Part shown: in pieces, positions 1-64,000 of the stretch | Position numbering within the stretch: the first letter of the stretch is position 1 | How the letters are laid out: each line of letters opens with the position of its first letter | Origin: Bryobacterales bacterium KBS 96 | Lineage (GTDB): Bacteria; Acidobacteriota; Terriglobia; Bryobacterales; Bryobacteraceae | DNA: 64,000 nucleotides | Direction: 5' to 3' | Assembly (NCBI GenBank): GCA_000381625.1 | Contig: KB906767.1 | Coordinates: 2,396,629-2,460,628, forward strand | Position numbers and translations under genes: made by a program | Notes under the pieces: model-generated | Database searches by the model: none | What the model was told of the DNA's origin: nothing | Seen by the model: the letters and a program-made list of their open reading frames with translations, nothing else

Positions 1-138
1 ATAGATTGCGGGAGCGCCGATATTGGGGAAAATGTCAGCGGGCATCCGCCGTATCGCGAGAAAGGCACAGAGAGCGACGGCTACCACCGCTATTAACGTC
101 GAGATCGGCCGCTTCAGTGCTGCTAGAACTAATCGCAT
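1..138 (-). CDS. RND efflux transporter permease, N-terminal fragment
   Basis: Only the first 46 codons are inside the window; the gene runs off the left edge. The ATG at 138 opens MRLVLAALKRPISTL, followed by a hydrophobic helix and then the RRMPADIFPNIGAP stretch. Basic start, one membrane helix, then a D-(I/V)-F-P-x-(I/V)-x-x-P motif is the usual beginning of AcrB/CusA-type inner-membrane RND pumps, which exchange protons for metals or drugs. It starts 11 bp after the TolC stop, so it is almost certainly co-transcribed with the outer-membrane partner. A periplasmic adaptor gene is not seen in the window and may lie further left. Substrate is unknown; the divergent heavy-metal-type two-component pair suggests metals or cationic compounds. 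Confidence 0.8.
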   Translation of the reverse strand, partial: MRLVLAALKRPISTLIAVVAVALCAFLAIRRMPADIFPNIGAPAIY

Positions 139-149
139 TCCATCCTCTT

Positions 150-1520
150 CTATTTAGCCGCCGCCAGAAACGGGGTCAGGTCGCCCTGCGCGGCTGCGAC
201 ACCTAGCAGTGCCCGCCAAATCCCAAGCTGCGCTAACGAGTTGTCGATCTCGGCTTGAGTCAGAAGGCGTTCCGCTTCAGCGACCTCGGCAATATTGCCG
301 AGCCCAGCTTTGTATCGTGCCGTGGCCTGCTGCTCAGTCGCGCGGGCCGCGGCGAGTTGAATCGGCGTGTTCTGGGCGATGCGGCGTGCCCCCTCCAGAA
401 CCGCTTTGGCCTTCAGGAGATTGCCATCGAGATCTTGCAGGGTTTGGCTGTATTTGGCCTCGGCGCTCTGCTCATTGTGAGCTTCGACTTGTTTTTTGGC
501 GCGAATCGAGAACCAATCAAAGGCGGGAAAGGTGACGGTTGCGCCCAAAGCCCAGTTCTGAATATTCGGGCCAAGGGCATTCGCTCCTCCAGCGGTTCGG
601 CCATCTGCCTGAACCCCTGTTCCGCGTGCGAAAGCAGCCCCTTCGAGAAAAAGCCGCGGGTAGTACGATCGGGCGAGCACTTTCTCACGGCTTTTGACCT
701 CCGAAATCGCAGCCTGTTGCACGATTGCTGCCGGATGCTGTGTAGGAGGCATTTCCGGAACGTTTGCCGGCACTTGTGCCAGCAGAGAATGGGACTCGAT
801 GGCCAGCGTGTCTGGAGACACGCCAAGCAGAGCGGCGAGAGCAGCATACGCCACATTGCGTGCTTGTTCCGCCTGAATCTGCTGCGTTCGCGCCAGAGCC
901 AGTTCTGCTTGAGCGCGAGACGCGTCGGCGCCCGGCCGCAGCTCGTTCTTTGCCAAAGTGCCGATCACTTGTTCCAAAACCTGGGCGCGCTCCACACCAG
1001 CTTTTGCGGCCACGACCATTTGTTCGGCCGCCGCAATCGTGAGAAATGCGTCAGCGGCCGTGCCAGCCACCTGCAGTTTCGTGACGCTCACTTCCGCATT
1101 GGCTCGGTCTCTCGTCGCCTTTGCCACATTGACGGAAGCGCGGCGCAGACCGAAATCGATGGGCTCCCAGGAAACGAGAGTGCCTACGGCTGAGCCCCAA
1201 ACGCTCTGGCCTGAGTTCGTGTCTAATACAGGACCCGTTATCGACGGAATCACGGATTGCGGAAACAATTGCCCAAACACGTTGTTGTGGGTTGCACGAT
1301 TTACCTGGCCAAGAAAATCCGCTCGTGGCAGATAACTTGTACGCGCCAGGTTAATTCCGGCAGCGGCAGCGGACATTTGTTCCATCGAGCTGCGAACCGC
1401 GGGATACTGATCCAACGCTCGTTGCACCGCTTGCGCCATGGTCAAAGCAGGTTGCTGCTGCGCGGCGGCAATGAGCTGCGTGCAGCAAAGCAAGAAAGAC
1501 ATACGTATTCGTCTATTCAC
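150..1520 (-). CDS. TolC family outer membrane efflux protein
   Basis: A 456-residue protein of normal size for the outer-membrane efflux (OEP) family. It starts with a basic segment and a hydrophobic signal-like stretch (MSFLLCCTQLIAAAQ), followed by TMAQAVQRALDQYPAVRSS, the typical first helix of an OEP repeat. Long Ala/Gln-rich amphipathic helices appear twice, as expected for the two internal repeats that build the trimeric alpha-beta barrel. The second repeat contains RYKAGLGNIAEVAEAERLL, matching the conserved Y-x-x-G helix. It would form the exit duct for the RND pump encoded immediately downstream. Family assignment is firm; substrate is not visible. Confidence 0.93.
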   Translation of the reverse strand: MNRRIRMSFLLCCTQLIAAAQQQPALTMAQAVQRALDQYPAVRSSMEQMSAAAAGINLARTSYLPRADFLGQVNRATHNNVFGQLFPQSVIPSITGPVLDTNSGQSVWGSAVGTLVSWEPIDFGLRRASVNVAKATRDRANAEVSVTKLQVAGTAADAFLTIAAAEQMVVAAKAGVERAQVLEQVIGTLAKNELRPGADASRAQAELALARTQQIQAEQARNVAYAALAALLGVSPDTLAIESHSLLAQVPANVPEMPPTQHPAAIVQQAAISEVKSREKVLARSYYPRLFLEGAAFARGTGVQADGRTAGGANALGPNIQNWALGATVTFPAFDWFSIRAKKQVEAHNEQSAEAKYSQTLQDLDGNLLKAKAVLEGARRIAQNTPIQLAAARATEQQATARYKAGLGNIAEVAEAERLLTQAEIDNSLAQLGIWRALLGVAAAQGDLTPFLAAAK

Positions 1521-1632
1521 GGCTCTATTCGATCTATTTGTTCTTCAACTTCGCTCAGCTTGCGCGGAATCACGGCAGCACCTGCTTACCGGCTAAATCC
1601 GCACACACAAGTCCCCCGGGTTGCCCTCGAAT

Positions 1633-2544
1633 TCAATGGGCCATCGCAGACTTGTGCTTCCCAAGTTGGTCCAGAGCCGCCTTAAAACCGGTGGCCAGTT
1701 TCTCGACAGGCCCGGTTCCCCAATAGTGCAGGAAGTAGATCGTAGGCTGTCCGGTCGTCATGTGATTGTGAATCGCCACAACATTCAGCCCGTTACTTCG
1801 AAGCGCTTTCAAGACCGGTGTAATCTCCTGTGAGAGCATAGCCACGTCCCCGGCCACTTCCGCATTCGCATCGCTACCAAAGAAGGCTGCCCACGTGTTG
1901 AGCCCCATTCGGGCGTCGATCTTCGCGCCCATTTCGGTAAGGTGCAGATCATCGCGGCCTACGGTGATCTTGTAAACTGGACCGCTCTGCTCGCCCTCGT
2001 GGCCGACAACGCTCACAATTTTCTTGGTGTCGATTTCACCGGCTGAAACGCCTCCATTCCCACCGGAGACAGTGCTCGTGTGCTGAGGCGATCCATGGCC
2101 AATCAGGTCGAGCGCCGGTTTCGCCTCGCGTGCGAGATCCGCCGCGCGGCCGTGACCGTGAACATGCATGTAAAACAGGCGCGGGCTCTCAAAGAAAAAG
2201 TGGTTGTGCAGCGCCGTGACTTCCAGTCCGTTATCAAGCAGTGCCGACATCACTGGATTCACTTCGTCTTCTTCGAGGACGAGATCGCCCATCATCACAT
2301 CCATCCCGCCATTGCCTTTCGTCATCGCAAGCCAACCTCCGAACCCGAAGGGGGTCGGGGTGGCAATCCCGTCAATAGTCACCTTTAGATCGTTGCGGGG
2401 AATATTGATCTTCAGAACGTTGCTTTTGTAATCACCTTTTTTGCCGAGCGTCTTCAGGACACTGGCATAGTCCGCCGGCATTTCCTGGGCGAAACCCACA
2501 GTTGCGGCCAGGATCAGAATCGCACCGAAGCTGCTCAGTTTCAT
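1633..2544 (-). CDS. DUF1259 domain secreted protein
   Basis: A 303-residue protein with a signal peptide (MKLSSFGAILILAATVGFAQ). Two homologous halves are visible. Each has a segment about an intrinsic magnitude (GGWLAMTKGNGGMDVMMGD and the later LNTWAAFFGSDANAEVAGD) followed by an ALHNHFFFESP or AIHNHMTTGQP block and a final YFLHYWG or FYMHVHG block. This duplicated His-rich pattern is characteristic of DUF1259 proteins. Their biochemical role is not established; the repeated HNH and HxHGHG residues suggest metal binding, which is inference. Its start overlaps the stop of the upstream DUF1080-like gene by 4 bp (ATGA), so the two are translationally coupled and exported together. Confidence 0.85.
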   Translation of the reverse strand: MKLSSFGAILILAATVGFAQEMPADYASVLKTLGKKGDYKSNVLKINIPRNDLKVTIDGIATPTPFGFGGWLAMTKGNGGMDVMMGDLVLEEDEVNPVMSALLDNGLEVTALHNHFFFESPRLFYMHVHGHGRAADLAREAKPALDLIGHGSPQHTSTVSGGNGGVSAGEIDTKKIVSVVGHEGEQSGPVYKITVGRDDLHLTEMGAKIDARMGLNTWAAFFGSDANAEVAGDVAMLSQEITPVLKALRSNGLNVVAIHNHMTTGQPTIYFLHYWGTGPVEKLATGFKAALDQLGKHKSAMAH

Positions 2545-3245
2545 AATTGCTCCTTGTTGTTTGCATGATGCGTTTTGTTCGTTTGAGAGGTTTTTTGCTC
2601 TCGAAACGTAAAGTCGTCGAAATAGGTAACGCTATCGGCTTTTGTCCAGAGGCCGATCTTGCCAGATTTTTGAAATGTCATGTCTTCGGCTTCGAACAGG
2701 CGCTCCTGGTTTAAGAAAACGGCGATTTTGGCGCCGCTGAACGACACTTTGAGCGTGTTCCAGCGTCCGCTCGGAATCGGGTGCTTTACTCCATACGACC
2801 GTGACGGCAGACCTTTCGGCGCAATTGACGCTCGAACGCCGTTTTCAACCTTGTACAGCACGACGTTGTTTTCGAGAGCGTTTGCGCGAACGATGTAGTA
2901 ATTGTTGGGGTCCTGGTACCGCCACACGATTCCGGCGGCCTGATCTACGGAGCCATCTACGGTCTTGAAAGCAACACTCAGTTCGCCATCCTGTAATAAT
3001 GCTCGGTTCCAAATCGCGAGTGGAAATCTGCCGGCGGGTCTATCGCGAGATAGTTGTGCCAGTACATTCGGCGGGCTGGGTGCCGATTCATCGCGAACGA
3101 TCTCCCAGCGCGGCGGAGGTCCTGCATGCGTCATGGCAGCCGTCCAATCTGCGGGGAGTTTGCCCGTAATGGCTTTGTCGAACGCAATCGACTCCGGCTG
3201 CGCCCTGATTGGCAACATCGTGATGAGCAGGAGGACAACCCGCAT
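2541..3245 (-). CDS. Secreted LamG/DUF1080-like protein
   Basis: A 234-residue exported protein (signal MRVVLLLITMLPIRAQ). The body contains motifs of the concanavalin-like jelly-roll fold used by DUF1080 proteins: an early LPADWTAAMTHAG, a central AAGIVWRYQDPNNYYIVRA, then RWNTLKVSFSGAKIAVFLN and a C-terminal KIGLWTKADSVTYFDDFTF strand. Such domains bind or hydrolyse sugars in some proteins, but no catalytic residues can be assigned here. It is the first gene of the leftward efflux operon and is coupled by a 4-bp overlap to the DUF1259 gene. The last ~15 residues are polar and probably disordered. Confidence 0.75.
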   Translation of the reverse strand: MRVVLLLITMLPIRAQPESIAFDKAITGKLPADWTAAMTHAGPPPRWEIVRDESAPSPPNVLAQLSRDRPAGRFPLAIWNRALLQDGELSVAFKTVDGSVDQAAGIVWRYQDPNNYYIVRANALENNVVLYKVENGVRASIAPKGLPSRSYGVKHPIPSGRWNTLKVSFSGAKIAVFLNQERLFEAEDMTFQKSGKIGLWTKADSVTYFDDFTFREQKTSQTNKTHHANNKEQL

Positions 3246-3279
3246 TCGATTACCGTTCCTGACCCACTGTGCGACATGA

Positions 3280-3328
3280 TTCTGAGGATTCGATGAGTAA
3301 GCGTGGGAAACTCATGAATTCTTCAGAA
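3280..3328. promoter_or_regulatory. Candidate operator between divergent efflux and two-component operons
   Basis: The 109-bp gap between the two divergent operons holds an imperfect inverted repeat: TTCTGAGGATTC at 3280-3291 and GAATTCTTCAGAA at 3316-3328. The second arm reversed reads TTCTGAAGAATTC. Position and symmetry fit a site bound by the adjacent OmpR-type regulator, controlling both directions. No convincing -35/-10 pair was assigned, so this is a candidate only. Confidence 0.35.
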
Positions 3329-3354
3329 AACAGGGTGATACTACAAAAGCAGAG

Positions 3355-4035
3355 ATGCGAATTCTCATCGTGGAGGACGACCAAAAACTCGCGCGCCAAC
3401 TCCAAAAAGGCTTGGCAGAACAAGGCCATACCGCCACATTGGCCTTCAACGGGCACGAGGGCCTACTTGCGGCCCAATGCGAGCCATTCGATGTGTTCGT
3501 CCTCGACGTCATGCTGCCCGGTATAGACGGCTTCTCATTGGTCCGCCGTCTGCGGGGAGCTGGGTCAGCTACACCAATTCTGCTGTTGACGGCCAGAGAC
3601 ACGGCCGAGGATATCGTAATGGGACTCGATGCCGGAGCCGACGACTATCTAAGCAAGCCCTTTTCTTTTAAGGTCCTTGTGGCCCGGCTGCGTGCGCTTT
3701 CCAGACGCAAGCAGGTGGAGCCGAATACACAATTGCACATAGCGGATCTTGTATTAGATCCGGAGAAGCATCATGTGAAACGGGCGGGGGTTTCGATAGC
3801 GCTCACGCCGAGGGAATTTGAATTTCTGGAACTGCTGGTGAGGAATTCCGGGCGCGTACTCACAAGAAATCGCCTCATTGAAGCCGTATGGGGCAATGAG
3901 CGAGATGTCGAAAACAATACAGTCGACGTTTTCATTCGCCAGTTACGGACGAAGCTTGAGCCGCGTGGAACGTCTAAACTCATCCACACAATCCGCGGGA
4001 TTGGATATACACTCCGCGAGGAAGAGCCGGCTTGA
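3355..4035 (+). CDS. OmpR-family response regulator (heavy-metal type)
   Basis: A 226-residue two-domain regulator. The receiver domain carries the acidic pair ED8-D9, the phospho-acceptor Asp51 in VLDVMLPGIDGF, Thr79 and Lys101 in LSKPF. The C-terminal winged helix contains LTPREFEFLELLVRN and ends with TIRGIGYTLR, the hallmark of the OmpR/PhoB class. It resembles CusR/CopR/IrlR regulators paired with heavy-metal sensor kinases. Its gene overlaps the kinase start, so the two are made together. It probably controls the divergent efflux operon through the palindrome just upstream. Confidence 0.93.
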   Translation: MRILIVEDDQKLARQLQKGLAEQGHTATLAFNGHEGLLAAQCEPFDVFVLDVMLPGIDGFSLVRRLRGAGSATPILLLTARDTAEDIVMGLDAGADDYLSKPFSFKVLVARLRALSRRKQVEPNTQLHIADLVLDPEKHHVKRAGVSIALTPREFEFLELLVRNSGRVLTRNRLIEAVWGNERDVENNTVDVFIRQLRTKLEPRGTSKLIHTIRGIGYTLREEEPA

Positions 4036-5450
4036 GAAGGCATTCCATCGGATTCCGGCTTGCTGCCTGGTATTCCATCGTATTTGCCGGCGGCCTGGCT
4101 ATTTTTAGCCTGGCAGTCTGGTTCGGCATGCGAGCCGCCGTGTATCACGCGATCGATGATGAGCTTCGGGACCGCGTACAAGGCGTTCGGACATTCATGG
4201 ATCGTCAGATTTCAGCATTGTCGATTCCGGAGATCCGGGACGAATTTCGTGAGCACTCCGTTCTCGGACCGGGTGGCGACCTGTTCCAAGTTTGTGACGC
4301 ACAGGGGCAGTGGTTGTATCGATCCGTACCGCTCGAAAGCAACAACGTGCCGATCGAAAAGCCATCTGATCTAGACCGGCCAACGCTCGTGACGACTCAA
4401 GTCGCAGGCCGCCCGCTTCGCTTCTATTCCGAACGAATTGTGGTCAACGGTCAACCATACACGGTGCAAGTAGCAACTCCGATGCACGAGGCGTTTGAAG
4501 CCATCGAGGCATTCGGCATCATTCTGGTCCTGGCGGTACCGGTGTTGCTCATCGCTGCTAGCGCGGGAGGTTATTGGATCAGCAGACGCGCGCTCGATCC
4601 GGTGGATGAGATCTCTCGGGCTGCACAGCGGATCAGCATTGAGAATTTGGCGGACCGGCTACACGTACCTAAAACGGGAGACCAGCTTCAGCGGCTCACG
4701 GAAACGCTCAACCAGATGTTCTCTCGACTTGAGGCGTCGGTACGGAGAATGAAGCAATTCACGGCAGACGCATCGCACGAACTTCGCGCCCCGATTGCTC
4801 TGATTCGCACCACTGCTGAAGTCGCAGTCCAGAGGAGGAGCCGGCAAGCCGCCGAATATCTGGAGGCATTGGACGACATTCTGGAGGAATCCGAGCGGAC
4901 ATCACAAGTAGTAGACAGTCTGATGCTCCTGGCGCGCGCGGATGCAGGCAAGGAGGTTCTCGAACGCGGGCTGGTGGATGCCTGCTCGATATCCCGCGCA
5001 GCCGCCGAACAAGGAGAGAAGCTGGCCCGAATCAGGGAACTCGCCTTTTCTGCTTCGATTCCCGACGAGCCCGTGTGGATTCATGCCGATGCCGAGGCGC
5101 TCCGTCGCGCGCTTCTCATTCTGATCGATAATGCCGCCAAGTACACTCCCGAGCGAGGGATGGTGCGATTCGATCTATCCGCGAACGACGGATTTGCACG
5201 ATTCAGCGTTACAGATACCGGGATCGGCATCGCACCGACTGATCTCCCGCACATTTTTGACCGCTTCTGGAGAGCAGATAAGGCTCGTTCTCGTTCACAA
5301 GGAGGAGCGGGCCTCGGTCTCTCTATCGCGAAATGGATTACCGAAAGCCACGCCGGGTCAATCACGGTAGAGAGTGAGGCCGGCAAAGGGTCCATTTTCT
5401 CTATGCGCGTACCTTTGGAGAAACAATGCTGGAGTTGGCCCTGCACTTAA
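4032..5450 (+). CDS. Heavy-metal-type sensor histidine kinase
   Basis: A 472-residue membrane kinase. The chosen start is the TTG at 4032, overlapping the regulator stop (TTGA) and giving MRRHSIGFRLAAWYSIVFAGG, the standard opening of CusS/IrlS kinases. Two membrane helices (about residues 10-32 and 155-180) bracket a periplasmic sensor domain. A HAMP segment (RRALDPVDEISRAAQRIS) follows. His249 in the H-box ASHELRAPIALIR is the phosphorylation site. N (LIDNAAKYTP), G1 (DTGIGI), F (HIFDRFWRAD) and G2 (GGAGLGLSIAKW) boxes are present. The acetyl-free metal or toxicant signal is unknown. Confidence 0.93.
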   Translation: MRRHSIGFRLAAWYSIVFAGGLAIFSLAVWFGMRAAVYHAIDDELRDRVQGVRTFMDRQISALSIPEIRDEFREHSVLGPGGDLFQVCDAQGQWLYRSVPLESNNVPIEKPSDLDRPTLVTTQVAGRPLRFYSERIVVNGQPYTVQVATPMHEAFEAIEAFGIILVLAVPVLLIAASAGGYWISRRALDPVDEISRAAQRISIENLADRLHVPKTGDQLQRLTETLNQMFSRLEASVRRMKQFTADASHELRAPIALIRTTAEVAVQRRSRQAAEYLEALDDILEESERTSQVVDSLMLLARADAGKEVLERGLVDACSISRAAAEQGEKLARIRELAFSASIPDEPVWIHADAEALRRALLILIDNAAKYTPERGMVRFDLSANDGFARFSVTDTGIGIAPTDLPHIFDRFWRADKARSRSQGGAGLGLSIAKWITESHAGSITVESEAGKGSIFSMRVPLEKQCWSWPCT

Positions 5451-5624
5451 GCACGGCTGCTACGAAACCGGCCTGGCGGCTCACTCCTCTGCATTATTTC
5501 TTCTCAATCTATTTGCGGTCCTGCTTGCTCCCGCGATTGCTTCGGCGCAAACGGCTTCCCTGCGCGGTCAAGTCGTGGATCAGAGTGGAGCCGTGATACC
5601 AGAGGCTAGTGTCACCCTCACGGC
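5374..5624 (+). pseudogene. 5' fragment of a TonB-dependent, CarboxypepD-reg-like receptor
   Basis: In one frame, a signal-peptide-like segment (ALFLLNLFAVLLAPAIASAQ) is followed by LRGQVVDQSGAVIPEASVTLT, the start of the carboxypeptidase-regulatory domain found at the N terminus of large Acidobacterial TonB/oar-type outer-membrane receptors. The frame is cut at 5624 by an insertion sequence, and no continuation is found on the other side of that element. The only in-frame start seen is a GTG inside the end of the kinase gene, so the true start is uncertain; the clearly receptor-like part begins near 5450. Confidence 0.6.
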
Positions 5625-6850
5625 TGTGCTCCGCAGAAAGTCCATCCGAGGCTCACGCCGCCACTTTTTCAAGCCAATACTCATGGTGGAGTCCTCCGAG
5701 AATGGCAGCACTTCGAACCGCGTGGTCCGCAGGAATATGATGGCGATGAGCGCTCTCCTGCGCAGGAAGACGTAAGGCCGCAGGTATTCCCGGGCCAAGA
5801 CTCATGTGCGGCCTCGCATGGTTGAAATGCGCGATCCAAGCCTTCAGGACAAACTTGAGATGACTCTCATTGAACGGAATCAGCAAGTCCAGGCATTCGC
5901 GGCGCAAGGTCCCGCCGAAACGCTCGCACAATGAATTCGCCTTCGGTGCCTGCACCGGTGTTCGCAACACCCGTACTCCCATGGCGGTTACCTCTTTGTC
6001 CAGTCCCTTGGAGAAAATGCTGTCCCGGTCGTGAATGAGGAATCGATATGCATGGTCGCCCGGGAGCGCCTCCCGAAACTGTTGCAAGGTCCATTCCGCC
6101 GTCGGGTGGGCGGTCACGTTGTGATGGAGAATTCTACGGGTGCCCAGTTCCATGATCACGAATACGTAAAGCGTGCGGAACGTGGCAGTGACCACAACGA
6201 AGAAGTCGCACGCCGCGATCACCTGGGCATGGTTATGGATGAAGGTCAGCCAACGCTGCTTCGGATCGGGTGTGCGAACCGGATGACCGCTCTGCACGTA
6301 CTTTCCCACAGTGCGGGGCGATACTCGAATGCCGAGTTTCAGCTTTAATTCGTTGGCGATGCGTTCCTCGCCCCAAGTCGGATTCGCGACGGCCATCTGT
6401 CGGATCAACTGCTGAAGGTCCCTGGGCAAACGCGGACGCCCACTGGGTTTCGACTTCCACCGCCAGAACAGCCGGAATCCCTTGCGGTGCCAACGAATGA
6501 GCGTGTCCGGCTTTACATGGACCAACGCGTCGCGCCATTGGAACATCCGGCTCAGGGTTGCCATCATCCAGCGCGTGGAATCGTCAGCGCGTCGTGGCCT
6601 GACCTTGCGCTCCTGGAAGAGCGCCAGTTGCTTCCGAAGAAACAGATTTTCCGCGGCGAGCGAACGGCGGCAATGTGCCGCAAGAACAGCCAGTCGGACC
6701 AGGTCAAAGACGACCAACGACACAGTCCGCACACAGTGTCCCGCGGCGCGGAAGAAGATCAACGAGGCCGGCATCAACGCTCAGGATGCCATGTTACGGC
6801 ACGTTTACTGGGATGCGATCTGTGTCCGGAAGCAGTTTTTGCGGACCACA
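5625..6850 (-). mobile_element. rve-type insertion sequence, copy 1
   Basis: A 1226-bp element with one transposase gene. Its left end reads TGTGCTCCGCAGAAAGT and its right end, read inward, TGTGGTCCGCAAAAACT, giving imperfect terminal inverted repeats that start TGTG and end CACA, typical of IS3/IS481-like elements. A second copy at 31376-32600 is almost identical, one base shorter. No target-site duplication is visible around either copy, and copy 1 truncates a TonB receptor whose remainder is missing. This points to deletion or recombination after insertion. Confidence 0.85.
5653..6777 (-). CDS. Integrase-core (rve) transposase, copy 1
   Basis: A 374-residue single-frame transposase. An N-terminal hydrophobic/basic segment and a helix-turn-helix region (RPRLPRDLQQLIRQMAV then WGEERIANELKLKLGIRVS) precede a DDE catalytic core: ACDFFVVV supplies the first Asp, HDRDSIF the second, and NSLCERFGGTLRREC the Glu. 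It cuts and joins the TGTG...CACA ends. It differs from copy 2 at only two positions noticed (Cys/Ser near residue 36 and Ala/Thr near residue 331). Assignment to IS481 versus a single-ORF IS3 relative is not settled from sequence alone. Confidence 0.9.
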   Translation of the reverse strand: MMPASLIFFRAAGHCVRTVSLVVFDLVRLAVLAAHCRRSLAAENLFLRKQLALFQERKVRPRRADDSTRWMMATLSRMFQWRDALVHVKPDTLIRWHRKGFRLFWRWKSKPSGRPRLPRDLQQLIRQMAVANPTWGEERIANELKLKLGIRVSPRTVGKYVQSGHPVRTPDPKQRWLTFIHNHAQVIAACDFFVVVTATFRTLYVFVIMELGTRRILHHNVTAHPTAEWTLQQFREALPGDHAYRFLIHDRDSIFSKGLDKEVTAMGVRVLRTPVQAPKANSLCERFGGTLRRECLDLLIPFNESHLKFVLKAWIAHFNHARPHMSLGPGIPAALRLPAQESAHRHHIPADHAVRSAAILGGLHHEYWLEKVAA

Positions 6851-6915
6851 ACAGCCAATTCTAAACTCCGTTATGGCTTCGTCTTGCGTCTACTGATTGA
6901 TGCAGGGTTTGTGCG

Positions 6916-7770
6916 CTACGAGTCCGATTCGTCAGCTTCGTGCTGGTGACGAAACCACGGTTCTCCTGGTTTGGCGCGCTCTGCCCACCAGCCCAACGGT
7001 AGATCGGCAAGTTCTTTGAGATTAGGGTCTGCATCTACTGGATGATGGAAGCAAGATAAAACAGGCTTTCCGTCTCCTGCCATGCTTTCCCCCAGAAACT
7101 GCCAGGCACCATCCTCGAGATCATGTGAAACGTATGTGATCGGCTCGATGCCGGAGTGAACGGCTTCTGACAGGAACACTCGTGTGTGCGGTGGGTCGGG
7201 AAATTTCCAGTCGAAGAGACTGCTGGCTGGGTCGGTCGAAGCCCAGAAGTCTTTTTCGACGTCGGTCGACGATGCATTTGGCTGCAGAAGCGGTTGCTGA
7301 AAAGCAACATCGAAGCCCGGCTCTTCAGGGAAACGATTCTCTCGGTCAGGGTAGACTGCCTGCAGAACCGGGAAATAAGCGCCTTCGTAGTACCAGAGCG
7401 CCCAGCCCATCAGGTGCTTCACCCACTTTGGATCCACCAGACGGAATTCACACTCCACTTCGCCCACCATGTTACGGTGACGTCCCGCGGCTAAGTCGAT
7501 TCCGTTGCGCAACCGGTTAGCCGCCTCGTTAAGAAGGAAATGAGCTGTATTCTCGTAGAGCCCGACCGCGATCACTTCGGGCTTTCCGCAAGTGTCGTAC
7601 ACGCCAAGCGTATACGACCACCCCGGACCTGCGCCGTTCTGTTTGACCTGGACCACCTCGCAGCCGAACGTTTCGATATTGGCGATCGTCCGCTCGTCCT
7701 TCTCGCTTAGCTGCCCTGCACGAAAGCGCTGAGTGCGTTCTGTTTGAAATTTGGGATTTGATGTCGTCAA
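6916..7770 (-). CDS. DUF4262 domain protein
   Basis: A 284-residue soluble protein. After a short polar leader, the segment NIETFGCEVVQV...GPGWSYTLGVYDTCGKPEVIAVGL matches the N-terminal signature of DUF4262 proteins, which are widespread and of unknown function. The C-terminal part ends with ADLPLGWWAERAKPGEPWFR, also typical of the family. It carries no signal peptide or membrane helix. It lies 65 bp from the IS copy on one side and is followed by the zinc-ribbon and ArdC genes, but its promoter relations are unclear. Confidence 0.8.
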   Translation of the reverse strand: MTTSNPKFQTERTQRFRAGQLSEKDERTIANIETFGCEVVQVKQNGAGPGWSYTLGVYDTCGKPEVIAVGLYENTAHFLLNEAANRLRNGIDLAAGRHRNMVGEVECEFRLVDPKWVKHLMGWALWYYEGAYFPVLQAVYPDRENRFPEEPGFDVAFQQPLLQPNASSTDVEKDFWASTDPASSLFDWKFPDPPHTRVFLSEAVHSGIEPITYVSHDLEDGAWQFLGESMAGDGKPVLSCFHHPVDADPNLKELADLPLGWWAERAKPGEPWFRHQHEADESDS

Positions 7771-7892
7771 ATCGATACTCTCTCATCGCAAGATAACGTG
7801 AGGAGGATCAGTCTGTCATGCGGTGAGTGGATCCGAAATATGCAGACTGAACTTTCCGGTCCGCCGACCCTTGCCGGATAGTTTCGCTTGGA

Positions 7893-8135
7893 TCAGAATG
7901 TGAGCGCGCGCCGGAAGGGAAAGCTCTCGTCGCAGGGAAAGGGGCAGAGTGTAGAGCACGTACCGGTACCTCTTCCAGGCCTGCGGCCTATTGCAGGCTT
8001 GTCTTCGGGCTCAGAATCACGGCCCCCGTCAAATACGATGAGCCGGTGACAATCCGGACAGACGCACTCGCGTGTTGGGCTTTTGAGGTGATGGCCGCAA
8101 AGGCAGTCGGCAATGAAAACGGATTGCTTTAACAT
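7893..8135 (-). CDS. Small zinc-ribbon-like protein
   Basis: An 80-residue protein beginning MLKQSVFIADCLCGHHL, with CxC at the start and CVCPDCHR about 15 residues later, so a compact four-cysteine zinc knuckle is likely. The layout S-V-(F/Y)-x-x-(D/E)-C-L-C-G...C-P-x-C-x-R-x-x-V is shared with the small protein at 62639-62830 beside the relaxase. The last ~30 residues look unstructured. It sits just downstream of ardC. Function is unknown; DNA or protein binding in a mobile element is a guess. Confidence 0.55.
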   Translation of the reverse strand: MLKQSVFIADCLCGHHLKSPTRECVCPDCHRLIVFDGGRDSEPEDKPAIGRRPGRGTGTCSTLCPFPCDESFPFRRALTF

Positions 8136-8295
8136 GGCGAAATTCTCCAGTCGTTTGAAATGGTGGCACTATTTGCCCCTATCTGACTGAGGCATTGAAA
8201 AAGAGGAAAGCCGGGCGCCGGTCCAAATTTAAATTCCGACCACCAGACCGTGAGATCCGGGAGAGCGAGCCGCCTCGCCCTCCCGCGCGAGCAGG

Positions 8296-9135
8296 TCACG
8301 CTGCGGCTTTGGCGTCCACTTCAAGAGCGGTGAGAATCTCGGCCGCTGTGGACTGAATGAACTGAAGGGAAGCGGAGAGCGTGGCGCGGTCGCCGTTGTA
8401 CAGCTTGATGTAATCGGCGGCGGCGGTGTTCGTATCGAGTCCGATGGCGTGGCAAACTACAAAAGCGACGGCTTCCGCCTCCGTCTCGCGAATGGTTTTT
8501 GTTGTTTCCACTCTGCGATCCGTGCGATGAAGTTTTTCATGCGACAGTTCATGAACTAGCGTCGAGAACTCCTCGGCGGCTGGAAGGTTCGGCAGCAGTG
8601 TGATGCGTCCGCCCCGCGAAACTCCCTTCGCCGGTGCAATCGAAGCGTCGTAGTCGAGGGTGATCGAGTGAGAACCAACTAAGGCTCTCAAGCGTTCCAG
8701 ATGTTGCGCTGGATTGCCTTTCACAGTGGTGAACTCCGGCAGATCCTGACCGTCCGTCTGCGCGATATCGAAAACATAGGTGCTGCGGAATCCGATAAGA
8801 TGCTTCGCTTGTTCGGCGGTGTTTTTGTCATCCTGCTGCTGCTGCTGATCAGCCTCTGCCTTGCGCTTGGATGTGATCGGCGCAAGAATCGCAATCCCTT
8901 TCTCTCCTTTCCGAACATGCCGGCCGAATCCGAGCCAGGCGCGAAAACCTGCAACATGCGTCGCGTCCGGCCGCTGCATGGCAATCAGCAGGCAATTCGT
9001 CCAGGAATACTTATGAAACCGGGCCATTACGTTCAGGTAAGCTGTGAGCGCTGCGCTGTTTCCGGCTTCGAGGGCTGCGGCGAGCATAGCGAGCGCGTTA
9101 GAAACGATTTCTGCGGTGGTGTTTTGGGTGTTCAT
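8296..9135 (-). CDS. ArdC-like antirestriction protein with zincin-type metallopeptidase domain
   Basis: About 279 residues. The ATG at 9135 is preferred because a GAAAGG ribosome site precedes it; a TTG seven codons earlier is possible. The N-terminal half (YSWTNCLLIAMQRPDATHVAG, FRAWLGFGRHVRKGEKGI) is the ArdC single-stranded-DNA-binding domain. The C-terminal half has HELSHEKLH, an HExxH zinc site with a following Glu in TEAEAVAFVVCHAIG, as in zincin-like ArdC peptidases. In conjugative plasmids ArdC binds incoming single strands and counters host restriction. Its presence suggests that this part of the window came from a conjugative element. Confidence 0.88.
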   Translation of the reverse strand: MNTQNTTAEIVSNALAMLAAALEAGNSAALTAYLNVMARFHKYSWTNCLLIAMQRPDATHVAGFRAWLGFGRHVRKGEKGIAILAPITSKRKAEADQQQQQDDKNTAEQAKHLIGFRSTYVFDIAQTDGQDLPEFTTVKGNPAQHLERLRALVGSHSITLDYDASIAPAKGVSRGGRITLLPNLPAAEEFSTLVHELSHEKLHRTDRRVETTKTIRETEAEAVAFVVCHAIGLDTNTAAADYIKLYNGDRATLSASLQFIQSTAAEILTALEVDAKAAA

Positions 9136-9774
9136 TGTGTTTTTGCCTTTCAACAAATGCCCCCGCGGCGGAGGGGTGAAAGACGCGACGAACGCCTTTC
9201 AAGCATTGGGGTAGGTGCCGGGCGGGGTACGCGAAAGTCACACATTTTGTTTTGCCGAGCGGTGTGGGCGAGGGGAAGTCAAAAGAAAATGTTGACGACG
9301 GGTCGCCCGGTGCGAATGCGACGAAAGAAAAGGCGTTCGTCGGGCTCTAAAATCCCGGAAGCCGGGGCATAACGATCAGACCGCTGCCAGATTTATTGGC
9401 AGAGCACCACGATGATCTCTTCGGGGACTTCCCACGCCTTGCAAGTGAATTCTGCGCGAGTTACTTCTTACGGCTATCGCCGGCCAGGCTCGTAACACAG
9501 AGGGGCTGGTTGGTTATCCCTGCAGCAATTAACGACGGAGGTGGGACAGCTCCGTAGATAAACACATCGCCGTCAGGCGACATCTATCGCCTGGTTGAAC
9601 TGCCACATATCAGGAACGCGCGTTCCCCGTCAACGTGACCGGCGTTCAACTTCCGAGTGGTCCGCTATCTGGAAATTTGGCGTAAATTGGGAACGGCAAC
9701 GGTGCCGGTAAGCACGCCCGATGTGTAGCGGCGCCACCTAATTTGCGCCCTTTCTACAATTGATTCCTCGCCAG
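9136..9774. other. Intergenic region upstream of ardC and the amidase gene
   Basis: About 640 bp with no convincing gene. The part nearest ardC is purine-rich and holds the inverted repeat listed separately. The remainder shows nothing recognisable apart from short AT-rich patches ahead of the amidase gene. Confidence 0.5.
9186..9342. repeat. Long-range inverted repeat upstream of ardC
   Basis: CGACGAACGCCTTTC at 9186-9200 is matched by GAAAAGGCGTTCGTCG at 9327-9342, its reverse complement with one extra A. The arms are 126 bp apart. This could be a paired binding site for a regulator, or a remnant of a mobile-element end. No function can be assigned. Confidence 0.4.
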
Positions 9775-11568
9775 ATGACAAAATCACGCCGCCGGTTCCT
9801 TCAAACATCCACCGCTGCACTGCTCACGACTGCCGCTGCTCCGTTCGCCACCGCTCAAGATACCAACCCGCCGCCGGGAGCCCCATCAGCGTTTAACACC
9901 AGTGCACCGGTGGGACCTGAGGTCTCAGCAGCAACCTTTGTCGAGACAGAGAAGCTTGTGCAGGTAACGTTGACCTCGCCCCAGCGTGCGATGGCTACCG
10001 CGAATTGGCGGACGTCCATGGCGCCGCTGTATGAACGGCGTACTGGCCCTCGCAAGGTAGCGCTTGAATCGGCGGTCGCGCCGGCGACATTGTGGAATCC
10101 TGCTCTGCCGGAGGTATCGAACCATCTTTCTGAGAATCGGTTCGTGGCAAGCAAGTTTGGACGGCTCAATCTGCCAGACGATGATGAGTCTATCGCCTAT
10201 GCGCCAGTAACGAGGCTTGCACAATGGATTCAGCAACGGCAGATTACGTCCGAGCGCCTCACGGAGATTTACCTAGAGCGGTTGGAACGCTTCAACCCCA
10301 AGCTGCGGTGTGTAATCACACTCACTCGCGATCGCGCACTTCAGCAAGCGAGAAACGCCGACCGCGAGATCGCCGCCAGGCAATATCGCGGACCGCTGCA
10401 TGGCATTCCATGGGGAGCGAAAGACCTGCTGGATACCGCAGGCATCCCAACTACCTATGGCGCCGAGTTCTTTCGCAATCGGATACCGGCACAGGACGCT
10501 GTCGTTGTCCAACGTCTGGATCAAGCCGGGGCGGTATTGGTGGCCAAGCTGAGTTTAGGCGCACTCGCGCTGAACGATATTTGGTTTGGCGGCCAGACGA
10601 TGAATCCGTGGTTGATTGAGGAAGGCTCTTCGGGCTCGAGCGCTGGACCGGGTGCAGCTACAGCCGCTGGACTCGTCGGCTTCTCCATTGGCAGCGAAAC
10701 CGGAGGCAGCATTGTTAGTCCCAGCATGCGGTGCGGCGTAACCGGCCTGCGCCCGACGTTCGGGCGTGTCCCGCGAACAGGCGCGATGACGCTCTGCTGG
10801 TCGCTTGACAAACTCGGCCCGATGACACGTTCAGTCGAAGACGCCATGCTGGTGCTGAATGCGATTTCGGGACCAGACTCGGGCGACTTGTCGAGCGTGC
10901 CAAGTCGGCTCGACTACGACTATACGGCAGGTATCAAGGGTATACGCGTCGGCTACATCCCGGGCTGGATGAAAGAGAATCCTGCGACGGACGTGGACCG
11001 GATGGCTTTGGAGACCGTTCGAAAACTCGGAATGACGCCGGTTGAGGTTCACATCCCTGATTGGCCTTATGATTCACTGCAAATCATTCTGTTTTCAGAA
11101 GCCGCCGCGGCGTTTGAGCAGGAAACCCTGCATGGGTTGATGGACCAGCTGAGAATGCAGGTCCCGGATGCATGGCCAAATCAATTTCGTGAATCGCGTT
11201 TTCTATCGGCGGTCGATTTGGTTCAGGCCGATCGTTTCCGACGGAAAGTGGCACAAGAGATGGCGCGCGTATTCTCTGAGATAGATCTTCTTCTGGTCCC
11301 CTCGCTGCGCGACGAGATGCTCACCATTACGAACTTCACCGGGCATCCTTCGCTGACATTGCGCGCAGGTTTTGTCAAAGTATCCGAAGCGCGAAGTGAT
11401 TGGGCGCCGGACCCGGCCCATCCGCTACCGAAGTTCTCGCCGCCCAGGCGCGTACCGCATGGAGTAACGCTGATCGGACGCCTGTTTGACGAGGGAACAC
11501 TGGGGCGCGCGGGAGTTGCTTTAGAACGCGAATTTCGTGTGAGTGCCGAGCGGCCACCAGGTTTCTAA
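9775..11568 (+). CDS. Tat-exported amidase (amidase signature family)
   Basis: About 597 residues from the ATG at 9775 (MTKSRRRFLQTST); an upstream TTG at 9760 is less likely. The leader has a twin-arginine motif SRRRFLQ and a hydrophobic stretch ending AAPFATAQ, so Tat export is likely. The amidase signature fold shows the catalytic Lys in WGAKDLLDTAG, the Gly/Ser-rich loop EGSSGSSAGPGAATAAG and the nucleophile region SIGSETGGSIVSP, completing the Ser-cisSer-Lys triad. Similar proteins hydrolyse amides outside the cytoplasm. It is unlikely to be a GatA subunit because it is exported, has a long N-terminal extension and has no gatB/C neighbours. Substrate is unknown. Confidence 0.87.
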   Translation: MTKSRRRFLQTSTAALLTTAAAPFATAQDTNPPPGAPSAFNTSAPVGPEVSAATFVETEKLVQVTLTSPQRAMATANWRTSMAPLYERRTGPRKVALESAVAPATLWNPALPEVSNHLSENRFVASKFGRLNLPDDDESIAYAPVTRLAQWIQQRQITSERLTEIYLERLERFNPKLRCVITLTRDRALQQARNADREIAARQYRGPLHGIPWGAKDLLDTAGIPTTYGAEFFRNRIPAQDAVVVQRLDQAGAVLVAKLSLGALALNDIWFGGQTMNPWLIEEGSSGSSAGPGAATAAGLVGFSIGSETGGSIVSPSMRCGVTGLRPTFGRVPRTGAMTLCWSLDKLGPMTRSVEDAMLVLNAISGPDSGDLSSVPSRLDYDYTAGIKGIRVGYIPGWMKENPATDVDRMALETVRKLGMTPVEVHIPDWPYDSLQIILFSEAAAAFEQETLHGLMDQLRMQVPDAWPNQFRESRFLSAVDLVQADRFRRKVAQEMARVFSEIDLLLVPSLRDEMLTITNFTGHPSLTLRAGFVKVSEARSDWAPDPAHPLPKFSPPRRVPHGVTLIGRLFDEGTLGRAGVALEREFRVSAERPPGF

Positions 11569-12034
11569 AGATGTGCAGCAGCACCTACCAAAAGAACGTT
11601 ATTGATCAGCGGTGAACGCTAAGAGGACCCTAAATGATATCCCGGTCCGTTCCTGGCCTTTTGCCTACAATGGCGGTTCCGAGCAGATAGTCGGCAATCC
11701 GTCAATTGAAGCTTGAATCGGCAAAGCCGGCAAGCAATGTCCATGTAGCGCGTCATCCTGCTCTATGTGGAGACTACACACCGTATTCGTAAACCCTTGG
11801 CGACAACTCGCGTTCGATGTACCGGTTGTTTTCGAGTGCCCGACGGCTCGTCCGTCGAGTAGCAGCAGTATTCGCTGGCGGCTTCGCCGAGTCAGCGCCT
11901 TTTGGTATAGTATGAACCGCAATTCAGGTTGCAACCTGTCCGCGGAAAGGGAATATCCCGCCTGAATCAATTCACGGTCTTGAACTTCTCTTTCTGCCCG
12001 TGCTGCGGACACCGGGCCAGAAAAGGAGAAGTGT
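11569..12034. other. Intergenic region before the ankyrin gene
   Basis: About 466 bp with no supported gene. A TATAGT hexamer in TTTTGGTATAGTATG near 11905-11915 could be a -10 element for the ankyrin gene, with no clear -35. An AAGGAGAA ribosome site lies just before the ankyrin ATG. Nothing else was recognised. Confidence 0.4.
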
Positions 12035-13501
12035 ATGTCTCGTGAGCTGCCGTCAAAACCCAACCTCGAGTACCTCCGGAAACAGGCCAAGTCACTACAA
12101 CGGTCCGTACCGGGCCGCAAATTGTCAGATGCTCAGCAGCTTGTTGCTAATGACTATGGTTTCGCGTCCTGGGCGAAGCTGAAGTCGTTCGTTCTTCAGC
12201 AACAACTTTCCCCCGCCGAAGCATTGAAGCTCGCAGTCTGCGATAGCAACGCTCAAGCTGTAGAAGACGTCCTCAACAGATATGCCGAACTGAGGGCCAT
12301 CATCGATGAACCTTTGCCGGGCTACGGCTTCGGACAACACGCGCTATTTGCGGCCGTGCAGCGAAGTGACCGGGCGACCATCGACATCCTGCTTCGATTC
12401 GGGGCGAACATAACAAAGCGGACTGAATGGTGGGCAGGCGGATTCGGTGTGCTCGATGACTGCGATCCGTCGCTGGCTGACTTCTTGATTGAGCGCGGGG
12501 CCGAGCTAGATGCGCATTCGGCGGCGCGTTTGTGCCGGATCAAAGAACTCCAGAGATTCATCGCCGTCGACCCAGCGGTGGTGCACGCTCGTGGTGGAGA
12601 CGGCCAGACTCCCCTGCACTTCGCGTCCAGCGTGGCCGTCGCGGAAGTGTTGCTTGCTGCTGGTGCCGATATGAACGCGCTCGACGTGGATCATGAATCC
12701 ATGCCTGCACAGTATATGCTCCGAGTCGAGCAGAGGCGCCATTACCCACGAGATCGCCAGAGCGTAGCTCGCCATCTGATTCAGAAAGGATGTAAAACCG
12801 ATCTGCTCATGGCAGCGGCGCTGGGCAACTTAGAACTCGTGCGCGAGCATCTTGAGCGCGACGCCGGTTGCATCTACATGACCGTGTCGGGCGAATGGTT
12901 CCCAATGCGGGATCCTCGTGCCGGCGGCACCATCTACATCTGGCAATTGGGACGCAATCGCACGGCGCACACAGTAGCGCGCGAGTTCGGTCATGAGAAG
13001 GTGTTTGACTTCCTGCTTGCGCACACCCCCGAGGACCTTAAGATAAAACTCGCGTGCGAACTGGGCGACTTCGATACATTTCGCCGCGCTCTCGCAGAGA
13101 AACCAGACTTTGTCTCCACGCTTTCGGACGACATGGCCAGAAAGGTGCCCGAGGCGGCCCAGGGCAACAATGTTCAGGCAGTCCGCCTGATGCTGGAAGC
13201 GGGCTGGCCGGTGGACACTCCGGGCGAAATGGGCGCCACTGCGCTGCATTGGGCGGCTTTCAACGGCAATTCGGAGATGACGGCTGACATCCTGCGATTC
13301 GGTCCTGCGCTTGAGCTCAAGTCGGCGGAATATCCGGGTACTGCCTTATCGTGGGCCGTTTACGCATCGGGGAATGGGTGGCGGCGCGACAGCGGTGACT
13401 TCGTTGGAACGGTTCGCCTGCTCCTGCAAGCCGGCGCAATCGTGCCGCCTGATGCAGAAGATTTGGAACCTAGTGACTCTGTCCTGGAGCTTCTGCCATG
13501 A
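12035..13501 (+). CDS. Ankyrin-repeat protein
   Basis: A 488-residue cytoplasmic protein. It opens with SRELPSKPNLEYLRKQAKSL and YGFASWAKLKSFV, a leader module repeatedly found in front of ankyrin repeats in soil bacteria. Ankyrin units follow, with cores such as GYGFGQHALFAAVQRSD, DGQTPLHFASSVAVAEVLLAAGAD and MGATALHWAAFNGNSEMTADILR. The repeats probably form an extended protein-binding surface; the partner is unknown. A strong AAGGAGAA ribosome site precedes the ATG. The stop overlaps the next gene by 4 bp, so a small membrane protein is made with it. Confidence 0.88.
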   Translation: MSRELPSKPNLEYLRKQAKSLQRSVPGRKLSDAQQLVANDYGFASWAKLKSFVLQQQLSPAEALKLAVCDSNAQAVEDVLNRYAELRAIIDEPLPGYGFGQHALFAAVQRSDRATIDILLRFGANITKRTEWWAGGFGVLDDCDPSLADFLIERGAELDAHSAARLCRIKELQRFIAVDPAVVHARGGDGQTPLHFASSVAVAEVLLAAGADMNALDVDHESMPAQYMLRVEQRRHYPRDRQSVARHLIQKGCKTDLLMAAALGNLELVREHLERDAGCIYMTVSGEWFPMRDPRAGGTIYIWQLGRNRTAHTVAREFGHEKVFDFLLAHTPEDLKIKLACELGDFDTFRRALAEKPDFVSTLSDDMARKVPEAAQGNNVQAVRLMLEAGWPVDTPGEMGATALHWAAFNGNSEMTADILRFGPALELKSAEYPGTALSWAVYASGNGWRRDSGDFVGTVRLLLQAGAIVPPDAEDLEPSDSVLELLP

Positions 13502-13812
13502 AACCCATGCCAGCCGTGTTTGCGATCGCGGTGCTTTATATCGTCGTAGGATCAGGAGGATTCGTCAGTCATTTTCCGCATCACTGGCAAAGCGAGGATA
13601 TCCTAATCGAAGTCACAGAATTGGTGGCAGTCACCTGCGGGGTGTTTCTGCTCCGCCGGAAGAACTGGGCTCGTTGGCTGGCGATTGCGTGGATGGCGCT
13701 TCACGTGGCGATTAGCTTCCCCGTCACAACCCAAGTCGCGATCCATCTATCGTTTCTCATTGTGATCGCCTGGGCACTGTTCCGCTCTCCTACCCGAGGC
13801 TATTTTTGTTAG
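13498..13812 (+). CDS. Small membrane protein coupled to the ankyrin gene
   Basis: A 104-residue protein with four likely membrane helices: AVFAIAVLYIVVGSGG, ITELVAVTCGVFLL-type, WARWLAIAWMALHVAIS and IHLSFLIVIAWALF. No family could be named. Its ATG overlaps the ankyrin stop (ATGA), suggesting translational coupling and perhaps a membrane anchor or partner for that protein, which is inference. Confidence 0.65.
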   Translation: MKPMPAVFAIAVLYIVVGSGGFVSHFPHHWQSEDILIEVTELVAVTCGVFLLRRKNWARWLAIAWMALHVAISFPVTTQVAIHLSFLIVIAWALFRSPTRGYFC

Positions 13813-14007
13813 CCAGATTCGGGACGGATCGGGAGGACTCGAATGCACTTCTTCCCAATTAGCGATCGCATGACGGGCAACCCGGAAAGTGACTTGGCGT
13901 AAGCAGACTTGCGAGTACAAATCTCGTTGGGTGCGTTGTAGCCCGTCCGACTAATTAAATACCGGCAGAATTCTTCGCGTGCAGGGATGGGCAGGTGTGT
14001 TGACGGC

Positions 14008-15339
14008 TTATTTCGCCGCGGGCGCGAGTGGCTGCAGATACCTCTTCTTTAATTTCAAGACAACGCCTGCGTTGCGATCTGCGGCTTCGCTTACCCTGTA
14101 TTCAGCGGCGGCTCCAATCACCTGGGCGATTTCGGAAGGCGTGAGTTTGTAATCCTCGGCAAGCCAGGCTGCCATGTCGCTGGTAGCTTCTTTGAAGGCG
14201 TCATCGAGCGAGCCGTCGAGCCCCATGCTGATGATCGCGTCATCCGTTTCGATACGGGGGTCACCGATACGCTTATTGGGAATGACGTCGACCCTGAGTT
14301 CAACGTCCATTGAGGTTTCCAGTGCGTTGCCGTTGATTTCCCCGTCTCCCTGCGCGGCATGTCCATCACCGACGTAAAGCAATGCACCGGGGTTCGAAAC
14401 ACGTAGATAGACGGTTGCACCTTCGCCAACTTCGTTGAAATCCATGTTGCCGCCGTAGAAGCCGGAGTCGCCGGTGCCTGGCGCGGCCCCCGAGATGCTC
14501 GGCGCGGCAGCAATGCAACCGAGCATCGGCTTTAGCGGAATGCGAAAATGCGCCAAATGCGCGCTAGGCTTTTCCGGCGACGCCGTGCCGCTTGCGAGGT
14601 CAAGATGCCATCGAGCTTCCTTACCAACGTCTTTCATTTTGGCCGCCAGGTCGGAGTTAAGGCTGCGATCGACAAGGGAATCATCGCTGCTGGCCCAATC
14701 GCGATTGAGGCGAAGTTTGTTGATGTGCACGACCAGCACGTCGCCAGGCATGGCGCCCTCGATGTAAAACGGCCCCGTCTCCGGATTTCCGCCCGCAACG
14801 CGGCGGATATTGTTTTCATCAGTGCCGCCGGCATCCACGGTGGTGGTGTGGATCGTATCGCCAGGCGCGACCGTTAGAACAGGCTTGTTGAGCGCGGAGA
14901 ACTGTCGGTAGAACACGGCGGGTGTGAAATCGTGGCGCTGAGGTGCGCGGTGTTCCAACGGCGGAGCGGGTTTTGCCATGAGTGAGAACGTGTACGGATG
15001 GTCCCGATTAGCGGCGTCAGTAGCGACCATCGTTCCCGTCAGGATTCGTTGGGCGAACGTGCCCCGGACCTCGAAAGTGTCCTTCTTTTCGTTGCGTGCC
15101 ACGAAGTGAATGGTGCTGTCACTTACGGTGCCTTCGAGTTTGTCGCCATTGAGCTCACCAGTGAGCTTTGAGCCGTTCTGCTCGAGCTGCAGCCGCATGT
15201 AGCGAGGGGTGCCGAAGAAGTCCTGAGTGACGATCCAACGGCCACTCAATGAGGGCGTTTGTGCAAAAGTAGCGAGACAAACGGAAGTAAGCAGACAGGC
15301 CGAAATGATTGTGCTGTTCACGCGTATTCTCCTGGGCAT
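14008..15339 (-). CDS. Secreted acetamidase/formamidase family protein
   Basis: 443 residues from the ATG at 15339 (MPRRIRVNSTI). The open frame extends further upstream, but that part is the dispersed repeat at 15445-15586, not protein. A signal peptide (IISACLLTSVCLATFAQ) is followed by a lipocalin-like strand region (residues ~25-110, SGRWIVTQDFFGTPRYM) and then the FmdA/AmdA domain: FYIEGAMPGDVLVVHI, MLGCIAAAP, GNMDFNEVGEGATVYLRV and GDGHAAQGDGEINGNALE. The last motif is characteristic of formamidase/acetamidase. It probably hydrolyses a short amide in the periplasm. The extra N-terminal beta domain is common in secreted versions. Confidence 0.88.
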   Translation of the reverse strand: MPRRIRVNSTIISACLLTSVCLATFAQTPSLSGRWIVTQDFFGTPRYMRLQLEQNGSKLTGELNGDKLEGTVSDSTIHFVARNEKKDTFEVRGTFAQRILTGTMVATDAANRDHPYTFSLMAKPAPPLEHRAPQRHDFTPAVFYRQFSALNKPVLTVAPGDTIHTTTVDAGGTDENNIRRVAGGNPETGPFYIEGAMPGDVLVVHINKLRLNRDWASSDDSLVDRSLNSDLAAKMKDVGKEARWHLDLASGTASPEKPSAHLAHFRIPLKPMLGCIAAAPSISGAAPGTGDSGFYGGNMDFNEVGEGATVYLRVSNPGALLYVGDGHAAQGDGEINGNALETSMDVELRVDVIPNKRIGDPRIETDDAIISMGLDGSLDDAFKEATSDMAAWLAEDYKLTPSEIAQVIGAAAEYRVSEAADRNAGVVLKLKKRYLQPLAPAAK

Positions 15340-15444
15340 TGCGTCCGATTTGGGCGAGCAGGGCAGAGCTATGCTCCATGATCTGTACGCGAATTCTTGC
15401 GTGAAGGTTCCCAATTCTGGCGCGATTAGCAACATGGGTCGCGT

Positions 15445-15586
15445 GAGGCTCGGTCCAGAGTCTGCTTTCCCGCTGATCGGATTAAACTCCAGAAATGCCG
15501 TCGAGGTCACGAGTCCACCGATTCCAAACGCGGTGCCGGCTTCGGGCCCTAATCTGGCCCAACTACCGGTTTGCCGACGATCCTGG
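15445..15586 (-). repeat. 142-bp dispersed repeat, copy A (inverted relative to copy B)
   Basis: The minus strand here is nearly identical to the plus strand of 18901-19044. In the core from the GTAGTTGGG block to the GAGCCTC end only one substitution was noticed; the first ~30 bp differ by small indels. It lies between the formamidase gene and a divergent membrane-protein gene. Both copies have an open frame, but this is more likely a dispersed non-coding repeat than a protein fragment. Confidence 0.75.
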
Positions 15587-15592
15587 AAGTGA

Positions 15593-16294
15593 GTGAGCAC
15601 GGCACGCCAGGCAACTTGGCGTGACATGAGGCAATTTGCATCCGGGCGGGAGTGCGAGATACTTTCTAAGTTGCGATCAAACACGTTTACGCGCTCTCAT
15701 CGTGCGCCGTTACTACTGCTGCTCTGCTGTTTAAGCCCGATTTCGGCGAGAGCCGATGCGGGGATACCGATGATTGCGATTGCCTATCCTGCAATCCTCT
15801 TTCTCATCATTCCTGTTATCGCTGTCGAAGCCGCATATTTGCGCTTAAGGTTGCGAACTGGGTGGAAGAACACGCTCGGTGCTGTTGCAAAGGCGAACGC
15901 GATAACTATGCTTCTCGGCTTTCCTCTTGCTTGGCTCATCCTGTTCCTGCTGGAACTGGCGATATGGGGCGTAGCTGATTGGAGCGGCCTGTTGAAGCAC
16001 TTCGAACGGTCTCCTGGAAGCCAGTTAGCCACTCTGCTCGCGACTGTGATAAGTTCACCCTGGCTGGGACCAGGCACGGGAGAGACTTGGCCGATCTTGG
16101 TTGCATTCAGCGTTCTTTTGATTCCGTCTTTTTTCCTTTCCGCGTACGTAGAGAGCGTTTTGCTGGATCGCCTCGGCTGGCTTCTTTGCGAAAGACCTAG
16201 CACACCGTCGGTGTGGCGGGCGAACGCACTCTCATACATTTTCCTGGGCTTGGCGGGATGTGCGTTGGTGTGGTATCAGCTACGAAGATTTTGA
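15593..16294 (+). CDS. Predicted integral membrane protein of unknown family
   Basis: Up to 233 residues; internal starts such as the ATG at 15626 are equally plausible, since the first codons border the dispersed repeat. After a basic N terminus there is a signal-like helix (APLLLLLCCLSPISARA), then hydrophobic segments MIAIAYPAILFLIIPVIAVEAAYL, AITMLLGFPLAWLILFLLELAIWG, LVAFSVLLIPSFFLSAYVES and LSYIFLGLAGCALVWYQL. This gives four or five membrane passes. No known family was recognised and no partner is evident nearby. Confidence 0.6.
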   Translation: MSTARQATWRDMRQFASGRECEILSKLRSNTFTRSHRAPLLLLLCCLSPISARADAGIPMIAIAYPAILFLIIPVIAVEAAYLRLRLRTGWKNTLGAVAKANAITMLLGFPLAWLILFLLELAIWGVADWSGLLKHFERSPGSQLATLLATVISSPWLGPGTGETWPILVAFSVLLIPSFFLSAYVESVLLDRLGWLLCERPSTPSVWRANALSYIFLGLAGCALVWYQLRRF

Positions 16295-16434
16295 ACCTCT
16301 TCGTCCACCCGTCCGGTAAGTAGGAAAGCAACCGTGGTGCGTATTCGCTATCAACCGGGATAGCTCCCGAAGGACGTATAACCTGGAAATTGGTGTGAGC
16401 AAGATCGATTTGCGGTTGGGAGGACCGCGAATCG

Positions 16435-17410
16435 ATGCGAAAGCAGCACCCGAGAAAGAAACGCCGTACGCCGCCAAAGACAGTCTTGCGGTTGCCAGAT
16501 CTGGATCAGGGGAAATCTGCAGTTCTAAACAGCCTCACCTCTGCCGATGCTCAACGCGGATATCGGCATGCGATTGACGAGTTCGTGGAGTGGTACTGTT
16601 CCGAACCGCGGCTCTCATTCAACCGGACGATTGTATTGCGCTACCGTATTCACCTCGAAGCCCGCAAGCTCGCGCCGGGCACCATCAACCTGCGATTAGG
16701 TGCCGTGCGCCGGCTGGCGTACAAGGCTTCCGATTGCGGCCTCCTCAGTGCTGACCTAGCTGCTGGGATACGCCGAGTGAAAGGTGTGAAGAAGATTGGT
16801 GTTCGACTCGGGAACTGGCTCCTACCGGATCAGGCCATGGCACTGCTCGAGGCTCCGGATCCCGAGACCATGAAAGGCAAACGGGACTTGACGTTGTTGG
16901 CCATACTTGTCGCCTGCGGGTTGCGACGGCACGAGGCCGTTGAGTTGAACGTCTTGGACCTGCAGCAGCGGGAGGGCCACTGGGCGATCGTCGACCTGAT
17001 CGGCAAGGCCCTCACATATTCGGACCATTCCGGTGCCGGATTGGGTGAAGAATTTGGTGGACGATTGGCTGCACTCGGCCGGTGTCTCGAACGGGAAGAT
17101 ATTTAGGCGTGTGACGCGAGCAGGCACCGTATGGGGAAGCGGATTAAGCGAAAAAGTCGTTTGGCATGTCGTTAGACAGTATGCGAGAAGAGCCGGCATT
17201 GATAAACTTGCGCCGCACGATCTCCGGCGGACTTGCGCGCTGCTCTGCCATCAGGCCGGCGGTGAACTCGACCAGATTCAGTTTCTCCTTGGACACGTGT
17301 CGATTCAGACGACCGAGAGATATCTTGGCTGCAAGCAGCGGATTTCCAACGCCGTTAACGATCGGATCGGCATCCAGCCTAAACATCGAACGTGTTCGGA
17401 CGCGCCATAG
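16435..17410 (+). pseudogene. Tyrosine recombinase/integrase, frameshifted
   Basis: Frame one (to about 17010) holds the core-binding domain (RGYRHAIDEFVEWYCSEP, APGTINLRLGAVRRLAYKA) and the first catalytic Arg in VACGLRRHEAVELN. The second frame continues with IRTIPVPDWVKNLVDDW, the HDLRRTCALLCHQAG box (His and second Arg), LGHVSIQTTERYLG (second His and the nucleophile Tyr). The break near 17003-17022 shows several small changes, net +1, so it is probably a real mutation and not a single read error. An intact version would cut and join attachment sites. No attachment site was identified. Confidence 0.8.
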
Positions 17411-17513
17411 ACGGGTGTCGATAATCCAGGGCTCAACCGCCGACATTGCTCGTACACGCCAACTTTCTGGTCTATATACAGAAGAGAAGCACGCGAAAGG
17501 GATACTGGGGTTG

Positions 17514-17771
17514 ATGATCGCCAGATCGAATGACGCTTACGTTGCCGCGCACAAGCATTCAGTTAGGCATCGAGCGGAGTTGGAAGCCAGCACTACATGT
17601 GGGTGCTTCTATTGCCTGAGGATATTCTCGCCGTCCGAAATCACGGAATGGATTGATGACGGGCAAACAGCGTTGTGTCCGCATTGTCCGGTTGATTCTG
17701 TTATCGGCTCGGCATCGGGATACCCGATCACGCCCGAGTTCCTGAAACTCATGCACGACTTTTGGTTCTGA
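17514..17771 (+). CDS. Small cysteine-containing cytoplasmic protein
   Basis: An 85-residue protein from the ATG at 17514 (MIARSNDAYVAAHKHS). It contains CGCFYCLRIFSPSEITEWIDDG and ALCPHCPVDSVIG, two CxxC pairs that could bind zinc. The ending TPEFLKLMHDFWF is conserved in many short hypothetical proteins that carry this same CFYC...CPxC layout. Function is unknown. It lies 100 bp downstream of the dead integrase. Confidence 0.7.
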   Translation: MIARSNDAYVAAHKHSVRHRAELEASTTCGCFYCLRIFSPSEITEWIDDGQTALCPHCPVDSVIGSASGYPITPEFLKLMHDFWF

Positions 17772-18188
17772 GATGTGTGCAGTTCGCTGGAACGCGGACG
17801 AACGACGAAGACACGGCTGCCGAGATGCCGTCGTATTCGGCGAGTTGCCGGATTCCCGAATATCGGCTAAGCGCGGGCGACGGCGTGTCGTTATCCTCAA
17901 AATGACCTACTCAGTAGATGCATGACGCAATTTCCAAGCGTCTGGGAGACACTAAGGCACTACCCTTTAGCAGTCTCGACACGATGGCCCCCGCTTCGAG
18001 GCCACCGAACTACGCGATCAAAGGATCCTGTAGAAGCTCACCCACCTCCTCCTAGGAGCGTGTGTTGTAGGCGATCGTGAAGCTGTCAATGCCTTCGCAG
18101 TTTGCGATTCGGTGGGGCCAAAGGGATGATCGGGATGATCCTTGGAGTGATGCTGTTGAAGTGTATTCTCGCTGGAGAGAGTGGAGAT
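17772..18188. other. Intergenic region upstream of greB
   Basis: About 417 bp without a supported gene. Near 18047-18060 CCTCCTCCTAGGAGCG gives a short self-complementary stretch (CTCCTAGGAG). A GGAG ribosome site precedes greB. Nothing else was identified. Confidence 0.4.
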
Positions 18189-18800
18189 ATGCGAAAAGGG
18201 TATACGAGAAAACCGCAAGGTGACGAACCCGCGACGCAAAGCAAGAACTACATAACGCCGAGCGGCCTGCAGCGCCTCAAAGATGAGCACCGGTTTCTGC
18301 TCACCAGAGAACGCCCGGCCGTCACGGCGGTGGTGGCGTGGGCTGCGAGCAACGGCGATCGCAGTGAAAACGCCGACTATCAGTACGGCAAGCGGCGGCT
18401 GCGCCAAATCGATGGGCGGATTCGCTTTCTCACGAAGCAAATCGAATCCGCGGAAGTAATTGACCCGGAAACTCCGCGAGCTGGGCAGGCGGCGACGAGG
18501 GTATTCTTCGGAGCGACCGTGCGCTATGCCAACGCTGCGGGAACGGAGCGAGTGGTGAGCATCGTAGGCACCGACGAGGTCGATCTCGACCGCAACCACA
18601 TCAGTTGGGTGTCGCCTCTGGGGTGCGCGTTGATGAAGTCGACAGCGGGCGATCGCGTAGTTCTCCAAGCTCCGGGCGGCACAGAATACCTGACCGTGCT
18701 GGAAGTGTGTTACGAGCGCATTCCGGTGGAACCGTTCCGTGAACCACCTGGCGCCGAGGCCTCGGCAAAGGGACTCCCTCGCCGACGCCAATCCACCTGA
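18189..18800 (+). CDS. greB: Transcription elongation factor GreB
   Basis: 203 residues from the ATG at 18189 (MRKGYTRKP), preceded by GTGGAG. The N-terminal coiled-coil of Gre factors is seen as KNYITPSGLQRLKDEHRFLL, with the acidic tip GDRSENADYQYGKRRLRQID carrying the conserved Asp-Glu pair that positions Mg2+ in the RNA polymerase channel. The C-terminal FKBP-like domain includes GATVRYANAAGTERVVSIVG and ISWVSPLGCALM. It rescues backtracked polymerase by stimulating transcript cleavage. The C-terminal 25 residues are an unusual Pro/Arg-rich tail. GreB is chosen over GreA by the NYITPSG opening. Confidence 0.88.
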   Translation: MRKGYTRKPQGDEPATQSKNYITPSGLQRLKDEHRFLLTRERPAVTAVVAWAASNGDRSENADYQYGKRRLRQIDGRIRFLTKQIESAEVIDPETPRAGQAATRVFFGATVRYANAAGTERVVSIVGTDEVDLDRNHISWVSPLGCALMKSTAGDRVVLQAPGGTEYLTVLEVCYERIPVEPFREPPGAEASAKGLPRRRQST

Positions 18801-18900
18801 TGAAGGTTAGCGAAGCGACACATGAACATGCCAGGCCACGAGTAAGGACAAATTGTGAGCCGACTCTAGGGCTATTCCTTCCGCTATTGCTCGACACCAG

Positions 18901-19044
18901 CCAGGATCGCTCGCGCAAAACGGTAGTTGGGCCAGATTAGGGCCGGAAGCCGGCACCGCGTTTGGAATCGGTGGACTCGTGACCTCGACGGCATTTCTGG
19001 AGTTTAATCCGATCAGCGGGAAAGCAGACTCTGGACCGAGCCTC
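18901..19044 (+). repeat. 142-bp dispersed repeat, copy B
   Basis: Inverted counterpart of 15445-15586, 3.3 kb away. Copy B ends 9 bp before the start of a frameshifted membrane-protein gene. Both copies begin near CCAGGATCG and end at GAGCCTC. The pair could drive inversion of the 15.4-19.0 kb segment, which contains the integrase remnant and greB. Confidence 0.75.
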
Positions 19045-19053
19045 CATCCGGCC

Positions 19054-19970
19054 ATGACTCACTTCTGTTGGCGGCTTGTCGATCTTTTGTCCCGCATGCT
19101 GAAACCTGACGAGCGGGACGCGGTGCTCGGTGATCAGGCTGAATCGGGTGTAAGTGGGGGACAAGCGCTGCGAGACCTGCTCGGCCTAATCGTCCGCCGC
19201 CAGGTGGCGTTGTGGCAGGAATGGCATTCATGGCTTGCGCTGGCTACACTGGTTATCCCTCTTGGCGCGCTTCTCACTGTGGTTTCCCGCAGAACCGCCG
19301 ATGGGAACGCCATATACCTCTGGCTATACGCGAATAATTGGACCTGGACGTACATTACCAACGCCGGATTTCGAGACGATTTCTTGGGCCACGGCACCGG
19401 TATCGTCATCTCCTGGATTGAGCTGATTTGCTGGTCCTGGACCGGTGGTCTGCTCCTCGGGTACGTTTCACGCCGTACCACCTGGTCGAATGCCGTATTG
19501 CTGTCTTGCGGGTTACTGCTGGGCGCGCTCCTGCACCGCCGCCGTTCATTGATTCCTTTTTCCTCTCACCTCACTCAGATCGCGTCGGCCCAGATCCCAA
19601 CGGCGCCGTCTATGCGGTGGCGTTTTATCGTGTCGTTTTTCCGCTCATCGTGCAGTCCGTCCTTGTCTTGTTGCCTTCATTGTTGGGAATGCGTCAGGGT
19701 CTCAGAACGTCTGCTCTCCCCGTTTCGCTCCGGACTATCTTGTGGATTTCCGTGGTCGCGAGTATGGCTTCATTGGTAACCCAGAACTCCCTGTGGTGGC
19801 AGATGCGCACGTGGCAGCTATATCCTCTTCGCCTTCCTCGCCTTCCTTCCCTACATCTGGTGGCAGTAGCCGGACCAATTGGGTACATGATTGTTACCTC
19901 CATCTTGCGACGGTCGCGGGGAGGGACAGTCGCGATCGCCGCCAACCCCACATTCAAGGAGAATGCATGA
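19054..19970 (+). pseudogene. Acidobacterial-type membrane protein, frameshifted
   Basis: Frame one starts MTHFCWRLVDLLSRMLKPDERDAVLGD, an opening seen in many Acidobacterial membrane proteins, and continues with helices WLALATLVIPLGALLTVVS and WSWTGGLLLGYVSRR. Near 19540, around LLLGALLHRR, the coding signal moves to another frame (SFFLSPHSDRVGPDPNGAVYAVAFYR, then FPLIVQSVLVLLPSLLGMRQG and ILWISVVASMASLVTQN). One base appears lost. The protein ends 4 bp into the TlpA-like gene. Function is unknown; a read error cannot be excluded. Confidence 0.65.
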
Positions 19971-20527
19971 ACGTCAAACTACGTCGTACTAGGCTTCTGC
20001 TCGTCGGCGTTGCCATTTGCGTCGCCGCATGTTCGCTCGCGCGCGCCGCGGAAATTCGCGTTGCTGTCGAACCGCAGTCAGCCCGCAAACCGGCTCCGGA
20101 CTTCGTGTTGCTTGACACCTCCGGCAAGTCGGTGCCTTTGTCAAGTTTCAAAGGCAAGCCTCTTCTTCTAGACCTTTGGGCCACCAAGTGCGGAGGCTGC
20201 ATCAAAGAAATTCCATCGTTCATCGAAATTCACCACTCCTATGCCAGAGAAGGCCTTGCCGTGGTTGGGATTTCGATGGACATCCTCTACGAAGATTTGA
20301 AAGGGCCTGCTGAGGCCTGGCGCCTCGTCAATCCCTTCGTCGATGCCCACAAAGTTGATTACCCCATACTGATGGGCGACGACGGAGTCACGAAGCGCTT
20401 TTCGGTCAACGCACTCCCGGTCACTTACCTCATCGACAGACGCGGCCGTATCGCCGCCACATACGTGGGTGTTGTGCACCGCGCCAACATTGAAGCGAAC
20501 ATCAAGACGCTTCTTGCGGAGCGCTGA
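19967..20527 (+). CDS. TlpA-family thioredoxin-like protein
   Basis: 186 residues from the ATG at 19967, four bases inside the preceding frame and behind an AAGGAG ribosome site. A signal peptide (LLLVGVAICVAACSLARAAE) is followed by the peroxiredoxin/TlpA fold: PAPDFVLLDTSGKSVPLSSFKGKPLLLDLWATKCGGCIKEIPSF, with the redox site C-G-G-C, then VVGISMD, and the cis-Pro segment NALPVTYLIDRRGRI. It is a periplasmic disulfide oxidoreductase of the TlpA/ResA type. Coupling to a membrane protein suggests a partner in cytochrome or exported-protein maturation, which is inference. Confidence 0.87.
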   Translation: MNVKLRRTRLLLVGVAICVAACSLARAAEIRVAVEPQSARKPAPDFVLLDTSGKSVPLSSFKGKPLLLDLWATKCGGCIKEIPSFIEIHHSYAREGLAVVGISMDILYEDLKGPAEAWRLVNPFVDAHKVDYPILMGDDGVTKRFSVNALPVTYLIDRRGRIAATYVGVVHRANIEANIKTLLAER

Positions 20528-20752
20528 ATCAAACAGAAACCGCCACGATCCGAATTGCGCCGGCACTATCGGCGACCCTGAGGTAATTCACGCGAGCGTG
20601 TAGTCGGCTAACGGCGAAGCGCTTAGAGACCACTTGGACGTATAGTCGGCATTGCGCTGATTGAACCGTGCCCTTTCGCACGTCCGCGGCATGCCCGTGA
20701 TACGGCCCAGTGTTCTTCGCGAGCAATCGAGACAACATTTACACAGTCCGGG

Positions 20753-21340
20753 TTACTTGCCACTCGGCGACACTATGATGAAGCCTGCTAATTGACCGAG
20801 TTGCGAGTGCGCGAGATACACCGTGCCATCCTTCGTGACGACTCCGTTGCGAGCGCCTTCGTGGGTCGGGACCTCTGCATCTAGGCTGAGCTTGCCGCCC
20901 GGCTCGGCTCGGGTAACCGTGAGCCGCGCGTCCTTGGCGGCGCCTACATACAACATGTGAGTGGCTGGCGAGAAGTTGAGATCATCCATGCCCTGGCCGG
21001 TGTTGATAGAGAGGACAGCTTCGTACCGTTGTGACCCATATCCAAGATCTCCGCCCGCGTGCTGCAAGCAACGAACAGGTGGCCGGTCTCTTGATCGATC
21101 GACAGAGCGTGCGGACCATCCTCCCCACACGAGGACTGCCACTTCGCCACGGTTTTGTGTGTTTTGAGATCAATCGCGGTCGTGAGGTCTTTGTCCTCGT
21201 AGTTCATATATAAGCGGGCTGCGCTGTGCATCGACTGCGTAGCCTTCGGGCCGACGGGAAGATCCGATATCTATGACGCTCTGCTCGCCGAGCGCACGGC
21301 CAAGTACGACCCGCAGAGTTCCACCGAAACAATCTTCGGG
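20753..21340 (-). pseudogene. YncE-like beta-propeller remnant
   Basis: Three minus-strand frames carry consecutive propeller repeats: SVIDIGSSRPEGYAVDAQ, then RLYMNYEDKDLTTAIDLKTHK and GPHALSIDQETGHLFVAC, then GMDDLNFSPATHMLYVGAA and GTVYLAHSQLGQL to the stop. These match YVTN/YncE 7-bladed propellers that are normally secreted. At least two frameshifts separate them and the N-terminal part with its signal peptide is not seen. It is therefore a decaying gene. Confidence 0.65.
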
Positions 21341-21772
21341 CAAAAATCGACACAGTCGAACTTGCTACCGCGGCGGGCTTTCCGTTGACAACCAGTCTCG
21401 GCCCAGTTAGCAACGCGGTCCTTCACGTGGACGTACATAAGCAAAGTCACTTGCTATCAAACTCGCAGGAATCGCAAAAAGCGAGCCGGGGCACAGGAAT
21501 CTCGGGCAAGCAGACGAAAATGGCAAATCGAACGCCATCGCGTGAGCCATCAAATCCTGGAGGCGCGTCTCGACCGCGAAAAATCACGCGGCAACGGTGC
21601 AAGATGAAACCCAAATTTGTGTGCTACTGCCAATTCAGCGCAAACTAAGCCGCCTGCGAACGCCGAATCCATCAGCGAAAACAGAAAGAATGTCGGCCTG
21701 ACCAAGAGCCCAGTCCCGGTCCCTAAGTTGGAAGCCGCCGTGCTACTAAGATCGCCGAGGTGATACCAGCAC
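21341..21772. other. Region without a supported gene
   Basis: About 430 bp. It may include the degenerate start of the propeller gene on the minus strand. Nothing else recognisable was seen. Confidence 0.35.
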
Positions 21773-23147
21773 ATGGGACAACCGCCAGATCCAGCCATCG
21801 CACCGGGACAACCGAGCGTTTCGCGAAGGCAGCAGCAGTTGCAAAGCGCTCTCTCACGCCCGCTAACACCAACAGAAATGTACGAACAGATCGTCAAACC
21901 GCAGCGCGGGTTCCTCTCTTCGCCCGGCAATGCCAACGACACGCTTCGGCAGAAACCCGCAACGGTAAACATCGATCCTAAGGGCATCGGCGCCCCGGTC
22001 GGAAAAGGATACGAAACGTTTGCGGCCATTCAGGTTTTGGATAAGGAGAACCGGCGAGTCGCCATTGGGGCTGATTTTTTCGATAGCGGCGGGCTCGATA
22101 ATCATGCCGAAGCACGCGCCATCAAAAGGGCTTGAGCGCGATGGCCCCACTAACGTCGCCGGCGGCAAACTGGTCATCGTCACAGAGAAGGATCTGTGTG
22201 GTAGTTGTGAGGCGCGGGTCAGCGAATACGCACGCAAGCGTGGGATAGGAACCATCGCGGTTCACATCCCCGAGCGGGCGAGCATCACAAACCCGGCGAA
22301 AACCGTCACCGGCAAACAGGCTGCGCGCACTGCGTTCCAGGGAGAGCGCCCGCAGTTGACAATAAAATTGCAACGCACGATCCGCGTCGCAGGTGTAGAG
22401 CACATCCAATCTATCCCCGAACCGCCGGTGACCAGCGTACGAACCGCTGTCGTAGGTACGCTCGCGAACATTGTGGCTGGCGTTGTCCTGGGCATCTTCC
22501 AGGAGAAGTTCAAAACGGAGATGCAGGAGAGCCTGGCCAAGATGCCAAAGCCTAAGGTAGACACACGTAGTGCGGCTGACTACTTCTCGGACCCCTACAC
22601 GGGCCGGGCGCTACGGACCATCGACCTGCTGAACAAAAATCTGCCCGCGTTTCGTGATGAGCTGCAAAAGACTCACGATCAGACCATGTACACCACCATG
22701 CTCGAAATGGGGCTGATGCAGTTGTCTCGTGTGCCAGATGCGACAAGGCTGCAGTTTCTGAATGGCTTGCAGGGCCAACTGAACATCCGGGCGAACGAAC
22801 TGCTCGTTCTCAGCGACAACCTGGATGCCACGGCCTCTCTCGAACCAAAAGCTCTGGATGCCGCCAAGGCCGCAGAAGACTTGGCCAACCTCATGGACCG
22901 CGCGATCGTCGCCGACTTCCTTCTGAAGCAGGGCTTCGACTTCGACGAGATCGTCACCATGTACGAGAACCTGAAGAGCTTTTCTTCGCGCCTGCGCTCG
23001 ACATTGACGCAAATCAGAGCGCTTAAGCAGACCGTCGACGCATGCCTGAAAGAGACGCAAGAAAAAGGGTGGATTGCCAATCGCCTCTACTGGCAGATCA
23101 CCATGTCGAACATTGTCGAAGAATTGAAGAAGCGTGGCGTCCAGTAA
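21773..23147 (+). pseudogene. Deaminase-superfamily domain protein with helical C terminus, frameshifted
   Basis: Frame one (21773-22135, start MGQPPDPAIAPGQPSVSRRQQQ) has an unstructured Pro/Gln-rich leader, then VGKGYETFAAIQVLDKENR and DNHAEARAIK with the zinc-binding H111-A-E113. The second frame supplies LVIVTEKDLCGSCEARVSEYARKRGIG, the CxxC zinc half of the cytidine-deaminase fold. The two halves join if one A is skipped in AAAAGGG at about 22124-22130. A hydrophobic stretch (TLANIVAGVVLGIFQEKF) and ~200 helical residues follow. This resembles secreted-toxin deaminases, but the deaminase is N-terminal. It may be a broken gene, a read error or a programmed shift. Confidence 0.6.
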
Positions 23148-23282
23148 GCAAGCGATGCCAAGTTGACGTGAAGTCGGCGTTGCTGACATTGAACGGTAGC
23201 GCGTTTCCCGTCAAGGTTGACTGGATTAGACTGCCAGCAGCAAGGCTCCCGGAAGTCCGTTTCCCGGCCACCGATCAAAAGC

Positions 23283-23375
23283 TGCGTATTCCGACGATGT
23301 GAATGAAACGTTCCGACGATGTGAATAAAGTCGGAGCGGAGCGACGCTGGCATTAAAGATGATGGCTGAAATTAT
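23283..23375. repeat. Left terminal repeats of the IS21 element
   Basis: Two direct copies of (A)TTCCGACGATGTGAAT lie at about 23288-23330, and an oppositely oriented TTATTCACATGAG copy lies near 23371. These are the presumed binding sites for IstA at this end. Confidence 0.65.
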
Positions 23376-23474
23376 TCACATGAGTCAAGAGTTCGTGTTT
23401 TCAGCCGGGATGGGGGTGTGGGGCAAGGACGGCATTTGAGTGCCTTGCCCCACCTCAGCACTGTAGAAAACCAT

Positions 23475-24224
23475 TCACGATTCCTCCTCAGTTTTCCGGC
23501 CGCGCTTCTTGCGCATGGATTCGCCGTTGAGTTCGATCCGGTACGAGTTATGAACCAGTCGGTCGAGAATGCTGTCGGCGAGCGTGGGATCGCCGATCTG
23601 TTCGTGCCAGTGAGCGAGCGGCAGCTGCGAGGTCAGGATGGTCGACCGGCGCTGATAGCGATCGTCGCAAAGCTCCAGGAAGTCGCGCCGTTCGCTGTCC
23701 TTTAAGGGAGCCATGGCGAAGTCGTCCAGCACCAGGATGTCGATGCGCGCGAGTTTCGCCAGTTGGCGGCCGAAGCTCCCGTCAACATGCGCAACGGCGA
23801 GATCGCGGAACAGTTCGGCGGCCCGTTTGTGCAAAATCGTGAAGCCGTCGCGACAGGCCTTTTGCGCGAGGGCACAGCCTAACCAAGTTTTCCCGATTCC
23901 GGTGGGACCGATGAGTAGGAGATTTTGATGCTGCCTTACCCATTCGCTCGTGGCGAGCGTGCGGATGAGCTTGCGGTCCAGTCCGCGCGGGTGTTGGTAA
24001 TCGATATCCTCGACGACACCACGTTCCTTGAGCTTGGCAGCACGTAAACGCCGGGCGAGAGCCCGATTTTCCTTCCAGAGCCATTGCTGATCGACCAGCA
24101 TGGCGAACCGCTCTTCGAAGCTGAGCTGGCTGGTGTCGGCGGTTTCCATTTGTGTCCGGAAGGCATCCGCCATGCCGTACAGCTTCATGGTCTGGAGCTT
24201 CTCCAGCGTGGGTTGATTCAACAT
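23475..24224 (-). CDS. istB: IstB-like transposition helper ATPase
   Basis: A 249-residue AAA+ protein. The N-terminal IstB segment reads LEKLQTMKLYGMADAFRTQ. The ATPase core has Walker A GPTGIGKTWLGCALAQKA, Walker B DILVLDDFAM and the IstB signature RSTILTSQLPLAHWHEQIGDPTLADSILDRL near the end, with HNSYRIEL. It assists IstA by forming an ATP-dependent complex that selects target DNA. Length is normal for the family. It starts 15 bp after istA, in operon order istA-istB. Confidence 0.95.
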   Translation of the reverse strand: MLNQPTLEKLQTMKLYGMADAFRTQMETADTSQLSFEERFAMLVDQQWLWKENRALARRLRAAKLKERGVVEDIDYQHPRGLDRKLIRTLATSEWVRQHQNLLLIGPTGIGKTWLGCALAQKACRDGFTILHKRAAELFRDLAVAHVDGSFGRQLAKLARIDILVLDDFAMAPLKDSERRDFLELCDDRYQRRSTILTSQLPLAHWHEQIGDPTLADSILDRLVHNSYRIELNGESMRKKRGRKTEEES

Positions 24225-24239
24225 TTATGAGGTCCTTTT

Positions 24240-25055
24240 CTAAAAGTGATTGGTTATTGCAGAAACGTAACCGGCGGATCGTAGTAATCGGCGCCACGCA
24301 CGTTTTTTGTGGCGGGGGCCGGACCGATCGCTTTCCGGTTCGAGCGAGAGCTGGCGATCAAGCGAGTTCTTCAGGATCGAACGCAAGCTTTGATAGGAGA
24401 AGGCGCGCAACTGCAGAGCGCGCTGGCTGGCTGATTCCAAGCGCTCGTTGGAGTAAGTCTTGGCCAGACGGAGGATGCCGAGACAAGAGCGGTATCCCAT
24501 CTCCGGATGCGGCTTCGTTTCGAGAATGCTGTTTATGATCTGCGCCGTGGCCGGGCCCACCGACTCGGCCCAGTGAATCAGGCGCGATGGAGACCACTCC
24601 AGATGCGCCTGGTGGCTCTTCGGGCGATGTTCGGGATTGGTGGTATGGCGGTAGGCGGCGCTGCTGCGCGGATGAGACGCCACGCGCATGCTGCGATGAA
24701 AGATCTCGACAGTCGTGGCGGTAAAGCGTGCTTCCAAAGCCCGCCCGACCAACTGGTACGGAACGCTGTAGTAGTGGCGGTCGATCTCGACGTGATAGTC
24801 GATGTTGGCGCGCACGCTTTTCCACTCGGACAGTTCGTAGCGTTCCGACGGCAGCGGCTGCAGCGCCGGGCGGTCCAGTTCGGCAAACAGCGAGGCGCGT
24901 GTGCCCTCCCGTTTGCGGAAGCGACGCTGATTCAACCGCTCCAGCAACTCGGCAATGGCGTTATTGATCTCAGCCACCGAATAGAAACGGCGATGCCGGA
25001 GGGCGGCGACGATCCAGCGTTCGACGATCTGAACACCGACCTCGGCCTTGGCTTT
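24240..25055 (-). pseudogene. istA: istA transposase, C-terminal part (gene split by insertion)
   Basis: About 271 codons that continue the frame of 28434-29183 once the inserted element is removed. It starts at [15 protein letters not shown] just after the expected final acidic-residue region of the DDE core, and carries the C-terminal IstA domain: [32 protein letters not shown] and RMRVASH-type beta strands followed by helices and a basic tail. The disruption point is the GCTTT at 25051-25055. Joined, the two pieces give 521 residues, the normal IstA size. Confidence 0.85.
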
Positions 25056-25081
25056 GCCAAAAGTCGTCGAATGCAGGTTGT

Positions 25082-25372
25082 GTGGGAAGCACGGCGGGAC
25101 GATTCCGGATAACCCATCCCTTTCATCCACTTCGTGGAGCCGAGTTCGAACTGGTAACACGAAAGCTTACCTGGGGTGAGGATCGAGTTTTCTACTACGG
25201 TCCAAGCGGGAAGCTCAAGTCCTTGTTAACGAGTGTGACGGACGTGGCGTCGGTAGACGCCTTTGATCGCATGTCCGCCGGCCGATCGGCGTTTCGTGTG
25301 GACGATCTTTTGGAGTTGAGACGCCTTTTCGACAGCCGCTGGCAAGCCGTCGATGGAGCCAAGGGTGTGTAA
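25082..25372 (+). CDS. DUF5372 family protein
   Basis: A 96-residue protein with a GTG start at 25082. It contains [19 protein letters not shown], then [28 protein letters not shown] and [18 protein letters not shown], which I recognise as the DUF5372 pattern. That family is usually encoded next to an HTH protein and a serine recombinase, as here. The compact beta-rich start suggests a small nucleic-acid or protein-binding domain; its role in recombination (for instance as a directionality factor) is a guess. Confidence 0.75.
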
Positions 25373-25539
25373 AGTAAATATCGCCGCTACTGACAGAAGA
25401 ACTTTGCCGCATGGTGGATATGCTGACCGGTGGCATGACAAGCGTGGCTGGCAACTCCAAGGCTGGTGTACTGTTGCAAGATATACAGTGAAAGCGAGCG
25501 AGAGAGGGACTTCGAAGATTGATTCACCTGAGGTTTCGC

Positions 25540-25568
25540 TTGACTGGATATGCAAATGAGGCATAATA
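25540..25568 (+). promoter_or_regulatory. Candidate sigma-70 promoter in the serine-recombinase element
   Basis: TTGACT at 25540-25545 is followed after 17 bp by ATAATA at 25563-25568 (or after 16 bp by CATAAT). It lies 31 bp before the HTH gene, in the only sizeable non-coding gap of the element, and would drive the HTH, 92-residue and recombinase genes. Confidence 0.5.
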
Positions 25569-25598
25569 ATACTTACATACTTCCCGACGAGAAATCGG

Positions 25599-26072
25599 AT
25601 GCCCAAACTGAAACAGCCCGCCCAGAAAATGCTGGAGTTAAAGCGGACTGGCACACTCAACCCTCGTCCTGGTTCTGTTTCCGACATTCTGTTCAAACAG
25701 AATCCATTCTTCGATCCCAAGGATCTTCTTCAGGTCCGCTACGAGATGCTGCGCCGACACAGCGTGGAGGGAGTTTCGATCGTCGATGTGGCAACCAAGT
25801 TTGGCGTTTCGCGCCCCACTGTCTATCAGGCCCAGGCGGCATTCCAGCAAGCTGGCCTCAGCGGACTACTTCCCAAGCACCGTGGGCCCAAAGAACGGCA
25901 CAAACTTTCGGCCGACGTTACCGAGTACGTGCGCGGCTTGAGAACTGCCGATCCTGGATTGACGACTGTCGCTTGCGTCCAAGCCGTTCAGGAGAAGTTC
26001 GGAATCGCGGTTCACCGCCGCAGCCTGGAACGTGCGTTGGCGAGCAAAAAAAAACCGCGCAATCCGGCGTAA
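25599..26072 (+). CDS. Helix-turn-helix protein of the serine-recombinase element
   Basis: 157 residues. The central part EGVSIVDVATKFGVSRPTVYQAQAAFQQAGLSGLLPKHRGPKERHKL is a clear helix-turn-helix of the type found in transposase N termini (helix-turn-helix 28/29-like), followed by a second helical segment (VACVQAVQEKFGIAVHRRSLERAL). There is no catalytic domain. It probably binds element DNA as a regulator or accessory of recombination. The ribosome site region overlaps the candidate promoter leader. The end is Lys-rich from an A8 tract. Confidence 0.8.
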   Translation: MPKLKQPAQKMLELKRTGTLNPRPGSVSDILFKQNPFFDPKDLLQVRYEMLRRHSVEGVSIVDVATKFGVSRPTVYQAQAAFQQAGLSGLLPKHRGPKERHKLSADVTEYVRGLRTADPGLTTVACVQAVQEKFGIAVHRRSLERALASKKKPRNPA

Positions 26073-26080
26073 CATCCTCG

Positions 26081-26359
26081 ATGCCGGATGGAGCCGTGGA
26101 GGCCTACGAGGCTCTTCGCCGACAATCGGTCCAACCGGATGGACGGGGAGAGCATCTGGAAGGTCGCGGCGTTCTCATGCGCTGTGGCTTGGCAACGTGG
26201 GCTCAGCTCAGATGCGCGGCAGTATCGGCACGTCCACCCCAATCGCATGTTTCATCCGGGGCTGAAGCGCCAGCCCTCGACTCATTTGGAGTGGAACTCG
26301 TCCGCCTGGTAGCAGGGTTGATTCTCAGCGCGCGACTGGAGGGTTTTCTGCATGCCTGA
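26081..26359 (+). CDS. Small protein of the serine-recombinase element
   Basis: 92 residues from the ATG at 26081. It starts PDGAVEAYEALRRQSVQPDGRGEHLEGRGVLMRCGLATW and ends with an amphipathic, Leu-rich helix (SFGVELVRLVAGLILSARLEGF). Proteins of this pattern (AYEALR...GRGxLMRxG...) recur between the HTH and recombinase genes of related elements; this is memory of the neighbourhood, not a named family. Its stop overlaps the recombinase start by 8 bp, so they are coupled. Function is unknown. Confidence 0.65.
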   Translation: MPDGAVEAYEALRRQSVQPDGRGEHLEGRGVLMRCGLATWAQLRCAAVSARPPQSHVSSGAEAPALDSFGVELVRLVAGLILSARLEGFLHA

Positions 26360-28421
26360 ACTGAAAGTTACTCAGCAACATCTGGAACACGACGCCTATC
26401 TCTACATTCGACAGTCCACACCGCGTCAGGTCGTAGAGAATACGGAAAGCACGCAACGTCAGTATGCCTTGCGTGATCGCGCCGTGGCGCTGGGTTGGCC
26501 GCTCGAACGCATCCACGTGCTCGACTGCGATCTCGGTAAATCAGGTTCACAATCAGCAGGCCGGGATGGGTTTCAGAAGTTGGTTAGTGAGGTCGCCCTC
26601 GGCAAGGCGGGCCTTGTAATGGGGCTGGAGGTATCGCGGTTGGCCCGGAACTCCGCCGACTGGCACCGACTGATCGAGTTATGTTCTCTCGCAGGAGCAC
26701 TCATTCTCGACGAAGATGGAATCTATGACCCGGCTAACTTCAATGACAGGCTCCTTCTTGGTTTGAAAGGGACTATGTCGGAAGCGGAACTTCATTTTCT
26801 CAAGGCGAGAATGCGAGGCGGAATGATCAACAAAGCCCGGCGTGGCGAGCTCGAGATGCGACCGCCCGTCGGTCTGGTTTATCGGGATGACGGTATTCTG
26901 ATCCTCGATCCAGACGCCGAAGTACAAGCTGCGATGCGCCTGGTCTTCGAGACGTTCGACCGGACCGGGTCGGCGATGCAAACCGCGAAGCTGTTCCACG
27001 AGCAAAGTCTCCGGTTCCCTCGGCGCATTCGCAAAGGACTGAATAAGGGTGAACTGCATTGGGTGCGAGCGGCGCACTCTCGAATCCTTCAAGTGCTGCA
27101 CAACCCTCGCTACGCTGGCACATTCGTCTATGGCCGCGTCCGCACTCGCCTTTTGCCAGACGGCAGGCACAGCACGATTAAGGTTCCACGGGCGGAATGG
27201 CAGTTTGTGATTCCGGATGTTCATGTCGGCTACATCAGCTGGGAGCAGTTCGAGACGAATCAAAAGCGCCTCGCTGAAAACGCGCTGGGGTTTGGAGTAA
27301 CACGGAAAGCCGGGCCGGCCCGCGAAGGGCCAGCGCTTCTGCAGGGCCGTGTCATCTGTGGGGTTTGCGGAGAGCGAATGAGCATCCACTACAACATTGC
27401 GTACCATCAAATGGCTCCTACGTATGTGTGTCAGGAGGCCGCCATACGGAGGGCGGAGAAGGTCTGCCAGCGCGTGCCGGGCAGCGTGGTCGATCAGGCG
27501 ATGAGTAATCTCTTACTGGAACTGATGCAGCCGATGACCCTACAGGTCGCCCTGGCAGTCCAACAGGAGGTAGAGGCGCGTGTGACCGAAACCGATGGCT
27601 TGCGGCGAAAGCATGTTGAGCGAGCACAGTACGAGGCTGAACTCGCCCGACGTCGTTACATGAACGTCGATCCGGACCGCCGCCTCGTCGCTGATAGCCT
27701 GGAAGCGGAGTGGAATAACAAACTCCGTATCCTGGCGGAGGCGCAGCAACAGTATGAGCAACAGACACAAAAGCAGCGCCTGTTGATTGACACTGAAACC
27801 CGGAAGCAACTGCTCTCTCTGGCAACCGATTTTCCACGAGTCTGGAATGATCCGTGCGTCGAACCCCGCGAGCGAAAACGTATTCTGCGTCTACTGATTG
27901 AAGATGTAACGCTAATCAACGGAGAAATGATACAGGCCCACGTGCGTCTCCGCGGCGGGGCCACGCGTAGCCTCACCCTTACCAAGCCCTTACCAATCGC
28001 GCAGATTCGAAAGACGAGGCCGGAGGTGGTTGCCGAGATCGATGCACTGCTGGACCATCACTGCGATCGCGAGGTGGCGGAAGTTCTGAATCGACAAGGA
28101 AGGAAGACCTGGCAGGATGAGCCGTTCAACCTGAAGAAGATTGCACATATCCGACAGGCTTTCAATCTGAAATGCCGCTATAGCCGACTGCGGGCTAAAG
28201 GACTGCTCACCGCCAAAGAGATGAGCGTACGGCACGGCGTGACGACTACCACAATTAACGCTTGGGCGAGAGAAGGGCGGCTGAAAAAACACCGCTACGA
28301 CAATGTCCGGCGCTGCCTATACGAACCGTTGGAACAGAATGCTATTCTCAAGGGCCAAGGAGGCCGGCAGGCCAAGCAGCCGATCTTCAACGTTGCACGC
28401 GCCGGACAAGGTGCAGTATGA
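26352..28421 (+). CDS. Large serine recombinase
   Basis: 689 residues. The N-terminal catalytic domain has Ser22 in YIRQSTPRQVVEN, the nucleophile, with Arg in EVSRLARNSADWHRLIELC and the DGIYDPANFNDRLLLGLKGTMSEAELHFLKARM core of the resolvase fold. The recombinase domain follows (RRGELEMRPPVGLVY, HNPRYAGTFVYGR), then a zinc ribbon (ICGVCGERMSIHY and a distal Cys pair), a long coiled coil (residues ~430-510) and a C-terminal HTH (LTAKEMSVRHGVTTTTINAWAREGR). It would cut both strands at a 2-bp core and insert or excise the element. All catalytic features are intact. Confidence 0.95.
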   Translation: MPELKVTQQHLEHDAYLYIRQSTPRQVVENTESTQRQYALRDRAVALGWPLERIHVLDCDLGKSGSQSAGRDGFQKLVSEVALGKAGLVMGLEVSRLARNSADWHRLIELCSLAGALILDEDGIYDPANFNDRLLLGLKGTMSEAELHFLKARMRGGMINKARRGELEMRPPVGLVYRDDGILILDPDAEVQAAMRLVFETFDRTGSAMQTAKLFHEQSLRFPRRIRKGLNKGELHWVRAAHSRILQVLHNPRYAGTFVYGRVRTRLLPDGRHSTIKVPRAEWQFVIPDVHVGYISWEQFETNQKRLAENALGFGVTRKAGPAREGPALLQGRVICGVCGERMSIHYNIAYHQMAPTYVCQEAAIRRAEKVCQRVPGSVVDQAMSNLLLELMQPMTLQVALAVQQEVEARVTETDGLRRKHVERAQYEAELARRRYMNVDPDRRLVADSLEAEWNNKLRILAEAQQQYEQQTQKQRLLIDTETRKQLLSLATDFPRVWNDPCVEPRERKRILRLLIEDVTLINGEMIQAHVRLRGGATRSLTLTKPLPIAQIRKTRPEVVAEIDALLDHHCDREVAEVLNRQGRKTWQDEPFNLKKIAHIRQAFNLKCRYSRLRAKGLLTAKEMSVRHGVTTTTINAWAREGRLKKHRYDNVRRCLYEPLEQNAILKGQGGRQAKQPIFNVARAGQGAV

Positions 28422-28433
28422 AACGTAAGCTTT

Positions 28434-29183
28434 ATCTCTCGGTTTATAAGGACGCGCCGGCATAATGGCTACGGCATAGTGCTGCGCCATCTCGTGATAG
28501 GTCCGGTTCAGATCGGGCTCATAGCGGCAGGCGCGATCGACGCCGGTGCGCGGATTATCGGGTATGACTAACTTGGGAACACCCTCGAAGAACTCGAAAG
28601 CGCGCACGTGGCAGTCGATCCAACTGTGCAGATCCTGATTGCGCGTGGCGTAAACGAAGGTGTAACTCGATGCCCCCATCACCGCCACGAACAACGAGGC
28701 GGAATCGATCTCGCCGGCTTCGCGATGGTAGATCGGAATCTTCGCTCCGGCCCAGTCCACAAACAGTTTTTCGCCGGCTCGATGCTCCTGGCGCAAGACC
28801 ACATCCTGTGTGTTTTTCCAATCGCCGTAGAGCTCGCAGAAGCGGCTGTAGCCGTAACCTTCCGGCTCTTGAGCGCGATACTCCTCCCAAAGCAGCTGCA
28901 AGGTGAGGTGCTTGTGCTTTTGAAGCTGGCTATGCAGCACAACGAAATCGGGAGCGGGGCGATTCTCGCGACCCGCCGGACGCCCGCGCCGGGTCGCGAA
29001 CAGCAACTTCTCCAGATGCGTCTCGTCGCACTCGGCTGGTAGCGGCCAACTGACCCCGGCGGCGGCAAACCGCTCCAGATACCGGTGCACTGTCGACTGA
29101 CCAATGTTGCAACTCCGAGCGATCTGATCCTGCCGCAGACCGAGATCGTATCGGAGGCGAAGTATCTCTTTTATCTTCCGCAT
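28434..29183 (-). pseudogene. istA: istA transposase, N-terminal part (gene split by insertion)
   Basis: 250 codons from the ATG at 29183 (MRKIKEILRLRYDLGLRQDQ), chosen over an upstream TTG because of an AAAGGG site ahead. The HTH QIARSCNIGQSTVHRYLERF is followed by the DDE core: EKLFVDWAGAKIPIY (first Asp) and PKLVIPDNPRTGV (second Asp). It ends PARPYKPRDKA at the GCTTT junction and continues at 25055. The open frame runs ~40 codons into the insert, which is fortuitous. Confidence 0.88.
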
Positions 29184-29279
29184 GGACACCCTTTCTTGGG
29201 CCACGAAATCTCCTCCATGTCCAGTGGAGGAACTTCCGTCCCCGGTTGTCCAGCGCCGCCGTTCAGATGAACTTTGCTT

Positions 29280-29423
29280 TAGAAAATCATTCCGGCATGT
29301 GAATAATGTTTCCGATCCGGCTTCCTTCTTTATTCACTTCCCGCCGGAATCCTTTATTCACATCCCCGGAATCTTTATTCAGAATTTATCGGAACGCCCC
29401 ATTCACATCGCCCGGAATCCGCA
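29280..29423. repeat. Right terminal repeats of the IS21 element
   Basis: At least four related copies stand in a row: CATGTGAATAATG, TTTATTCACTTCCCGCCGGAA, CTTTATTCACATCCCCGGAA and CATTCACATCGCCCGGAAT. They match the left-end motifs and mark the IstA-binding end. Confidence 0.7.
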
Positions 29424-29429
29424 GGCCCG

Positions 29430-29935
29430 CATAATATAGAGTCAGTCCAGAGAGAAGCTTGCTTCCAGAAGGCCACGATGAGTCTGGGTCTTCGGCGCAT
29501 GCGCTTGAGTGTTCTACGGGCGGCTTCGCTGAGTTGCCAGTAATCCTTGGGGCAGACGTTGGGCAATTCGTGCTGCTTCCAATAAGCCCAGATGTATTCC
29601 ACTGGATTCAACTCGGGCGCGTAGCTTGGCGGGAATTCAATGCGAATTCGCCCATTCAAGCTTTGGAGATAATCGCGAACCAGCCGGCTGCGGTGTGCCG
29701 GCAGGCCGTCCCAGACCACCGTCAATGGTCGGGGAATGCAACGCTGCAGCGCTTGCAGGAAATCGATCACCTGCGGCACCTTCAACGAACCGGCGTACAA
29801 GCGGAAATAGAAACTCAAGAAGGTGATCCCGGCGACCGCTGACAAGCTCTTCCAATTGAAGTTGTATTCCAGCACCGGAGTTTCGCCGCGCGGCGCCCAG
29901 GTGCGACAACGGTGCGGCCTGACCAGCGTCAACAA
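29430..29935 (-). pseudogene. IS630-family transposase fragment
   Basis: About 165 residues of the C-terminal DDE_3 core: RPHRCRTWAPRGETPVLEY, VVWDGLPAHRSRLVRDYL (second Asp), FPPSYAPELNPVEYIWAYWK (the Glu in the NPVE motif) and FWKQASLW at the end. The first catalytic Asp, HTH region and start are missing: the frame is cut near 29936 where group II intron sequence begins, and the far end touches the IS21 terminus. It is a dead remnant squeezed between two later insertions. Confidence 0.85.
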
Positions 29936-30070
29936 CTAAATTCCATCGCATTGGTAGGGTCGAGGACTGGCGCAGTGTTCCGAAGGTGAAGCCTAGCTTG
30001 TTACTCCCCGTTTCCTCTGGGAGTGCCTCAATAGCTGAACCGTAAACCTATTTCCAGTCCCCGCCGCATC

Positions 30071-30104
30071 AAACCCACCGTGCAGTTTTCCCGCAGTGGG
30101 CTTT
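30071..30104 (-). ncRNA. Group II intron domain V
   Basis: A 34-nt segment starting AAAGCCCACUGCGGG, with an AAAA tetraloop and the complementary CUGCACGGUGGGUUU arm. It has the AGC triad near the 5' end and the two-stem hairpin with an internal bulge that define domain V. It lies 22 nt after the maturase stop, the standard order. Confidence 0.75.
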
Positions 30105-30126
30105 CCTGTTTGCTTCACAACAAGGT

Positions 30127-31375
30127 TTATGTGACGTGTGGAAATGGAACGGCGTTCGGAAAGCGCCGCACTCGGTACTCAGCAAACAGCCCAAGCGTCT
30201 CATGCAGCCATTTCGTACTCCACCGTTTCCACCCCAACCCTTTGCGCCCTCTCGCACGCATCAAGTGCCTCCGAACCTTCATCTCTACCCATCGTTTGAC
30301 CATCGAGAAGCAGCGGCTCGAATCGCCGATCCGAAAATAATTCACCCAACCTCGCAGGATCGGATTAAATTCCTCAATCACTTTCCTCACGGGCTGACTG
30401 ATGTTACGCCGGAAGATCTCCCGGAGTTTTGCGAACAGCGCGGTCCGCTTCTGCAGCTTCGGCGCATAGTACACTCGCCACACCCGATTACGACTTTGGA
30501 TGCGGCGATACTCAAAACCCAGGAACGAAAAGCTCTCTTCCTTTGCCAGATCCACCATCCGGCTTTTGTCCTCATTGATCTCAACGTGCAGTTTCGCCAA
30601 CTCCTCCCGGACTCGCCTTTCCACCGCTTCAAGCAGCCAGTTATGCCGCCGGTATGCGTCAACTAATATCACCAGGTCATCCGCAAAACGTGCGTATTGA
30701 ATGTTGGTGTATTGTCCGCGCCGCGTAATGGTAATCGCTTTTTCCAGCATCCGATCCACCTCGTTGAGGTAGAGGTTACTGAGCATCGGCGATATCACCC
30801 CGCCTTGCGGTACGCCCTTCTGCCCAGTCGCCTTCAGCGTCGTCTTAAGCAAATGCATGACCGCGTCATCTTGTACCCGCCGCGCTACCTTCTCTAACAA
30901 CAGACAATGCTGAACGTTGTCGAAGTAGGCCCGCAAGTCAATATCAATGATTCGCGTCTTGCCCTCCACGATCGCCTGTGCCACTCGGTTTACCGCTTGG
31001 TGCGCTGTCCGTTTCGGCCGGTATCCATACGAGCCCGGTTGGAAGTCAGCTTCGAAGATCGGCTCCAGAATGAGCTTGAGAGCTCCCTGCACCACTCGGT
31101 CACGGATAGCCGGAATTGACAGAACCCGGACTTTTTTGCCCGCGCCCTTCGGAATCTCCTTCTTCCGCGCCCTCATGGGCCGGTACGTCTTTGAGACCAG
31201 TTCATCCCTTATCTGATCCAGGAAACTCTCCACTCCGCTTTCCTCGATGGCTTCGAACGTGACCCCATCAATCCCGGGTGCCCCGTCATTACTCTTCGCC
31301 ATCTGGTAAGCCTCGTGCAGTGTTTCCCTTTTGCAGACATGGACGTATAGCCCCCAGAAACGCCAAGTTGGTTCC
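30127..31375 (-). pseudogene. ltrA: Group II intron reverse transcriptase/maturase, N-terminus lost
   Basis: About 415 residues of maturase. It runs from EPTWRFWGLYVHVCK through NDGAPGIDGVTFEAI, FQPGSYGYRPKRTAHQAV, QGGVISPMLSNLYLNEVD, the catalytic YARFADDLVIL (FADD box), SFSFLGFEYRR and the X domain/C-terminal NPILRGWVNYFRIGDSSRCF. No HNH endonuclease motif follows. The frame stays open into the IS as far as an ATG at 31548, giving a fortuitous IS-intron fusion; the native start is gone. Reverse transcriptase residues themselves are intact. Confidence 0.85.
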
Positions 31376-32600
31376 TGTGATCCGCAGAAAGTCCATCCGA
31401 GGCTACGCCGCCACTTTTTCAAGCCAATACTCATGGTGGAGTCCTCCGAGAATGGCAGCACTTCGAACCGCGTGGTCCGCAGGAATATGATGGCGATGAG
31501 CGCTCTCCTGCGCAGGAAGACGTAAGGCCGTAGGTATTCCCGGGCCAAGACTCATGTGCGGCCTCGCGTGGTTGAAATGCGCGATCCAAGCCTTCAGGAC
31601 AAACTTGAGATGACTCTCATTGAACGGAATCAACAAGTCCAGGCATTCGCGGCGCAAGGTCCCGCCGAAACGCTCGCACAATGAATTCGCCTTCGGTGCC
31701 TGCACCGGTGTTCGCAACACCCGTACTCCCATGGCGGTTACCTCTTTGTCCAATCCCTTGGAGAAAATGCTGTCCCGGTCGTGAATGAGGAATCGATATG
31801 CATGATCGCCCGGGAGCGCCTCTCGAAACTGTTGCAAGGTCCATTCCGCCGTCGGGTGGGCGGTCACGTTGTGATGGAGAATTCTACGGGTGCCCAGTTC
31901 CATGATCACGAATACGTAAAGCGTGCGGAACGTGGCAGTGACCACAACGAAGAAGTCGCACGCCGCGATCACCTGGGCATGGTTATGGATGAAGGTCAGC
32001 CAACGCTGCTTCGGATCGGGTGTGCGAACCGGATGACCGCTCTGCACGTACTTTCCCACAGTGCGGGGCGATACTCGAATGCCGAGTTTCAGCTTTAATT
32101 CGTTGGCGATGCGTTCCTCGCCCCAAGTCGGATTCGCGACGGCCATCTGTCGGATCAACTGCTGAAGGTCCCTGGGCAAACGCGGACGCCCACTGGGTTT
32201 CGACTTCCACCGCCAGAACAGCCGGAATCCCTTGCGGTGCCAACGAATGAGCGTGTCCGGCTTTACATGGACCAACGCGTCGCGCCATTGGAACATCCGG
32301 CTCAGGGTTGCCATCATCCAGCGCGTGGAATCGTCAGCGCGTCGTGGCCTGACCTTGCGCTCCTGGAAGAGCGCCAGTTGCTTCCGAAGAAACAGATTTT
32401 CCGCGGCGAGCGAACGGCGGGAATGTGCCGCAAGAACAGCCAGTCGGACCAGGTCAAAGACGACCAAGGACACAGTCCGCACACAGTGTCCCGCGGCGCG
32501 GAAGAAGATCAACGAGGCCGGCATCAACGCTCAGGATGCCATGTTTACGGCACGTTACTGGGATGCGATCTGTGTCCGGAAGGAGTTTTTGCGGACCACA
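31376..32600 (-). mobile_element. rve-type insertion sequence, copy 2
   Basis: 1225 bp, same orientation as copy 1 at 5625-6850 and almost identical; one C present in copy 1 near 5656 is missing here. Ends are TGTGATCCGCAGAAAGT and, inward from the right, TGTGGTCCGCAAAAACT. The left end joins the truncated maturase and the right end joins a truncated unknown frame; no target duplication is visible. The two copies are direct repeats about 25.7 kb apart. Confidence 0.85.
31403..32527 (-). CDS. Integrase-core (rve) transposase, copy 2
   Basis: 374 residues, intact, differing from copy 1 by only the two substitutions noted there. All three DDE residues are present (ACDFFVVV, HDRDSIF and CERFGGTLRREC). 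Since both copies are intact, either could mobilise itself or, acting at outer ends, the segment between them. Confidence 0.9.
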   Translation of the reverse strand: MMPASLIFFRAAGHCVRTVSLVVFDLVRLAVLAAHSRRSLAAENLFLRKQLALFQERKVRPRRADDSTRWMMATLSRMFQWRDALVHVKPDTLIRWHRKGFRLFWRWKSKPSGRPRLPRDLQQLIRQMAVANPTWGEERIANELKLKLGIRVSPRTVGKYVQSGHPVRTPDPKQRWLTFIHNHAQVIAACDFFVVVTATFRTLYVFVIMELGTRRILHHNVTAHPTAEWTLQQFREALPGDHAYRFLIHDRDSIFSKGLDKEVTAMGVRVLRTPVQAPKANSLCERFGGTLRRECLDLLIPFNESHLKFVLKAWIAHFNHARPHMSLGPGIPTALRLPAQESAHRHHIPADHAVRSAAILGGLHHEYWLEKVAA

Positions 32601-32852
32601 GCCATCGCCAGCAACGTGTGAGCAGGTGGGTTTTCGACCGTGTGTCGGACGAGTGGTGAATTCCATGATGTTCTCCTTGGTCACCGGCCCTCCACCGCTT
32701 CCGCTACCGGTGTCACCATCTGTTTTGTTCGGCAGTTTCGCAGTACTATGCCGATGTTCGGCCCCTCGCACGGCGTGCATGCCCGGATTATCAACCAATG
32801 CGTCGAGCTGGGCCTGCGTCAGGTCACGTGCCAGTGAGTCAATGATTTGCAA
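32601..32852 (-). pseudogene. Truncated small protein next to IS copy 2
   Basis: An ATG at 32852 opens MQIIDSLARDLTQAQLDALVDNPGMHAVRG, a plausible helical start. A Gly/Ser-rich stretch follows and the frame runs into the IS at 32600. It is probably the start of a gene cut by the insertion; low complexity makes the coding claim weak. Confidence 0.35.
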
Positions 32853-32894
32853 GATATCGGCCAGAATTTTCCGTTATGCTAAACATCGATCACC

Positions 32895-33797
32895 ATGACC
32901 TTTCGACAGGCTAAGTCCCGCCTGCGAACGCTGGTCGCAATGCAATTGAAAAAGCGCCGCTGGCTCATCCCTGCGGTAGCCATTCTCGGCTTTGCGGCTA
33001 CCTCGGTCGCCGTCCTAATACCCGCTGAAAAAGGGCTTACCCTCCTCGCTGCGATCTGGCTGTTCGCGACTGCCTACCTATGGGGATTTTCCGCGCACGC
33101 CTTCCGGTCTCCGCGTTGGCCACCCACCGGCCATTTTCATCGCAGAGAATACGCCGCTGTTTGGGACACTCTTGCGAATTCCGCAGAAACGGGGGCGGTC
33201 GTCGCATCTGGCAAGCAGTATGAAGAGGACGTCCGCGAATCCGCAGCGCCGACAATCCGGAACTTGGACGAGTTCGTCGGCGTGGGAGCCCAAGACGATG
33301 TTTTGGAGATTGGGTGCGGCGTCGGTCGCATTGGCCGTGAGTTGGCCCCGCACTGCCGATTCTGGACCGGTTCGGATATTTCGAAGAACATGCTGACGTA
33401 CGCCACCGAACGGCTGGCGCACCTTAATAACGTGCGCTTGCAACAGCTGCATGGCGGCGGGCTTGGTGAATTTACCGATGGGTCGTTCGACGTGGTTTAC
33501 TGCACGAACATGTTGGCGCATCTGGATGAGATTGATCGCTGGCGCTACGTGCAGGAAGCATTCCGTGTGCTGCGATCTGAAGGCAGGCTATTCCTGGACT
33601 CCATCGACATCGAGTCGGATGAAGGCTGGGCGGCGTTCGTTGGCGGACCATCGCCGGATCTGGAATCAGAGCGTCCGCCCTTTATGCCGAGGGCATCGAC
33701 AGTGGCCGAACTGGAGAACTATGCAAAGCGCGCGGGATTTGGGCAAATTCAATCGCATCGTCGGCCACCGTTGGTGATTATGACCGCGCGAAAATAA
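32895..33797 (+). CDS. Membrane-anchored class I SAM-dependent methyltransferase
   Basis: 300 residues. Two hydrophobic segments near the start (LIPAVAILGFAATSVAVLI and GLTLLAAIWLFATAYLWGF) would anchor it. The catalytic domain has motif I DVLEIGCGVGRIGRELA (SAM binding), DISKNMLTYATERLA, and DGSFDVVYCTNMLAHLDEIDRWRYVQEAFRVLRSEGRLFLDS, the post-I and motif IV-V order of Methyltransf_11/25 enzymes. The substrate is not evident; the membrane anchor suggests a lipid or envelope compound. Confidence 0.87.
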   Translation: MTFRQAKSRLRTLVAMQLKKRRWLIPAVAILGFAATSVAVLIPAEKGLTLLAAIWLFATAYLWGFSAHAFRSPRWPPTGHFHRREYAAVWDTLANSAETGAVVASGKQYEEDVRESAAPTIRNLDEFVGVGAQDDVLEIGCGVGRIGRELAPHCRFWTGSDISKNMLTYATERLAHLNNVRLQQLHGGGLGEFTDGSFDVVYCTNMLAHLDEIDRWRYVQEAFRVLRSEGRLFLDSIDIESDEGWAAFVGGPSPDLESERPPFMPRASTVAELENYAKRAGFGQIQSHRRPPLVIMTARK

Positions 33798-33983
33798 CCT
33801 GGGCGGTCCGACAAGCTCCCAAACAACGCCACAGATTTTTGTTACTGGGCTTTAAGGAGTCGATCCAAAGAGCCTTCGACTACTTGCATTGCAACAAAGT
33901 ATCGCGTTTGGTCCGAAAATTTGAGCCGATGAGCTCGGGGTAGATCGAAGTGCCGAGTAGACGTGTGATGATCCTCGCCGAAT

Positions 33984-34328
33984 TCACAGTTCGTCATGTT
34001 CGAGCACATCATCACAGAGATCCACGATCATGGAGTGAAAGCTAATCTCAAACCAGCTCTGGAACGTGGTCAAATCTCGCTTCGCAGGCCAAACTGCCGG
34101 TACGCGATACCACCCATCCAGCTGTTCTTCGAAAATATCCCTGACGCTTTCCCGCAAATACTCAATCACCTGTTCCTGGCTATCGCACTCCGCCACCAAG
34201 TAGATCGTTGACTCTCGCTGTAGGTCTTCGAGCTTCAGATGGGAACTGGTCGGATCCACTCGGTGAAGCCAATCCAGGAATGGCTGGGCTGGTCTTACTA
34301 CGATCGCTGCCCGGTTGATCGTATCCAT
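33984..34328 (-). CDS. Conserved small acidic protein of unknown function
   Basis: 114 residues, start MDTINRAAIVVRPAQPFLDWLHRVD. It contains STIYLVAECDS, VIEYLRESVRDIFEEQLDGWYRVPAVWP, FQSWFEISFHSMIVDL and an acidic end. The pattern VVRPxxPFLDWL...YL(V/I)...IFE.EL..W is one I recognise from unnamed bacterial proteins. No catalytic motif or transmembrane helix is visible. It stands alone between a methyltransferase and a dead transposase. Confidence 0.65.
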   Translation of the reverse strand: MDTINRAAIVVRPAQPFLDWLHRVDPTSSHLKLEDLQRESTIYLVAECDSQEQVIEYLRESVRDIFEEQLDGWYRVPAVWPAKRDLTTFQSWFEISFHSMIVDLCDDVLEHDEL

Positions 34329-34414
34329 AGCAATGAGAGCAGGATCAGGTCATGCCCGTTCGGTCAAAATACTCGAACATGCTGAAGACAAACAACGTAT
34401 GATGGTCCGCTTCG

Positions 34415-35387
34415 ATGAAGAAAACACAAGTGGCGCGCCTGTTGGCGTACGTGACCGGGATGGTGAATCAGCAGCTTTTGCTGCAGAATGAATACCTGTT
34501 GGCGGAGAATAGAATCCTTCGCGCTCATCTGCCAAACCGCCTTCTATTGACTGATCCGGAGCGGTCCACTCTAGCCGTAATCGGCAAACGACTCGGACGT
34601 CGCGGACTCGAGCCAGTGGCCTCGGCCGCCAGGCCAGACACCATCCTGGCCTGGTTTCGCAAGCTCGTCGCTCAGAAGTTCGATGGCTCCCGGCACCGCC
34701 TCTATCCGGGTCGCCCGCCCATCGGAGCTGAGATCACGGAACTCATAGTCCGCATGGCACGTGAGAATAGCGACTGGGGATACGATCGCATCGCCGGTGC
34801 ACTGAACAATCTGGGCCATTGTGTCTCCGATCAAACCGTGGGTAACATCCTACGCCGTTTTGGTATTGCTCCTGCTCCCAAGCGTCGCCAGCAGATGAGT
34901 TGGGCGGACTTCATCCGCTCCCACATGGCTGTGTTAGCAGGCATTGATTTCTTCACCGCGGAGGTGCTCACTTGGCGCGGGCTGGCAACTTATTATGTGC
35001 TGTTCTTCCTGCCCTTGGAGACGCGCCGCGTCACCCTGGCTGGGATCAGTCAACATTCCCACCGAGGAATGGATGGGGCAAATGGCGCGCCGCGGCGTCG
35101 ATGCAATCGACGGCACCTTGCTTCCGATCCGTTTTGTTCTGCACGATCGCGACAGCAAGTTCTGCCCTTCCTTCCGCGACACGCTTCGTTCGGCCGGTGT
35201 CCAACCTCTCAGCCTGCCTGCCCACAGTCCGAACCTAAATGCCTTCGCCGAACGCTGGGTACGCTCCATCAAAAGCGAGCGTCTATCGAAGGTGATCCTC
35301 TTCGGTGAAGCCTCTTTGCGCCGAGCAATCACTCAATTTATCGAGCATGATCATCTCGAACGCCCTCATCAAGGCAAAGGCAATTAG
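34415..35387 (+). pseudogene. Integrase-core transposase, frameshifted
   Basis: Frame one gives MKKTQVARLLAYVTGMVNQQLLLQNEYLLAEN (coiled-coil start), an HTH (NSDWGYDRIAGALNNLGHCVSDQTVGN) and the first catalytic Asp in VLAGIDFF. Near 35045 the coding moves to another frame: TEEWMGQMARRGVD, FVLHDRDSKFCPSF (second Asp) and HSPNLNAFAERWVRSIKSE (the Glu). It ends RPHQGKGN at a stop, where relatives normally continue with a few more residues. It belongs to the rve integrase-core group but is distinct from the two identical copies. It is inactive as written. Confidence 0.8.
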
Positions 35388-35525
35388 CTGCTCTTCACTG
35401 CCCCCGCCCCGCCACCATCACGACATGCTGGCCGCATCCAATGTCACGAGCGACTCGGCGGACTCCTCAAGTTCTATCAACGCGCCGCATGAATGTTTTG
35501 ATCCTACGGGTAACGAGCTGCTGCC

Positions 35526-35765
35526 TCATCTGCTCGCGGGCTTCTTTCCACAGGTCCCAGCACAGGGGCGGCCGCAAAGCAAACAGGGGAGATACTGCAG
35601 ATACTCACGCTGTTGCCGAGAAGTCAGAGTCAAATGCATTGTCTCCGGATTCAGAAACTCTTTGTATATCTGCGCGACCAGATCCCCAGGCATGAAACGA
35701 TAGTGCGGCGTGTTCTTGGGACCCTCTATCATGAGGTTCGAGGCGATCTGAAGCTGAGAATTCAT
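35526..35765 (-). CDS. Small Cys-rich-tailed protein, last gene of the Hsp70 operon
   Basis: 79 residues, ATG overlapping the Hsp70 stop by 4 bp. The N-terminal part (LQIASNLMIEGPKNTPHYRFMPGDLVAQIYKEF) and the end CLLCGRPCAGTCGKK, with four cysteines that could bind zinc, are the only visible features. No family was recognised. Tight coupling argues that it is a real gene working with the Hsp70. Confidence 0.6.
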   Translation of the reverse strand: MNSQLQIASNLMIEGPKNTPHYRFMPGDLVAQIYKEFLNPETMHLTLTSRQQREYLQYLPCLLCGRPCAGTCGKKPASR

Positions 35766-37261
35766 GCCATTGCTCCTTGCGTGTCGAGGGCGAAGTGTAA
35801 ATCATGGTACTCGGCCTGCGCGCTGCGAGTTTGCGTTGCGCCTTTCCCGAATACGCGAAGAATCAAATCCTCATGCAGACTGAGATTCACGGTAACCCTC
35901 TCGCAATCGTTGTATTTTCGCGGCAGCTCACGGCTCACCGGAATTCCGAGAACCCTTTCGCTCATTTCGCGGCCTTCATATTTTTCGACCAGTACCAGCT
36001 TCGCTTCGCCATCGCGGTTGTCGGTGCAGAAGAAGTTGATCTGCTTCTGGCATACTTCGGGTTTCGCCAAAGTGCCCGCCGGGAACAGCTCATAGTACGC
36101 GCCATCGGCCAGCCGAACGCCCAGTGAGCGCGCAAGGACCGGATGTAGTCCTAGGAAGTCAACTCGTGCAGCGCCCTCGGCGATGATCGAATCGGCGTTA
36201 TTCACATAAACTACTCGATGCCCGAAGCGTTCCTGCATCTCACGCCGAACCAGCGGGATCCGTGAACTGCCGCCAATGAGTAACACGACATCGACGTCCC
36301 TCGGCGTGAGTCGGGCCTTCTCGATGACGGCGTCCACCTGGGCCATGGCGTCCCGAATGTCTAGTCCGACCTCCGCCTCGAAATCCGCCCGGGTCAACTC
36401 CTGAGTCACGTCGTAGACCTTCCCGTTCACCCGGAACGCACTCGTCACGTCCAGATCTGCCCACTCCTCCTCCGAGAGGATGAGCTTGGCAGATTCACAC
36501 CGGGCCAAATAGCGATCCTTCAATGTAGCTTTGATCGGAGCATCTTCGAGTGAGAGGTTTGAACTTTCCAGGAACCGGTGATGCGATAAGCGCATAATCT
36601 TGTCGTCGAAGTGGTCGCCGGCGCGGTGCCCGAGATCGGCTTTTTCAACCTGGATCATTCTTCCCGACCGAACGACCGCGAGTGTGATGTCGAGCGTCCC
36701 ACCGCCCCAATCGAAAACAAGAATATTGCGTCCTTCCAGTTCTTCAATTGGCCTCCCCTGGTGGGGAAAGCAGTAAGCGGCTGCAGCTGCGAACGGCTCG
36801 TGGACGAACGTCTTCACATAGAAGCCGGCCTTTTCCGCTGCAACCCGAAGCTCATGACGGGCGGCGCCGTCGAACGCTACAGGTATTGTGACGACCCCTT
36901 CATGGATGTCAAGGCCGTGTTGCTCACGGGCCTGGCGCAGCAGGTATGAAAAGATCTCCGAAGCCACGTCCGGGGCGCTCCGTGGCTGACCAGCGACGCG
37001 GAAAGCTTTCGACTTGCCGAGACTCAATTTCACCGACGTCACGAAGCTGTTTCCCGGCACTTCGGAAAAGCCATTCACGTTATTTCGGGCATTGCGGCCG
37101 ACCGTCACAGCACCGTCAGCTCGATACCATACGATTGAGGGGTGCGGCTTGCCACCGTCGAGAAGCGCGCGTGTGGGACCTCCTTCGCATACGCCAATCA
37201 CGGAGTTCGTTGTTCCGAAGTCGATTCCAAACCCGATTTGGTTTGGCTTGTGTCGCGTCAT
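35762..37261 (-). CDS. Short Hsp70-family ATPase
   Basis: 499 residues from the ATG at 37261 (MTRHKPNQIGFGIDFGTTNS), which overlaps the upstream stop by 4 bp; a longer frame upstream is the shadow of the neighbouring gene. The actin-like nucleotide-binding domain is complete: phosphate-1 GIDFGTTNSVIGV, VTIPVAFDGAARHELRVAAEKAGF, phosphate-2 VFDWGGGTLDITL and adenosine motif LLIGGSSRIPLVRREM. Only about 120 residues follow, so the peptide-binding domain is much shorter than in DnaK and has no long lid. No dnaJ or grpE is near. It probably uses ATP-driven conformational change on a partner in this operon. Confidence 0.9.
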   Translation of the reverse strand: MTRHKPNQIGFGIDFGTTNSVIGVCEGGPTRALLDGGKPHPSIVWYRADGAVTVGRNARNNVNGFSEVPGNSFVTSVKLSLGKSKAFRVAGQPRSAPDVASEIFSYLLRQAREQHGLDIHEGVVTIPVAFDGAARHELRVAAEKAGFYVKTFVHEPFAAAAAYCFPHQGRPIEELEGRNILVFDWGGGTLDITLAVVRSGRMIQVEKADLGHRAGDHFDDKIMRLSHHRFLESSNLSLEDAPIKATLKDRYLARCESAKLILSEEEWADLDVTSAFRVNGKVYDVTQELTRADFEAEVGLDIRDAMAQVDAVIEKARLTPRDVDVVLLIGGSSRIPLVRREMQERFGHRVVYVNNADSIIAEGAARVDFLGLHPVLARSLGVRLADGAYYELFPAGTLAKPEVCQKQINFFCTDNRDGEAKLVLVEKYEGREMSERVLGIPVSRELPRKYNDCERVTVNLSLHEDLILRVFGKGATQTRSAQAEYHDLHFALDTQGAMA

Positions 37262-38310
37262 TCCTTTACCTTGGACAAGATTTCTTGGATTCTTCGCAGC
37301 CGCCGGAGCGCGATTGGCACACTCGGCTCGTCTCGATCCAAAGCCAGCAATGCTTCCTCGACCTCTTGCCCGACTCTCGCTCGAAAACTGCCACTTTGCT
37401 TCGTGAGTTCCTGCTCGGACACTCCCCGCCAATGCCGATCCAGCAGATCGTAACGTTCTTTTTCTGAGGTGAGCGCTCGCTCCAGTTCTTCGATCTGCGC
37501 GGATTTCTTCTTGTCCTGGTCCGCCGCGATGTCAAGATCTTTCCGAAACCGCTCGACTTCCCGTTTGAGCCGATCCACCTCATCCTGCGCAGATCGCAGT
37601 TGCCGTTCAAGGCTGAGTTCACGGTTGAGTATCTGGCGGTTTTGCTCCTCGAGGAGCTGAACTCCGGAGAGAACGAGATCTAGCCTCCGGGCTGCGATAC
37701 CCGGAGCGCCGATGGCGCCGACGACTCCGCGCATGAACCCGGTGTCGTTACCAGCGGATTTGAGTCCCTTCGAGGAAAGCCAACGTCGGGACGCAGATAG
37801 CAGACCCCGGAGCATCGTCTTTGGTTCGGCATCGTAAAGCAAGCAGACCACGAACCTGCGGAACCACGAATCTCGCTCGGCCGCGGGTGTCTCAGGCGCA
37901 TGCTGCTTCACCCATTCTTCGACATTTTGCGGGCCACGATAGGTGGCAAACTCCGCCCGGTCAAACTGAATTGCTTGTTCAAACCCTGCTCGGGCTTTGG
38001 CGAGAAATCGCTTACTCACGCCGTTCTGCTTCCCAGTACGCGCCTGAACCGCCAAAGGCAGGGCGAGTCGCTCCAGGATCTCCGGATGATCGGCAAAAGT
38101 AGCGATCATCTCCGTGAGGTGTTCCTCGGCAATTTCGCCCGCGTATGCGGTTTTCAGCTTGGCCCGAAGTTCTGGTACAGGGTCCTTCTTCGATGTGACA
38201 GCGGCGCGCCACTCATTCAGAAAGACCTCAGCTGAGGGCTTCTGCTTTTTCTCTTTGGCGGGCTGCTCGCCCAGTTGTTGAAGCAACTGCTGCTGATCTT
38301 GGTTATCCAT
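37258..38310 (-). CDS. Coiled-coil protein of the Hsp70 operon
   Basis: 350 residues. The first ~200 are mostly helical (AEVFLNEWRAAVTSKKDPVPELRAKLKTA, AERDSWFRRFVVCLLYDAEPKTMLRG); about 210-300 form a strong coiled coil with heptads (LLEEQNRQILNRELSLERQLRS, VDRLKREVERFRKDLDI). The C terminus is again helical (VEEALLALDRDEPSVPIALRRLRRIQEIL). No family recognised. GrpE, the usual Hsp70 partner, is also a coiled-coil dimer, so a cochaperone or adaptor role is conceivable, but there is no GrpE motif. It overlaps both neighbours (8 and 4 bp). Confidence 0.75.
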   Translation of the reverse strand: MDNQDQQQLLQQLGEQPAKEKKQKPSAEVFLNEWRAAVTSKKDPVPELRAKLKTAYAGEIAEEHLTEMIATFADHPEILERLALPLAVQARTGKQNGVSKRFLAKARAGFEQAIQFDRAEFATYRGPQNVEEWVKQHAPETPAAERDSWFRRFVVCLLYDAEPKTMLRGLLSASRRWLSSKGLKSAGNDTGFMRGVVGAIGAPGIAARRLDLVLSGVQLLEEQNRQILNRELSLERQLRSAQDEVDRLKREVERFRKDLDIAADQDKKKSAQIEELERALTSEKERYDLLDRHWRGVSEQELTKQSGSFRARVGQEVEEALLALDRDEPSVPIALRRLRRIQEILSKVKE

Positions 38311-39448
38311 TCAAAAAGCCTTCGGCCTCCGCTCCAAAGAACGGGTGGTACCGCAGCATCTCGTAAGCCGCCCGCGCCTCGCGCGGTTGGCTCAGCCTCC
38401 GGTGCTGCCGGGCTCTCAAGAGCGCCAGTTTGTCGTGATTATTTCGCTCGGCAGCGAGGGGATGGAATTCCAGTGCTGCCAAGCCTGCTGCGAAGAGAGA
38501 ATCTTCTTCCGGATCATAGAAATCCGCAACGACTCGCAGGAGCCTGATCGTGAACTCGTCCGACAATGTCAGGAAGGGACTGCCGTTGATAACTGGCGTT
38601 TGAGTATCCCAAGCTGACCCGAAAGGCTGGTTGAAAAATACGTCGGACGCCGATATCAAGGAGCGCCTTGCGGCGCGGTTAAGTACGCCGAAACAGTTCA
38701 TTGCGAGCCCCAGAACGCACTGGGCGCTATGCGCTAACGGCGTACGAAACGGAAGAAGCAATCCGAACGCTTCTTCGAAATGTTCCTTTGCCCGGTCGGC
38801 TTGCCCGTGGGACGAGAGATGGAAAGCGAGGGCATATTCGAAGAATCCATTCAGGTACCGGTTCTCGAGTGCGCCCATGTTGCCGGCCAGTTGTCGCCAG
38901 CAACCGATGTCTGGGATATCGGAGCTTGCCGCCATCTCACCGGCCCACGGCAAGATCAGCGAGTCCAGATCTTCACGCCGGAACTCCGGTAAAGAACGCG
39001 AAAATAGGGTGAACTGCCGCGGCTTGCCGCCCTGTGGCGAGACATCGACGTGGATCTCGCCTTCATATCGAGCAGGGATCATGCGGCGAAAATCGTGATC
39101 GCCGGAAGATGTCTGCTGGCAAAAGCCTATTCCGGATACCTGCACGGAGGCGCTTGGAAATCCCAACAAGACAACACGCAGGTCGGAAACGCCGCGTTCA
39201 GCCCACCCGACATCTCGTACGATTCGACCGTTTACCCGTAAATAGACGTGCTGCGGGCCGTGGACTTGCTTGATATGAAAATCCAAGTCGGCGGAGCTTA
39301 TGTGCACAGCGTGGCAGATTGGGCAGAACTGGAGCGGAGCAGCGGGAGCGTGTTGAGCGTCGGACGATCGTCGCTTCCCTGTGAGGGAATCGAGGTACTG
39401 CCCAAGCGTTTCTTTGTTGTCCTCGTAAAAGTCTTTCCAATCCGCCAT
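38303..39448 (-). CDS. C2H2 zinc-finger protein with helical repeat C terminus
   Basis: 381 residues. A single C2H2 finger is seen at C42-P-I-C45 and H58...H63. Residues ~65-165 look beta-rich (VYLRVNGRIVRDVGWAERG, YEGEIHVDVSPQGGKPRQFTLFSR). From ~175 the protein is helical and TPR-like (NRYLNGFFEYALAFHLSSHGQADRAKEHFEEAFGLL), with no further motifs. The finger suggests nucleic acid or protein binding; the helices suggest a scaffold. It is coupled by 8 bp to the coiled-coil gene. Confidence 0.72.
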   Translation of the reverse strand: MADWKDFYEDNKETLGQYLDSLTGKRRSSDAQHAPAAPLQFCPICHAVHISSADLDFHIKQVHGPQHVYLRVNGRIVRDVGWAERGVSDLRVVLLGFPSASVQVSGIGFCQQTSSGDHDFRRMIPARYEGEIHVDVSPQGGKPRQFTLFSRSLPEFRREDLDSLILPWAGEMAASSDIPDIGCWRQLAGNMGALENRYLNGFFEYALAFHLSSHGQADRAKEHFEEAFGLLLPFRTPLAHSAQCVLGLAMNCFGVLNRAARRSLISASDVFFNQPFGSAWDTQTPVINGSPFLTLSDEFTIRLLRVVADFYDPEEDSLFAAGLAALEFHPLAAERNNHDKLALLRARQHRRLSQPREARAAYEMLRYHPFFGAEAEGFLNG

Positions 39449-39481
39449 GGCATCCTCGTTTCGAGCTCCGACTGTTCAGAA

Positions 39482-40138
39482 TCACCTCGCCTTGTAGCGC
39501 GTGAACGCACGCTGGGCAAAGCCGACCAGACGATCGACGTCGTTGTTTTGGTTGGGCAGAATCCTGTGACCCCACTCGCGCTTATGCTCCTCGAACAGCT
39601 TCTGCAGTCGCAGTGCGGGCTGGTTGGGGACAAAGACACACTTATCGCTTCCGCACTCCGCACTGAGTCCGAGGAATTCCCGTCCTAGCGCGATTCCGGG
39701 GTCAGAGGTATAGTACTTGCATTCGAGCAACAGAACGGCCTCGGTTTGCGAAGGGTCCGTGTGATCCACCCTGCAGGTTCGGGCCACCGCGCGGCTCAGG
39801 ACGATCACGTCAGCTTCGTGATAAAGCCGGGAACGGCCGGAGACGAAAACGCCCACGTGGGCCTCAAGCAATGGCTTTCCCGCGAACTCGATAACGGCGT
39901 GCGTATAGGGGTGAAGTTCGCTCCAGAGGTGACCGGGCGAAGTTCGAAATGTTGCGACTCCGTTGAAGGGTCCATTTCTATTCTCGAACCGTACCAGCGC
40001 ACCCTCTTTTCTCGCAGCTTGAAGCACCAACGCGAACAGATAACCTTCGAAACGGTCCTCATCGGCAGCCTGGTCCCATGACGTTTGGCTCACGATCGAA
40101 GGGAGAAGTTGACTGATCTGGCTTAACAAGGTGCTCAC
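39482..40138 (-). CDS. PD-(D/E)xK-like nuclease domain protein
   Basis: 218 residues. The core reads E92-A-H-V-G-V-F-V-S-G-R-S, then HEAD110VIVL and, after a variable loop, AVLLLE139-C-K141YYTS. A strand-Asp-strand-E-x-K arrangement is the signature of restriction-endonuclease-fold nucleases, and GRSRLYHEADVIVL resembles domains that cleave or bind DNA in defence proteins. The fold call is from motif layout only. The start overlaps the preceding gene by 4 bp and a 33-bp gap follows. In this operon it is the natural candidate effector. Confidence 0.65.
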   Translation of the reverse strand: MSTLLSQISQLLPSIVSQTSWDQAADEDRFEGYLFALVLQAARKEGALVRFENRNGPFNGVATFRTSPGHLWSELHPYTHAVIEFAGKPLLEAHVGVFVSGRSRLYHEADVIVLSRAVARTCRVDHTDPSQTEAVLLLECKYYTSDPGIALGREFLGLSAECGSDKCVFVPNQPALRLQKLFEEHKREWGHRILPNQNNDVDRLVGFAQRAFTRYKAR

Positions 40139-40506
40139 GCTCGCACCTCGCGCTCTAGTTCGTGAAGCAACTTGTTCAGCACCGGTATGCGGTCGTCTCT
40201 GATGCCTCGCAGGCGCAACGAAGCTCGGCCTGAGATCTCGACATCGGATTCGAAGGAGACGCTCTCGACGTCGGCAATTGTTCTGAACAGCCGAAGCTGC
40301 TCGCTTTCGAGCTCTGCAGCATGAACGATCGCTTGGCGCAAACCGTCAATCAGAAACAGCAGTTGGTCGACGGCGGACCAAGGCTCTAGTGTCATCATCG
40401 CGACATAGAGCCTTTCGTCTCTGCGATGAAAAATCGAGCTCGGCAACATCCTCTGAGAACATTGGTCGCCTGCTTCAGCCATTGTGTACAGTTGTTTACA
40501 AGTCAT
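40135..40506 (-). CDS. Hypothetical first gene of the Hsp70 operon
   Basis: 123 residues, start MTCKQLYTMAEAGDQC (the later ATG at codon 9 is an alternative). It is mainly helical (WSAVDQLLFLIDGLRQAIVHAAELESEQLRLFRTIADV) and ends with a basic/acidic helix (IPVLNKLLHELEREV). No family recognised. It overlaps the nuclease-like gene by 4 bp, so it is likely made in a fixed ratio with it, possibly as an inhibitor or subunit. A TACAAT hexamer lies just before the start. Confidence 0.6.
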   Translation of the reverse strand: MTCKQLYTMAEAGDQCSQRMLPSSIFHRRDERLYVAMMTLEPWSAVDQLLFLIDGLRQAIVHAAELESEQLRLFRTIADVESVSFESDVEISGRASLRLRGIRDDRIPVLNKLLHELEREVRA

Positions 40507-40725
40507 TGTGATTGTAGCTCAGCGTACACACATAAGACTGGGCGCACCGTATCTCGGTCCGCCTATCCATCTGAAAAGACAGCGTCTAAGAATTCCTCCA
40601 AATGGCCTCAGAGTTGCCGCTCATAGACGGCACACACCACATTAATACTCCTGAATTTTTCAGTGAAGAGCGCCACATCGCCCACTCCAAAACACCCACA
40701 CAATTGATTGACCTCAACAGCCAGA

Positions 40726-41139
40726 ATGAATGAACCAACCGGCGCTGTCCCTCCCTCAACTGCAAGAATTTCCATATACAGATATCTTTCCATCATCTCC
40801 AGTGATATTTACGAAAACGGACAGAGGATATTGTGGCGAGTGGCGCTGGCAATTCATTGCCATCAGCGCCCAGACCGCAGCTTCTTCTTCCGACGACGAC
40901 AAATTCCAGTGTGCGCCAGATGCCTGGGGCTGTTAGTCGGTGTGTCACTTCTTCCGCTCTATTGTCATGACATCCGTATAGCAACCGCGCTTATCGCAGC
41001 GATGGTGTTGGACGGGGGTACGCAAGCGCTCGGCTTAAGGCGAAGTTGCAACTGGTTGCGATTCTTGACCGGAATAGGTTTTGCGCTTGGATGCGGCGGC
41101 TATTTCTTCAGAGCGTGTCATTATTTATGGAATATGTAA
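40726..41139 (+). CDS. DUF2085 membrane protein
   Basis: About 137 residues from the ATG at 40726. After a polar leader it contains AIHCHQRPDRSFFFRRRQIPVCARCLGLLVGVS, the DUF2085 signature with conserved CHQRPxRSF and CARC, and three hydrophobic segments (LGLLVGVSLLPLYC, ATALIAAMVLDGG and FLTGIGFALGCGGYFF). It is a small predicted membrane protein of unknown function. It overlaps the next gene by 13 bp. Confidence 0.8.
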   Translation: MNEPTGAVPPSTARISIYRYLSIISSDIYENGQRILWRVALAIHCHQRPDRSFFFRRRQIPVCARCLGLLVGVSLLPLYCHDIRIATALIAAMVLDGGTQALGLRRSCNWLRFLTGIGFALGCGGYFFRACHYLWNM

Positions 41140-41438
41140 CACAACAATTTGAAAACACACCGGATGGACTTCGTTACAAAGATGCATACACGCAATATCT
41201 CGCCGGTCAGGGCTATCGCATTATCAGCGAGCAGTTAGAAAACGGCCATATCAGGGGAGAAGAGCAGTGTTGCTTGGCACTGATTTGTTTACCGGCCATT
41301 TTTCTCGCTGGAAGGACACCGGGAATAATAACTGTAAGCTATGGGAGAGAAGCATCCTACTGCACGTGGTGTGGCAATCCAGTTACAGTACAATCCCTGT
41401 TCTGCACCAATTGCGGAGCTAATCTGCAGGAGAAATAA
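41127..41438 (+). CDS. Zinc-ribbon protein paired with DUF2085
   Basis: 103 residues from the ATG at 41127 (MEYVTQQFENTPDGLRY); a longer frame upstream overlaps DUF2085 extensively and is rejected. A hydrophobic segment (CLALICLPAIFLAGR) is followed by YCTWCGNPVTVQSLFCTNCGANL, a CxxC...CxxC zinc ribbon of the zf-ribbon_3 type. It is probably membrane-associated with a cytosolic metal-binding tail. Function is unknown. Confidence 0.7.
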   Translation: MEYVTQQFENTPDGLRYKDAYTQYLAGQGYRIISEQLENGHIRGEEQCCLALICLPAIFLAGRTPGIITVSYGREASYCTWCGNPVTVQSLFCTNCGANLQEK

Positions 41439-41528
41439 TCCAGGACGAACGTTTGGCTCGCGTGATACCTGGGAAAAAGGAAATCGCAGCCAGCAATATG
41501 AAAGCTTAAGCGCATCTTGTCCGACAGT

Positions 41529-41825
41529 CTAGCGATTGATTTTCGGTTTCATTGGGCTGTTTCCGACAAACGGATATTTCGACCCGTGCGCAAGTACCAG
41601 ACTGAACCGCGAATCTAATGGAGCTTCCGAACTAAATTCATGAGAATCGAGATCAAACACAAGACGATTCCGAGCGGCAACGTCATCCAGATGCTGACAT
41701 AAAGCCAGAATGGGAAAGCATCTTCGAGCCACGTGGTTGTAAACGACAAACAGTACGAGCGCCAATAGCGCAAGGCTAATACGCACAAGGCCTAATCTAA
41801 ACAGCGGACGTCGTGAAATTGTCAT
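41529..41825 (-). CDS. Possible small membrane protein
   Basis: 98 residues from the ATG at 41825 (MTISRRPLFRLGLVRISLALLALVLFVVY). One membrane helix near the N terminus with positive residues before it, then a polar domain. No homology recognised and no clear ribosome site, so its reality is uncertain. Confidence 0.4.
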   Translation of the reverse strand: MTISRRPLFRLGLVRISLALLALVLFVVYNHVARRCFPILALCQHLDDVAARNRLVFDLDSHEFSSEAPLDSRFSLVLAHGSKYPFVGNSPMKPKINR

Positions 41826-42060
41826 TTGGCCCGTACATGACTGGACGACAGTATTGTCGTAAGCGCAGTCATCGTCGCCACGTCGGGCTCTCATTGAATT
41901 TCCCCGAGTCATGCGCACATGTTCACAAGTGCGCCAGCTTCGACACTACTGCTTGCAGACGGGTGAAGAGTCCCGGAGGAAAATTTAAGGCTGTTCAGGC
42001 CTCGGAACTGATATCCAGTTCACAATCCTCCGCCGCGATCTGATAAGTTGGCTAGTTTCC

Positions 42061-45042
42061 ATGATTTACGCTGAGTTCCAGGCCGGTGCCACCGTGCGCA
42101 CTCGCGGTCGCCGCTTTATGATTCTGGCGGCCGACACAATTGCCCAGCAGAAGGGTAATGCCTCAATCCGCCGGCTTCGATTGCGCGCGCTTGACGAGCC
42201 GTTTCGCAACGAAGAAATTTGCGTCCTGCACCCGATCGAAGACGTCGAGCCGGACGAAATTCCGGAATTAGACTTGAACAGGCCCGGGCGGCTCGCGCGA
42301 TTCCAACTTCTTATGGATGCCGTCCGGCTCAGCCTTTCACCTGGCGACGACCGACTTGTATCTTCAACGCGCTCCCGAATCGAGTTCGAACCCTATCAGC
42401 AAGTTCCAGCGCTGCGGGCGTTGGAATTGCCACGTCCACGACTCCTAATAGCAGATGACGTGGGTCTCGGCAAGACCATCGAGGCTGGTCTCATCCTGCG
42501 CGAACTGAACGCTCGTCGCCGCGCGGCTCGAATTCTGATCGTCTGCCCCGCATCCATCATCGAGCAGTGGCAGACCGAGTTAGCTTCGAAGTTTGGGTTC
42601 CAATTCAAAATCTTCGACAGTGAGGGCGTGGCAGAAGCGCGCCGGTCACTCGAAGTCGGCTCCAATCCATGGAGCGCTGAGCCGCGAGTCATCGCTTCCG
42701 TAGATTTCATCAAGCGTCGGGAAGGCGCTTTCCGAGAGCTCTCCGCCAGCCGCTGGGACGTAATCATCATCGACGAAGCCCACCACCTCGCATCCGGCGG
42801 CAACGACGACGAACTCACGGATCGCTTCCGGCTGGCTCGCTGGCTCGCTACAGAGAATACCGGCGCGCTGCTGCTACTCACCGCGACGCCCCATGATGGC
42901 TACGACCAGAACTTTGCCTCGCTGTTGTCGCTGCTGGAACCCTCGCTGATTATTCCCGGCAGAAGCCTCAAGTTCGATCACTACCGGCGCCACATGGTCC
43001 GCCGACTGAAACGACACGTGCGCTTGCCCGACGGATCACCCAAGTTTATAGAGCGGGTGCCGGTTGAGCCCCTGCCCGTAGAGTTGCGGCCCGAGGAAGC
43101 ACAACTTCAAGCCGCTGTGAGCGACGAAGCAACCAATCTGGACCTGTTGGCGGAGAAGGCCCTTCGAGCTGACCGCGAGTCCATCCGGCTGGTTGCCACG
43201 ATTCTCCGCAAACGAGCCGCTTCATCGCTGGCGGCAATACGGAAGACGGTCGCCCAACGCCGCGAAAACATCTCACAGACCATCGCGGACGTCGAAGTCC
43301 GCCGCGATCACCTGCGGGCCATTCGCCGCGGCGAGACTATCTCCGAAGAAGCCCAAGCGCGTCTGGAGCGTGACCTTTACAGGACCTATCTATCCGCCAT
43401 GCAGCGGAGCGGTCGAGAACTTCGCCGCCTCAAAGATGAAACGGACCGACTCGATCAACTCGAGCATCTTGCCGCCGCCTGTGGTACCGGACGGGAGTCC
43501 AAACTGCTGACCCTCGAAGGCTGGCTGAAAGCCTTGCACGCAGAGTATCCCGAAAAGAAGGTCATCGTGTTCAGTGAATATACCGACACGGTGGATGCGA
43601 TCGTCACGCATCTTGAAGCCTGCGGCTATTCCGGACAAGTGGTCCGCCTGACTGGTGACACGGGTTCGCGCAAGGAGCGGCATCTCGCACTCACACGGTT
43701 TGCCAGCGCTGAATCGCGAATCCTGGTTGCAACCGACGTCGCCGGCGAGGGCCTCAATCTCCACGAACACTGCCATCATTTGGTTCACTTCGAGCTCCCT
43801 TGGAACCCCAACCGCATGGAGCAGCGCAACGGTCGTATCGACCGCTACGGCCAGAAATACGCCCCAACGATCGCGTTTCTCTATGCCAAAGACTCGTACG
43901 AGGGTGAAGTGCTGAAGCGGCTTGTAGTGAAGATCGAAGCCCAAATGCGGATGCTCGGTTCCATAGGTGACGTTCTTGGACAGATCCAGGCCGACAGCAT
44001 CGAGCAACTTCTGAGCCGTCCGGTATCGGATGTGCATCGTGCAGTCGCCGAGGCCGAAGCGCAGATCGACAGCGAACTGAACCGTGCCTCTGATCCGCGA
44101 GTCCGGGCGCAGATCGGCGAAGGCGGCGAGGATCAGGACGAAGTTGCGCGGGCGAAAGCCGCCGTGCGCCGTGAGCAGGAGCGCGGCGTGGCCCTGGACG
44201 TGTTTCTACAACGAGCAATTCTCGCCGCTGGAGGAACGGTGGACCGTTACAGTGATGCCATGCGCATCACGACACCTCAGCCCTGGCGCTCATCGGAGGT
44301 TTACGAGCGGTACGAGAGCCTGCTCCCGCCGGGCTCTTTCCGGCAGGGAGAAGAGACTGCAGCAGAGGATGTCCTTCATGAGGAACACCCGCTTCTTGAA
44401 GCCTCAGTCCGGTGGGTTCGGTCCAATCGATTCCGTAAAGACGACGATCACCGGCTCGCTGGCGTAGTTATACCCGATCTCGCCGAACCAGACTTGGTCG
44501 CCACCTTCCTGCTTACATTGCAAGACGGTACCGCCTCAAAGGTCGAACGCTTCGAAGCCGTAAGAATCTTCCCAAACCTTCATGTCTCCAAGGACGGATT
44601 GGCGGACGATAACGCTTCACGCGTTACATTCCCCGGAAACCTTCCTGCCGGTTGTCTCCAGCAGTTCTTCGGTGACTGGTGGCAAGAAGCCAGAAGCATT
44701 GCGGAAACCGAGGTTCGTCGCCGCGCCTCCGAATGGAAACAGGAGCTGGAGACATTTCGCCGGCTCGAACGCGACATTCAGAAGCCCGAAATCGACCGCT
44801 GGGACGCCTCCACTCGCGAAGTCATTCTTGGCGACTACGCCCTTCAAACTCAGCAGAGTCGTCTATTCAGTGATGCCCCCACCCTACCTCCTGCTTTGCG
44901 ACGCCGCCTCGACGAGCACCGCAAGCGCGCTGAGTTCCAGCGTTTGATCCTCGACCGGCGTGCCCATTTCGAGACGCCCCTGATCGAACCCTTAGGCGTT
45001 CTCCTCCGCGTGCCGGCATCCCTCGTCGAGGAGGATCGCTAA
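42061..45042 (+). CDS. SNF2/Rad54-type helicase (DISARM DrmD-like)
   Basis: 993 residues. After ~95 N-terminal residues the SF2 core begins: motif I ADDVGLGKTIEAGLIL (residues ~131-146), motif II D238-E-A-H241-H in IIIDEAHHLASGG, motif III LLLLTATPHDG, and the C-terminal lobe with VIVFSEYTDTVDAIV, VATDVAGEGLNLH and motif VI MEQRNGRIDRYGQ (~591-598). The TATPHDGY and GRIDRYGQ forms match the RapA/DrmD branch used in defence operons. A helical linker and a C-terminal ~250-residue region are unique. It likely translocates on duplex DNA. It is followed after 3 bp by the methylase gene. Confidence 0.9.
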   Translation: MIYAEFQAGATVRTRGRRFMILAADTIAQQKGNASIRRLRLRALDEPFRNEEICVLHPIEDVEPDEIPELDLNRPGRLARFQLLMDAVRLSLSPGDDRLVSSTRSRIEFEPYQQVPALRALELPRPRLLIADDVGLGKTIEAGLILRELNARRRAARILIVCPASIIEQWQTELASKFGFQFKIFDSEGVAEARRSLEVGSNPWSAEPRVIASVDFIKRREGAFRELSASRWDVIIIDEAHHLASGGNDDELTDRFRLARWLATENTGALLLLTATPHDGYDQNFASLLSLLEPSLIIPGRSLKFDHYRRHMVRRLKRHVRLPDGSPKFIERVPVEPLPVELRPEEAQLQAAVSDEATNLDLLAEKALRADRESIRLVATILRKRAASSLAAIRKTVAQRRENISQTIADVEVRRDHLRAIRRGETISEEAQARLERDLYRTYLSAMQRSGRELRRLKDETDRLDQLEHLAAACGTGRESKLLTLEGWLKALHAEYPEKKVIVFSEYTDTVDAIVTHLEACGYSGQVVRLTGDTGSRKERHLALTRFASAESRILVATDVAGEGLNLHEHCHHLVHFELPWNPNRMEQRNGRIDRYGQKYAPTIAFLYAKDSYEGEVLKRLVVKIEAQMRMLGSIGDVLGQIQADSIEQLLSRPVSDVHRAVAEAEAQIDSELNRASDPRVRAQIGEGGEDQDEVARAKAAVRREQERGVALDVFLQRAILAAGGTVDRYSDAMRITTPQPWRSSEVYERYESLLPPGSFRQGEETAAEDVLHEEHPLLEASVRWVRSNRFRKDDDHRLAGVVIPDLAEPDLVATFLLTLQDGTASKVERFEAVRIFPNLHVSKDGLADDNASRVTFPGNLPAGCLQQFFGDWWQEARSIAETEVRRRASEWKQELETFRRLERDIQKPEIDRWDASTREVILGDYALQTQQSRLFSDAPTLPPALRRRLDEHRKRAEFQRLILDRRAHFETPLIEPLGVLLRVPASLVEEDR

Positions 45043-45045
45043 ACG

Positions 45046-48000
45046 ATGGATGTCCTCCAGGTGGAAGGTGACGCCTTCAGCGAGTATTATCTGCGCAAGA
45101 TCTTACCGCAGGAAGCGAAACTGGCGCCGCGCCTCGACGCACCAGGCGCAGCCCGGGCATGGCGAGATGTAGCCGGTCTGCTCCGCTACGCTCACCGCGA
45201 ATTGCGCGGCAGCACACAGGCTCGGGTCACCCGCCGCGTGCTGCTGGACCCGCTTGCCAAACGACTCTCGTGGCGCGTGGGCGAGCCTTCGCCTGTCTTG
45301 ACCAGCCTAGGCGAAGAGGACGGTAGCCAACCATTGTTTTTAAATGGAGACGAAAGAGCAGCGGCTCGCGTGTTGGCTATCCCGGCGGAATCCTCCCTCG
45401 ACCTGCCGCCCGAGGGCCTACATCGCCGCTTCGCACCAACGCACAGTCTGGTCCGCATCCTGGAGCAGGAAGGCCTCATGTGGGGCATCCTGCTCAATGC
45501 CTACGAACTACGCCTGGTCCGGCGCAGTGAAGGATTCGTGTCCTCGCATCTCGCGTTCAGCCTACTTGACTTGGCGGCCGATGTGCCCGGTGCACGCGAT
45601 GCCTGGAACCTAATCTGGGGGCTGCTGCGCGACGAAGCCTGGCATCCCGGGCCCGCTCTACTCGATGAGGTGGTCCGCCTCGGACGCGAACATCAGCAGG
45701 AAGTGGGCTCGGTACTCGGCTCCCAAGTTCCTGCTGCGGTGGAACGCCTGCTCCAAGGCGCTCTCTCGCATCCCGCCAACCAGCAAGCGCTCGCTCCGTT
45801 CCTCGACGATGCCTCCCACCTACGCGCGCTCTTGGAACACCTGCACGCGGGCGCGCTGCGATATCTGTACCGCATCCTCTTCGTCTTCTACGCTGAGGCA
45901 CGCGGTCTGCTGCCGCTCGACATGCCGGCTTACCGCGATGGGTATTCGCTCTCGGGCACGCGCGGCCTGGTCCGCCGCGTGATGAACCGAGCCACCGACC
46001 CGCGCCTCAATGCCGAAGCCGCCACTGGCTTCTACGAACTGGGCCTTCGCGCCATCTTCCGCCTCCTGCAGGATGGAGCCGATCTAGGCCCGGAGGGCCG
46101 TATCCCGGCCTACGGCGGCGGCCTCTTTCATCTTCATCACGACTCGGACTCCGAGTATCCCGACTTTGACGACCTCCGGCTCGGTGATCGCGCCATCGCA
46201 CACGTGTTAGAGGCGCTCACACACGTCCAGACCCGGCGCGGCAAGGTCACGCTGTCCTATCGCGAACTCGACGTTGAACAACTCGGATCGCTCTATGAGG
46301 GGCTGCTGGAACGGAATGTCGACGCCGTAGATGACCAGAGCGGTCCACTGTGGCGTATCCGGCTCGACGGCGAAGTGGCTCTGGTCACCGGGTCGCAACT
46401 TGCCGATCTGCGCAAGCGACGGGGTGAAGCCGGTGCAGCTAGCGCCGAACCCGAGGAGAGCGAAGATGACGAAGATTCCGGCGAGCTATCGGAGGACGCC
46501 GCGGACGAAGCCGCTGAGGAAACGGAGGCCGAACCCGTTAGCACGGGCAAGAAGAAACCGATTCGCGTCCTCCCCGCAACACCCGAAGCACCGAACCCGA
46601 TTCCGGTCGGCTCCGTGGTTCTCCGCCCGGGACTCGGGCGCAAGCAGTCCGGCTCCTATTACACCAATCGTGCCTTTGTCGAATATCTGGTTCGCCGCGC
46701 GGTCGATCCGTTGGCGGAGGATAAGCGGCCCGAGGAAATTCTGAAGCTCTCGGTCTGCGATCCGGCCATGGGTTCCGGGCATTTTCTGGTAGGCGCATGC
46801 CGACGGCTAGCCGAGCACCTGCTCTCTGCCTACCGGGTGCGTTACAACCAAGAGAAAGGACGCGCTGAATCCGCGGGACGCGATGCATATCCGCATGAAC
46901 TGCTAATGGACGCCGGCATTCATGCCGAGGTGGCCCGCGTCTGGGGAAACGAGCCTGGTGAGCTGGCCGCATGTCGGCGCCTGGTGGCGTTCCACTGCCT
47001 TTATGGAGTGGATAAAAATCCGCTGGCAGTGGAACTGGCGCGCGTTTCGTTGTGGCTTGCTACAGCCGCGTCAGACCACCCGCTTACGTTCCTCAACCAC
47101 CGCTTGGTATCCGGCAGCTCGCTTCTCGGCATCACGGTGGATGACCTGCTGCGCGGCTTTTACCGGAAGAAGGTCAAGAAGACGCTGACCGGGGATGAGC
47201 CGTCGCAGGGGGAGTTGCCGTTCTACTTCACTCCCGACGAACTGAACGCGCGTCTTCAGCGCGCCTTCCGTCACTTGCGTGAGATCGAACGGCTGGAAAC
47301 CGAACAGCCGGGCGATTTCGAGGATCAACAGCAAGCCTGGGAGACGATGCAGCAGGAATTGGCCGAGTTTGTTGAAGCGCATTATCTGAGGATCGGCCGG
47401 GCTTTCTTGGACGTTAGCGACCCGGCAGCAGACCCGATGCTCGCGAATCGGTGGATGCAGGAAATTCAGGACCAGCACCATGTGAGCGACGAAACGCGTA
47501 CCGCGGCAGCAGACGCTATCGCGAAGGGTAAGGACGTACGCGCCTTCTGTTGGGAACTAGCGTTCCCGGAACTATTCTTCCAGCCCGAATCGGAAGGACA
47601 GGGCATCCGACGGAGGGCGCGACCTGGGTTCGATGCGATCGTGGGGAATCCACCGTGGGACAAGTTGGAGCCAAAGAGAAAAGAGTTCTTCGCCCAGTAC
47701 GATCCAGCAATTCGTGATTTTCAGGGGCAGACTCTCGCGCGGCGAATCGCGCAGCTTGCACCGCCGGGATCGTTGGCTCTTGATCGGTGGGAAGCATACA
47801 ACGGACTAGAGTCAAGCCTCGCTAAGCTGCTCGTCGGGGGCGGTTCCTACTCGCATCAGGTAGTTGAAGTGAACGGAGAAAAAACGGGAGGGAAGCCAGA
47901 CCTTTACAAGATCTTCCTGGAGCGCTTTCATCAGTTGTCCCGCGAACATGGCCGCGTAGCCGTGCTCATGCCGGCGGGACTGTATGCCCTGGAAGGCGCT

Positions 48001-49842
48001 ACCGGATTACGGCAACTGCTGTTCTCGCGGACTCGCGTCGAAGCCATATACTCCTTTGAAAACGCCTTTGAGCGATTCTTTCCTTCTGTTGATTCGAGGA
48101 TGAAGTTCCTGACGCTCGTCTTCCAGACACAGGAAGCATCTGCCCAATCGTTTCCGGCGGCTTTCATGCTGAGAAACGAAGGATTCCTGGCCTTGCCGGA
48201 ACAGGAACGCCAGGCCCGCTCAGTGCGGATCACGAGCGAGTTCATCAATCTAACGAGCCCGGCCTACCAGTCCGTCACCGAACTGCGGGATGACAAGGAA
48301 CGCAGCTTCGTGGAACGTATCTACCGGTCCGTGCCACCCTTGTCGAGGAAACTCAAGGGGCAGGGCGAATGGAACGTCGAATTCCATCGCGAATTGAACA
48401 TGACGGACGACGCGTGGCGCTTCCGCCGTCGTGATTGGCTTCTTGAATATGAGTGTCGCCCGGAAGGCAGCGCCTTCGTCGCGCCACCCGCGGAATTGTA
48501 TAAATCTTCGGCTGAATATGTTCCCGGTGTCCGCTACATCGTGCCAGAGGGTACGAAATACCGGATCACGTCGGTGAAGCCGCTCAATGAAGATAAGAAG
48601 AAGGGAAATCGCGGGCAGCGGGTTCAATCTGTCGCCGGTTTCCTGCGCCGTTCCCGCGCCACAGACGAACACGAAATGCCGGTAATCCCTGGTGCCCGCT
48701 ATGTCCCCCTCTATGAGGGTCGCATGGTCCACCAGTTCGATCATGCGGCTAAGGCGTACGAAGGTGGCGAGGGTCGCGGGGCAAAGTGGCGAGATCTTGC
48801 TTTCAACGAGAAGTCGCTTGTCCCGCACTTCTACATTAACGAGGAAGATTACCAAGTCGGAGAACGGGCGGGGTTCTGTGATGTAACTGGGCAGACCAAC
48901 GAGCGATCTGCGCTGGCAACTTTGCTGCCCAGTGGCATGGCTGCTGGAAACTCTGTGCCAACTGTGATGACGTCAGACACGAACTGCCACCTAGTTTGGC
49001 TGGCAATGGCCAACTCGCTCGTTGGCGACTTTCTGATCCGTCAGAAAATTTCGACCCACCTGAACCTCTTTTACGTTGAGTCGTGGCCCTTGCTCCGTCC
49101 GCCGCTTCAATCTACGGGCTTCGGCGATGTGGGTGCGCGTGCTGCCCGCCTGGTTTCCTTCACACCAGAGATCCAATTGGCCGAACCCGCCCTCGATCTC
49201 CGGGAGCGCGCCCGCCTTCGCGCTGAGATAGACGCCATCGTCGCTGGACTTTACGACCTCTCGCCCGCCGAGTTCGGCTATATCCTAACCACATTCCCGC
49301 TTCTCGATCGCGATCAGCCGCCCCTGCCGGACGACCATTTCGTCCGCTGGAACAAGCAAGGTATACCGAAACCAGAACCGCGATCCTATGTCACTCGCGA
49401 CACGGCGCTGCTGGCCTACTTCCGCCATCGAGGCATCGACCCGCCCGACGATCTGGCCACCTGGTATCGCGATGAAGTCCAGGTGAATATGATTGACGAA
49501 GAGTCCTGCCCGTATCGAATGGGGCCGATCCGCAACCTGGAAGCGCGCGTCGCCGAATACTACCGACGCGGCGCGATAGCCTACATCCCCAGCAGGGCAA
49601 AGAAATGGAACCCGGAGGGCGCGTATCAACCACCCGACTTGCCGTCCGACTGGAAGGACTGGGTCGTCAAGAACCCAGAGATACTGGGCGGCCAACCAAC
49701 ACTTCGCGAAACGCGGCTCGACATTCAAACCGTTAAAAGAATGCTTCTGAGTCGCACTTTCGCTCAGATTCGCGCCTCCTACCCTCAACTCGACGATGCC
49801 CATATCGCAGCGGCTCTGGTCTGGGATGAGGAACGGCAATGA
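45046..49842 (+). CDS. Eco57I/PglX-type adenine methylase fused to a DUF433 antitoxin domain
   Basis: 1598 residues, with GAGGAGGAT ahead of the ATG. The N-terminal ~550 residues resemble the specificity/helical part of large DrmMI/PglX-like methylases. Motif I is D572-P-A-M-G-S-G-H-F; motif IV is N868-P-P-W871, the signature of N6-adenine methylases. An acidic insert (residues ~466-500) separates lobes. A target-recognition part follows. The last ~55 residues, NPEILGGQPTLRETRLDIQTVKRMLLSRTFAQIRASYPQLDD..., match DUF433, normally a stand-alone antitoxin. The stop overlaps the DUF5615 gene (ATGA). No restriction nuclease motif was seen in this chain. The DUF433 fusion is unusual. Confidence 0.9.
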   Translation: MDVLQVEGDAFSEYYLRKILPQEAKLAPRLDAPGAARAWRDVAGLLRYAHRELRGSTQARVTRRVLLDPLAKRLSWRVGEPSPVLTSLGEEDGSQPLFLNGDERAAARVLAIPAESSLDLPPEGLHRRFAPTHSLVRILEQEGLMWGILLNAYELRLVRRSEGFVSSHLAFSLLDLAADVPGARDAWNLIWGLLRDEAWHPGPALLDEVVRLGREHQQEVGSVLGSQVPAAVERLLQGALSHPANQQALAPFLDDASHLRALLEHLHAGALRYLYRILFVFYAEARGLLPLDMPAYRDGYSLSGTRGLVRRVMNRATDPRLNAEAATGFYELGLRAIFRLLQDGADLGPEGRIPAYGGGLFHLHHDSDSEYPDFDDLRLGDRAIAHVLEALTHVQTRRGKVTLSYRELDVEQLGSLYEGLLERNVDAVDDQSGPLWRIRLDGEVALVTGSQLADLRKRRGEAGAASAEPEESEDDEDSGELSEDAADEAAEETEAEPVSTGKKKPIRVLPATPEAPNPIPVGSVVLRPGLGRKQSGSYYTNRAFVEYLVRRAVDPLAEDKRPEEILKLSVCDPAMGSGHFLVGACRRLAEHLLSAYRVRYNQEKGRAESAGRDAYPHELLMDAGIHAEVARVWGNEPGELAACRRLVAFHCLYGVDKNPLAVELARVSLWLATAASDHPLTFLNHRLVSGSSLLGITVDDLLRGFYRKKVKKTLTGDEPSQGELPFYFTPDELNARLQRAFRHLREIERLETEQPGDFEDQQQAWETMQQELAEFVEAHYLRIGRAFLDVSDPAADPMLANRWMQEIQDQHHVSDETRTAAADAIAKGKDVRAFCWELAFPELFFQPESEGQGIRRRARPGFDAIVGNPPWDKLEPKRKEFFAQYDPAIRDFQGQTLARRIAQLAPPGSLALDRWEAYNGLESSLAKLLVGGGSYSHQVVEVNGEKTGGKPDLYKIFLERFHQLSREHGRVAVLMPAGLYALEGATGLRQLLFSRTRVEAIYSFENAFERFFPSVDSRMKFLTLVFQTQEASAQSFPAAFMLRNEGFLALPEQERQARSVRITSEFINLTSPAYQSVTELRDDKERSFVERIYRSVPPLSRKLKGQGEWNVEFHRELNMTDDAWRFRRRDWLLEYECRPEGSAFVAPPAELYKSSAEYVPGVRYIVPEGTKYRITSVKPLNEDKKKGNRGQRVQSVAGFLRRSRATDEHEMPVIPGARYVPLYEGRMVHQFDHAAKAYEGGEGRGAKWRDLAFNEKSLVPHFYINEEDYQVGERAGFCDVTGQTNERSALATLLPSGMAAGNSVPTVMTSDTNCHLVWLAMANSLVGDFLIRQKISTHLNLFYVESWPLLRPPLQSTGFGDVGARAARLVSFTPEIQLAEPALDLRERARLRAEIDAIVAGLYDLSPAEFGYILTTFPLLDRDQPPLPDDHFVRWNKQGIPKPEPRSYVTRDTALLAYFRHRGIDPPDDLATWYRDEVQVNMIDEESCPYRMGPIRNLEARVAEYYRRGAIAYIPSRAKKWNPEGAYQPPDLPSDWKDWVVKNPEILGGQPTLRETRLDIQTVKRMLLSRTFAQIRASYPQLDDAHIAAALVWDEERQ

Positions 49843-50255
49843 TCCTGCCGCAGATTGTCGCTGATGAGAATATTCCCGGCGAGGTTGTGAATGAGCTACG
49901 GAGCCTTGGCCACAAAGTGTACTGGATCGCCGCGGAGCAGCGCGGCATCTCCGACCGTGAGGTTTGGGAGATAGCGGCATCTCGAAACGCACTGCTTCTG
50001 ACGCGCGACGACCGTTTTTTCCCACAGTTAACGAAGGAAGAGATTCTTAACGGACCACAGGTGGTCGTGTTCGTGGCCAATGGAATTGAGAATAGCGAGT
50101 TACAAGCGGCTGAAATTATGACTGGCTTCGTATCGTGGTATTTCCGCAACCTGCGTCAGAAAGACTGGCATCATGTCTCACTTACGCTTCATGGAAAGAG
50201 GAGAACGAAGAGCCAGTGTTGGGGAGACGAACAACGCCGAAGGGATAGAGGATGA
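49839..50255 (+). CDS. DUF5615 PIN-like toxin
   Basis: 138 residues. IVADENIPGEVVNELRSLGHKVYWIAAEQRGISDREVWEIAASRNALLLTRDDRFF holds the acidic residues of the PIN-like fold: ADEN, the Glu in VVNEL, SDREV and TRDDRFF. DUF5615 proteins are RNase-type toxins usually preceded by a separate DUF433 antitoxin gene (the VapB45/VapC45-like arrangement). Here the partner is the last domain of the methylase, and the genes overlap by 4 bp. It also overlaps the next helicase by 4 bp. A basic C-terminal tail of ~20 residues is longer than usual. Confidence 0.85.
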   Translation: MILPQIVADENIPGEVVNELRSLGHKVYWIAAEQRGISDREVWEIAASRNALLLTRDDRFFPQLTKEEILNGPQVVVFVANGIENSELQAAEIMTGFVSWYFRNLRQKDWHHVSLTLHGKRRTKSQCWGDEQRRRDRG

Positions 50256-53200
50256 ACCCTTTACGCATTGCAGAACAACTGCGAACTGATTACCTCCAAC
50301 TTCTCACCACGACCTTCGCGCCGCGCCAGGAGCGGCTGAAGCGGGACTTTCGCGCCGCCGTTGAACGCGAAGGATTTCTCACCAGAGAGCCGTTTATCTC
50401 GCTGGCACAACCATACGAACGCGCTCCAGCCCTTACTGAGTTGTTGCCAGAGACGGGAGAGCGATTCGGCGCAATTGCGGAGACTCCCTATGCACACCAG
50501 GGTGAAGCGGTACGGCGGATTTTAGCCGGACTGCCGACGATCGTAGCAACCGGTACCGGATCGGGCAAGACGGAAGCCTTCCTGATGCCCATCATCGATC
50601 ATTGCCTGCGCATCGCGGAACCGGACACGTTAAAGGCGATCCTCGTTTACCCAATGAATGCGCTCGCAAACGACCAGCGCGGCCGCATCCGAAAACTGCT
50701 CGGTGGAACACGCGTCAGTTTTGGCGTTTACACGGGTGAGACGCGGCAGTTCGGACAGCGCCCTGAGGGTATGCCGGAGAATGAGCGGCTCACGCGCACA
50801 GAATTCAGAGCGCATCCGCCAGACATCCTGCTTACGAATTACCGGATGCTCGAGTACCTGCTGCTTCGGGGCGACGGACGCGCTCTGTTCCGCAATCACG
50901 CGGTGCGGTTCATCGTCCTTGACGAGGTCCACACGTACAAAGGAACACTTGGTACAGACGTCGCGTGCCTGCTGAGGCGGCTGCGCGCGGCGTTGGGGGG
51001 CGCTAATCCATTATTTATCGGCACCTCGGCTACCCTACAATCCGGTGACGGCGACCCGCGCACTGGTGTCGCTGAATTCTTCGCTCGGTTGACTGGGCAG
51101 CCCACGCCTGCTGATTCAGTCATTCGGGAACGAACGGCCGCACCCGCGATTCCCACGGGGCTCTCGCTCGCCGCACCGCCCGACATCTCGACCGAAGATA
51201 TCGATACGTTCTCACCCGAGGATCCCGACCGCGTGCTGGGTCTGGCTCGCAAGTTGACCCGCTTAGATGCCGAAAATCCGGAAAAATGTTGGAACTCCAC
51301 TGCGCTACCGTACCTACTTCTGAATTGGCTGAAGGACCCGCAGCCGCTCTCTGTTGTGGTGAAGTTACTGGCCGAACGTCCGGAGCGCTCCGATGTGGCC
51401 GTTGAAACTCTGACCCGAGAGGTGCAGGCAGCACTACTCGTCGGGCCGTGCCTGGATATCAAAAATCCGTTACGGTTGCGTCCGCGTGTGCACCGCTTCC
51501 TTCGCGGTCTTGCGCGCTTCTGGCGTTGTAGCAATCCGGCTTGCGGCAAGTTGCTCGATTCCTCCGTGGGAACTTGCGATGCCTGTGGCTGCCGGTCGTT
51601 ACCTCTAGCCCTTTGCCGCACCTGCGGATGGGATTTTTTTGTGGGGTGCCAAGAAGACTATGCCGGAACGGCCACCGCTGTGGAACCCTGGCTAGGTCGC
51701 CGTTCGACGAAGGCCACGACCTTCGTCTACGATCCAGCGATTGCGGTGGAAGTCGACCCCGAAGACCTACCCGACGAAGGTGACGAGGGTGAAGCCTCAG
51801 AGCCAAATCTTGAAGCAGGCCCTGGAACTCCGGATGCTGCCAGCCACTGGCTTTGTCCGCAATGCCTTGTTCTGACTTCGGACCCCAACAATCGGATCTG
51901 CGCTTGTGAGCTGCCACTACGTCCCGTGCGTCTGCTGCAGGGTCGCGGAACGAACTGCCCCGTGTGCCGTAGTCGGTATGGCCGCTTTGACGTTATAACG
52001 CCGGTGAGCCTTGGTAATTCTTCTGCCCTGACGCATGTCTCCCGCACGCTCCTTCGTGAACTGCCATCGGAACGGCGCAAGCTGCTGGTTTTCACGGATA
52101 GCCGGCAGGACGCGGCCCACCAGGCCCGATTCATGCAAGGCGCAGAACGTTTGCTTCGCCTGCGGCGGTTCATCTACTCTGCCCTACAGGCCGCCCCGGC
52201 GCCTCACGATTTGCGCTGGCTGGAGGACCGGGTTTATCAAAAATATGTCGAGGCGGGCGATCTGACGGCACGATGCTCCCGGGATGAAAGGGAGAGACGG
52301 CGGCGAACGTTAGATGGCGAGTTTTTACACGAGTTTGTCATCGCACCCAATGTCCGCCAAAGTCTGGAGCGGCTGGGATTGGTCGAGATTGGCTACTCGC
52401 AACTCGAAGAAGAACTGAACGGCGAAGATTTCGCGCGGGTTGTCCGGGATCGACAACTGGATTTCCGCCAAGCTTGCCTGGCGGTAAAGCGCCTGCTGGA
52501 TTTCTTTCGGACTCGGCGCGCCGTGGCCCACGAAGCACTGCAGCGCTGTCTGCGGGGAAATGATCCGCTAGCGCGGGAATACAACATCACCCCTGGACGC
52601 GAGGTCGGCATTCCTGTCGCCTACCGCGAGGTGGGGCAACCCTCGGACCTAAAACAGACATATAAGTTATTCAGTTGCTGGAATCGGACTGGCATGCCTG
52701 CGGGGCCACAAAGCATCTGGCGGCAAACGCTCGATAATCAGGCGACCGAGCAATCGCTGGAAGCAGTGCTGGAGTGGATGCTCGCCGGCGGCCGGTTTCT
52801 AGTGCTCGGCAAAATCGGACGCAATGCTCAAGAGGCAGAGGGAATTCTGCTGCGACACGACGCTCTGGAAGCATCCATTGCACGCAGTTTCTCTCGGTGC
52901 AGCGTCTGTGGGCGCGTCGAGGCTAATGGCACACCAAATTCCGGCTGCGCTCGGCCCCAGTGTTCGGGGAGAATGTCGCCGTACGCGGGGCCAATCATCG
53001 AAGGCAACCTGAACGCAAGATTGATTGCTGAATCATTTGCCCCGATGCTTATACCGGGAGAGCATTCGGCTGCGGTTACTGAAGAAAAGCGCATCGAGGC
53101 GGAGGAAGGCTTCAAACAGACCCCGCCGCGCCCGAACGTGTTAGTCTGCACTCCAACCCTCGAACTTGGCGTCAATATCGGCGATCTCGAAGGCGTCGCC

Positions 53201-55339
53201 ATGCGTAATATCCCGCCAAGTCCAGCCAATTACGCGCAGCGAGCCGGACGTACCGGTCGTGAAACCCGCACCGGCGTGATAACCGGCTTTGCTCGCGGCA
53301 CGCCTCACGACGGATATTTCTTTGATCACCCAGACGAAGTGATCAGCGGAGCCATTCCACCGCCCCGCTTTAACCTGGATAACCTCGCGGCTCTCGAGAG
53401 GCACGTCAACAGTCTGGTATTGGAAGAAGCGGCGCTAGACTACGCAAATAGCCTCGAGCCTCTTCTTACTGAAAAAGGCGAATTAATCGACTCAAACGTC
53501 GGAGACCTGATCCGGCGGCTGGAGGCGGCGACCGATAGTGCAGCAATCCGTGCAGAGAGCATCTTCGGTGGTATTGCCGGAGTCACTAGCGCTTGGCTTC
53601 AGAGTGTAACGGCAGCGTTCCCGGGCAAGGTACGAGCGGCTTTGGTCCTGAGAGGTGCACTCATAGCCGACGCGGTTAGGCGTATGAGTGACTTGGGACA
53701 GCGGGTTGGCCTGAACCGCGCCGAGGAGATCACGGAGTCATCCTATCGTCGGCTGGCGCAAAAATTGCGTGAGGATCACAAGTACGCATACCTGCCTTCG
53801 GTTCTAGCAGAGGCCGGGTTACTGCCGGGGTATGCGTTTCCTGGCGACCCGGGATCGTTATCACTCGGGTTGGATGCCGACGTCGTTTTTGCTGGCCGGC
53901 TTCAGGCACAGCGGGAATTCTGCCCAGGCCAGACCGTGTATGCGCGAGGTCATCGATGGGTGGTTAAGGGGCTAGCACTTCATCGTCCAGGTGCTTTGGG
54001 TACCGGTCGCGGGGCGGAACGTTTCGTATACACGGAATGCCCCGTTTGTGGTTTGGCGCAGTCGTCTAACAACAACTGCCGTCGCTGTAATAGCGAACTT
54101 GCGTCAGCAAACCTCGAGGCTTGGGATGCGGCGGCTTTTCAAGCTTGGTTAGACGAGGTCGAGCCGGATAGTGAAGAAGAACGCCAGCAGGGCAGCTACG
54201 AAGTTCGGCCCCATCCTCAGCGGGATGTAGGAGCTCAGAGTTGGGTGACAGGCGATTGGCGTTTGGAAGTGCGACGGCAGGAACAAATCTGGTGGATCAA
54301 TCACGGCCAACTGGGTTTGCCATCTGACGGTGATGGTGGCGCCAATGGGACTCGTCCCGATGGCTTCCGTATGTGTCCCAATTGCGGTGATATGGTGCGG
54401 TTGGTAGTTCAGCGCCAGCCAGCGGCCGATTCTCAGCGGAGGGGCCGGAAGCAGACTCGGGATACCCGCGCCGATCAGGACCCTCACGCCAAACGCTGTA
54501 CCGGAGAGCCAAGATCGGTCACGTTAGGTCAACAGATAAAATCGGACACTCTGCGCCTTCTTGTGGAAGGTATGGAAGAACAGGGGGACGATGGAGTAGC
54601 CTGGGCCTGGTCCGTTGGTACGGCCCTGCTCGAAGGCGCGCGAAGGCACTTCGAACTGGATGAGGATGATCTTGACGTGATCGTCCAAACGGCCAGGAGC
54701 GCTGATGGAAGTAACCGGGCGTTGGAGATTCTATGGGTTGACAAGGTCCTTGGCGGTTCCGGCATTATTGACGCTATGGTTCGGGACTTCCAGCAGGTGG
54801 CGCGCGCGGCGGCACGGCACCTGGAAGGTCATGATTGTCCGGCATCCTGCTACCGCTGCCTCCGAAGTTACCGCAACCAGCGCGTGCACGGCATCCTCAA
54901 CTGGAGGTTGGCGATGCCCACTCTACAAGCGGCGTCCGGAAGCGAGTTGCAAGCAGTTGTATCCTCCGCTCGGGTATCTCGCGGGGAGAGTCCAGAGTGG
55001 GACGAGGCTCGCCGGGAAGGCTGCGAGTCGCCTCTTGAGCTCTCGCTTCTCCAGGCCATCCGCGCTGCGGGGTTGCCGGAGCCACTTAAGCAGCACGAGG
55101 TTTACGACGGCCGGGGCCGGCTCCTGACCCGTGCCGATTTCGCTTACACCACTCCTAAGCGTATTCTGATCTACGCCGACGGCCTCGAATTTCATTCCGC
55201 GATCCGTCAGCGAATTCATGACACACGACAATCCAACCAACTCCAGACACAGGGCTGGCAAGTGATGCGGTTCCTGGGTCCGCAGGTTGCTCGAAACGCC
55301 GCCGATTGCGCGGGTCAACTTCGAGATGCGCTCGGCTGA
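50252..55339 (+). CDS. DEAD/DEAH helicase with MZB/DUF1998 region and Vsr-like nuclease C terminus
   Basis: 1695 residues. N-terminal helicase: Q-like YAHQGEAVRRI, motif I TGTGSGKTEAFL (~100-110), VYPMNALANDQ, motif II D224-E-V-H, and GTSATLQSG. Several zinc clusters follow (CSNPACGKLL...CDACGC; CPQC; CPVC). The second lobe has CTPTLELGVNIGDLEG and QRAGRTGRETR (motif VI). Near residue 1528 HDCPASCYRCLRSYRNQRVHG marks the MZB/DUF1998 zinc site, as in DrmB, DruE and MrfA-like helicases. The end (~1590-1690) has CESPLELSLLQAI, TRADFAY and IYADGLEFH...QLQTQGWQVMRFLG, a Vsr/DUF559-type endonuclease pattern. Confidence 0.9.
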   Translation: MNPLRIAEQLRTDYLQLLTTTFAPRQERLKRDFRAAVEREGFLTREPFISLAQPYERAPALTELLPETGERFGAIAETPYAHQGEAVRRILAGLPTIVATGTGSGKTEAFLMPIIDHCLRIAEPDTLKAILVYPMNALANDQRGRIRKLLGGTRVSFGVYTGETRQFGQRPEGMPENERLTRTEFRAHPPDILLTNYRMLEYLLLRGDGRALFRNHAVRFIVLDEVHTYKGTLGTDVACLLRRLRAALGGANPLFIGTSATLQSGDGDPRTGVAEFFARLTGQPTPADSVIRERTAAPAIPTGLSLAAPPDISTEDIDTFSPEDPDRVLGLARKLTRLDAENPEKCWNSTALPYLLLNWLKDPQPLSVVVKLLAERPERSDVAVETLTREVQAALLVGPCLDIKNPLRLRPRVHRFLRGLARFWRCSNPACGKLLDSSVGTCDACGCRSLPLALCRTCGWDFFVGCQEDYAGTATAVEPWLGRRSTKATTFVYDPAIAVEVDPEDLPDEGDEGEASEPNLEAGPGTPDAASHWLCPQCLVLTSDPNNRICACELPLRPVRLLQGRGTNCPVCRSRYGRFDVITPVSLGNSSALTHVSRTLLRELPSERRKLLVFTDSRQDAAHQARFMQGAERLLRLRRFIYSALQAAPAPHDLRWLEDRVYQKYVEAGDLTARCSRDERERRRRTLDGEFLHEFVIAPNVRQSLERLGLVEIGYSQLEEELNGEDFARVVRDRQLDFRQACLAVKRLLDFFRTRRAVAHEALQRCLRGNDPLAREYNITPGREVGIPVAYREVGQPSDLKQTYKLFSCWNRTGMPAGPQSIWRQTLDNQATEQSLEAVLEWMLAGGRFLVLGKIGRNAQEAEGILLRHDALEASIARSFSRCSVCGRVEANGTPNSGCARPQCSGRMSPYAGPIIEGNLNARLIAESFAPMLIPGEHSAAVTEEKRIEAEEGFKQTPPRPNVLVCTPTLELGVNIGDLEGVAMRNIPPSPANYAQRAGRTGRETRTGVITGFARGTPHDGYFFDHPDEVISGAIPPPRFNLDNLAALERHVNSLVLEEAALDYANSLEPLLTEKGELIDSNVGDLIRRLEAATDSAAIRAESIFGGIAGVTSAWLQSVTAAFPGKVRAALVLRGALIADAVRRMSDLGQRVGLNRAEEITESSYRRLAQKLREDHKYAYLPSVLAEAGLLPGYAFPGDPGSLSLGLDADVVFAGRLQAQREFCPGQTVYARGHRWVVKGLALHRPGALGTGRGAERFVYTECPVCGLAQSSNNNCRRCNSELASANLEAWDAAAFQAWLDEVEPDSEEERQQGSYEVRPHPQRDVGAQSWVTGDWRLEVRRQEQIWWINHGQLGLPSDGDGGANGTRPDGFRMCPNCGDMVRLVVQRQPAADSQRRGRKQTRDTRADQDPHAKRCTGEPRSVTLGQQIKSDTLRLLVEGMEEQGDDGVAWAWSVGTALLEGARRHFELDEDDLDVIVQTARSADGSNRALEILWVDKVLGGSGIIDAMVRDFQQVARAAARHLEGHDCPASCYRCLRSYRNQRVHGILNWRLAMPTLQAASGSELQAVVSSARVSRGESPEWDEARREGCESPLELSLLQAIRAAGLPEPLKQHEVYDGRGRLLTRADFAYTTPKRILIYADGLEFHSAIRQRIHDTRQSNQLQTQGWQVMRFLGPQVARNAADCAGQLRDALG

Positions 55340-55351
55340 GGGGACCGTCAC

Positions 55352-56551
55352 GTGGAAACTCGTAACGACAACCGACTTCGTAATCACGACATTCGATACC
55401 ATGTGCATCTGCGAGACCTCCCCGCGACAGCATCGGGGACTCGATTTCTCCGAACGGTACTCGACCCAGCAATTGGCGCCGAAGTGGTTCTCCTCCTCGT
55501 AGATCAAACCGACTTTGCGTATCAACTCTCAAAGCGCAATCCTTTTGAGTTACGCCTCAAGACTGGAGCGGTCCAAACAAATGTCGGGCCGATGCTCTTT
55601 CTTCTCTGGTGGGTTCCTCCCGTCTCGGACGGCATGCCGTTTGCGCTATATGAGCACCTGCTCAATCCAACAGATCACGGTACCCTTGAAATGATCCGGA
55701 CGCTCTCTACGCAAACTCATCTTCATGTGCTGTTAATCGGAGCGAGCCAGACAGTGCTCGACTGCTACGAGTTTGAGAACACGTTCAACTGCGGTGCGAT
55801 GCTCCCCATCATAGAGGCGTCCCTGACAGGACCCATCCTCGATTTTGAAGCTGCAAAGCGAGAGTACGAGCAGATGTACGACCTTCAGAGCCTCTTTCAA
55901 ATGGAGCAGTTCGAAGCACCCGAAGAGCACTCAGATGCAGAAGCTGAGGATGCAAACGAAGTGCGTGCGAATGCCATCGATTGGAGCATAGTTGAGAATG
56001 CTGCGAAGTTGGCATTCGATATCTGGGTGGGCCAACCTGAACTGAATTGGGCGAAGAAGGCGTTCCAGGTGCTAGTGACGGAGGGCCTCCTCGAGGAAAC
56101 CGACGATTTCAGCCGGCATATCGCGCTTTTCCGATTCCTGGTGCTTGGAGGCATTTATCGAGACTTCTGCGAAGCCGCATGGGACGAGACCTCTTGGATC
56201 GACTATGCCGAATGGTGCGAGCCAGAAGATATTGTTGATCGGTTTATTGTCGGGCAGCTTTTCGCGAGGATGCCCGACTGGGAACCAGACGAAGAAAGTG
56301 ACTTTTCCGTCGCCCTAGATCGGCTAGTCGAAGCGGAACGAGAGAGCGTCGTTGAAGCGCTAGTAAAGGGATTTCGGGGCATCGCGGGCCTATACGAATC
56401 GCTGTGGCGAAGCCGTGTGGACTCGGATGACCCAGAAGAATCCTTCGATGAGGATGAGGATGATTGCTTTGAGGCGAATGATTCCGGCAAGCTAAAGGCC
56501 TATGAATGGATAACCGAAGGCTGCACGCGGCTTGCCGATCTCGACGGCTAG
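55352..56551 (+). CDS. Acidic protein of unknown function ending the defence operon
   Basis: 399 residues with a GTG start 12 bp after the helicase stop. The first ~150 residues have alternating hydrophobic strands (GAEVVLLLVDQTDFAYQL, VGPMLFLLWWVPPV, HLHVLLIGASQTVLDCYEF). The rest is helical and strongly acidic (EAPEEHSDAEAEDANEV; DSDDPEESFDEDEDD). No family recognised. Acidic proteins can mimic DNA or bind basic partners, but that is a guess. Spacing and direction place it in the operon. Confidence 0.7.
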   Translation: METRNDNRLRNHDIRYHVHLRDLPATASGTRFLRTVLDPAIGAEVVLLLVDQTDFAYQLSKRNPFELRLKTGAVQTNVGPMLFLLWWVPPVSDGMPFALYEHLLNPTDHGTLEMIRTLSTQTHLHVLLIGASQTVLDCYEFENTFNCGAMLPIIEASLTGPILDFEAAKREYEQMYDLQSLFQMEQFEAPEEHSDAEAEDANEVRANAIDWSIVENAAKLAFDIWVGQPELNWAKKAFQVLVTEGLLEETDDFSRHIALFRFLVLGGIYRDFCEAAWDETSWIDYAEWCEPEDIVDRFIVGQLFARMPDWEPDEESDFSVALDRLVEAERESVVEALVKGFRGIAGLYESLWRSRVDSDDPEESFDEDEDDCFEANDSGKLKAYEWITEGCTRLADLDG

Positions 56552-56795
56552 TCCCGGATGCGACCAGCTTGGGGACCCCTCTGATGCTAGCGATTCGAAA
56601 TAATTCTTGCCGCCCAGCGCAGCGAATGCTTTCCGCCCAGACCGGCCCAGAGGCACGATGATCCCCCCGGAATGCATAACGAACATTGTTGATACATGCG
56701 TTTAATTTTTCGGGCTCTTGGGAATCGAATTGTTGATGTTTGTGATCGATAAACGCCGTGCCGCACAACAGGTGACTTGAAAGCGGTGAAGCGCC

Positions 56796-57191
56796 CTATT
56801 CGGGCGCCTCTTCGGATAGGTCTTCGCCGGAGCTCGCGGACGAGCCATTGCGATCAAGCTTGCGGATCGCGCTGGCGTGGATCTCGGCAGCCGTCACGTC
56901 AACGGCGACGGCCTTCTTGCCGGCCTGGATCTGTTTCTGATATGTGCGATGGCGCAGCTCGCCCTCGACTTCGATGTGAGCGCCCTTCGTAAGCGACGCG
57001 GCGAATTGGGCGAGTTTGCCCCAAACTACGATTCGATGCCACTCGGTGCGGCTGTCATACGAACCTGAATCGTTCTTCCAACTCGTCTTGGTGGCGAGAG
57101 AAAATGAAGTCAGTTGAGAACCGTTTTCAAGTTGGCGCTGCTCGGGATCGGAACCGAGAAACCCGATGAGATCGACGTGATTCTTGAACAT
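56796..57191 (-). CDS. ssb: Single-stranded DNA-binding protein
   Basis: 131 residues with an OB fold: NHVDLIGFLGSDPEQRQLENGSQLTSFSLATKTSW, then TEWHRIVVWGKLAQFAASLTKGAHIEVEGELRHRTYQ. The C-terminal tail ends in acidic residues (GEDLSEEAPE) but lacks the classic DDDIPF tip, as is common for plasmid-borne SSBs. It would coat single strands during replication or conjugation. Chromosomal SSB is usually longer, so a mobile-element copy is likely. Confidence 0.92.
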   Translation of the reverse strand: MFKNHVDLIGFLGSDPEQRQLENGSQLTSFSLATKTSWKNDSGSYDSRTEWHRIVVWGKLAQFAASLTKGAHIEVEGELRHRTYQKQIQAGKKAVAVDVTAAEIHASAIRKLDRNGSSASSGEDLSEEAPE

Positions 57192-57916
57192 AAAAAGTAT
57201 CTCCTTTCGTTAGCCCGGCTCTGCCGGGGCACCCGAAGAAGCAAGGGGGCCGCTCCTAAGCCGAGGAGGAAAGTTTTTGGCACGGGGACCCAAACTTGTT
57301 TTGGGGAAGGAGTCCAAACCCGACGCGGTGCGGAGCAAAGTTTCAGACGAGAGCGCAAGGCGCGGGAATTGCCCGCAGCGAGTGCCGGCAGAGATGGGTT
57401 AGAAAGGAGATCCAAGAACAAGAAGCACAATTCTCTGAGGTTGAGGAACACGATCGACATAGCGCAACACGAAACACTCTCAAAAGGCGACTCGCTCGAC
57501 CCCAGAACGAGGTGGAAGTAATGCGGCGGGATAAACGAGAGCGCGTGGCTGCGATAGGGCTGGACTACGCTATTTGCTGCAGCAGGTCGAACGGGTACCG
57601 AGTGGATTGCCCGGCTTCGGTGGTCCCACCGAAGCGGATCCAGGCGCGCGGAAGACGAGAAGCAGTCAATTCCGCTGTCGAAGATCCGAACGCTGTGCTC
57701 CCCTGCTGACTGAAAACTATCCAGAACTCGGCTGCTGAGATTTCATCGCACCGAAGAACACAGATACTTTCTGGGCTGTAAACGCGCGTTTTCGCGAGCG
57801 CAACACCGGGGGTTCTTAAGTCTCTGAAAATGTACCTTGTGCGTTGTTTTCAGCGGCGGAACCGTACACGCCTCTGAAAGCAATTATGTTTCAATGGCCG
57901 GAGCAGAAGATTTCTT
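57192..57916. other. Intergenic region between ssb and the HTH-HEPN gene
   Basis: About 725 bp without a convincing gene; open frames here lack recognisable content. It contains the palindrome listed separately and a purine-rich leader before ssb. Gene-free DNA in a conjugation region could hold an origin of transfer, but no nic-like motif was recognised. Confidence 0.4.
57614..57635. other. Perfect 10-bp-arm palindrome
   Basis: GCTTCGGTGG, then TC, then the exact reverse complement CCACCGAAGC, giving a very stable short hairpin. It lacks a T-run, so it is unlikely to be an intrinsic terminator. It may be an operator or a conjugation-related site. Confidence 0.45.
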
Positions 57917-58729
57917 ATGGGAAGTAGACACGAGACCACGGCTCTTTTGCGGGATGGAATTCCGTTAACAGAAATTGCCGCCAAGCGTGAGAGAAGCATC
58001 ACGACGGTTATTCAGCATTTACGGATGCAGTTGGGCGAAGGTGACGTCCGGCCTATGGAAGTCATTCTGGCTTTTGCAGGAGATCGTGGAACGGTGTTGG
58101 ACAACCTATTTCTCAGGCACAGACACCATACGTTCCGTACTTTCGAAAAATATGCCACCAGCTGCGGCTTTCATCGAGAAGAGGCGAAACTGTATCATGA
58201 CGTTCGTAGATCGGACGCGTTGCGTGGCGATATCTACGTTCTAATTTCCGATATCGAAATCGGTCTTCATGTGTTTATCAAAGACGAACTTGTAAGCAGA
58301 TTTGGGTCGGACGAAGTCCAGTGGTGGCGGCAAGGCGTTCCAGACACCGTAAGGAAGGATTGTGTGAGAGCGCGTGAAGAAGACCCAGATCCAACCGAGC
58401 CGTATCGGTACACAACGTTCATTCATTTAAGCGACATCATCAAATCCAACTGGCCTCTTTTTCAGTACACGTTCCGGAAACTCGAAAAAAACAAACTCTT
58501 GCAGGACCTGCGCCACCTCAATAGCCTGCGGAATGCCGTTATGCACCCGGTGAAGCAGAAACAATGGACCCGAGAGCATCTGGAGGTTCTTAGGCAATGG
58601 CATCGCACTATAAGGTCGATTGAATCTCTCCGGCATCCGAGTCCCAAGAAATGGATTAGTCCTCTTCCTACCCAATCACAAGCAGTATCTGATCGCCAAA
58701 TCATCGTTGCTTCCAGCGAAATCCACTAA
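57917..58729 (+). CDS. HTH protein with Swt1-like HEPN domain
   Basis: 270 residues. The N-terminal LLRDGIPLTEIAAKRERSITTVIQHLRMQLGEG resembles the helicase-associated HTH that recognises repeats of starts (HTH_40-like). After helical segments (LRGDIYVLISDIEIGLHVFIKDEL) comes LNSLR205-N-A-V-M-H210-P, the R-x4-H motif of HEPN ribonucleases, in the context used by Swt1-type HEPN proteins. HEPN domains in bacteria commonly act as RNase toxins or abortive-infection effectors. No partner antitoxin gene is adjacent; it stops 3 bp from the convergent ATPase gene. Confidence 0.7.
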   Translation: MGSRHETTALLRDGIPLTEIAAKRERSITTVIQHLRMQLGEGDVRPMEVILAFAGDRGTVLDNLFLRHRHHTFRTFEKYATSCGFHREEAKLYHDVRRSDALRGDIYVLISDIEIGLHVFIKDELVSRFGSDEVQWWRQGVPDTVRKDCVRAREEDPDPTEPYRYTTFIHLSDIIKSNWPLFQYTFRKLEKNKLLQDLRHLNSLRNAVMHPVKQKQWTREHLEVLRQWHRTIRSIESLRHPSPKKWISPLPTQSQAVSDRQIIVASSEIH

Positions 58730-58732
58730 GGG

Positions 58733-59728
58733 TCAAATGCTTTCTCTTACGGCATCCAGCCATGGGGCACCCAAGCCGCCTCCTTCATATTGGCTGCGAT
58801 CTGGATCGAAGCCTTGCATCTCGAATACTTCGAGAACCCGACGCTGTCCGTTTGCATCGCGGCCGATCTGAACAACAACCGAGATGAGCTCGCCGATTTC
58901 AGTCTGGATGGCTCGATACGGCATTCCGGTTTCGGCTTGCAACGTCAACGCGGCTAGGCGCGAGAGCGCCTTTCGCGGGCTTTCGGCGTGAATAGTGCAT
59001 AGCGAGCCGGGATGCCCTGTATTCAGTGCTTGTAGGAAGTCCCAAGCTTCTGCGCCGCGTACTTCCCCGATCAGAATGCGGTCGGGCCGGTGGCGGAGAG
59101 CGGCTTTCACCAGATCTCGAATTGAGATTTCCTCGATATTCTTCTGTTCGCGCCGGGACTGAAACCGGAATACGTTCGGATGCGGGAGCAGCAGTTCGGG
59201 TGTGTCCTCAATCACACCAAGGCGCTCAGAAACGTTGATGTGATCGATCAGCGTGTTCAAAAACGTAGTCTTGCCGGAACCGGTACCGCCGCTCAATAAA
59301 ATCGTGCGGCGATTGCGAACTGCCTTTGATAAGAAATCGGCGACATGTGAAGGCACCGAGCCAATCTGAACCAGTTCATCCAGGGTAAACCGCCGGTTGC
59401 GAAACTTGCGGATCGTGATCGCGACGCCATCGACGGAGACCGGCGGAAACGCAATCGCGATTCGCGAGCCGTCGGGAAGACGGGCATCGAGCAGCGGGCG
59501 CGTTTCATCGATGTTTTCACCAATTAACCGCGCAACGGTGAGCGCGGCGAATGACAGATCAAAACGCGCGAAATCCACCTGGTTGGTCACATCCTGCATT
59601 GCGCCGTTCCGTTCGATAAACACCCGGTTGCCGGGATTGATCATAATCTCCGAAATTCCGTCGTCTTCCAGGAACGGCTGGATAGGACGGATCGCGGGCA
59701 ATAAAAGATCAAGGTCGGAAGAATGCAT
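58733..59728 (-). CDS. VirB11/TrbB-type secretion ATPase
   Basis: 331 residues. N-terminal domain LPAIRPIQPFLEDDGISEIMINPGNRVFIER is typical of TrbB/CpaF/VirB11 traffic ATPases. The ATPase core has Walker A LLSGGTGSGKTTFLNTL, Asp box GVIEDTPELLL, Walker B RPDRILIGEVRGAEAWDFLQALNTGHPG and the His box CTIHAES. Hexamers of such proteins power type IV secretion or pilus assembly. Here it likely serves conjugation because it lies 5 bp downstream of a MobF relaxase. TrbB (P-type) is preferred over CpaF by the short N terminus. Confidence 0.9.
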   Translation of the reverse strand: MHSSDLDLLLPAIRPIQPFLEDDGISEIMINPGNRVFIERNGAMQDVTNQVDFARFDLSFAALTVARLIGENIDETRPLLDARLPDGSRIAIAFPPVSVDGVAITIRKFRNRRFTLDELVQIGSVPSHVADFLSKAVRNRRTILLSGGTGSGKTTFLNTLIDHINVSERLGVIEDTPELLLPHPNVFRFQSRREQKNIEEISIRDLVKAALRHRPDRILIGEVRGAEAWDFLQALNTGHPGSLCTIHAESPRKALSRLAALTLQAETGMPYRAIQTEIGELISVVVQIGRDANGQRRVLEVFEMQGFDPDRSQYEGGGLGAPWLDAVRESI

Positions 59729-59733
59729 ATAAC

Positions 59734-62460
59734 CTAAGCAATCCCGCGCTCGGGCACTTGGCGCGAGCGCCGGTATTCGAATACCTGTTCCTCGGAAAGG
59801 GCCGTTGGGCGCTCGGCCTGGCGGCTCAGCGTTTTTGCCAGTTCCGTCTTATCGTCTGTAAAGACTTCTGCTTCATAGCGGGCACGGGAAAGTGCCACAT
59901 ACGCCAAGGCGCGATCCGCGAGGGCTCGTGTGCGCGAGTCGGTTGCCTCGATGTGGATCAGCACCCGGTCGACCGTCAGTGCCTGAGCGGAATGGCTCGT
60001 CATCGCATAGGCATAGTCGATGTGCGGCATATCGGTGACTTTCCATGTCAACTGCCGTCCCGAGCGATCCAGGCGAACGGTCGTAACACCGTCACGTCCA
60101 ACCTTAACTACTGTGCCGGTTTCACGATTCGCAATTCGCTGTTCGTTCCAGGGACTTGTAAACTGAATTCGCTCTCCGTTTGCGAAAGCCCGGTCGGCGA
60201 CCTCATAGACCTGCACACCGAAAGCGCGGCGCGGGTCATAGGTGACGATACGTCCGGTATCGCGGAACTGGACCGTCAAATTGTTTGCCTCGTGGTCGAT
60301 CCCGATCACCGTGGCGTATGAACCACGTTTCGCGCCGGCGGCCTTGTTGTCCCGATGAAAACGGACGATATCGCCCGCGCGGTAAGCCGCCGCGTGCTTT
60401 CGATCCTCGCCGGTCATCTCTTGCCGGGGCTGCAGCACGATGGCAACGTGCCGATCTTCTCCCAAATGCCCGGCTGCTCGCAATTCATCCCGGATTGCCC
60501 GATTGAGTTCACAGCGCGATTCGTTATCGGGTGAAACGACCAATGCGTTAGCGGGCTGATTTACGTAGCGCTCTGCAATGGCACGGAACCGTTCCTGCCG
60601 GTTACGAAATTCGTGAATATGGCCCTGTTCATTGAGCATGGAAAGCGCTTCGGAGATCCGTCCCGCGGCCATATGTTGAACGGTCTGCTTTAGGTCTGCG
60701 TCCTTCTGTCTCACGATCTCGTCCAGCCGAAATGTTTGCATTCCCGCTTGCTGTAGCTCCTCAAAGATGCGCCCGGCCTCCACGGCCTGGTGCTGCCGTG
60801 TATCGCCGACCAAGAGCACGCGGTCGCGCTCCGTGAGCCTCGACAAAAATTCATGAACCTGTTTCGTGGAAGCGAGGCTGGTCTCGTCCAGGAAATACAT
60901 CCGGGGCCGGGCAGCTTCGGTGGACCCGCGCATGAGATGCTTCTGTAGCGTTTCCGCCGGAATGCCTGCATTCTCCAGTTCCTGCGCGGCTTTGGATGTC
61001 GGTGTCAAGCCCTGCACTACATACCCGCACTCCTCCGCAAGTTCCCGGATGGACTGAAGAGCAGTCGATTTCCCGGTGCCTGCGCCACCCTGGACTGCCA
61101 GCACTTGATCATTGGAGTGCAGGACGTTCCGCACGAGTTGCTGCTGATCCGCATTGAGGGAGGGAAAGCGTTGGGCAATGTGTGCGGCGTGGAGTTCCGC
61201 ATCCGTGGCCTCGGAGGAACCTATGCCCTTCCGTACGATCTCAATACTCTGGCGTTCCATGCGGAGCATCTCCGATGTCGTGAAGCGGCGTCCCGGTGCA
61301 TGTGTTCGATAATGATCGACTCCGATGAACTCGCCCGGCGTTTGTACCCGCTGCTCAGTAGCTCGGCGGACATCGGCCAATCGCAACGATCCTTGCCCGT
61401 AGTTCAGGGCATCCCGGATGAGTTCGTATTCGTCGATTACCGCACGGCGTTCGATGAGGCGATGCTTAGCAAAGGTAAGCGCAGCCTGCGCGAGCTGGCC
61501 CTTGTCCTTGGTGCGGATTTCCTGTTGTGCAACGCGTTCCTTTGCCCTGGCAACCACCTGATCGGGTCGATGGCCGAACTCCGCAGCGACCGCCCGATGC
61601 AAGGCCCGTGTTTCTGCGGCGGAGAGATGCAGTTTGCGATCACGCGTCTGGTGCGCAACGCGTTCGGCGGCTTCCGCACCGGAGATTCCCAGTTCCTCCA
61701 GCTTTTGTTTGATTTGACGGCTCCGGGCGCTGTCGGCTTCGAGGTACTCCCGCGTGTAACCTTTGATCTCGAAGGCGTGCCCGTCGCGGTGCTCCAGCTC
61801 ATACCCGAGTTCGCGAAGGTTGCGGGCCACCTCGGCTCGGTAGATCGCGGTGGACATCGACTGCACACGAAACAACTCTCTGGGATCGAGGGATCGCACT
61901 TTGTCTTCTGCCTTCGTCATGTTGAAGACAACGACGTGTGTATGAAGCTGCGGCGCCGAATAACTGTCCACCGGACGGGCAGTGTCGTGCTCAAAAAGCG
62001 CGGCAATCCACTTGCCCGTTGTCTGGGGCGCATGGTTCCCTCCCATACGCGCCTGCACGTATTCTTCTGTGGCGTTGAGCGCTGTCCGGACAGCTTTGCG
62101 ATGCGCCTCGCGTACCCGCTCATCCGCGCCGACGAGAGCCGTTTGTGAAACCGATTTCGGCGGTGAGAAAGTCAGATCCCATGCTGCGCGATGACCGACT
62201 TCTTCGCCGTTCTTTGTTTTGATCGTGTCCCGATGCTCTATGAGCTGTTTGGCGGTGTGCGGGTCCTGTCCTTCGGCGAGCCGTTTAAATTCGGCTTCGC
62301 CAACCTCCCCGGTAAGCCCGACCTGGTCCGCAAGCTTCCCGTGCCATTGGCCGACGCGTTCGCCGCTCTGCGAGTAATACCGCTGGCTTGCGGACGTATA
62401 CTCCTCTTTGAAGTAGGACGCGACCTTGCCAGAGGAGAGCGGTTTTGAAATCTTGACCAT
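59734..62460 (-). CDS. MobF relaxase-helicase (TrwC/TraI type)
   Basis: 908 residues. The relaxase half starts MVKISKPLSSGKVASYFKEEY, with tyrosines in SQRYYSQSGE, RAAWDLTFSPPKSVSQTALVG and the metal site FEHDTARPVDSYSAPQLHTHVVVFN (His triad). The helicase half has Walker A VQGGAGTGKSTALQSI (~455), TPTSKAAQELENAG, DETSLASTKQVHEFL and a C-terminal SHSAQALTVDRVLIH / YVALSRARYEAEVFTDD block, as in RecD-like TraI helicases. It would nick an origin of transfer, remain bound to the 5' end and unwind the plasmid. It is the defining gene of the conjugation region. Confidence 0.95.
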   Translation of the reverse strand: MVKISKPLSSGKVASYFKEEYTSASQRYYSQSGERVGQWHGKLADQVGLTGEVGEAEFKRLAEGQDPHTAKQLIEHRDTIKTKNGEEVGHRAAWDLTFSPPKSVSQTALVGADERVREAHRKAVRTALNATEEYVQARMGGNHAPQTTGKWIAALFEHDTARPVDSYSAPQLHTHVVVFNMTKAEDKVRSLDPRELFRVQSMSTAIYRAEVARNLRELGYELEHRDGHAFEIKGYTREYLEADSARSRQIKQKLEELGISGAEAAERVAHQTRDRKLHLSAAETRALHRAVAAEFGHRPDQVVARAKERVAQQEIRTKDKGQLAQAALTFAKHRLIERRAVIDEYELIRDALNYGQGSLRLADVRRATEQRVQTPGEFIGVDHYRTHAPGRRFTTSEMLRMERQSIEIVRKGIGSSEATDAELHAAHIAQRFPSLNADQQQLVRNVLHSNDQVLAVQGGAGTGKSTALQSIRELAEECGYVVQGLTPTSKAAQELENAGIPAETLQKHLMRGSTEAARPRMYFLDETSLASTKQVHEFLSRLTERDRVLLVGDTRQHQAVEAGRIFEELQQAGMQTFRLDEIVRQKDADLKQTVQHMAAGRISEALSMLNEQGHIHEFRNRQERFRAIAERYVNQPANALVVSPDNESRCELNRAIRDELRAAGHLGEDRHVAIVLQPRQEMTGEDRKHAAAYRAGDIVRFHRDNKAAGAKRGSYATVIGIDHEANNLTVQFRDTGRIVTYDPRRAFGVQVYEVADRAFANGERIQFTSPWNEQRIANRETGTVVKVGRDGVTTVRLDRSGRQLTWKVTDMPHIDYAYAMTSHSAQALTVDRVLIHIEATDSRTRALADRALAYVALSRARYEAEVFTDDKTELAKTLSRQAERPTALSEEQVFEYRRSRQVPERGIA

Positions 62461-62669
62461 CAGTCCTCAGCAAGAAGGTCCAAAGCACGCGCGGCGCTGT
62501 GCCAGATGAACAGAGGACAGTTTGCATCGTGTTCGCTGGCTGCTTCCGGCTTTGACGAGCAAGTGCACATCGCGTGCGAACCTATTTCACGGAGCATACG
62601 CGCGTCCTGCCGCCGGGTCTGAGCCTGGATTGCGCGAATCAATTCGTCGTTGTTGCGGGTGTGTGGCAT
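62460..62669 (-). CDS. Small protein upstream of the relaxase
   Basis: 69 residues from the ATG at 62669 (MPHTRNNDELIRAIQAQTRRQDARMLREIG), with C-x-C and a later Cys in MCTCSSKPEAASEHDANCPLF and a helical end. Its stop overlaps the relaxase start by 1-3 bp and its start lies inside the zinc-ribbon gene. No family recognised; the gene order suggests a relaxosome accessory. Confidence 0.55.
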   Translation of the reverse strand: MPHTRNNDELIRAIQAQTRRQDARMLREIGSHAMCTCSSKPEAASEHDANCPLFIWHSAARALDLLAED

Positions 62670-62830
62670 ATCTGTTGTTCTTTCTTTGCGGGACTCGGTA
62701 CGGAAACGGGTTCGCGAAGCACGACAACCAAGATTCGACCGCAAGTGGGACACGAAAACGGATCGCCACTCGTTGTGTGGAACACCCGTCCGCATAGGCA
62801 TTCGACTTCATACACGGATTCAGAACGCAT
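62639..62830 (-). CDS. Small zinc-ribbon protein in the conjugation operon
   Basis: 63 residues from the ATG at 62830 (MRSESVYEVECLCGRVFH), chosen because AAGGAAAG precedes it; a start immediately after the coupling-protein stop is possible. The two Cys pairs (CLC and CPTC) match the small protein at 7893-8135. It lies between the coupling-protein gene and the relaxase, overlapping the next small gene. Metal binding is likely; role unknown. Confidence 0.65.
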   Translation of the reverse strand: MRSESVYEVECLCGRVFHTTSGDPFSCPTCGRILVVVLREPVSVPSPAKKEQQICHTPATTTN

Positions 62831-62845
62831 ATCACTTTCCTTCAT

Positions 62846-64000
62846 TCACGTTTTCTGTGGCTGATGTGGCCGGGGCAGTAACTGCGGCCCGGGTTGAGCT
62901 AAATCCGATGAGAGTTCACTCCGCTCCGCCTTCTTCCTGGCGCGGAACTCCGCCAGGCTCGGTACCTTGTCTTTGGTGACTGGAGAACTCTGGCGAGGGA
63001 CAAACGTGGGCCGCTTGGGGCGGTCCGGCACGATGGCAATTTTAATCGGGACGACCTCGTTGGCGTACCGAAAATACCCGCAACGGTCGGGCAGTCCGCT
63101 GAATTGGGAGGCTAGCACGAGACGCTCCGTCTTCACTTCGCTCGTGAAGCTGTGGTGATAATGCTTGCCAAAGGCATGCGCCGGCCGGGTCTCTTTGGGT
63201 CGCTCGATTTCGATTTCGCCGACGATTTTGCTGGACCAGTCGGCGGCTTCCGGTTCGCTAGTGCGTAGCAGGATCTTCGTAAACGGAGCCGAGAAGATCG
63301 TCTCCGATTCTTCTCCGTAGAGGGCTTTGATTTGACTGCGGCCCTGGAATCCGATCACGATGGATAAGCCGGTTTTGCGGCTTTCCGTCATTGCCGCCTG
63401 CAATTGCGGCAGCATTTGCAGCGTTGGCAGTTCGTCGAGGACTAGCCGGACCGGTTTCAGGTCCGGGCGCGGTCCTTGAGACAGAATGCGGCGGATGAGC
63501 ATGTCGATCCAAAGGCTTTGTAGAGGCCGCAGCGCGGTGCGAGTGTCCTGCGTGCTCGTGAAGAAGATCCAACTCTGCCGCTTTTCGCACCAGTCTCGCA
63601 CCGTCCATATCTGCCGGCTTGGTTCTTTGTCAGGAATCTGCCGGAGCGCGAACGCTACCTGCGCCAATGTGGAGGTCACCGCCGCCCGCTGCGGCGCGGC
63701 ATTCACTGCAAGCATTTGCTCCAACTCGGTTCCCAGTACGCGCATGTCGATTTGCGGATCGGGATGCTGCATCCAGGTACCCAGTTCGCGCGCCGACTCC
63801 GGCTGGTGATGCACGAGCAGATGTTTATAGATCAACCGTGAGGTATGGATAAAAAACCAGTCTTTCTCTGTGGGCCGCCCTGGATACAGACTTTCGGCTT
63901 GTGCCAGAGCAGTTGCTTCGGCCGTGGCGCTATCAGACAAATCGAGCTCCTCGGTCGGGCACCAGGAGAAGCAACGCTCGTCGAGTGGATTGGCGATGAG
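62846..64000 (-). CDS. Type IV coupling protein (TrwB/TraD/VirD4-like), C-terminal part
   Basis: The frame stays open to the right edge, so the start and Walker A lie outside the window. Visible parts: NPLDERCFSWCPTEELD (the NPxD...W.P element after Walker A), YPGRPTEKDWFF, Walker B PVRLVLDELPTLQMLPQL, the sensor TGLSIVIGFQGRSQIKALYG and the C-terminal RYANEVVPIKI block. These define the TrwB-type T4SS DNA-binding domain. It docks the relaxosome to the secretion channel. Genes for the channel itself are not in the window, apart from the VirB11-type ATPase. Confidence 0.9.
   Translation of the reverse strand, partial: LIANPLDERCFSWCPTEELDLSDSATAEATALAQAESLYPGRPTEKDWFFIHTSRLIYKHLLVHHQPESARELGTWMQHPDPQIDMRVLGTELEQMLAVNAAPQRAAVTSTLAQVAFALRQIPDKEPSRQIWTVRDWCEKRQSWIFFTSTQDTRTALRPLQSLWIDMLIRRILSQGPRPDLKPVRLVLDELPTLQMLPQLQAAMTESRKTGLSIVIGFQGRSQIKALYGEESETIFSAPFTKILLRTSEPEAADWSSKIVGEIEIERPKETRPAHAFGKHYHHSFTSEVKTERLVLASQFSGLPDRCGYFRYANEVVPIKIAIVPDRPKRPTFVPRQSSPVTKDKVPSLAEFRARKKAERSELSSDLAQPGPQLLPRPHQPQKT

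Follow-up and report, generated by a model that had tools for sequence, protein, structure and literature searches.

The window, the whole 64,000-nt stretch of Bryobacterales bacterium KBS 96 that was analysed (contig KB906767.1, 2,396,629-2,460,628; coordinates below count within the window), contains an IS21 insertion sequence whose istA gene is split by a compact mobile element encoding a large serine recombinase. The features of the locus are as follows.

23283..29423, no strand: host IS21 carrying the element (same stretch, with one mismatch, in copy L044 between 7-bp direct repeats TGGACCG)
23475..24224, minus strand: istB of the host IS21 (NF038214 IstB, E 1.8e-76, above cut-off)
24240..25053, minus strand: C-terminal part of istA (target), beginning just before the catalytic Glu codon (NF033546 positions 228-293 of 294)
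25054..28431, plus strand: mobile element, 3378 bp with one TT counted (end points matched by own-genome copies L041-L044)
25054..25055, plus strand: crossover dinucleotide TT, attL (comparison of copies and relatives)
25056..25081, plus strand: left-end arm of attP, 15 nt followed by ATGCA (by eye, an imperfect inverted counterpart of the arm at 28406..28431)
25082..25372, plus strand: DUF5372 gene, 96 aa, HPFHP motif (Pfam PF17342, E 9.6e-23)
25599..26072, plus strand: helix-turn-helix (HTH) protein, 157 aa (HTH_28, E 2.7e-12)
26081..26359, plus strand: small conserved ORF of 92 aa that runs into the start of the recombinase gene (tblastn matches and corresponding small ORFs among relatives from either clade)
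26352..28421, plus strand: large serine recombinase, 689 aa (Resolvase 8.3e-21, Recombinase 4.6e-16, Zn_ribbon_recom 3e-06)
28406..28431, plus strand: right-end arm of attP, holding GGTGCAGTATGA and 10 nt (comparison of ends)
28432..28433, plus strand: crossover dinucleotide TT, attR (comparison of copies and relatives)
28434..29204, minus strand: N-terminal part of istA (target; NF033546 positions 1-230 of 294, ORF 28317-29204)

Boundaries and crossover core

Cutting out the insert restores istA, as the first-pass annotation had claimed, and the joined flanks form a continuous IstA frame. The attL, attR and empty site can likewise be read as proposed there, with relatives keeping the same gene order and end structure. 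The margins outside the genes are about as described (27 and 12 bp claimed; 28 bp on the left and 10-12 bp on the right measured), and the four genes listed (DUF5372, HTH, 92-residue protein and recombinase) are all present. Within the genome, L042, L043 and L044 end at the same points as the window element, as does L041, a near-identical copy with one base fewer, and the recombinase is 100% identical in four copies.

Two GCTTT copies bracket the insert (25051-25055 and 28429-28433) and had been proposed as the crossover core. Comparing the junctions of other copies, as had been suggested, upheld the ends, which fall at the same points and follow the same rule; it ruled out GCTTT, given that copies and relatives have only a dinucleotide in common, and the actual core is the 2-bp TT. 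GCTTT is partly a coincidence, since the base before TT in L042 is C at the left end and T at the right, and the left side of L041 reads CCCTATT. Across relatives, the left end runs from the dinucleotide through 15 nt to an NTGCA-like motif, and the right end from a TATGA-like motif through 10 nt to the dinucleotide. The dinucleotide is identical at both ends in 67 of 71 loci, as expected of a large serine recombinase, and is TT in 62 of those 67; it differs between the ends in L124, L128, L159 and L166. One relative (L026) has AA in place of TT and lies in reverse orientation at the same TnpB codon, the outcome predicted by the serine-recombinase rule that a non-palindromic core sets orientation.

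Genes carried by the element

The accessory genes, two or three of which the first-pass annotation took as possibly obligate, are all kept in each of the two main clades, and the 73 loci bearing the HTH gene have a recombinase match in every case and a DUF5372 match in 71. In the more distant relatives L060, L129 and L140, DUF5372 is present and the HTH gene was not detected. Residues H12, P13, H15 and P16 of DUF5372 are invariant in 21 aligned sequences, and one relative carries the NCBI family name Y4bD/Y4pK. The protein has no NCBIfam match and no PDB sequence match; a fold search with its predicted model suggested weak SH3/KOW-like resemblance (best E 7.4e-3). The HTH protein is similar to the N-terminal region of transposases from several families, with NCBIfam matches that are all under the curated cut-offs (IS630 1.7e-14, IS481 4.5e-13, IS21 3.8e-5, ISNCY 1.5e-4). 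The 92-aa ORF has no NCBIfam match. Loci L167 and L184 of strain NGR234 are members of the family and presumably correspond to genes y4bA-D / y4pH-K. A search of the open-licence literature for y4bD, y4pK, y4bA and y4pH, judged by titles and abstract starts, found no relevant paper.

The recombinase has a resolvase catalytic domain with the nucleophilic serine (PF00239, E 8.3e-21), in which S22, R96 and R99 are invariant among 16 aligned sequences, and its Recombinase domain (PF07508) and zinc beta ribbon (PF13408) both score over the curated cut-offs. A MerR/HTH_17-like stretch at residues 618-653 falls under its cut-off, and the predicted model (pTM 0.34) suggests long helices at residues 377-437 and 444-478, candidates for the C-terminal coiled-coil segment of large serine recombinases. 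The best NCBIfam match is XisF (NF041201; residues 18-521, E 8.1e-28), with 97.6 bits falling short of the curated 375, and fdxN-type XisF identity was rejected on this score. Three other assignments were also rejected: the multi-targeting DUF4368 clade (DUF4368 is absent from the 7 Pfam families at E<=1), the IS607 family (the catalytic domain lies at residues 15-166 of 689, not behind an N-terminal DNA-binding domain), and helper-embedded phage-inducible islands (PICIs; the integrase is a serine, not a tyrosine, recombinase). No match at E<=1e-20 was found in 50,697 phage records. The recombinase genes of several relatives have in-frame stops or are broken: the stop comes earlier, at residues 683-686, in L008, L009, L012, L123, L132 and L133; stops lie deeper inside in L007 (residue 473), L145 and L168; and L030-L032 are broken by an insert.

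Target sites

The IstA insertions of the genome are the window copy, L042 and L044. L044 sits in the same IS21 as the window copy, L042 interrupts an IstA about 60% identical to the window IstA at the same codon, and L041, one of three independent own-genome sites, lies outside IS genes. In the window the K258 codon of IstA is cut, and E262 aligns gap-free to residue 233 of IS5376 IstA, a glutamate given as catalytic in the available text of PMC10122671. The first-pass annotation had proposed looking for the same IS21 uninterrupted; none was found in the genome itself or among the matches listed (E<=1e-120) from 396 same-phylum genomes, for most of which no more than 3 candidates each were scored. 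The 20 matches listed comprise 3 pieces of own-genome interrupted copies and 17 IstA relatives with 46-57% identity.

Empty sites were found for three relatives, whose joined flanks are continuous at the nucleotide level in many unoccupied plasmids (the 362-nt joined-flank query is covered to 80% or more in 106 of 136, 89 of 127 and 11 of 14 matching records). Insertion is therefore scarless. Furthermore, the target gene resumes on either side of the element ends in 53 loci.

Targets could be assigned in 64 of the 73 loci with the HTH gene, and in 61 of these 64 an IS gene is interrupted, namely a transposase of IS21, ISNCY, IS3, IS481-like, ISL3, IS630 or IS4, or IS66 tnpB. The commonest target in the sample is IS21 istA. 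The three non-IS targets are L041, L125 (no recognised family) and L145. In 35 of 36 IS21 insertions the cut falls in a single codon, which precedes that of the catalytic glutamate by 12 nt; L015 is cut at a different istA codon. Among IstA sites readable on both sides, 32 of 33 have K at the cut codon and E four residues later (exception L173). K or N at the cut with E at +4 is also found at all 3 ISNCY sites and in L031, L034 and L168; L039 (IS630) and L124 (IS4) have no E at +4. For IS21, ISNCY, IS3, IS481, ISL3 and IS4, the sequence past the junction begins near the end of the family model. TnpB insertions all fall at one Lys codon (16/16), and a recombinase subclade (100/100 support) targets tnpB. 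YTC, the antisense Glu codon, occupies -13 to -11 at 27/28 IS21 sites versus 295/7030 TT sites of the window. A weight matrix built on IS21 sites scores the true sites L168, L034, L041 and L124 poorly, so that reading of the sequence may not by itself account for the tropism.

The sample was built on similarity to the window recombinase with near-copies kept, and is rich in rhizobial plasmids. Three kinds of rows were dropped before the 73-locus count: short duplicate rows (L001-L006, L047-L052, L055, L056, L058, L059, L061-L122), two further duplicates (L143, L157), and loci with no HTH match longer than 80 residues (the outgroup, plus L029, L040 and L126, where it is absent from the gene or from the stretch retrieved). 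Outside the 64 assigned loci stand L018, L019, L023, L053 and L054 (flanks of at most 14 bp on both sides), L127 (left flank of 10 bp), L128 (ends unsure), and L057 and L179 (one end not located). Left ends were set by hand in L128, L162, L163, L175, L176 and L186, and L159 has lost its left end. Of the assignments, 53/64 are tblastn matches spanning the junction, 52 of them to a non-self reference; in L177 and L185 the match extends just a little into the right flank. The remaining 11 (L013, L015, L031, L034, L124, L159, L166, L168, L041, L125, L145) are based on a single flank, family models or by-eye reading. The transposase active-site region as a target across several IS families had been overlooked in the first-pass annotation.

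Interpretation and alternative explanations

The best explanation, with a probability of about 0.88, is a self-mobile large serine recombinase element that reads the DNA of the DDE-transposase catalytic glutamate and settles in several IS families. Sequence comparison shows its ends, core, one-codon recurrence, scarless empty sites (in three relatives) and several target families for near-identical elements. The recombinase itself would perform the insertion, joining attP of an excised circle, the likely intermediate, to attB by a 2-bp staggered exchange at TT, which would leave no scar apart from one TT per end. It would recognise the DNA for the catalytic-glutamate motif, in which the cut codon is Lys/Asn and Glu stands four residues on (K/N-x-x-x-E), and one element would therefore fit the matching place in the transposases of several IS families. 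DUF5372, the HTH protein and the small protein may assist target choice, direction control or regulation; prey may be located with the help of the HTH accessory, whose sequence is similar to the DNA-binding region of the targeted transposases. The benefit is probably a target that is dispensable, multi-copy and spreading.

A reversible latch, in which signal-dependent scarless excision re-arms the transposase as in excision elements of other interrupted genes, would agree with the scarless junctions, the conserved accessory genes and the best NCBIfam match, below cut-off, to the fdxN element excision recombinase. The XisF similarity is distant, however, and integrases use the same fold, making this account unlikely. 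It is very unlikely that a low-specificity recombinase inserts at many TT sites and that the IS tropism is survivorship in dispensable, repeated genes. The L041 site outside IS genes and the weak matrix scores of some true sites would fit such a process, but it cannot pick a codon within a dispensable gene, and it is thus refuted as a full account by the same codon in 35/36 IstA insertions in a gene of about 1500 bp and the one Lys codon in 16/16 TnpB insertions. Selective loss of insertions from useful genes could still add to the tropism. Finally, a single ancestral insertion copied by IS21 transposition alone is barely credible: the 7-bp repeat around L044 implies that the composite, or its empty IS21, transposed, but a 100% identical recombinase in two IS21s whose IstA proteins share about 60% identity, as well as at a non-IS site, and near relatives on one NGR234 plasmid in different IS families (L167 in ISNCY, L184 in IS21), refute this as the sole route.

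If the self-mobile element reading is correct, mobile elements parasitise other mobile elements via the DNA that encodes the most conserved catalytic motif of the latter. Conservation of a protein active site would then provide a DNA target that persists across divergent IS families, with many reusable, dispensable sites. Insertion disrupts the host IS gene and is a possible natural brake on insertion sequences. The recombinases also form a natural set whose switches from one short DNA motif to another can be followed along a phylogeny, a matter relevant to programmable integration.

Comparison with known systems

In cyanobacteria, XisF excises a single nif-region element in a programmed manner. 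Like the XisF/fdxN element, the element described here encodes a serine recombinase and interrupts a gene; unlike it, the element is multicopy and lies in transposase genes. Res-site hunters of the Tn5053 type differ in transposition enzymes and target. They share with the element a preference for sites in other mobile elements (available text of PMC7765201). The Resolvase, Recombinase and zinc-ribbon domains and the 2-bp core are shared with the large serine recombinases that phages and integrative elements encode (SPbeta YokA/SprA, phiC31, Bxb1). YokA is matched in sequence (9dxh, E 8.7e-11), and a Foldseek search with the predicted model (pTM 0.34) points to SPbeta, phiC31 and Bxb1 structures with low TM-scores. 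In contrast to those enzymes, this recombinase has a longer C terminus with the MerR/HTH_17-like stretch, and the element differs in its three accessory genes and in targeting genes of other mobile elements.

DUF4368/TndX-like recombinases are described as similarly targeting several gene families with one enzyme, with a TT core in an example (Durrant et al. 2022, PMC10083194). The part of that paper available describes, in one of its examples, an AT-rich motif rather than an active-site codon, and names no transposase targets. In helper-embedded PICIs, an integrase clade repeatedly shifts to new sites within the genes of another mobile element, a likeness to the present family; as far as the available text goes, they differ in being helper-dependent satellites with tyrosine integrases in prophage late genes (PMC10111431). 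No description of a tropism for transposase active sites was found in the open-licence literature, judged by titles and abstract starts.

More distant relatives

We lean towards a superfamily of compact serine-recombinase elements that address conserved motif codons of mobile-element enzymes, with clades retargeting while the end architecture is kept. The motifs would be DDE K/N-x-x-x-E, IS66 TnpB, the IstB ATPase and, in group II intron reverse transcriptase, FDN. Among 36 outgroup loci listed, 12 were given a target, and in 13 the end pattern, loose enough to match by chance, identified no end. Targets are group II intron reverse transcriptase (L129, L134, L135, L141), IstB (L133, L137, L138, L144), IS3 (L029), TnpB (L152), an integrase core read by eye with no NCBIfam match (L126) and IS91 with an uncertain end (L151). 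IstB insertions lie before DAKMT..LLDRLTHH and also at the P-loop, as judged by the right flank. The own-genome locus L045 and L146, which adjoins an ordinary-looking ORF, are among the outgroup loci left outside these 12.

The element and its host insertion sequence

An IS21 in the window has its istA gene split by a 3378-bp insert, the element, with IstB encoded by the open reading frame (ORF) adjoining the split gene. The insert carries four genes, all on the plus strand, encoding DUF5372, an HTH protein, a 92-residue protein and a 689-residue large serine recombinase.

Features in the window
23283-29423, host IS21, istA split by the 3378-bp insert
25054-28431, the element
25599-26072, plus strand, HTH protein of the element
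30127-31548, 473-residue ORF beyond the IS21, resembling a group II intron reverse transcriptase (by eye)
29375-29935 and 31403-32527, IS-like ORFs near the 473-residue ORF (by eye)

As the first-pass annotation had proposed, removal of the insert restores istA, the joined flanks giving one continuous IstA frame. The comparison it envisaged, with the same IS21 uninterrupted elsewhere, yielded no empty copy in the own genome or among the matches listed from 396 genomes of the same phylum. Empty sites were sought for three relatives by searching their joined flanks (362 nt) against a plasmid collection: (i) for L164 (in IS21), 136 plasmid records matched, with coverage of at least 80% in 106 and a best place of at least 99% in 64, and the best 20 of the 136 all contained 362/362 nt in one piece, many annotated as istA, (ii) for L167 (in ISNCY), 127 records matched, 89 with coverage of at least 80%, and the best 20 of the 127 contained 362/362 nt in one piece at 95.6-97.5%, and (iii) for L180 (in IS66 tnpB), 14 records matched, 11 with coverage of at least 80%, the best (362/362 nt, 99.4%) being annotated as tnpB. 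Judged from these sequences, insertion is scarless.

Ends and crossover core

Four recombinase copies in the own genome are 100% identical, and the genome also holds two diverged relatives, of which one is partial. Exact comparison of the own-genome copies fixed the element ends, with TTGCCAAAAG... common to the left end and ...GTAAGCTTT to the right end. The base preceding TT is not the same at the two ends of the copy L042, and the bases preceding TT are also unlike in the copy L041; the exchanged core is thus TT, and not the GCTTT originally annotated.

Among relatives, the right end carries a GYANTATGA-like motif followed by 10 nt and the dinucleotide, and the left end the dinucleotide followed by 15 nt and an NTGCA-like motif; both arms form an imperfect palindrome centred on the core (by eye). 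The dinucleotide is identical at both ends in 67 of the 71 loci with both ends placed (unlike in L124, L128, L159 and L166), and is TT in 62 of these 67. The shared non-TT dinucleotides occur at one locus each: AA (L026), TA (L015), CA (L053), TG (L125) and CG (L127, ends unsure).

Target genes of relatives

Relatives were gathered from (i) 84,980 species genomes, which gave 34 loci, (ii) same-phylum genomes, with a match at E<=1e-80 in 12 of 297 (own genome included), (iii) the genomes of loci already found, and (iv) plasmids, with 404 records at E<=1e-80, from which 14 stretches were taken, followed by a further 16 out of those records. Carriers include Acidobacteriota, Pseudomonadota and Actinomycetota, with one metagenome bin each labelled Chlamydiota and Bacillota. 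For the 73 loci with the HTH gene, the joined flanks served to identify the target, which could be assigned in 64; counted as distinct junctions, 56 of 59 lie in IS genes.

Targets of the 64 assigned loci
IstA, one codon: 35
IstA, another codon: 1 (L015)
IS66 TnpB: 16
ISNCY: 3
IS3: 2
IS481/IS3-like: 1
ISL3: 1
IS630: 1
IS4: 1
Non-IS: tyrosine recombinase gene (L145); outside IS genes (L041); gene without recognised family (L125)

Elements moved by large serine recombinases are already known. Integrase clades favouring genes of other mobile elements are known from passages on helper-embedded PICIs (PMC10111431), and transposases are not named as targets in main-text passages of a large recombinase survey (PMC10083194). 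A literature search over titles and abstract starts of open-licence papers found no published family addressing transposase catalytic codons across IS families.

The cut codon and its DNA

The IstA junction falls at PRD^KAKxE or its counterpart. In the window, the cut lies inside the K258 codon, which starts 12 nt before the codon of E262; this glutamate aligns, gap-free, with E233 of IS5376 IstA, a transposase whose DDE motif is D124, D187 and E233 (PMC10122671). On the coding strand, 33 IstA sites can be read on both sides of the junction, and 32 of them have K at the cut codon with E four residues on; the exception (L173) has G there, beside a small deletion (by eye). K-x-x-x-E also occurs in three ISNCY sites (L009, L014 and L167) and in the tyrosine recombinase site L145, and N-x-x-x-E in L031, L034, L168 and the non-coding L041; L039 and L124 have neither. 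L145 interrupts its tyrosine recombinase gene at GKGRKER, a motif similar to that of the transposases.

NCBIfam model position at which the part beyond the junction starts
IS21: 228 of 294
ISNCY: 237 of 368
IS3: 314 of 369
IS481: 229 of 284
ISL3: 337 of 370
IS4: 291 of 332

The start position is that of the last acidic motif in IS21, and presumably also in ISNCY, IS3, IS481, ISL3 and IS4.

At the DNA level, the Glu codon corresponds to YTC at -13 to -11, which 27 of 28 IS21 sites carry, compared with 295 of the 7030 TT sites of the window. Among sites in targets other than IS21 and TnpB, YTC is found in 10 of 12 (by eye), L041, L125 and L145 among them, and is absent from L124 and L039 (by eye). 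The occurrence of YTC in such targets suggests that the recombinase reads the DNA and not anything about the protein. L041 (G000:C1:785000-794000), the copy that lies outside IS genes, has TTC at -13 of its site.

Recombinase phylogeny and distant relatives

In a recombinase tree of 59 rows, the IS66-tnpB group (support 100/100) comprises 12 assigned rows and L023, for which no target was read, with L026 basal within it. IS21 targets are scattered over the remainder, intermixed with ISNCY, IS3, ISL3 and IS4, and 16 outgroup rows stand apart (100/99), some long branches meeting in the outgroup (program warning).

These more distant recombinases (~35-42% identity) have similar ends, and a target was given to 12 of 36 outgroup loci. 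L134, L135 and L141 (dinucleotide AA) and L129 (GG) have right flanks that read as group II intron reverse transcriptase, whereas those of L137/L138 (GA), L144 (GG) and L133 at its second recombinase (TC) read as IstB. The right flank of L152 reads as IS66 TnpB, cut at a different place, and that of L151 (end uncertain) as an IS91 transposase. An open IstB-like frame runs through the junction in the joined flanks of L137 and L138, and the L134 join, placed one base along within an A run, reads DIKGLF-DNLPHDLL (by eye). For L135 and L141 no join was obtained with the end pattern, and the reverse transcriptase reading therefore rests on copy comparison and right flanks.

Spread across and with insertion sequences

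Single genomes hold the element in different targets. The own genome has copies in two IS21s ~60% identical in IstA and at one non-IS site, NGR234 has L167 in ISNCY and L184 in IS21, and Sinorhizobium medicae has L166 in IS3 (its right end carries a small deletion, by eye) and L178 in IS21. In Kibdelosporangium, L030-L033 lie in three IS21-like targets and one IS481-like target. The recombinase gene of L030-L033 is broken by ~3.4 kb (in L030 at GTMSEA, about 2690-6000), yet four different targets are occupied; the interrupting DNA of L030 contains three ORFs that resemble tyrosine recombinases and were named, by eye, as a recombinase trio.

The own-genome copy L044 and the window have the entire IS21 in common, with one mismatch. 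L044 is flanked by the 7-bp direct repeat TGGACCG, and no repeat of this type was seen at the flanks of the window copy. Either the IS21 and the element transposed as one composite, for which IstA would have to act in trans, or the element entered two identical IS21 copies separately. In L021, an istA/istB pair that looks IS21-like (by eye) sits inside the element between the HTH and recombinase genes, and the element of L025 has the same total length.

Accessory proteins

HPFHP-type residues of DUF5372 are kept across 21 aligned sequences, and its structure model (mean pLDDT 83.7, pTM 0.55; moderate confidence) is a small barrel with a helix that matches SH3/KOW-like folds weakly. The HTH protein is similar to the N-terminal portion of transposases of IS630, IS481, IS21 and ISNCY, in each case below the curated NCBIfam cut-off; these families are like those in which the element sits, although winged HTH domains are widespread. 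Both main clades conserve the small ORF that encodes the 92-residue protein; L041 carries a one-base deletion in it. We would guess that the accessory proteins act as a directionality factor, targeting aid or regulator. The best NCBIfam match of the recombinase itself is XisF, below the XisF cut-off.
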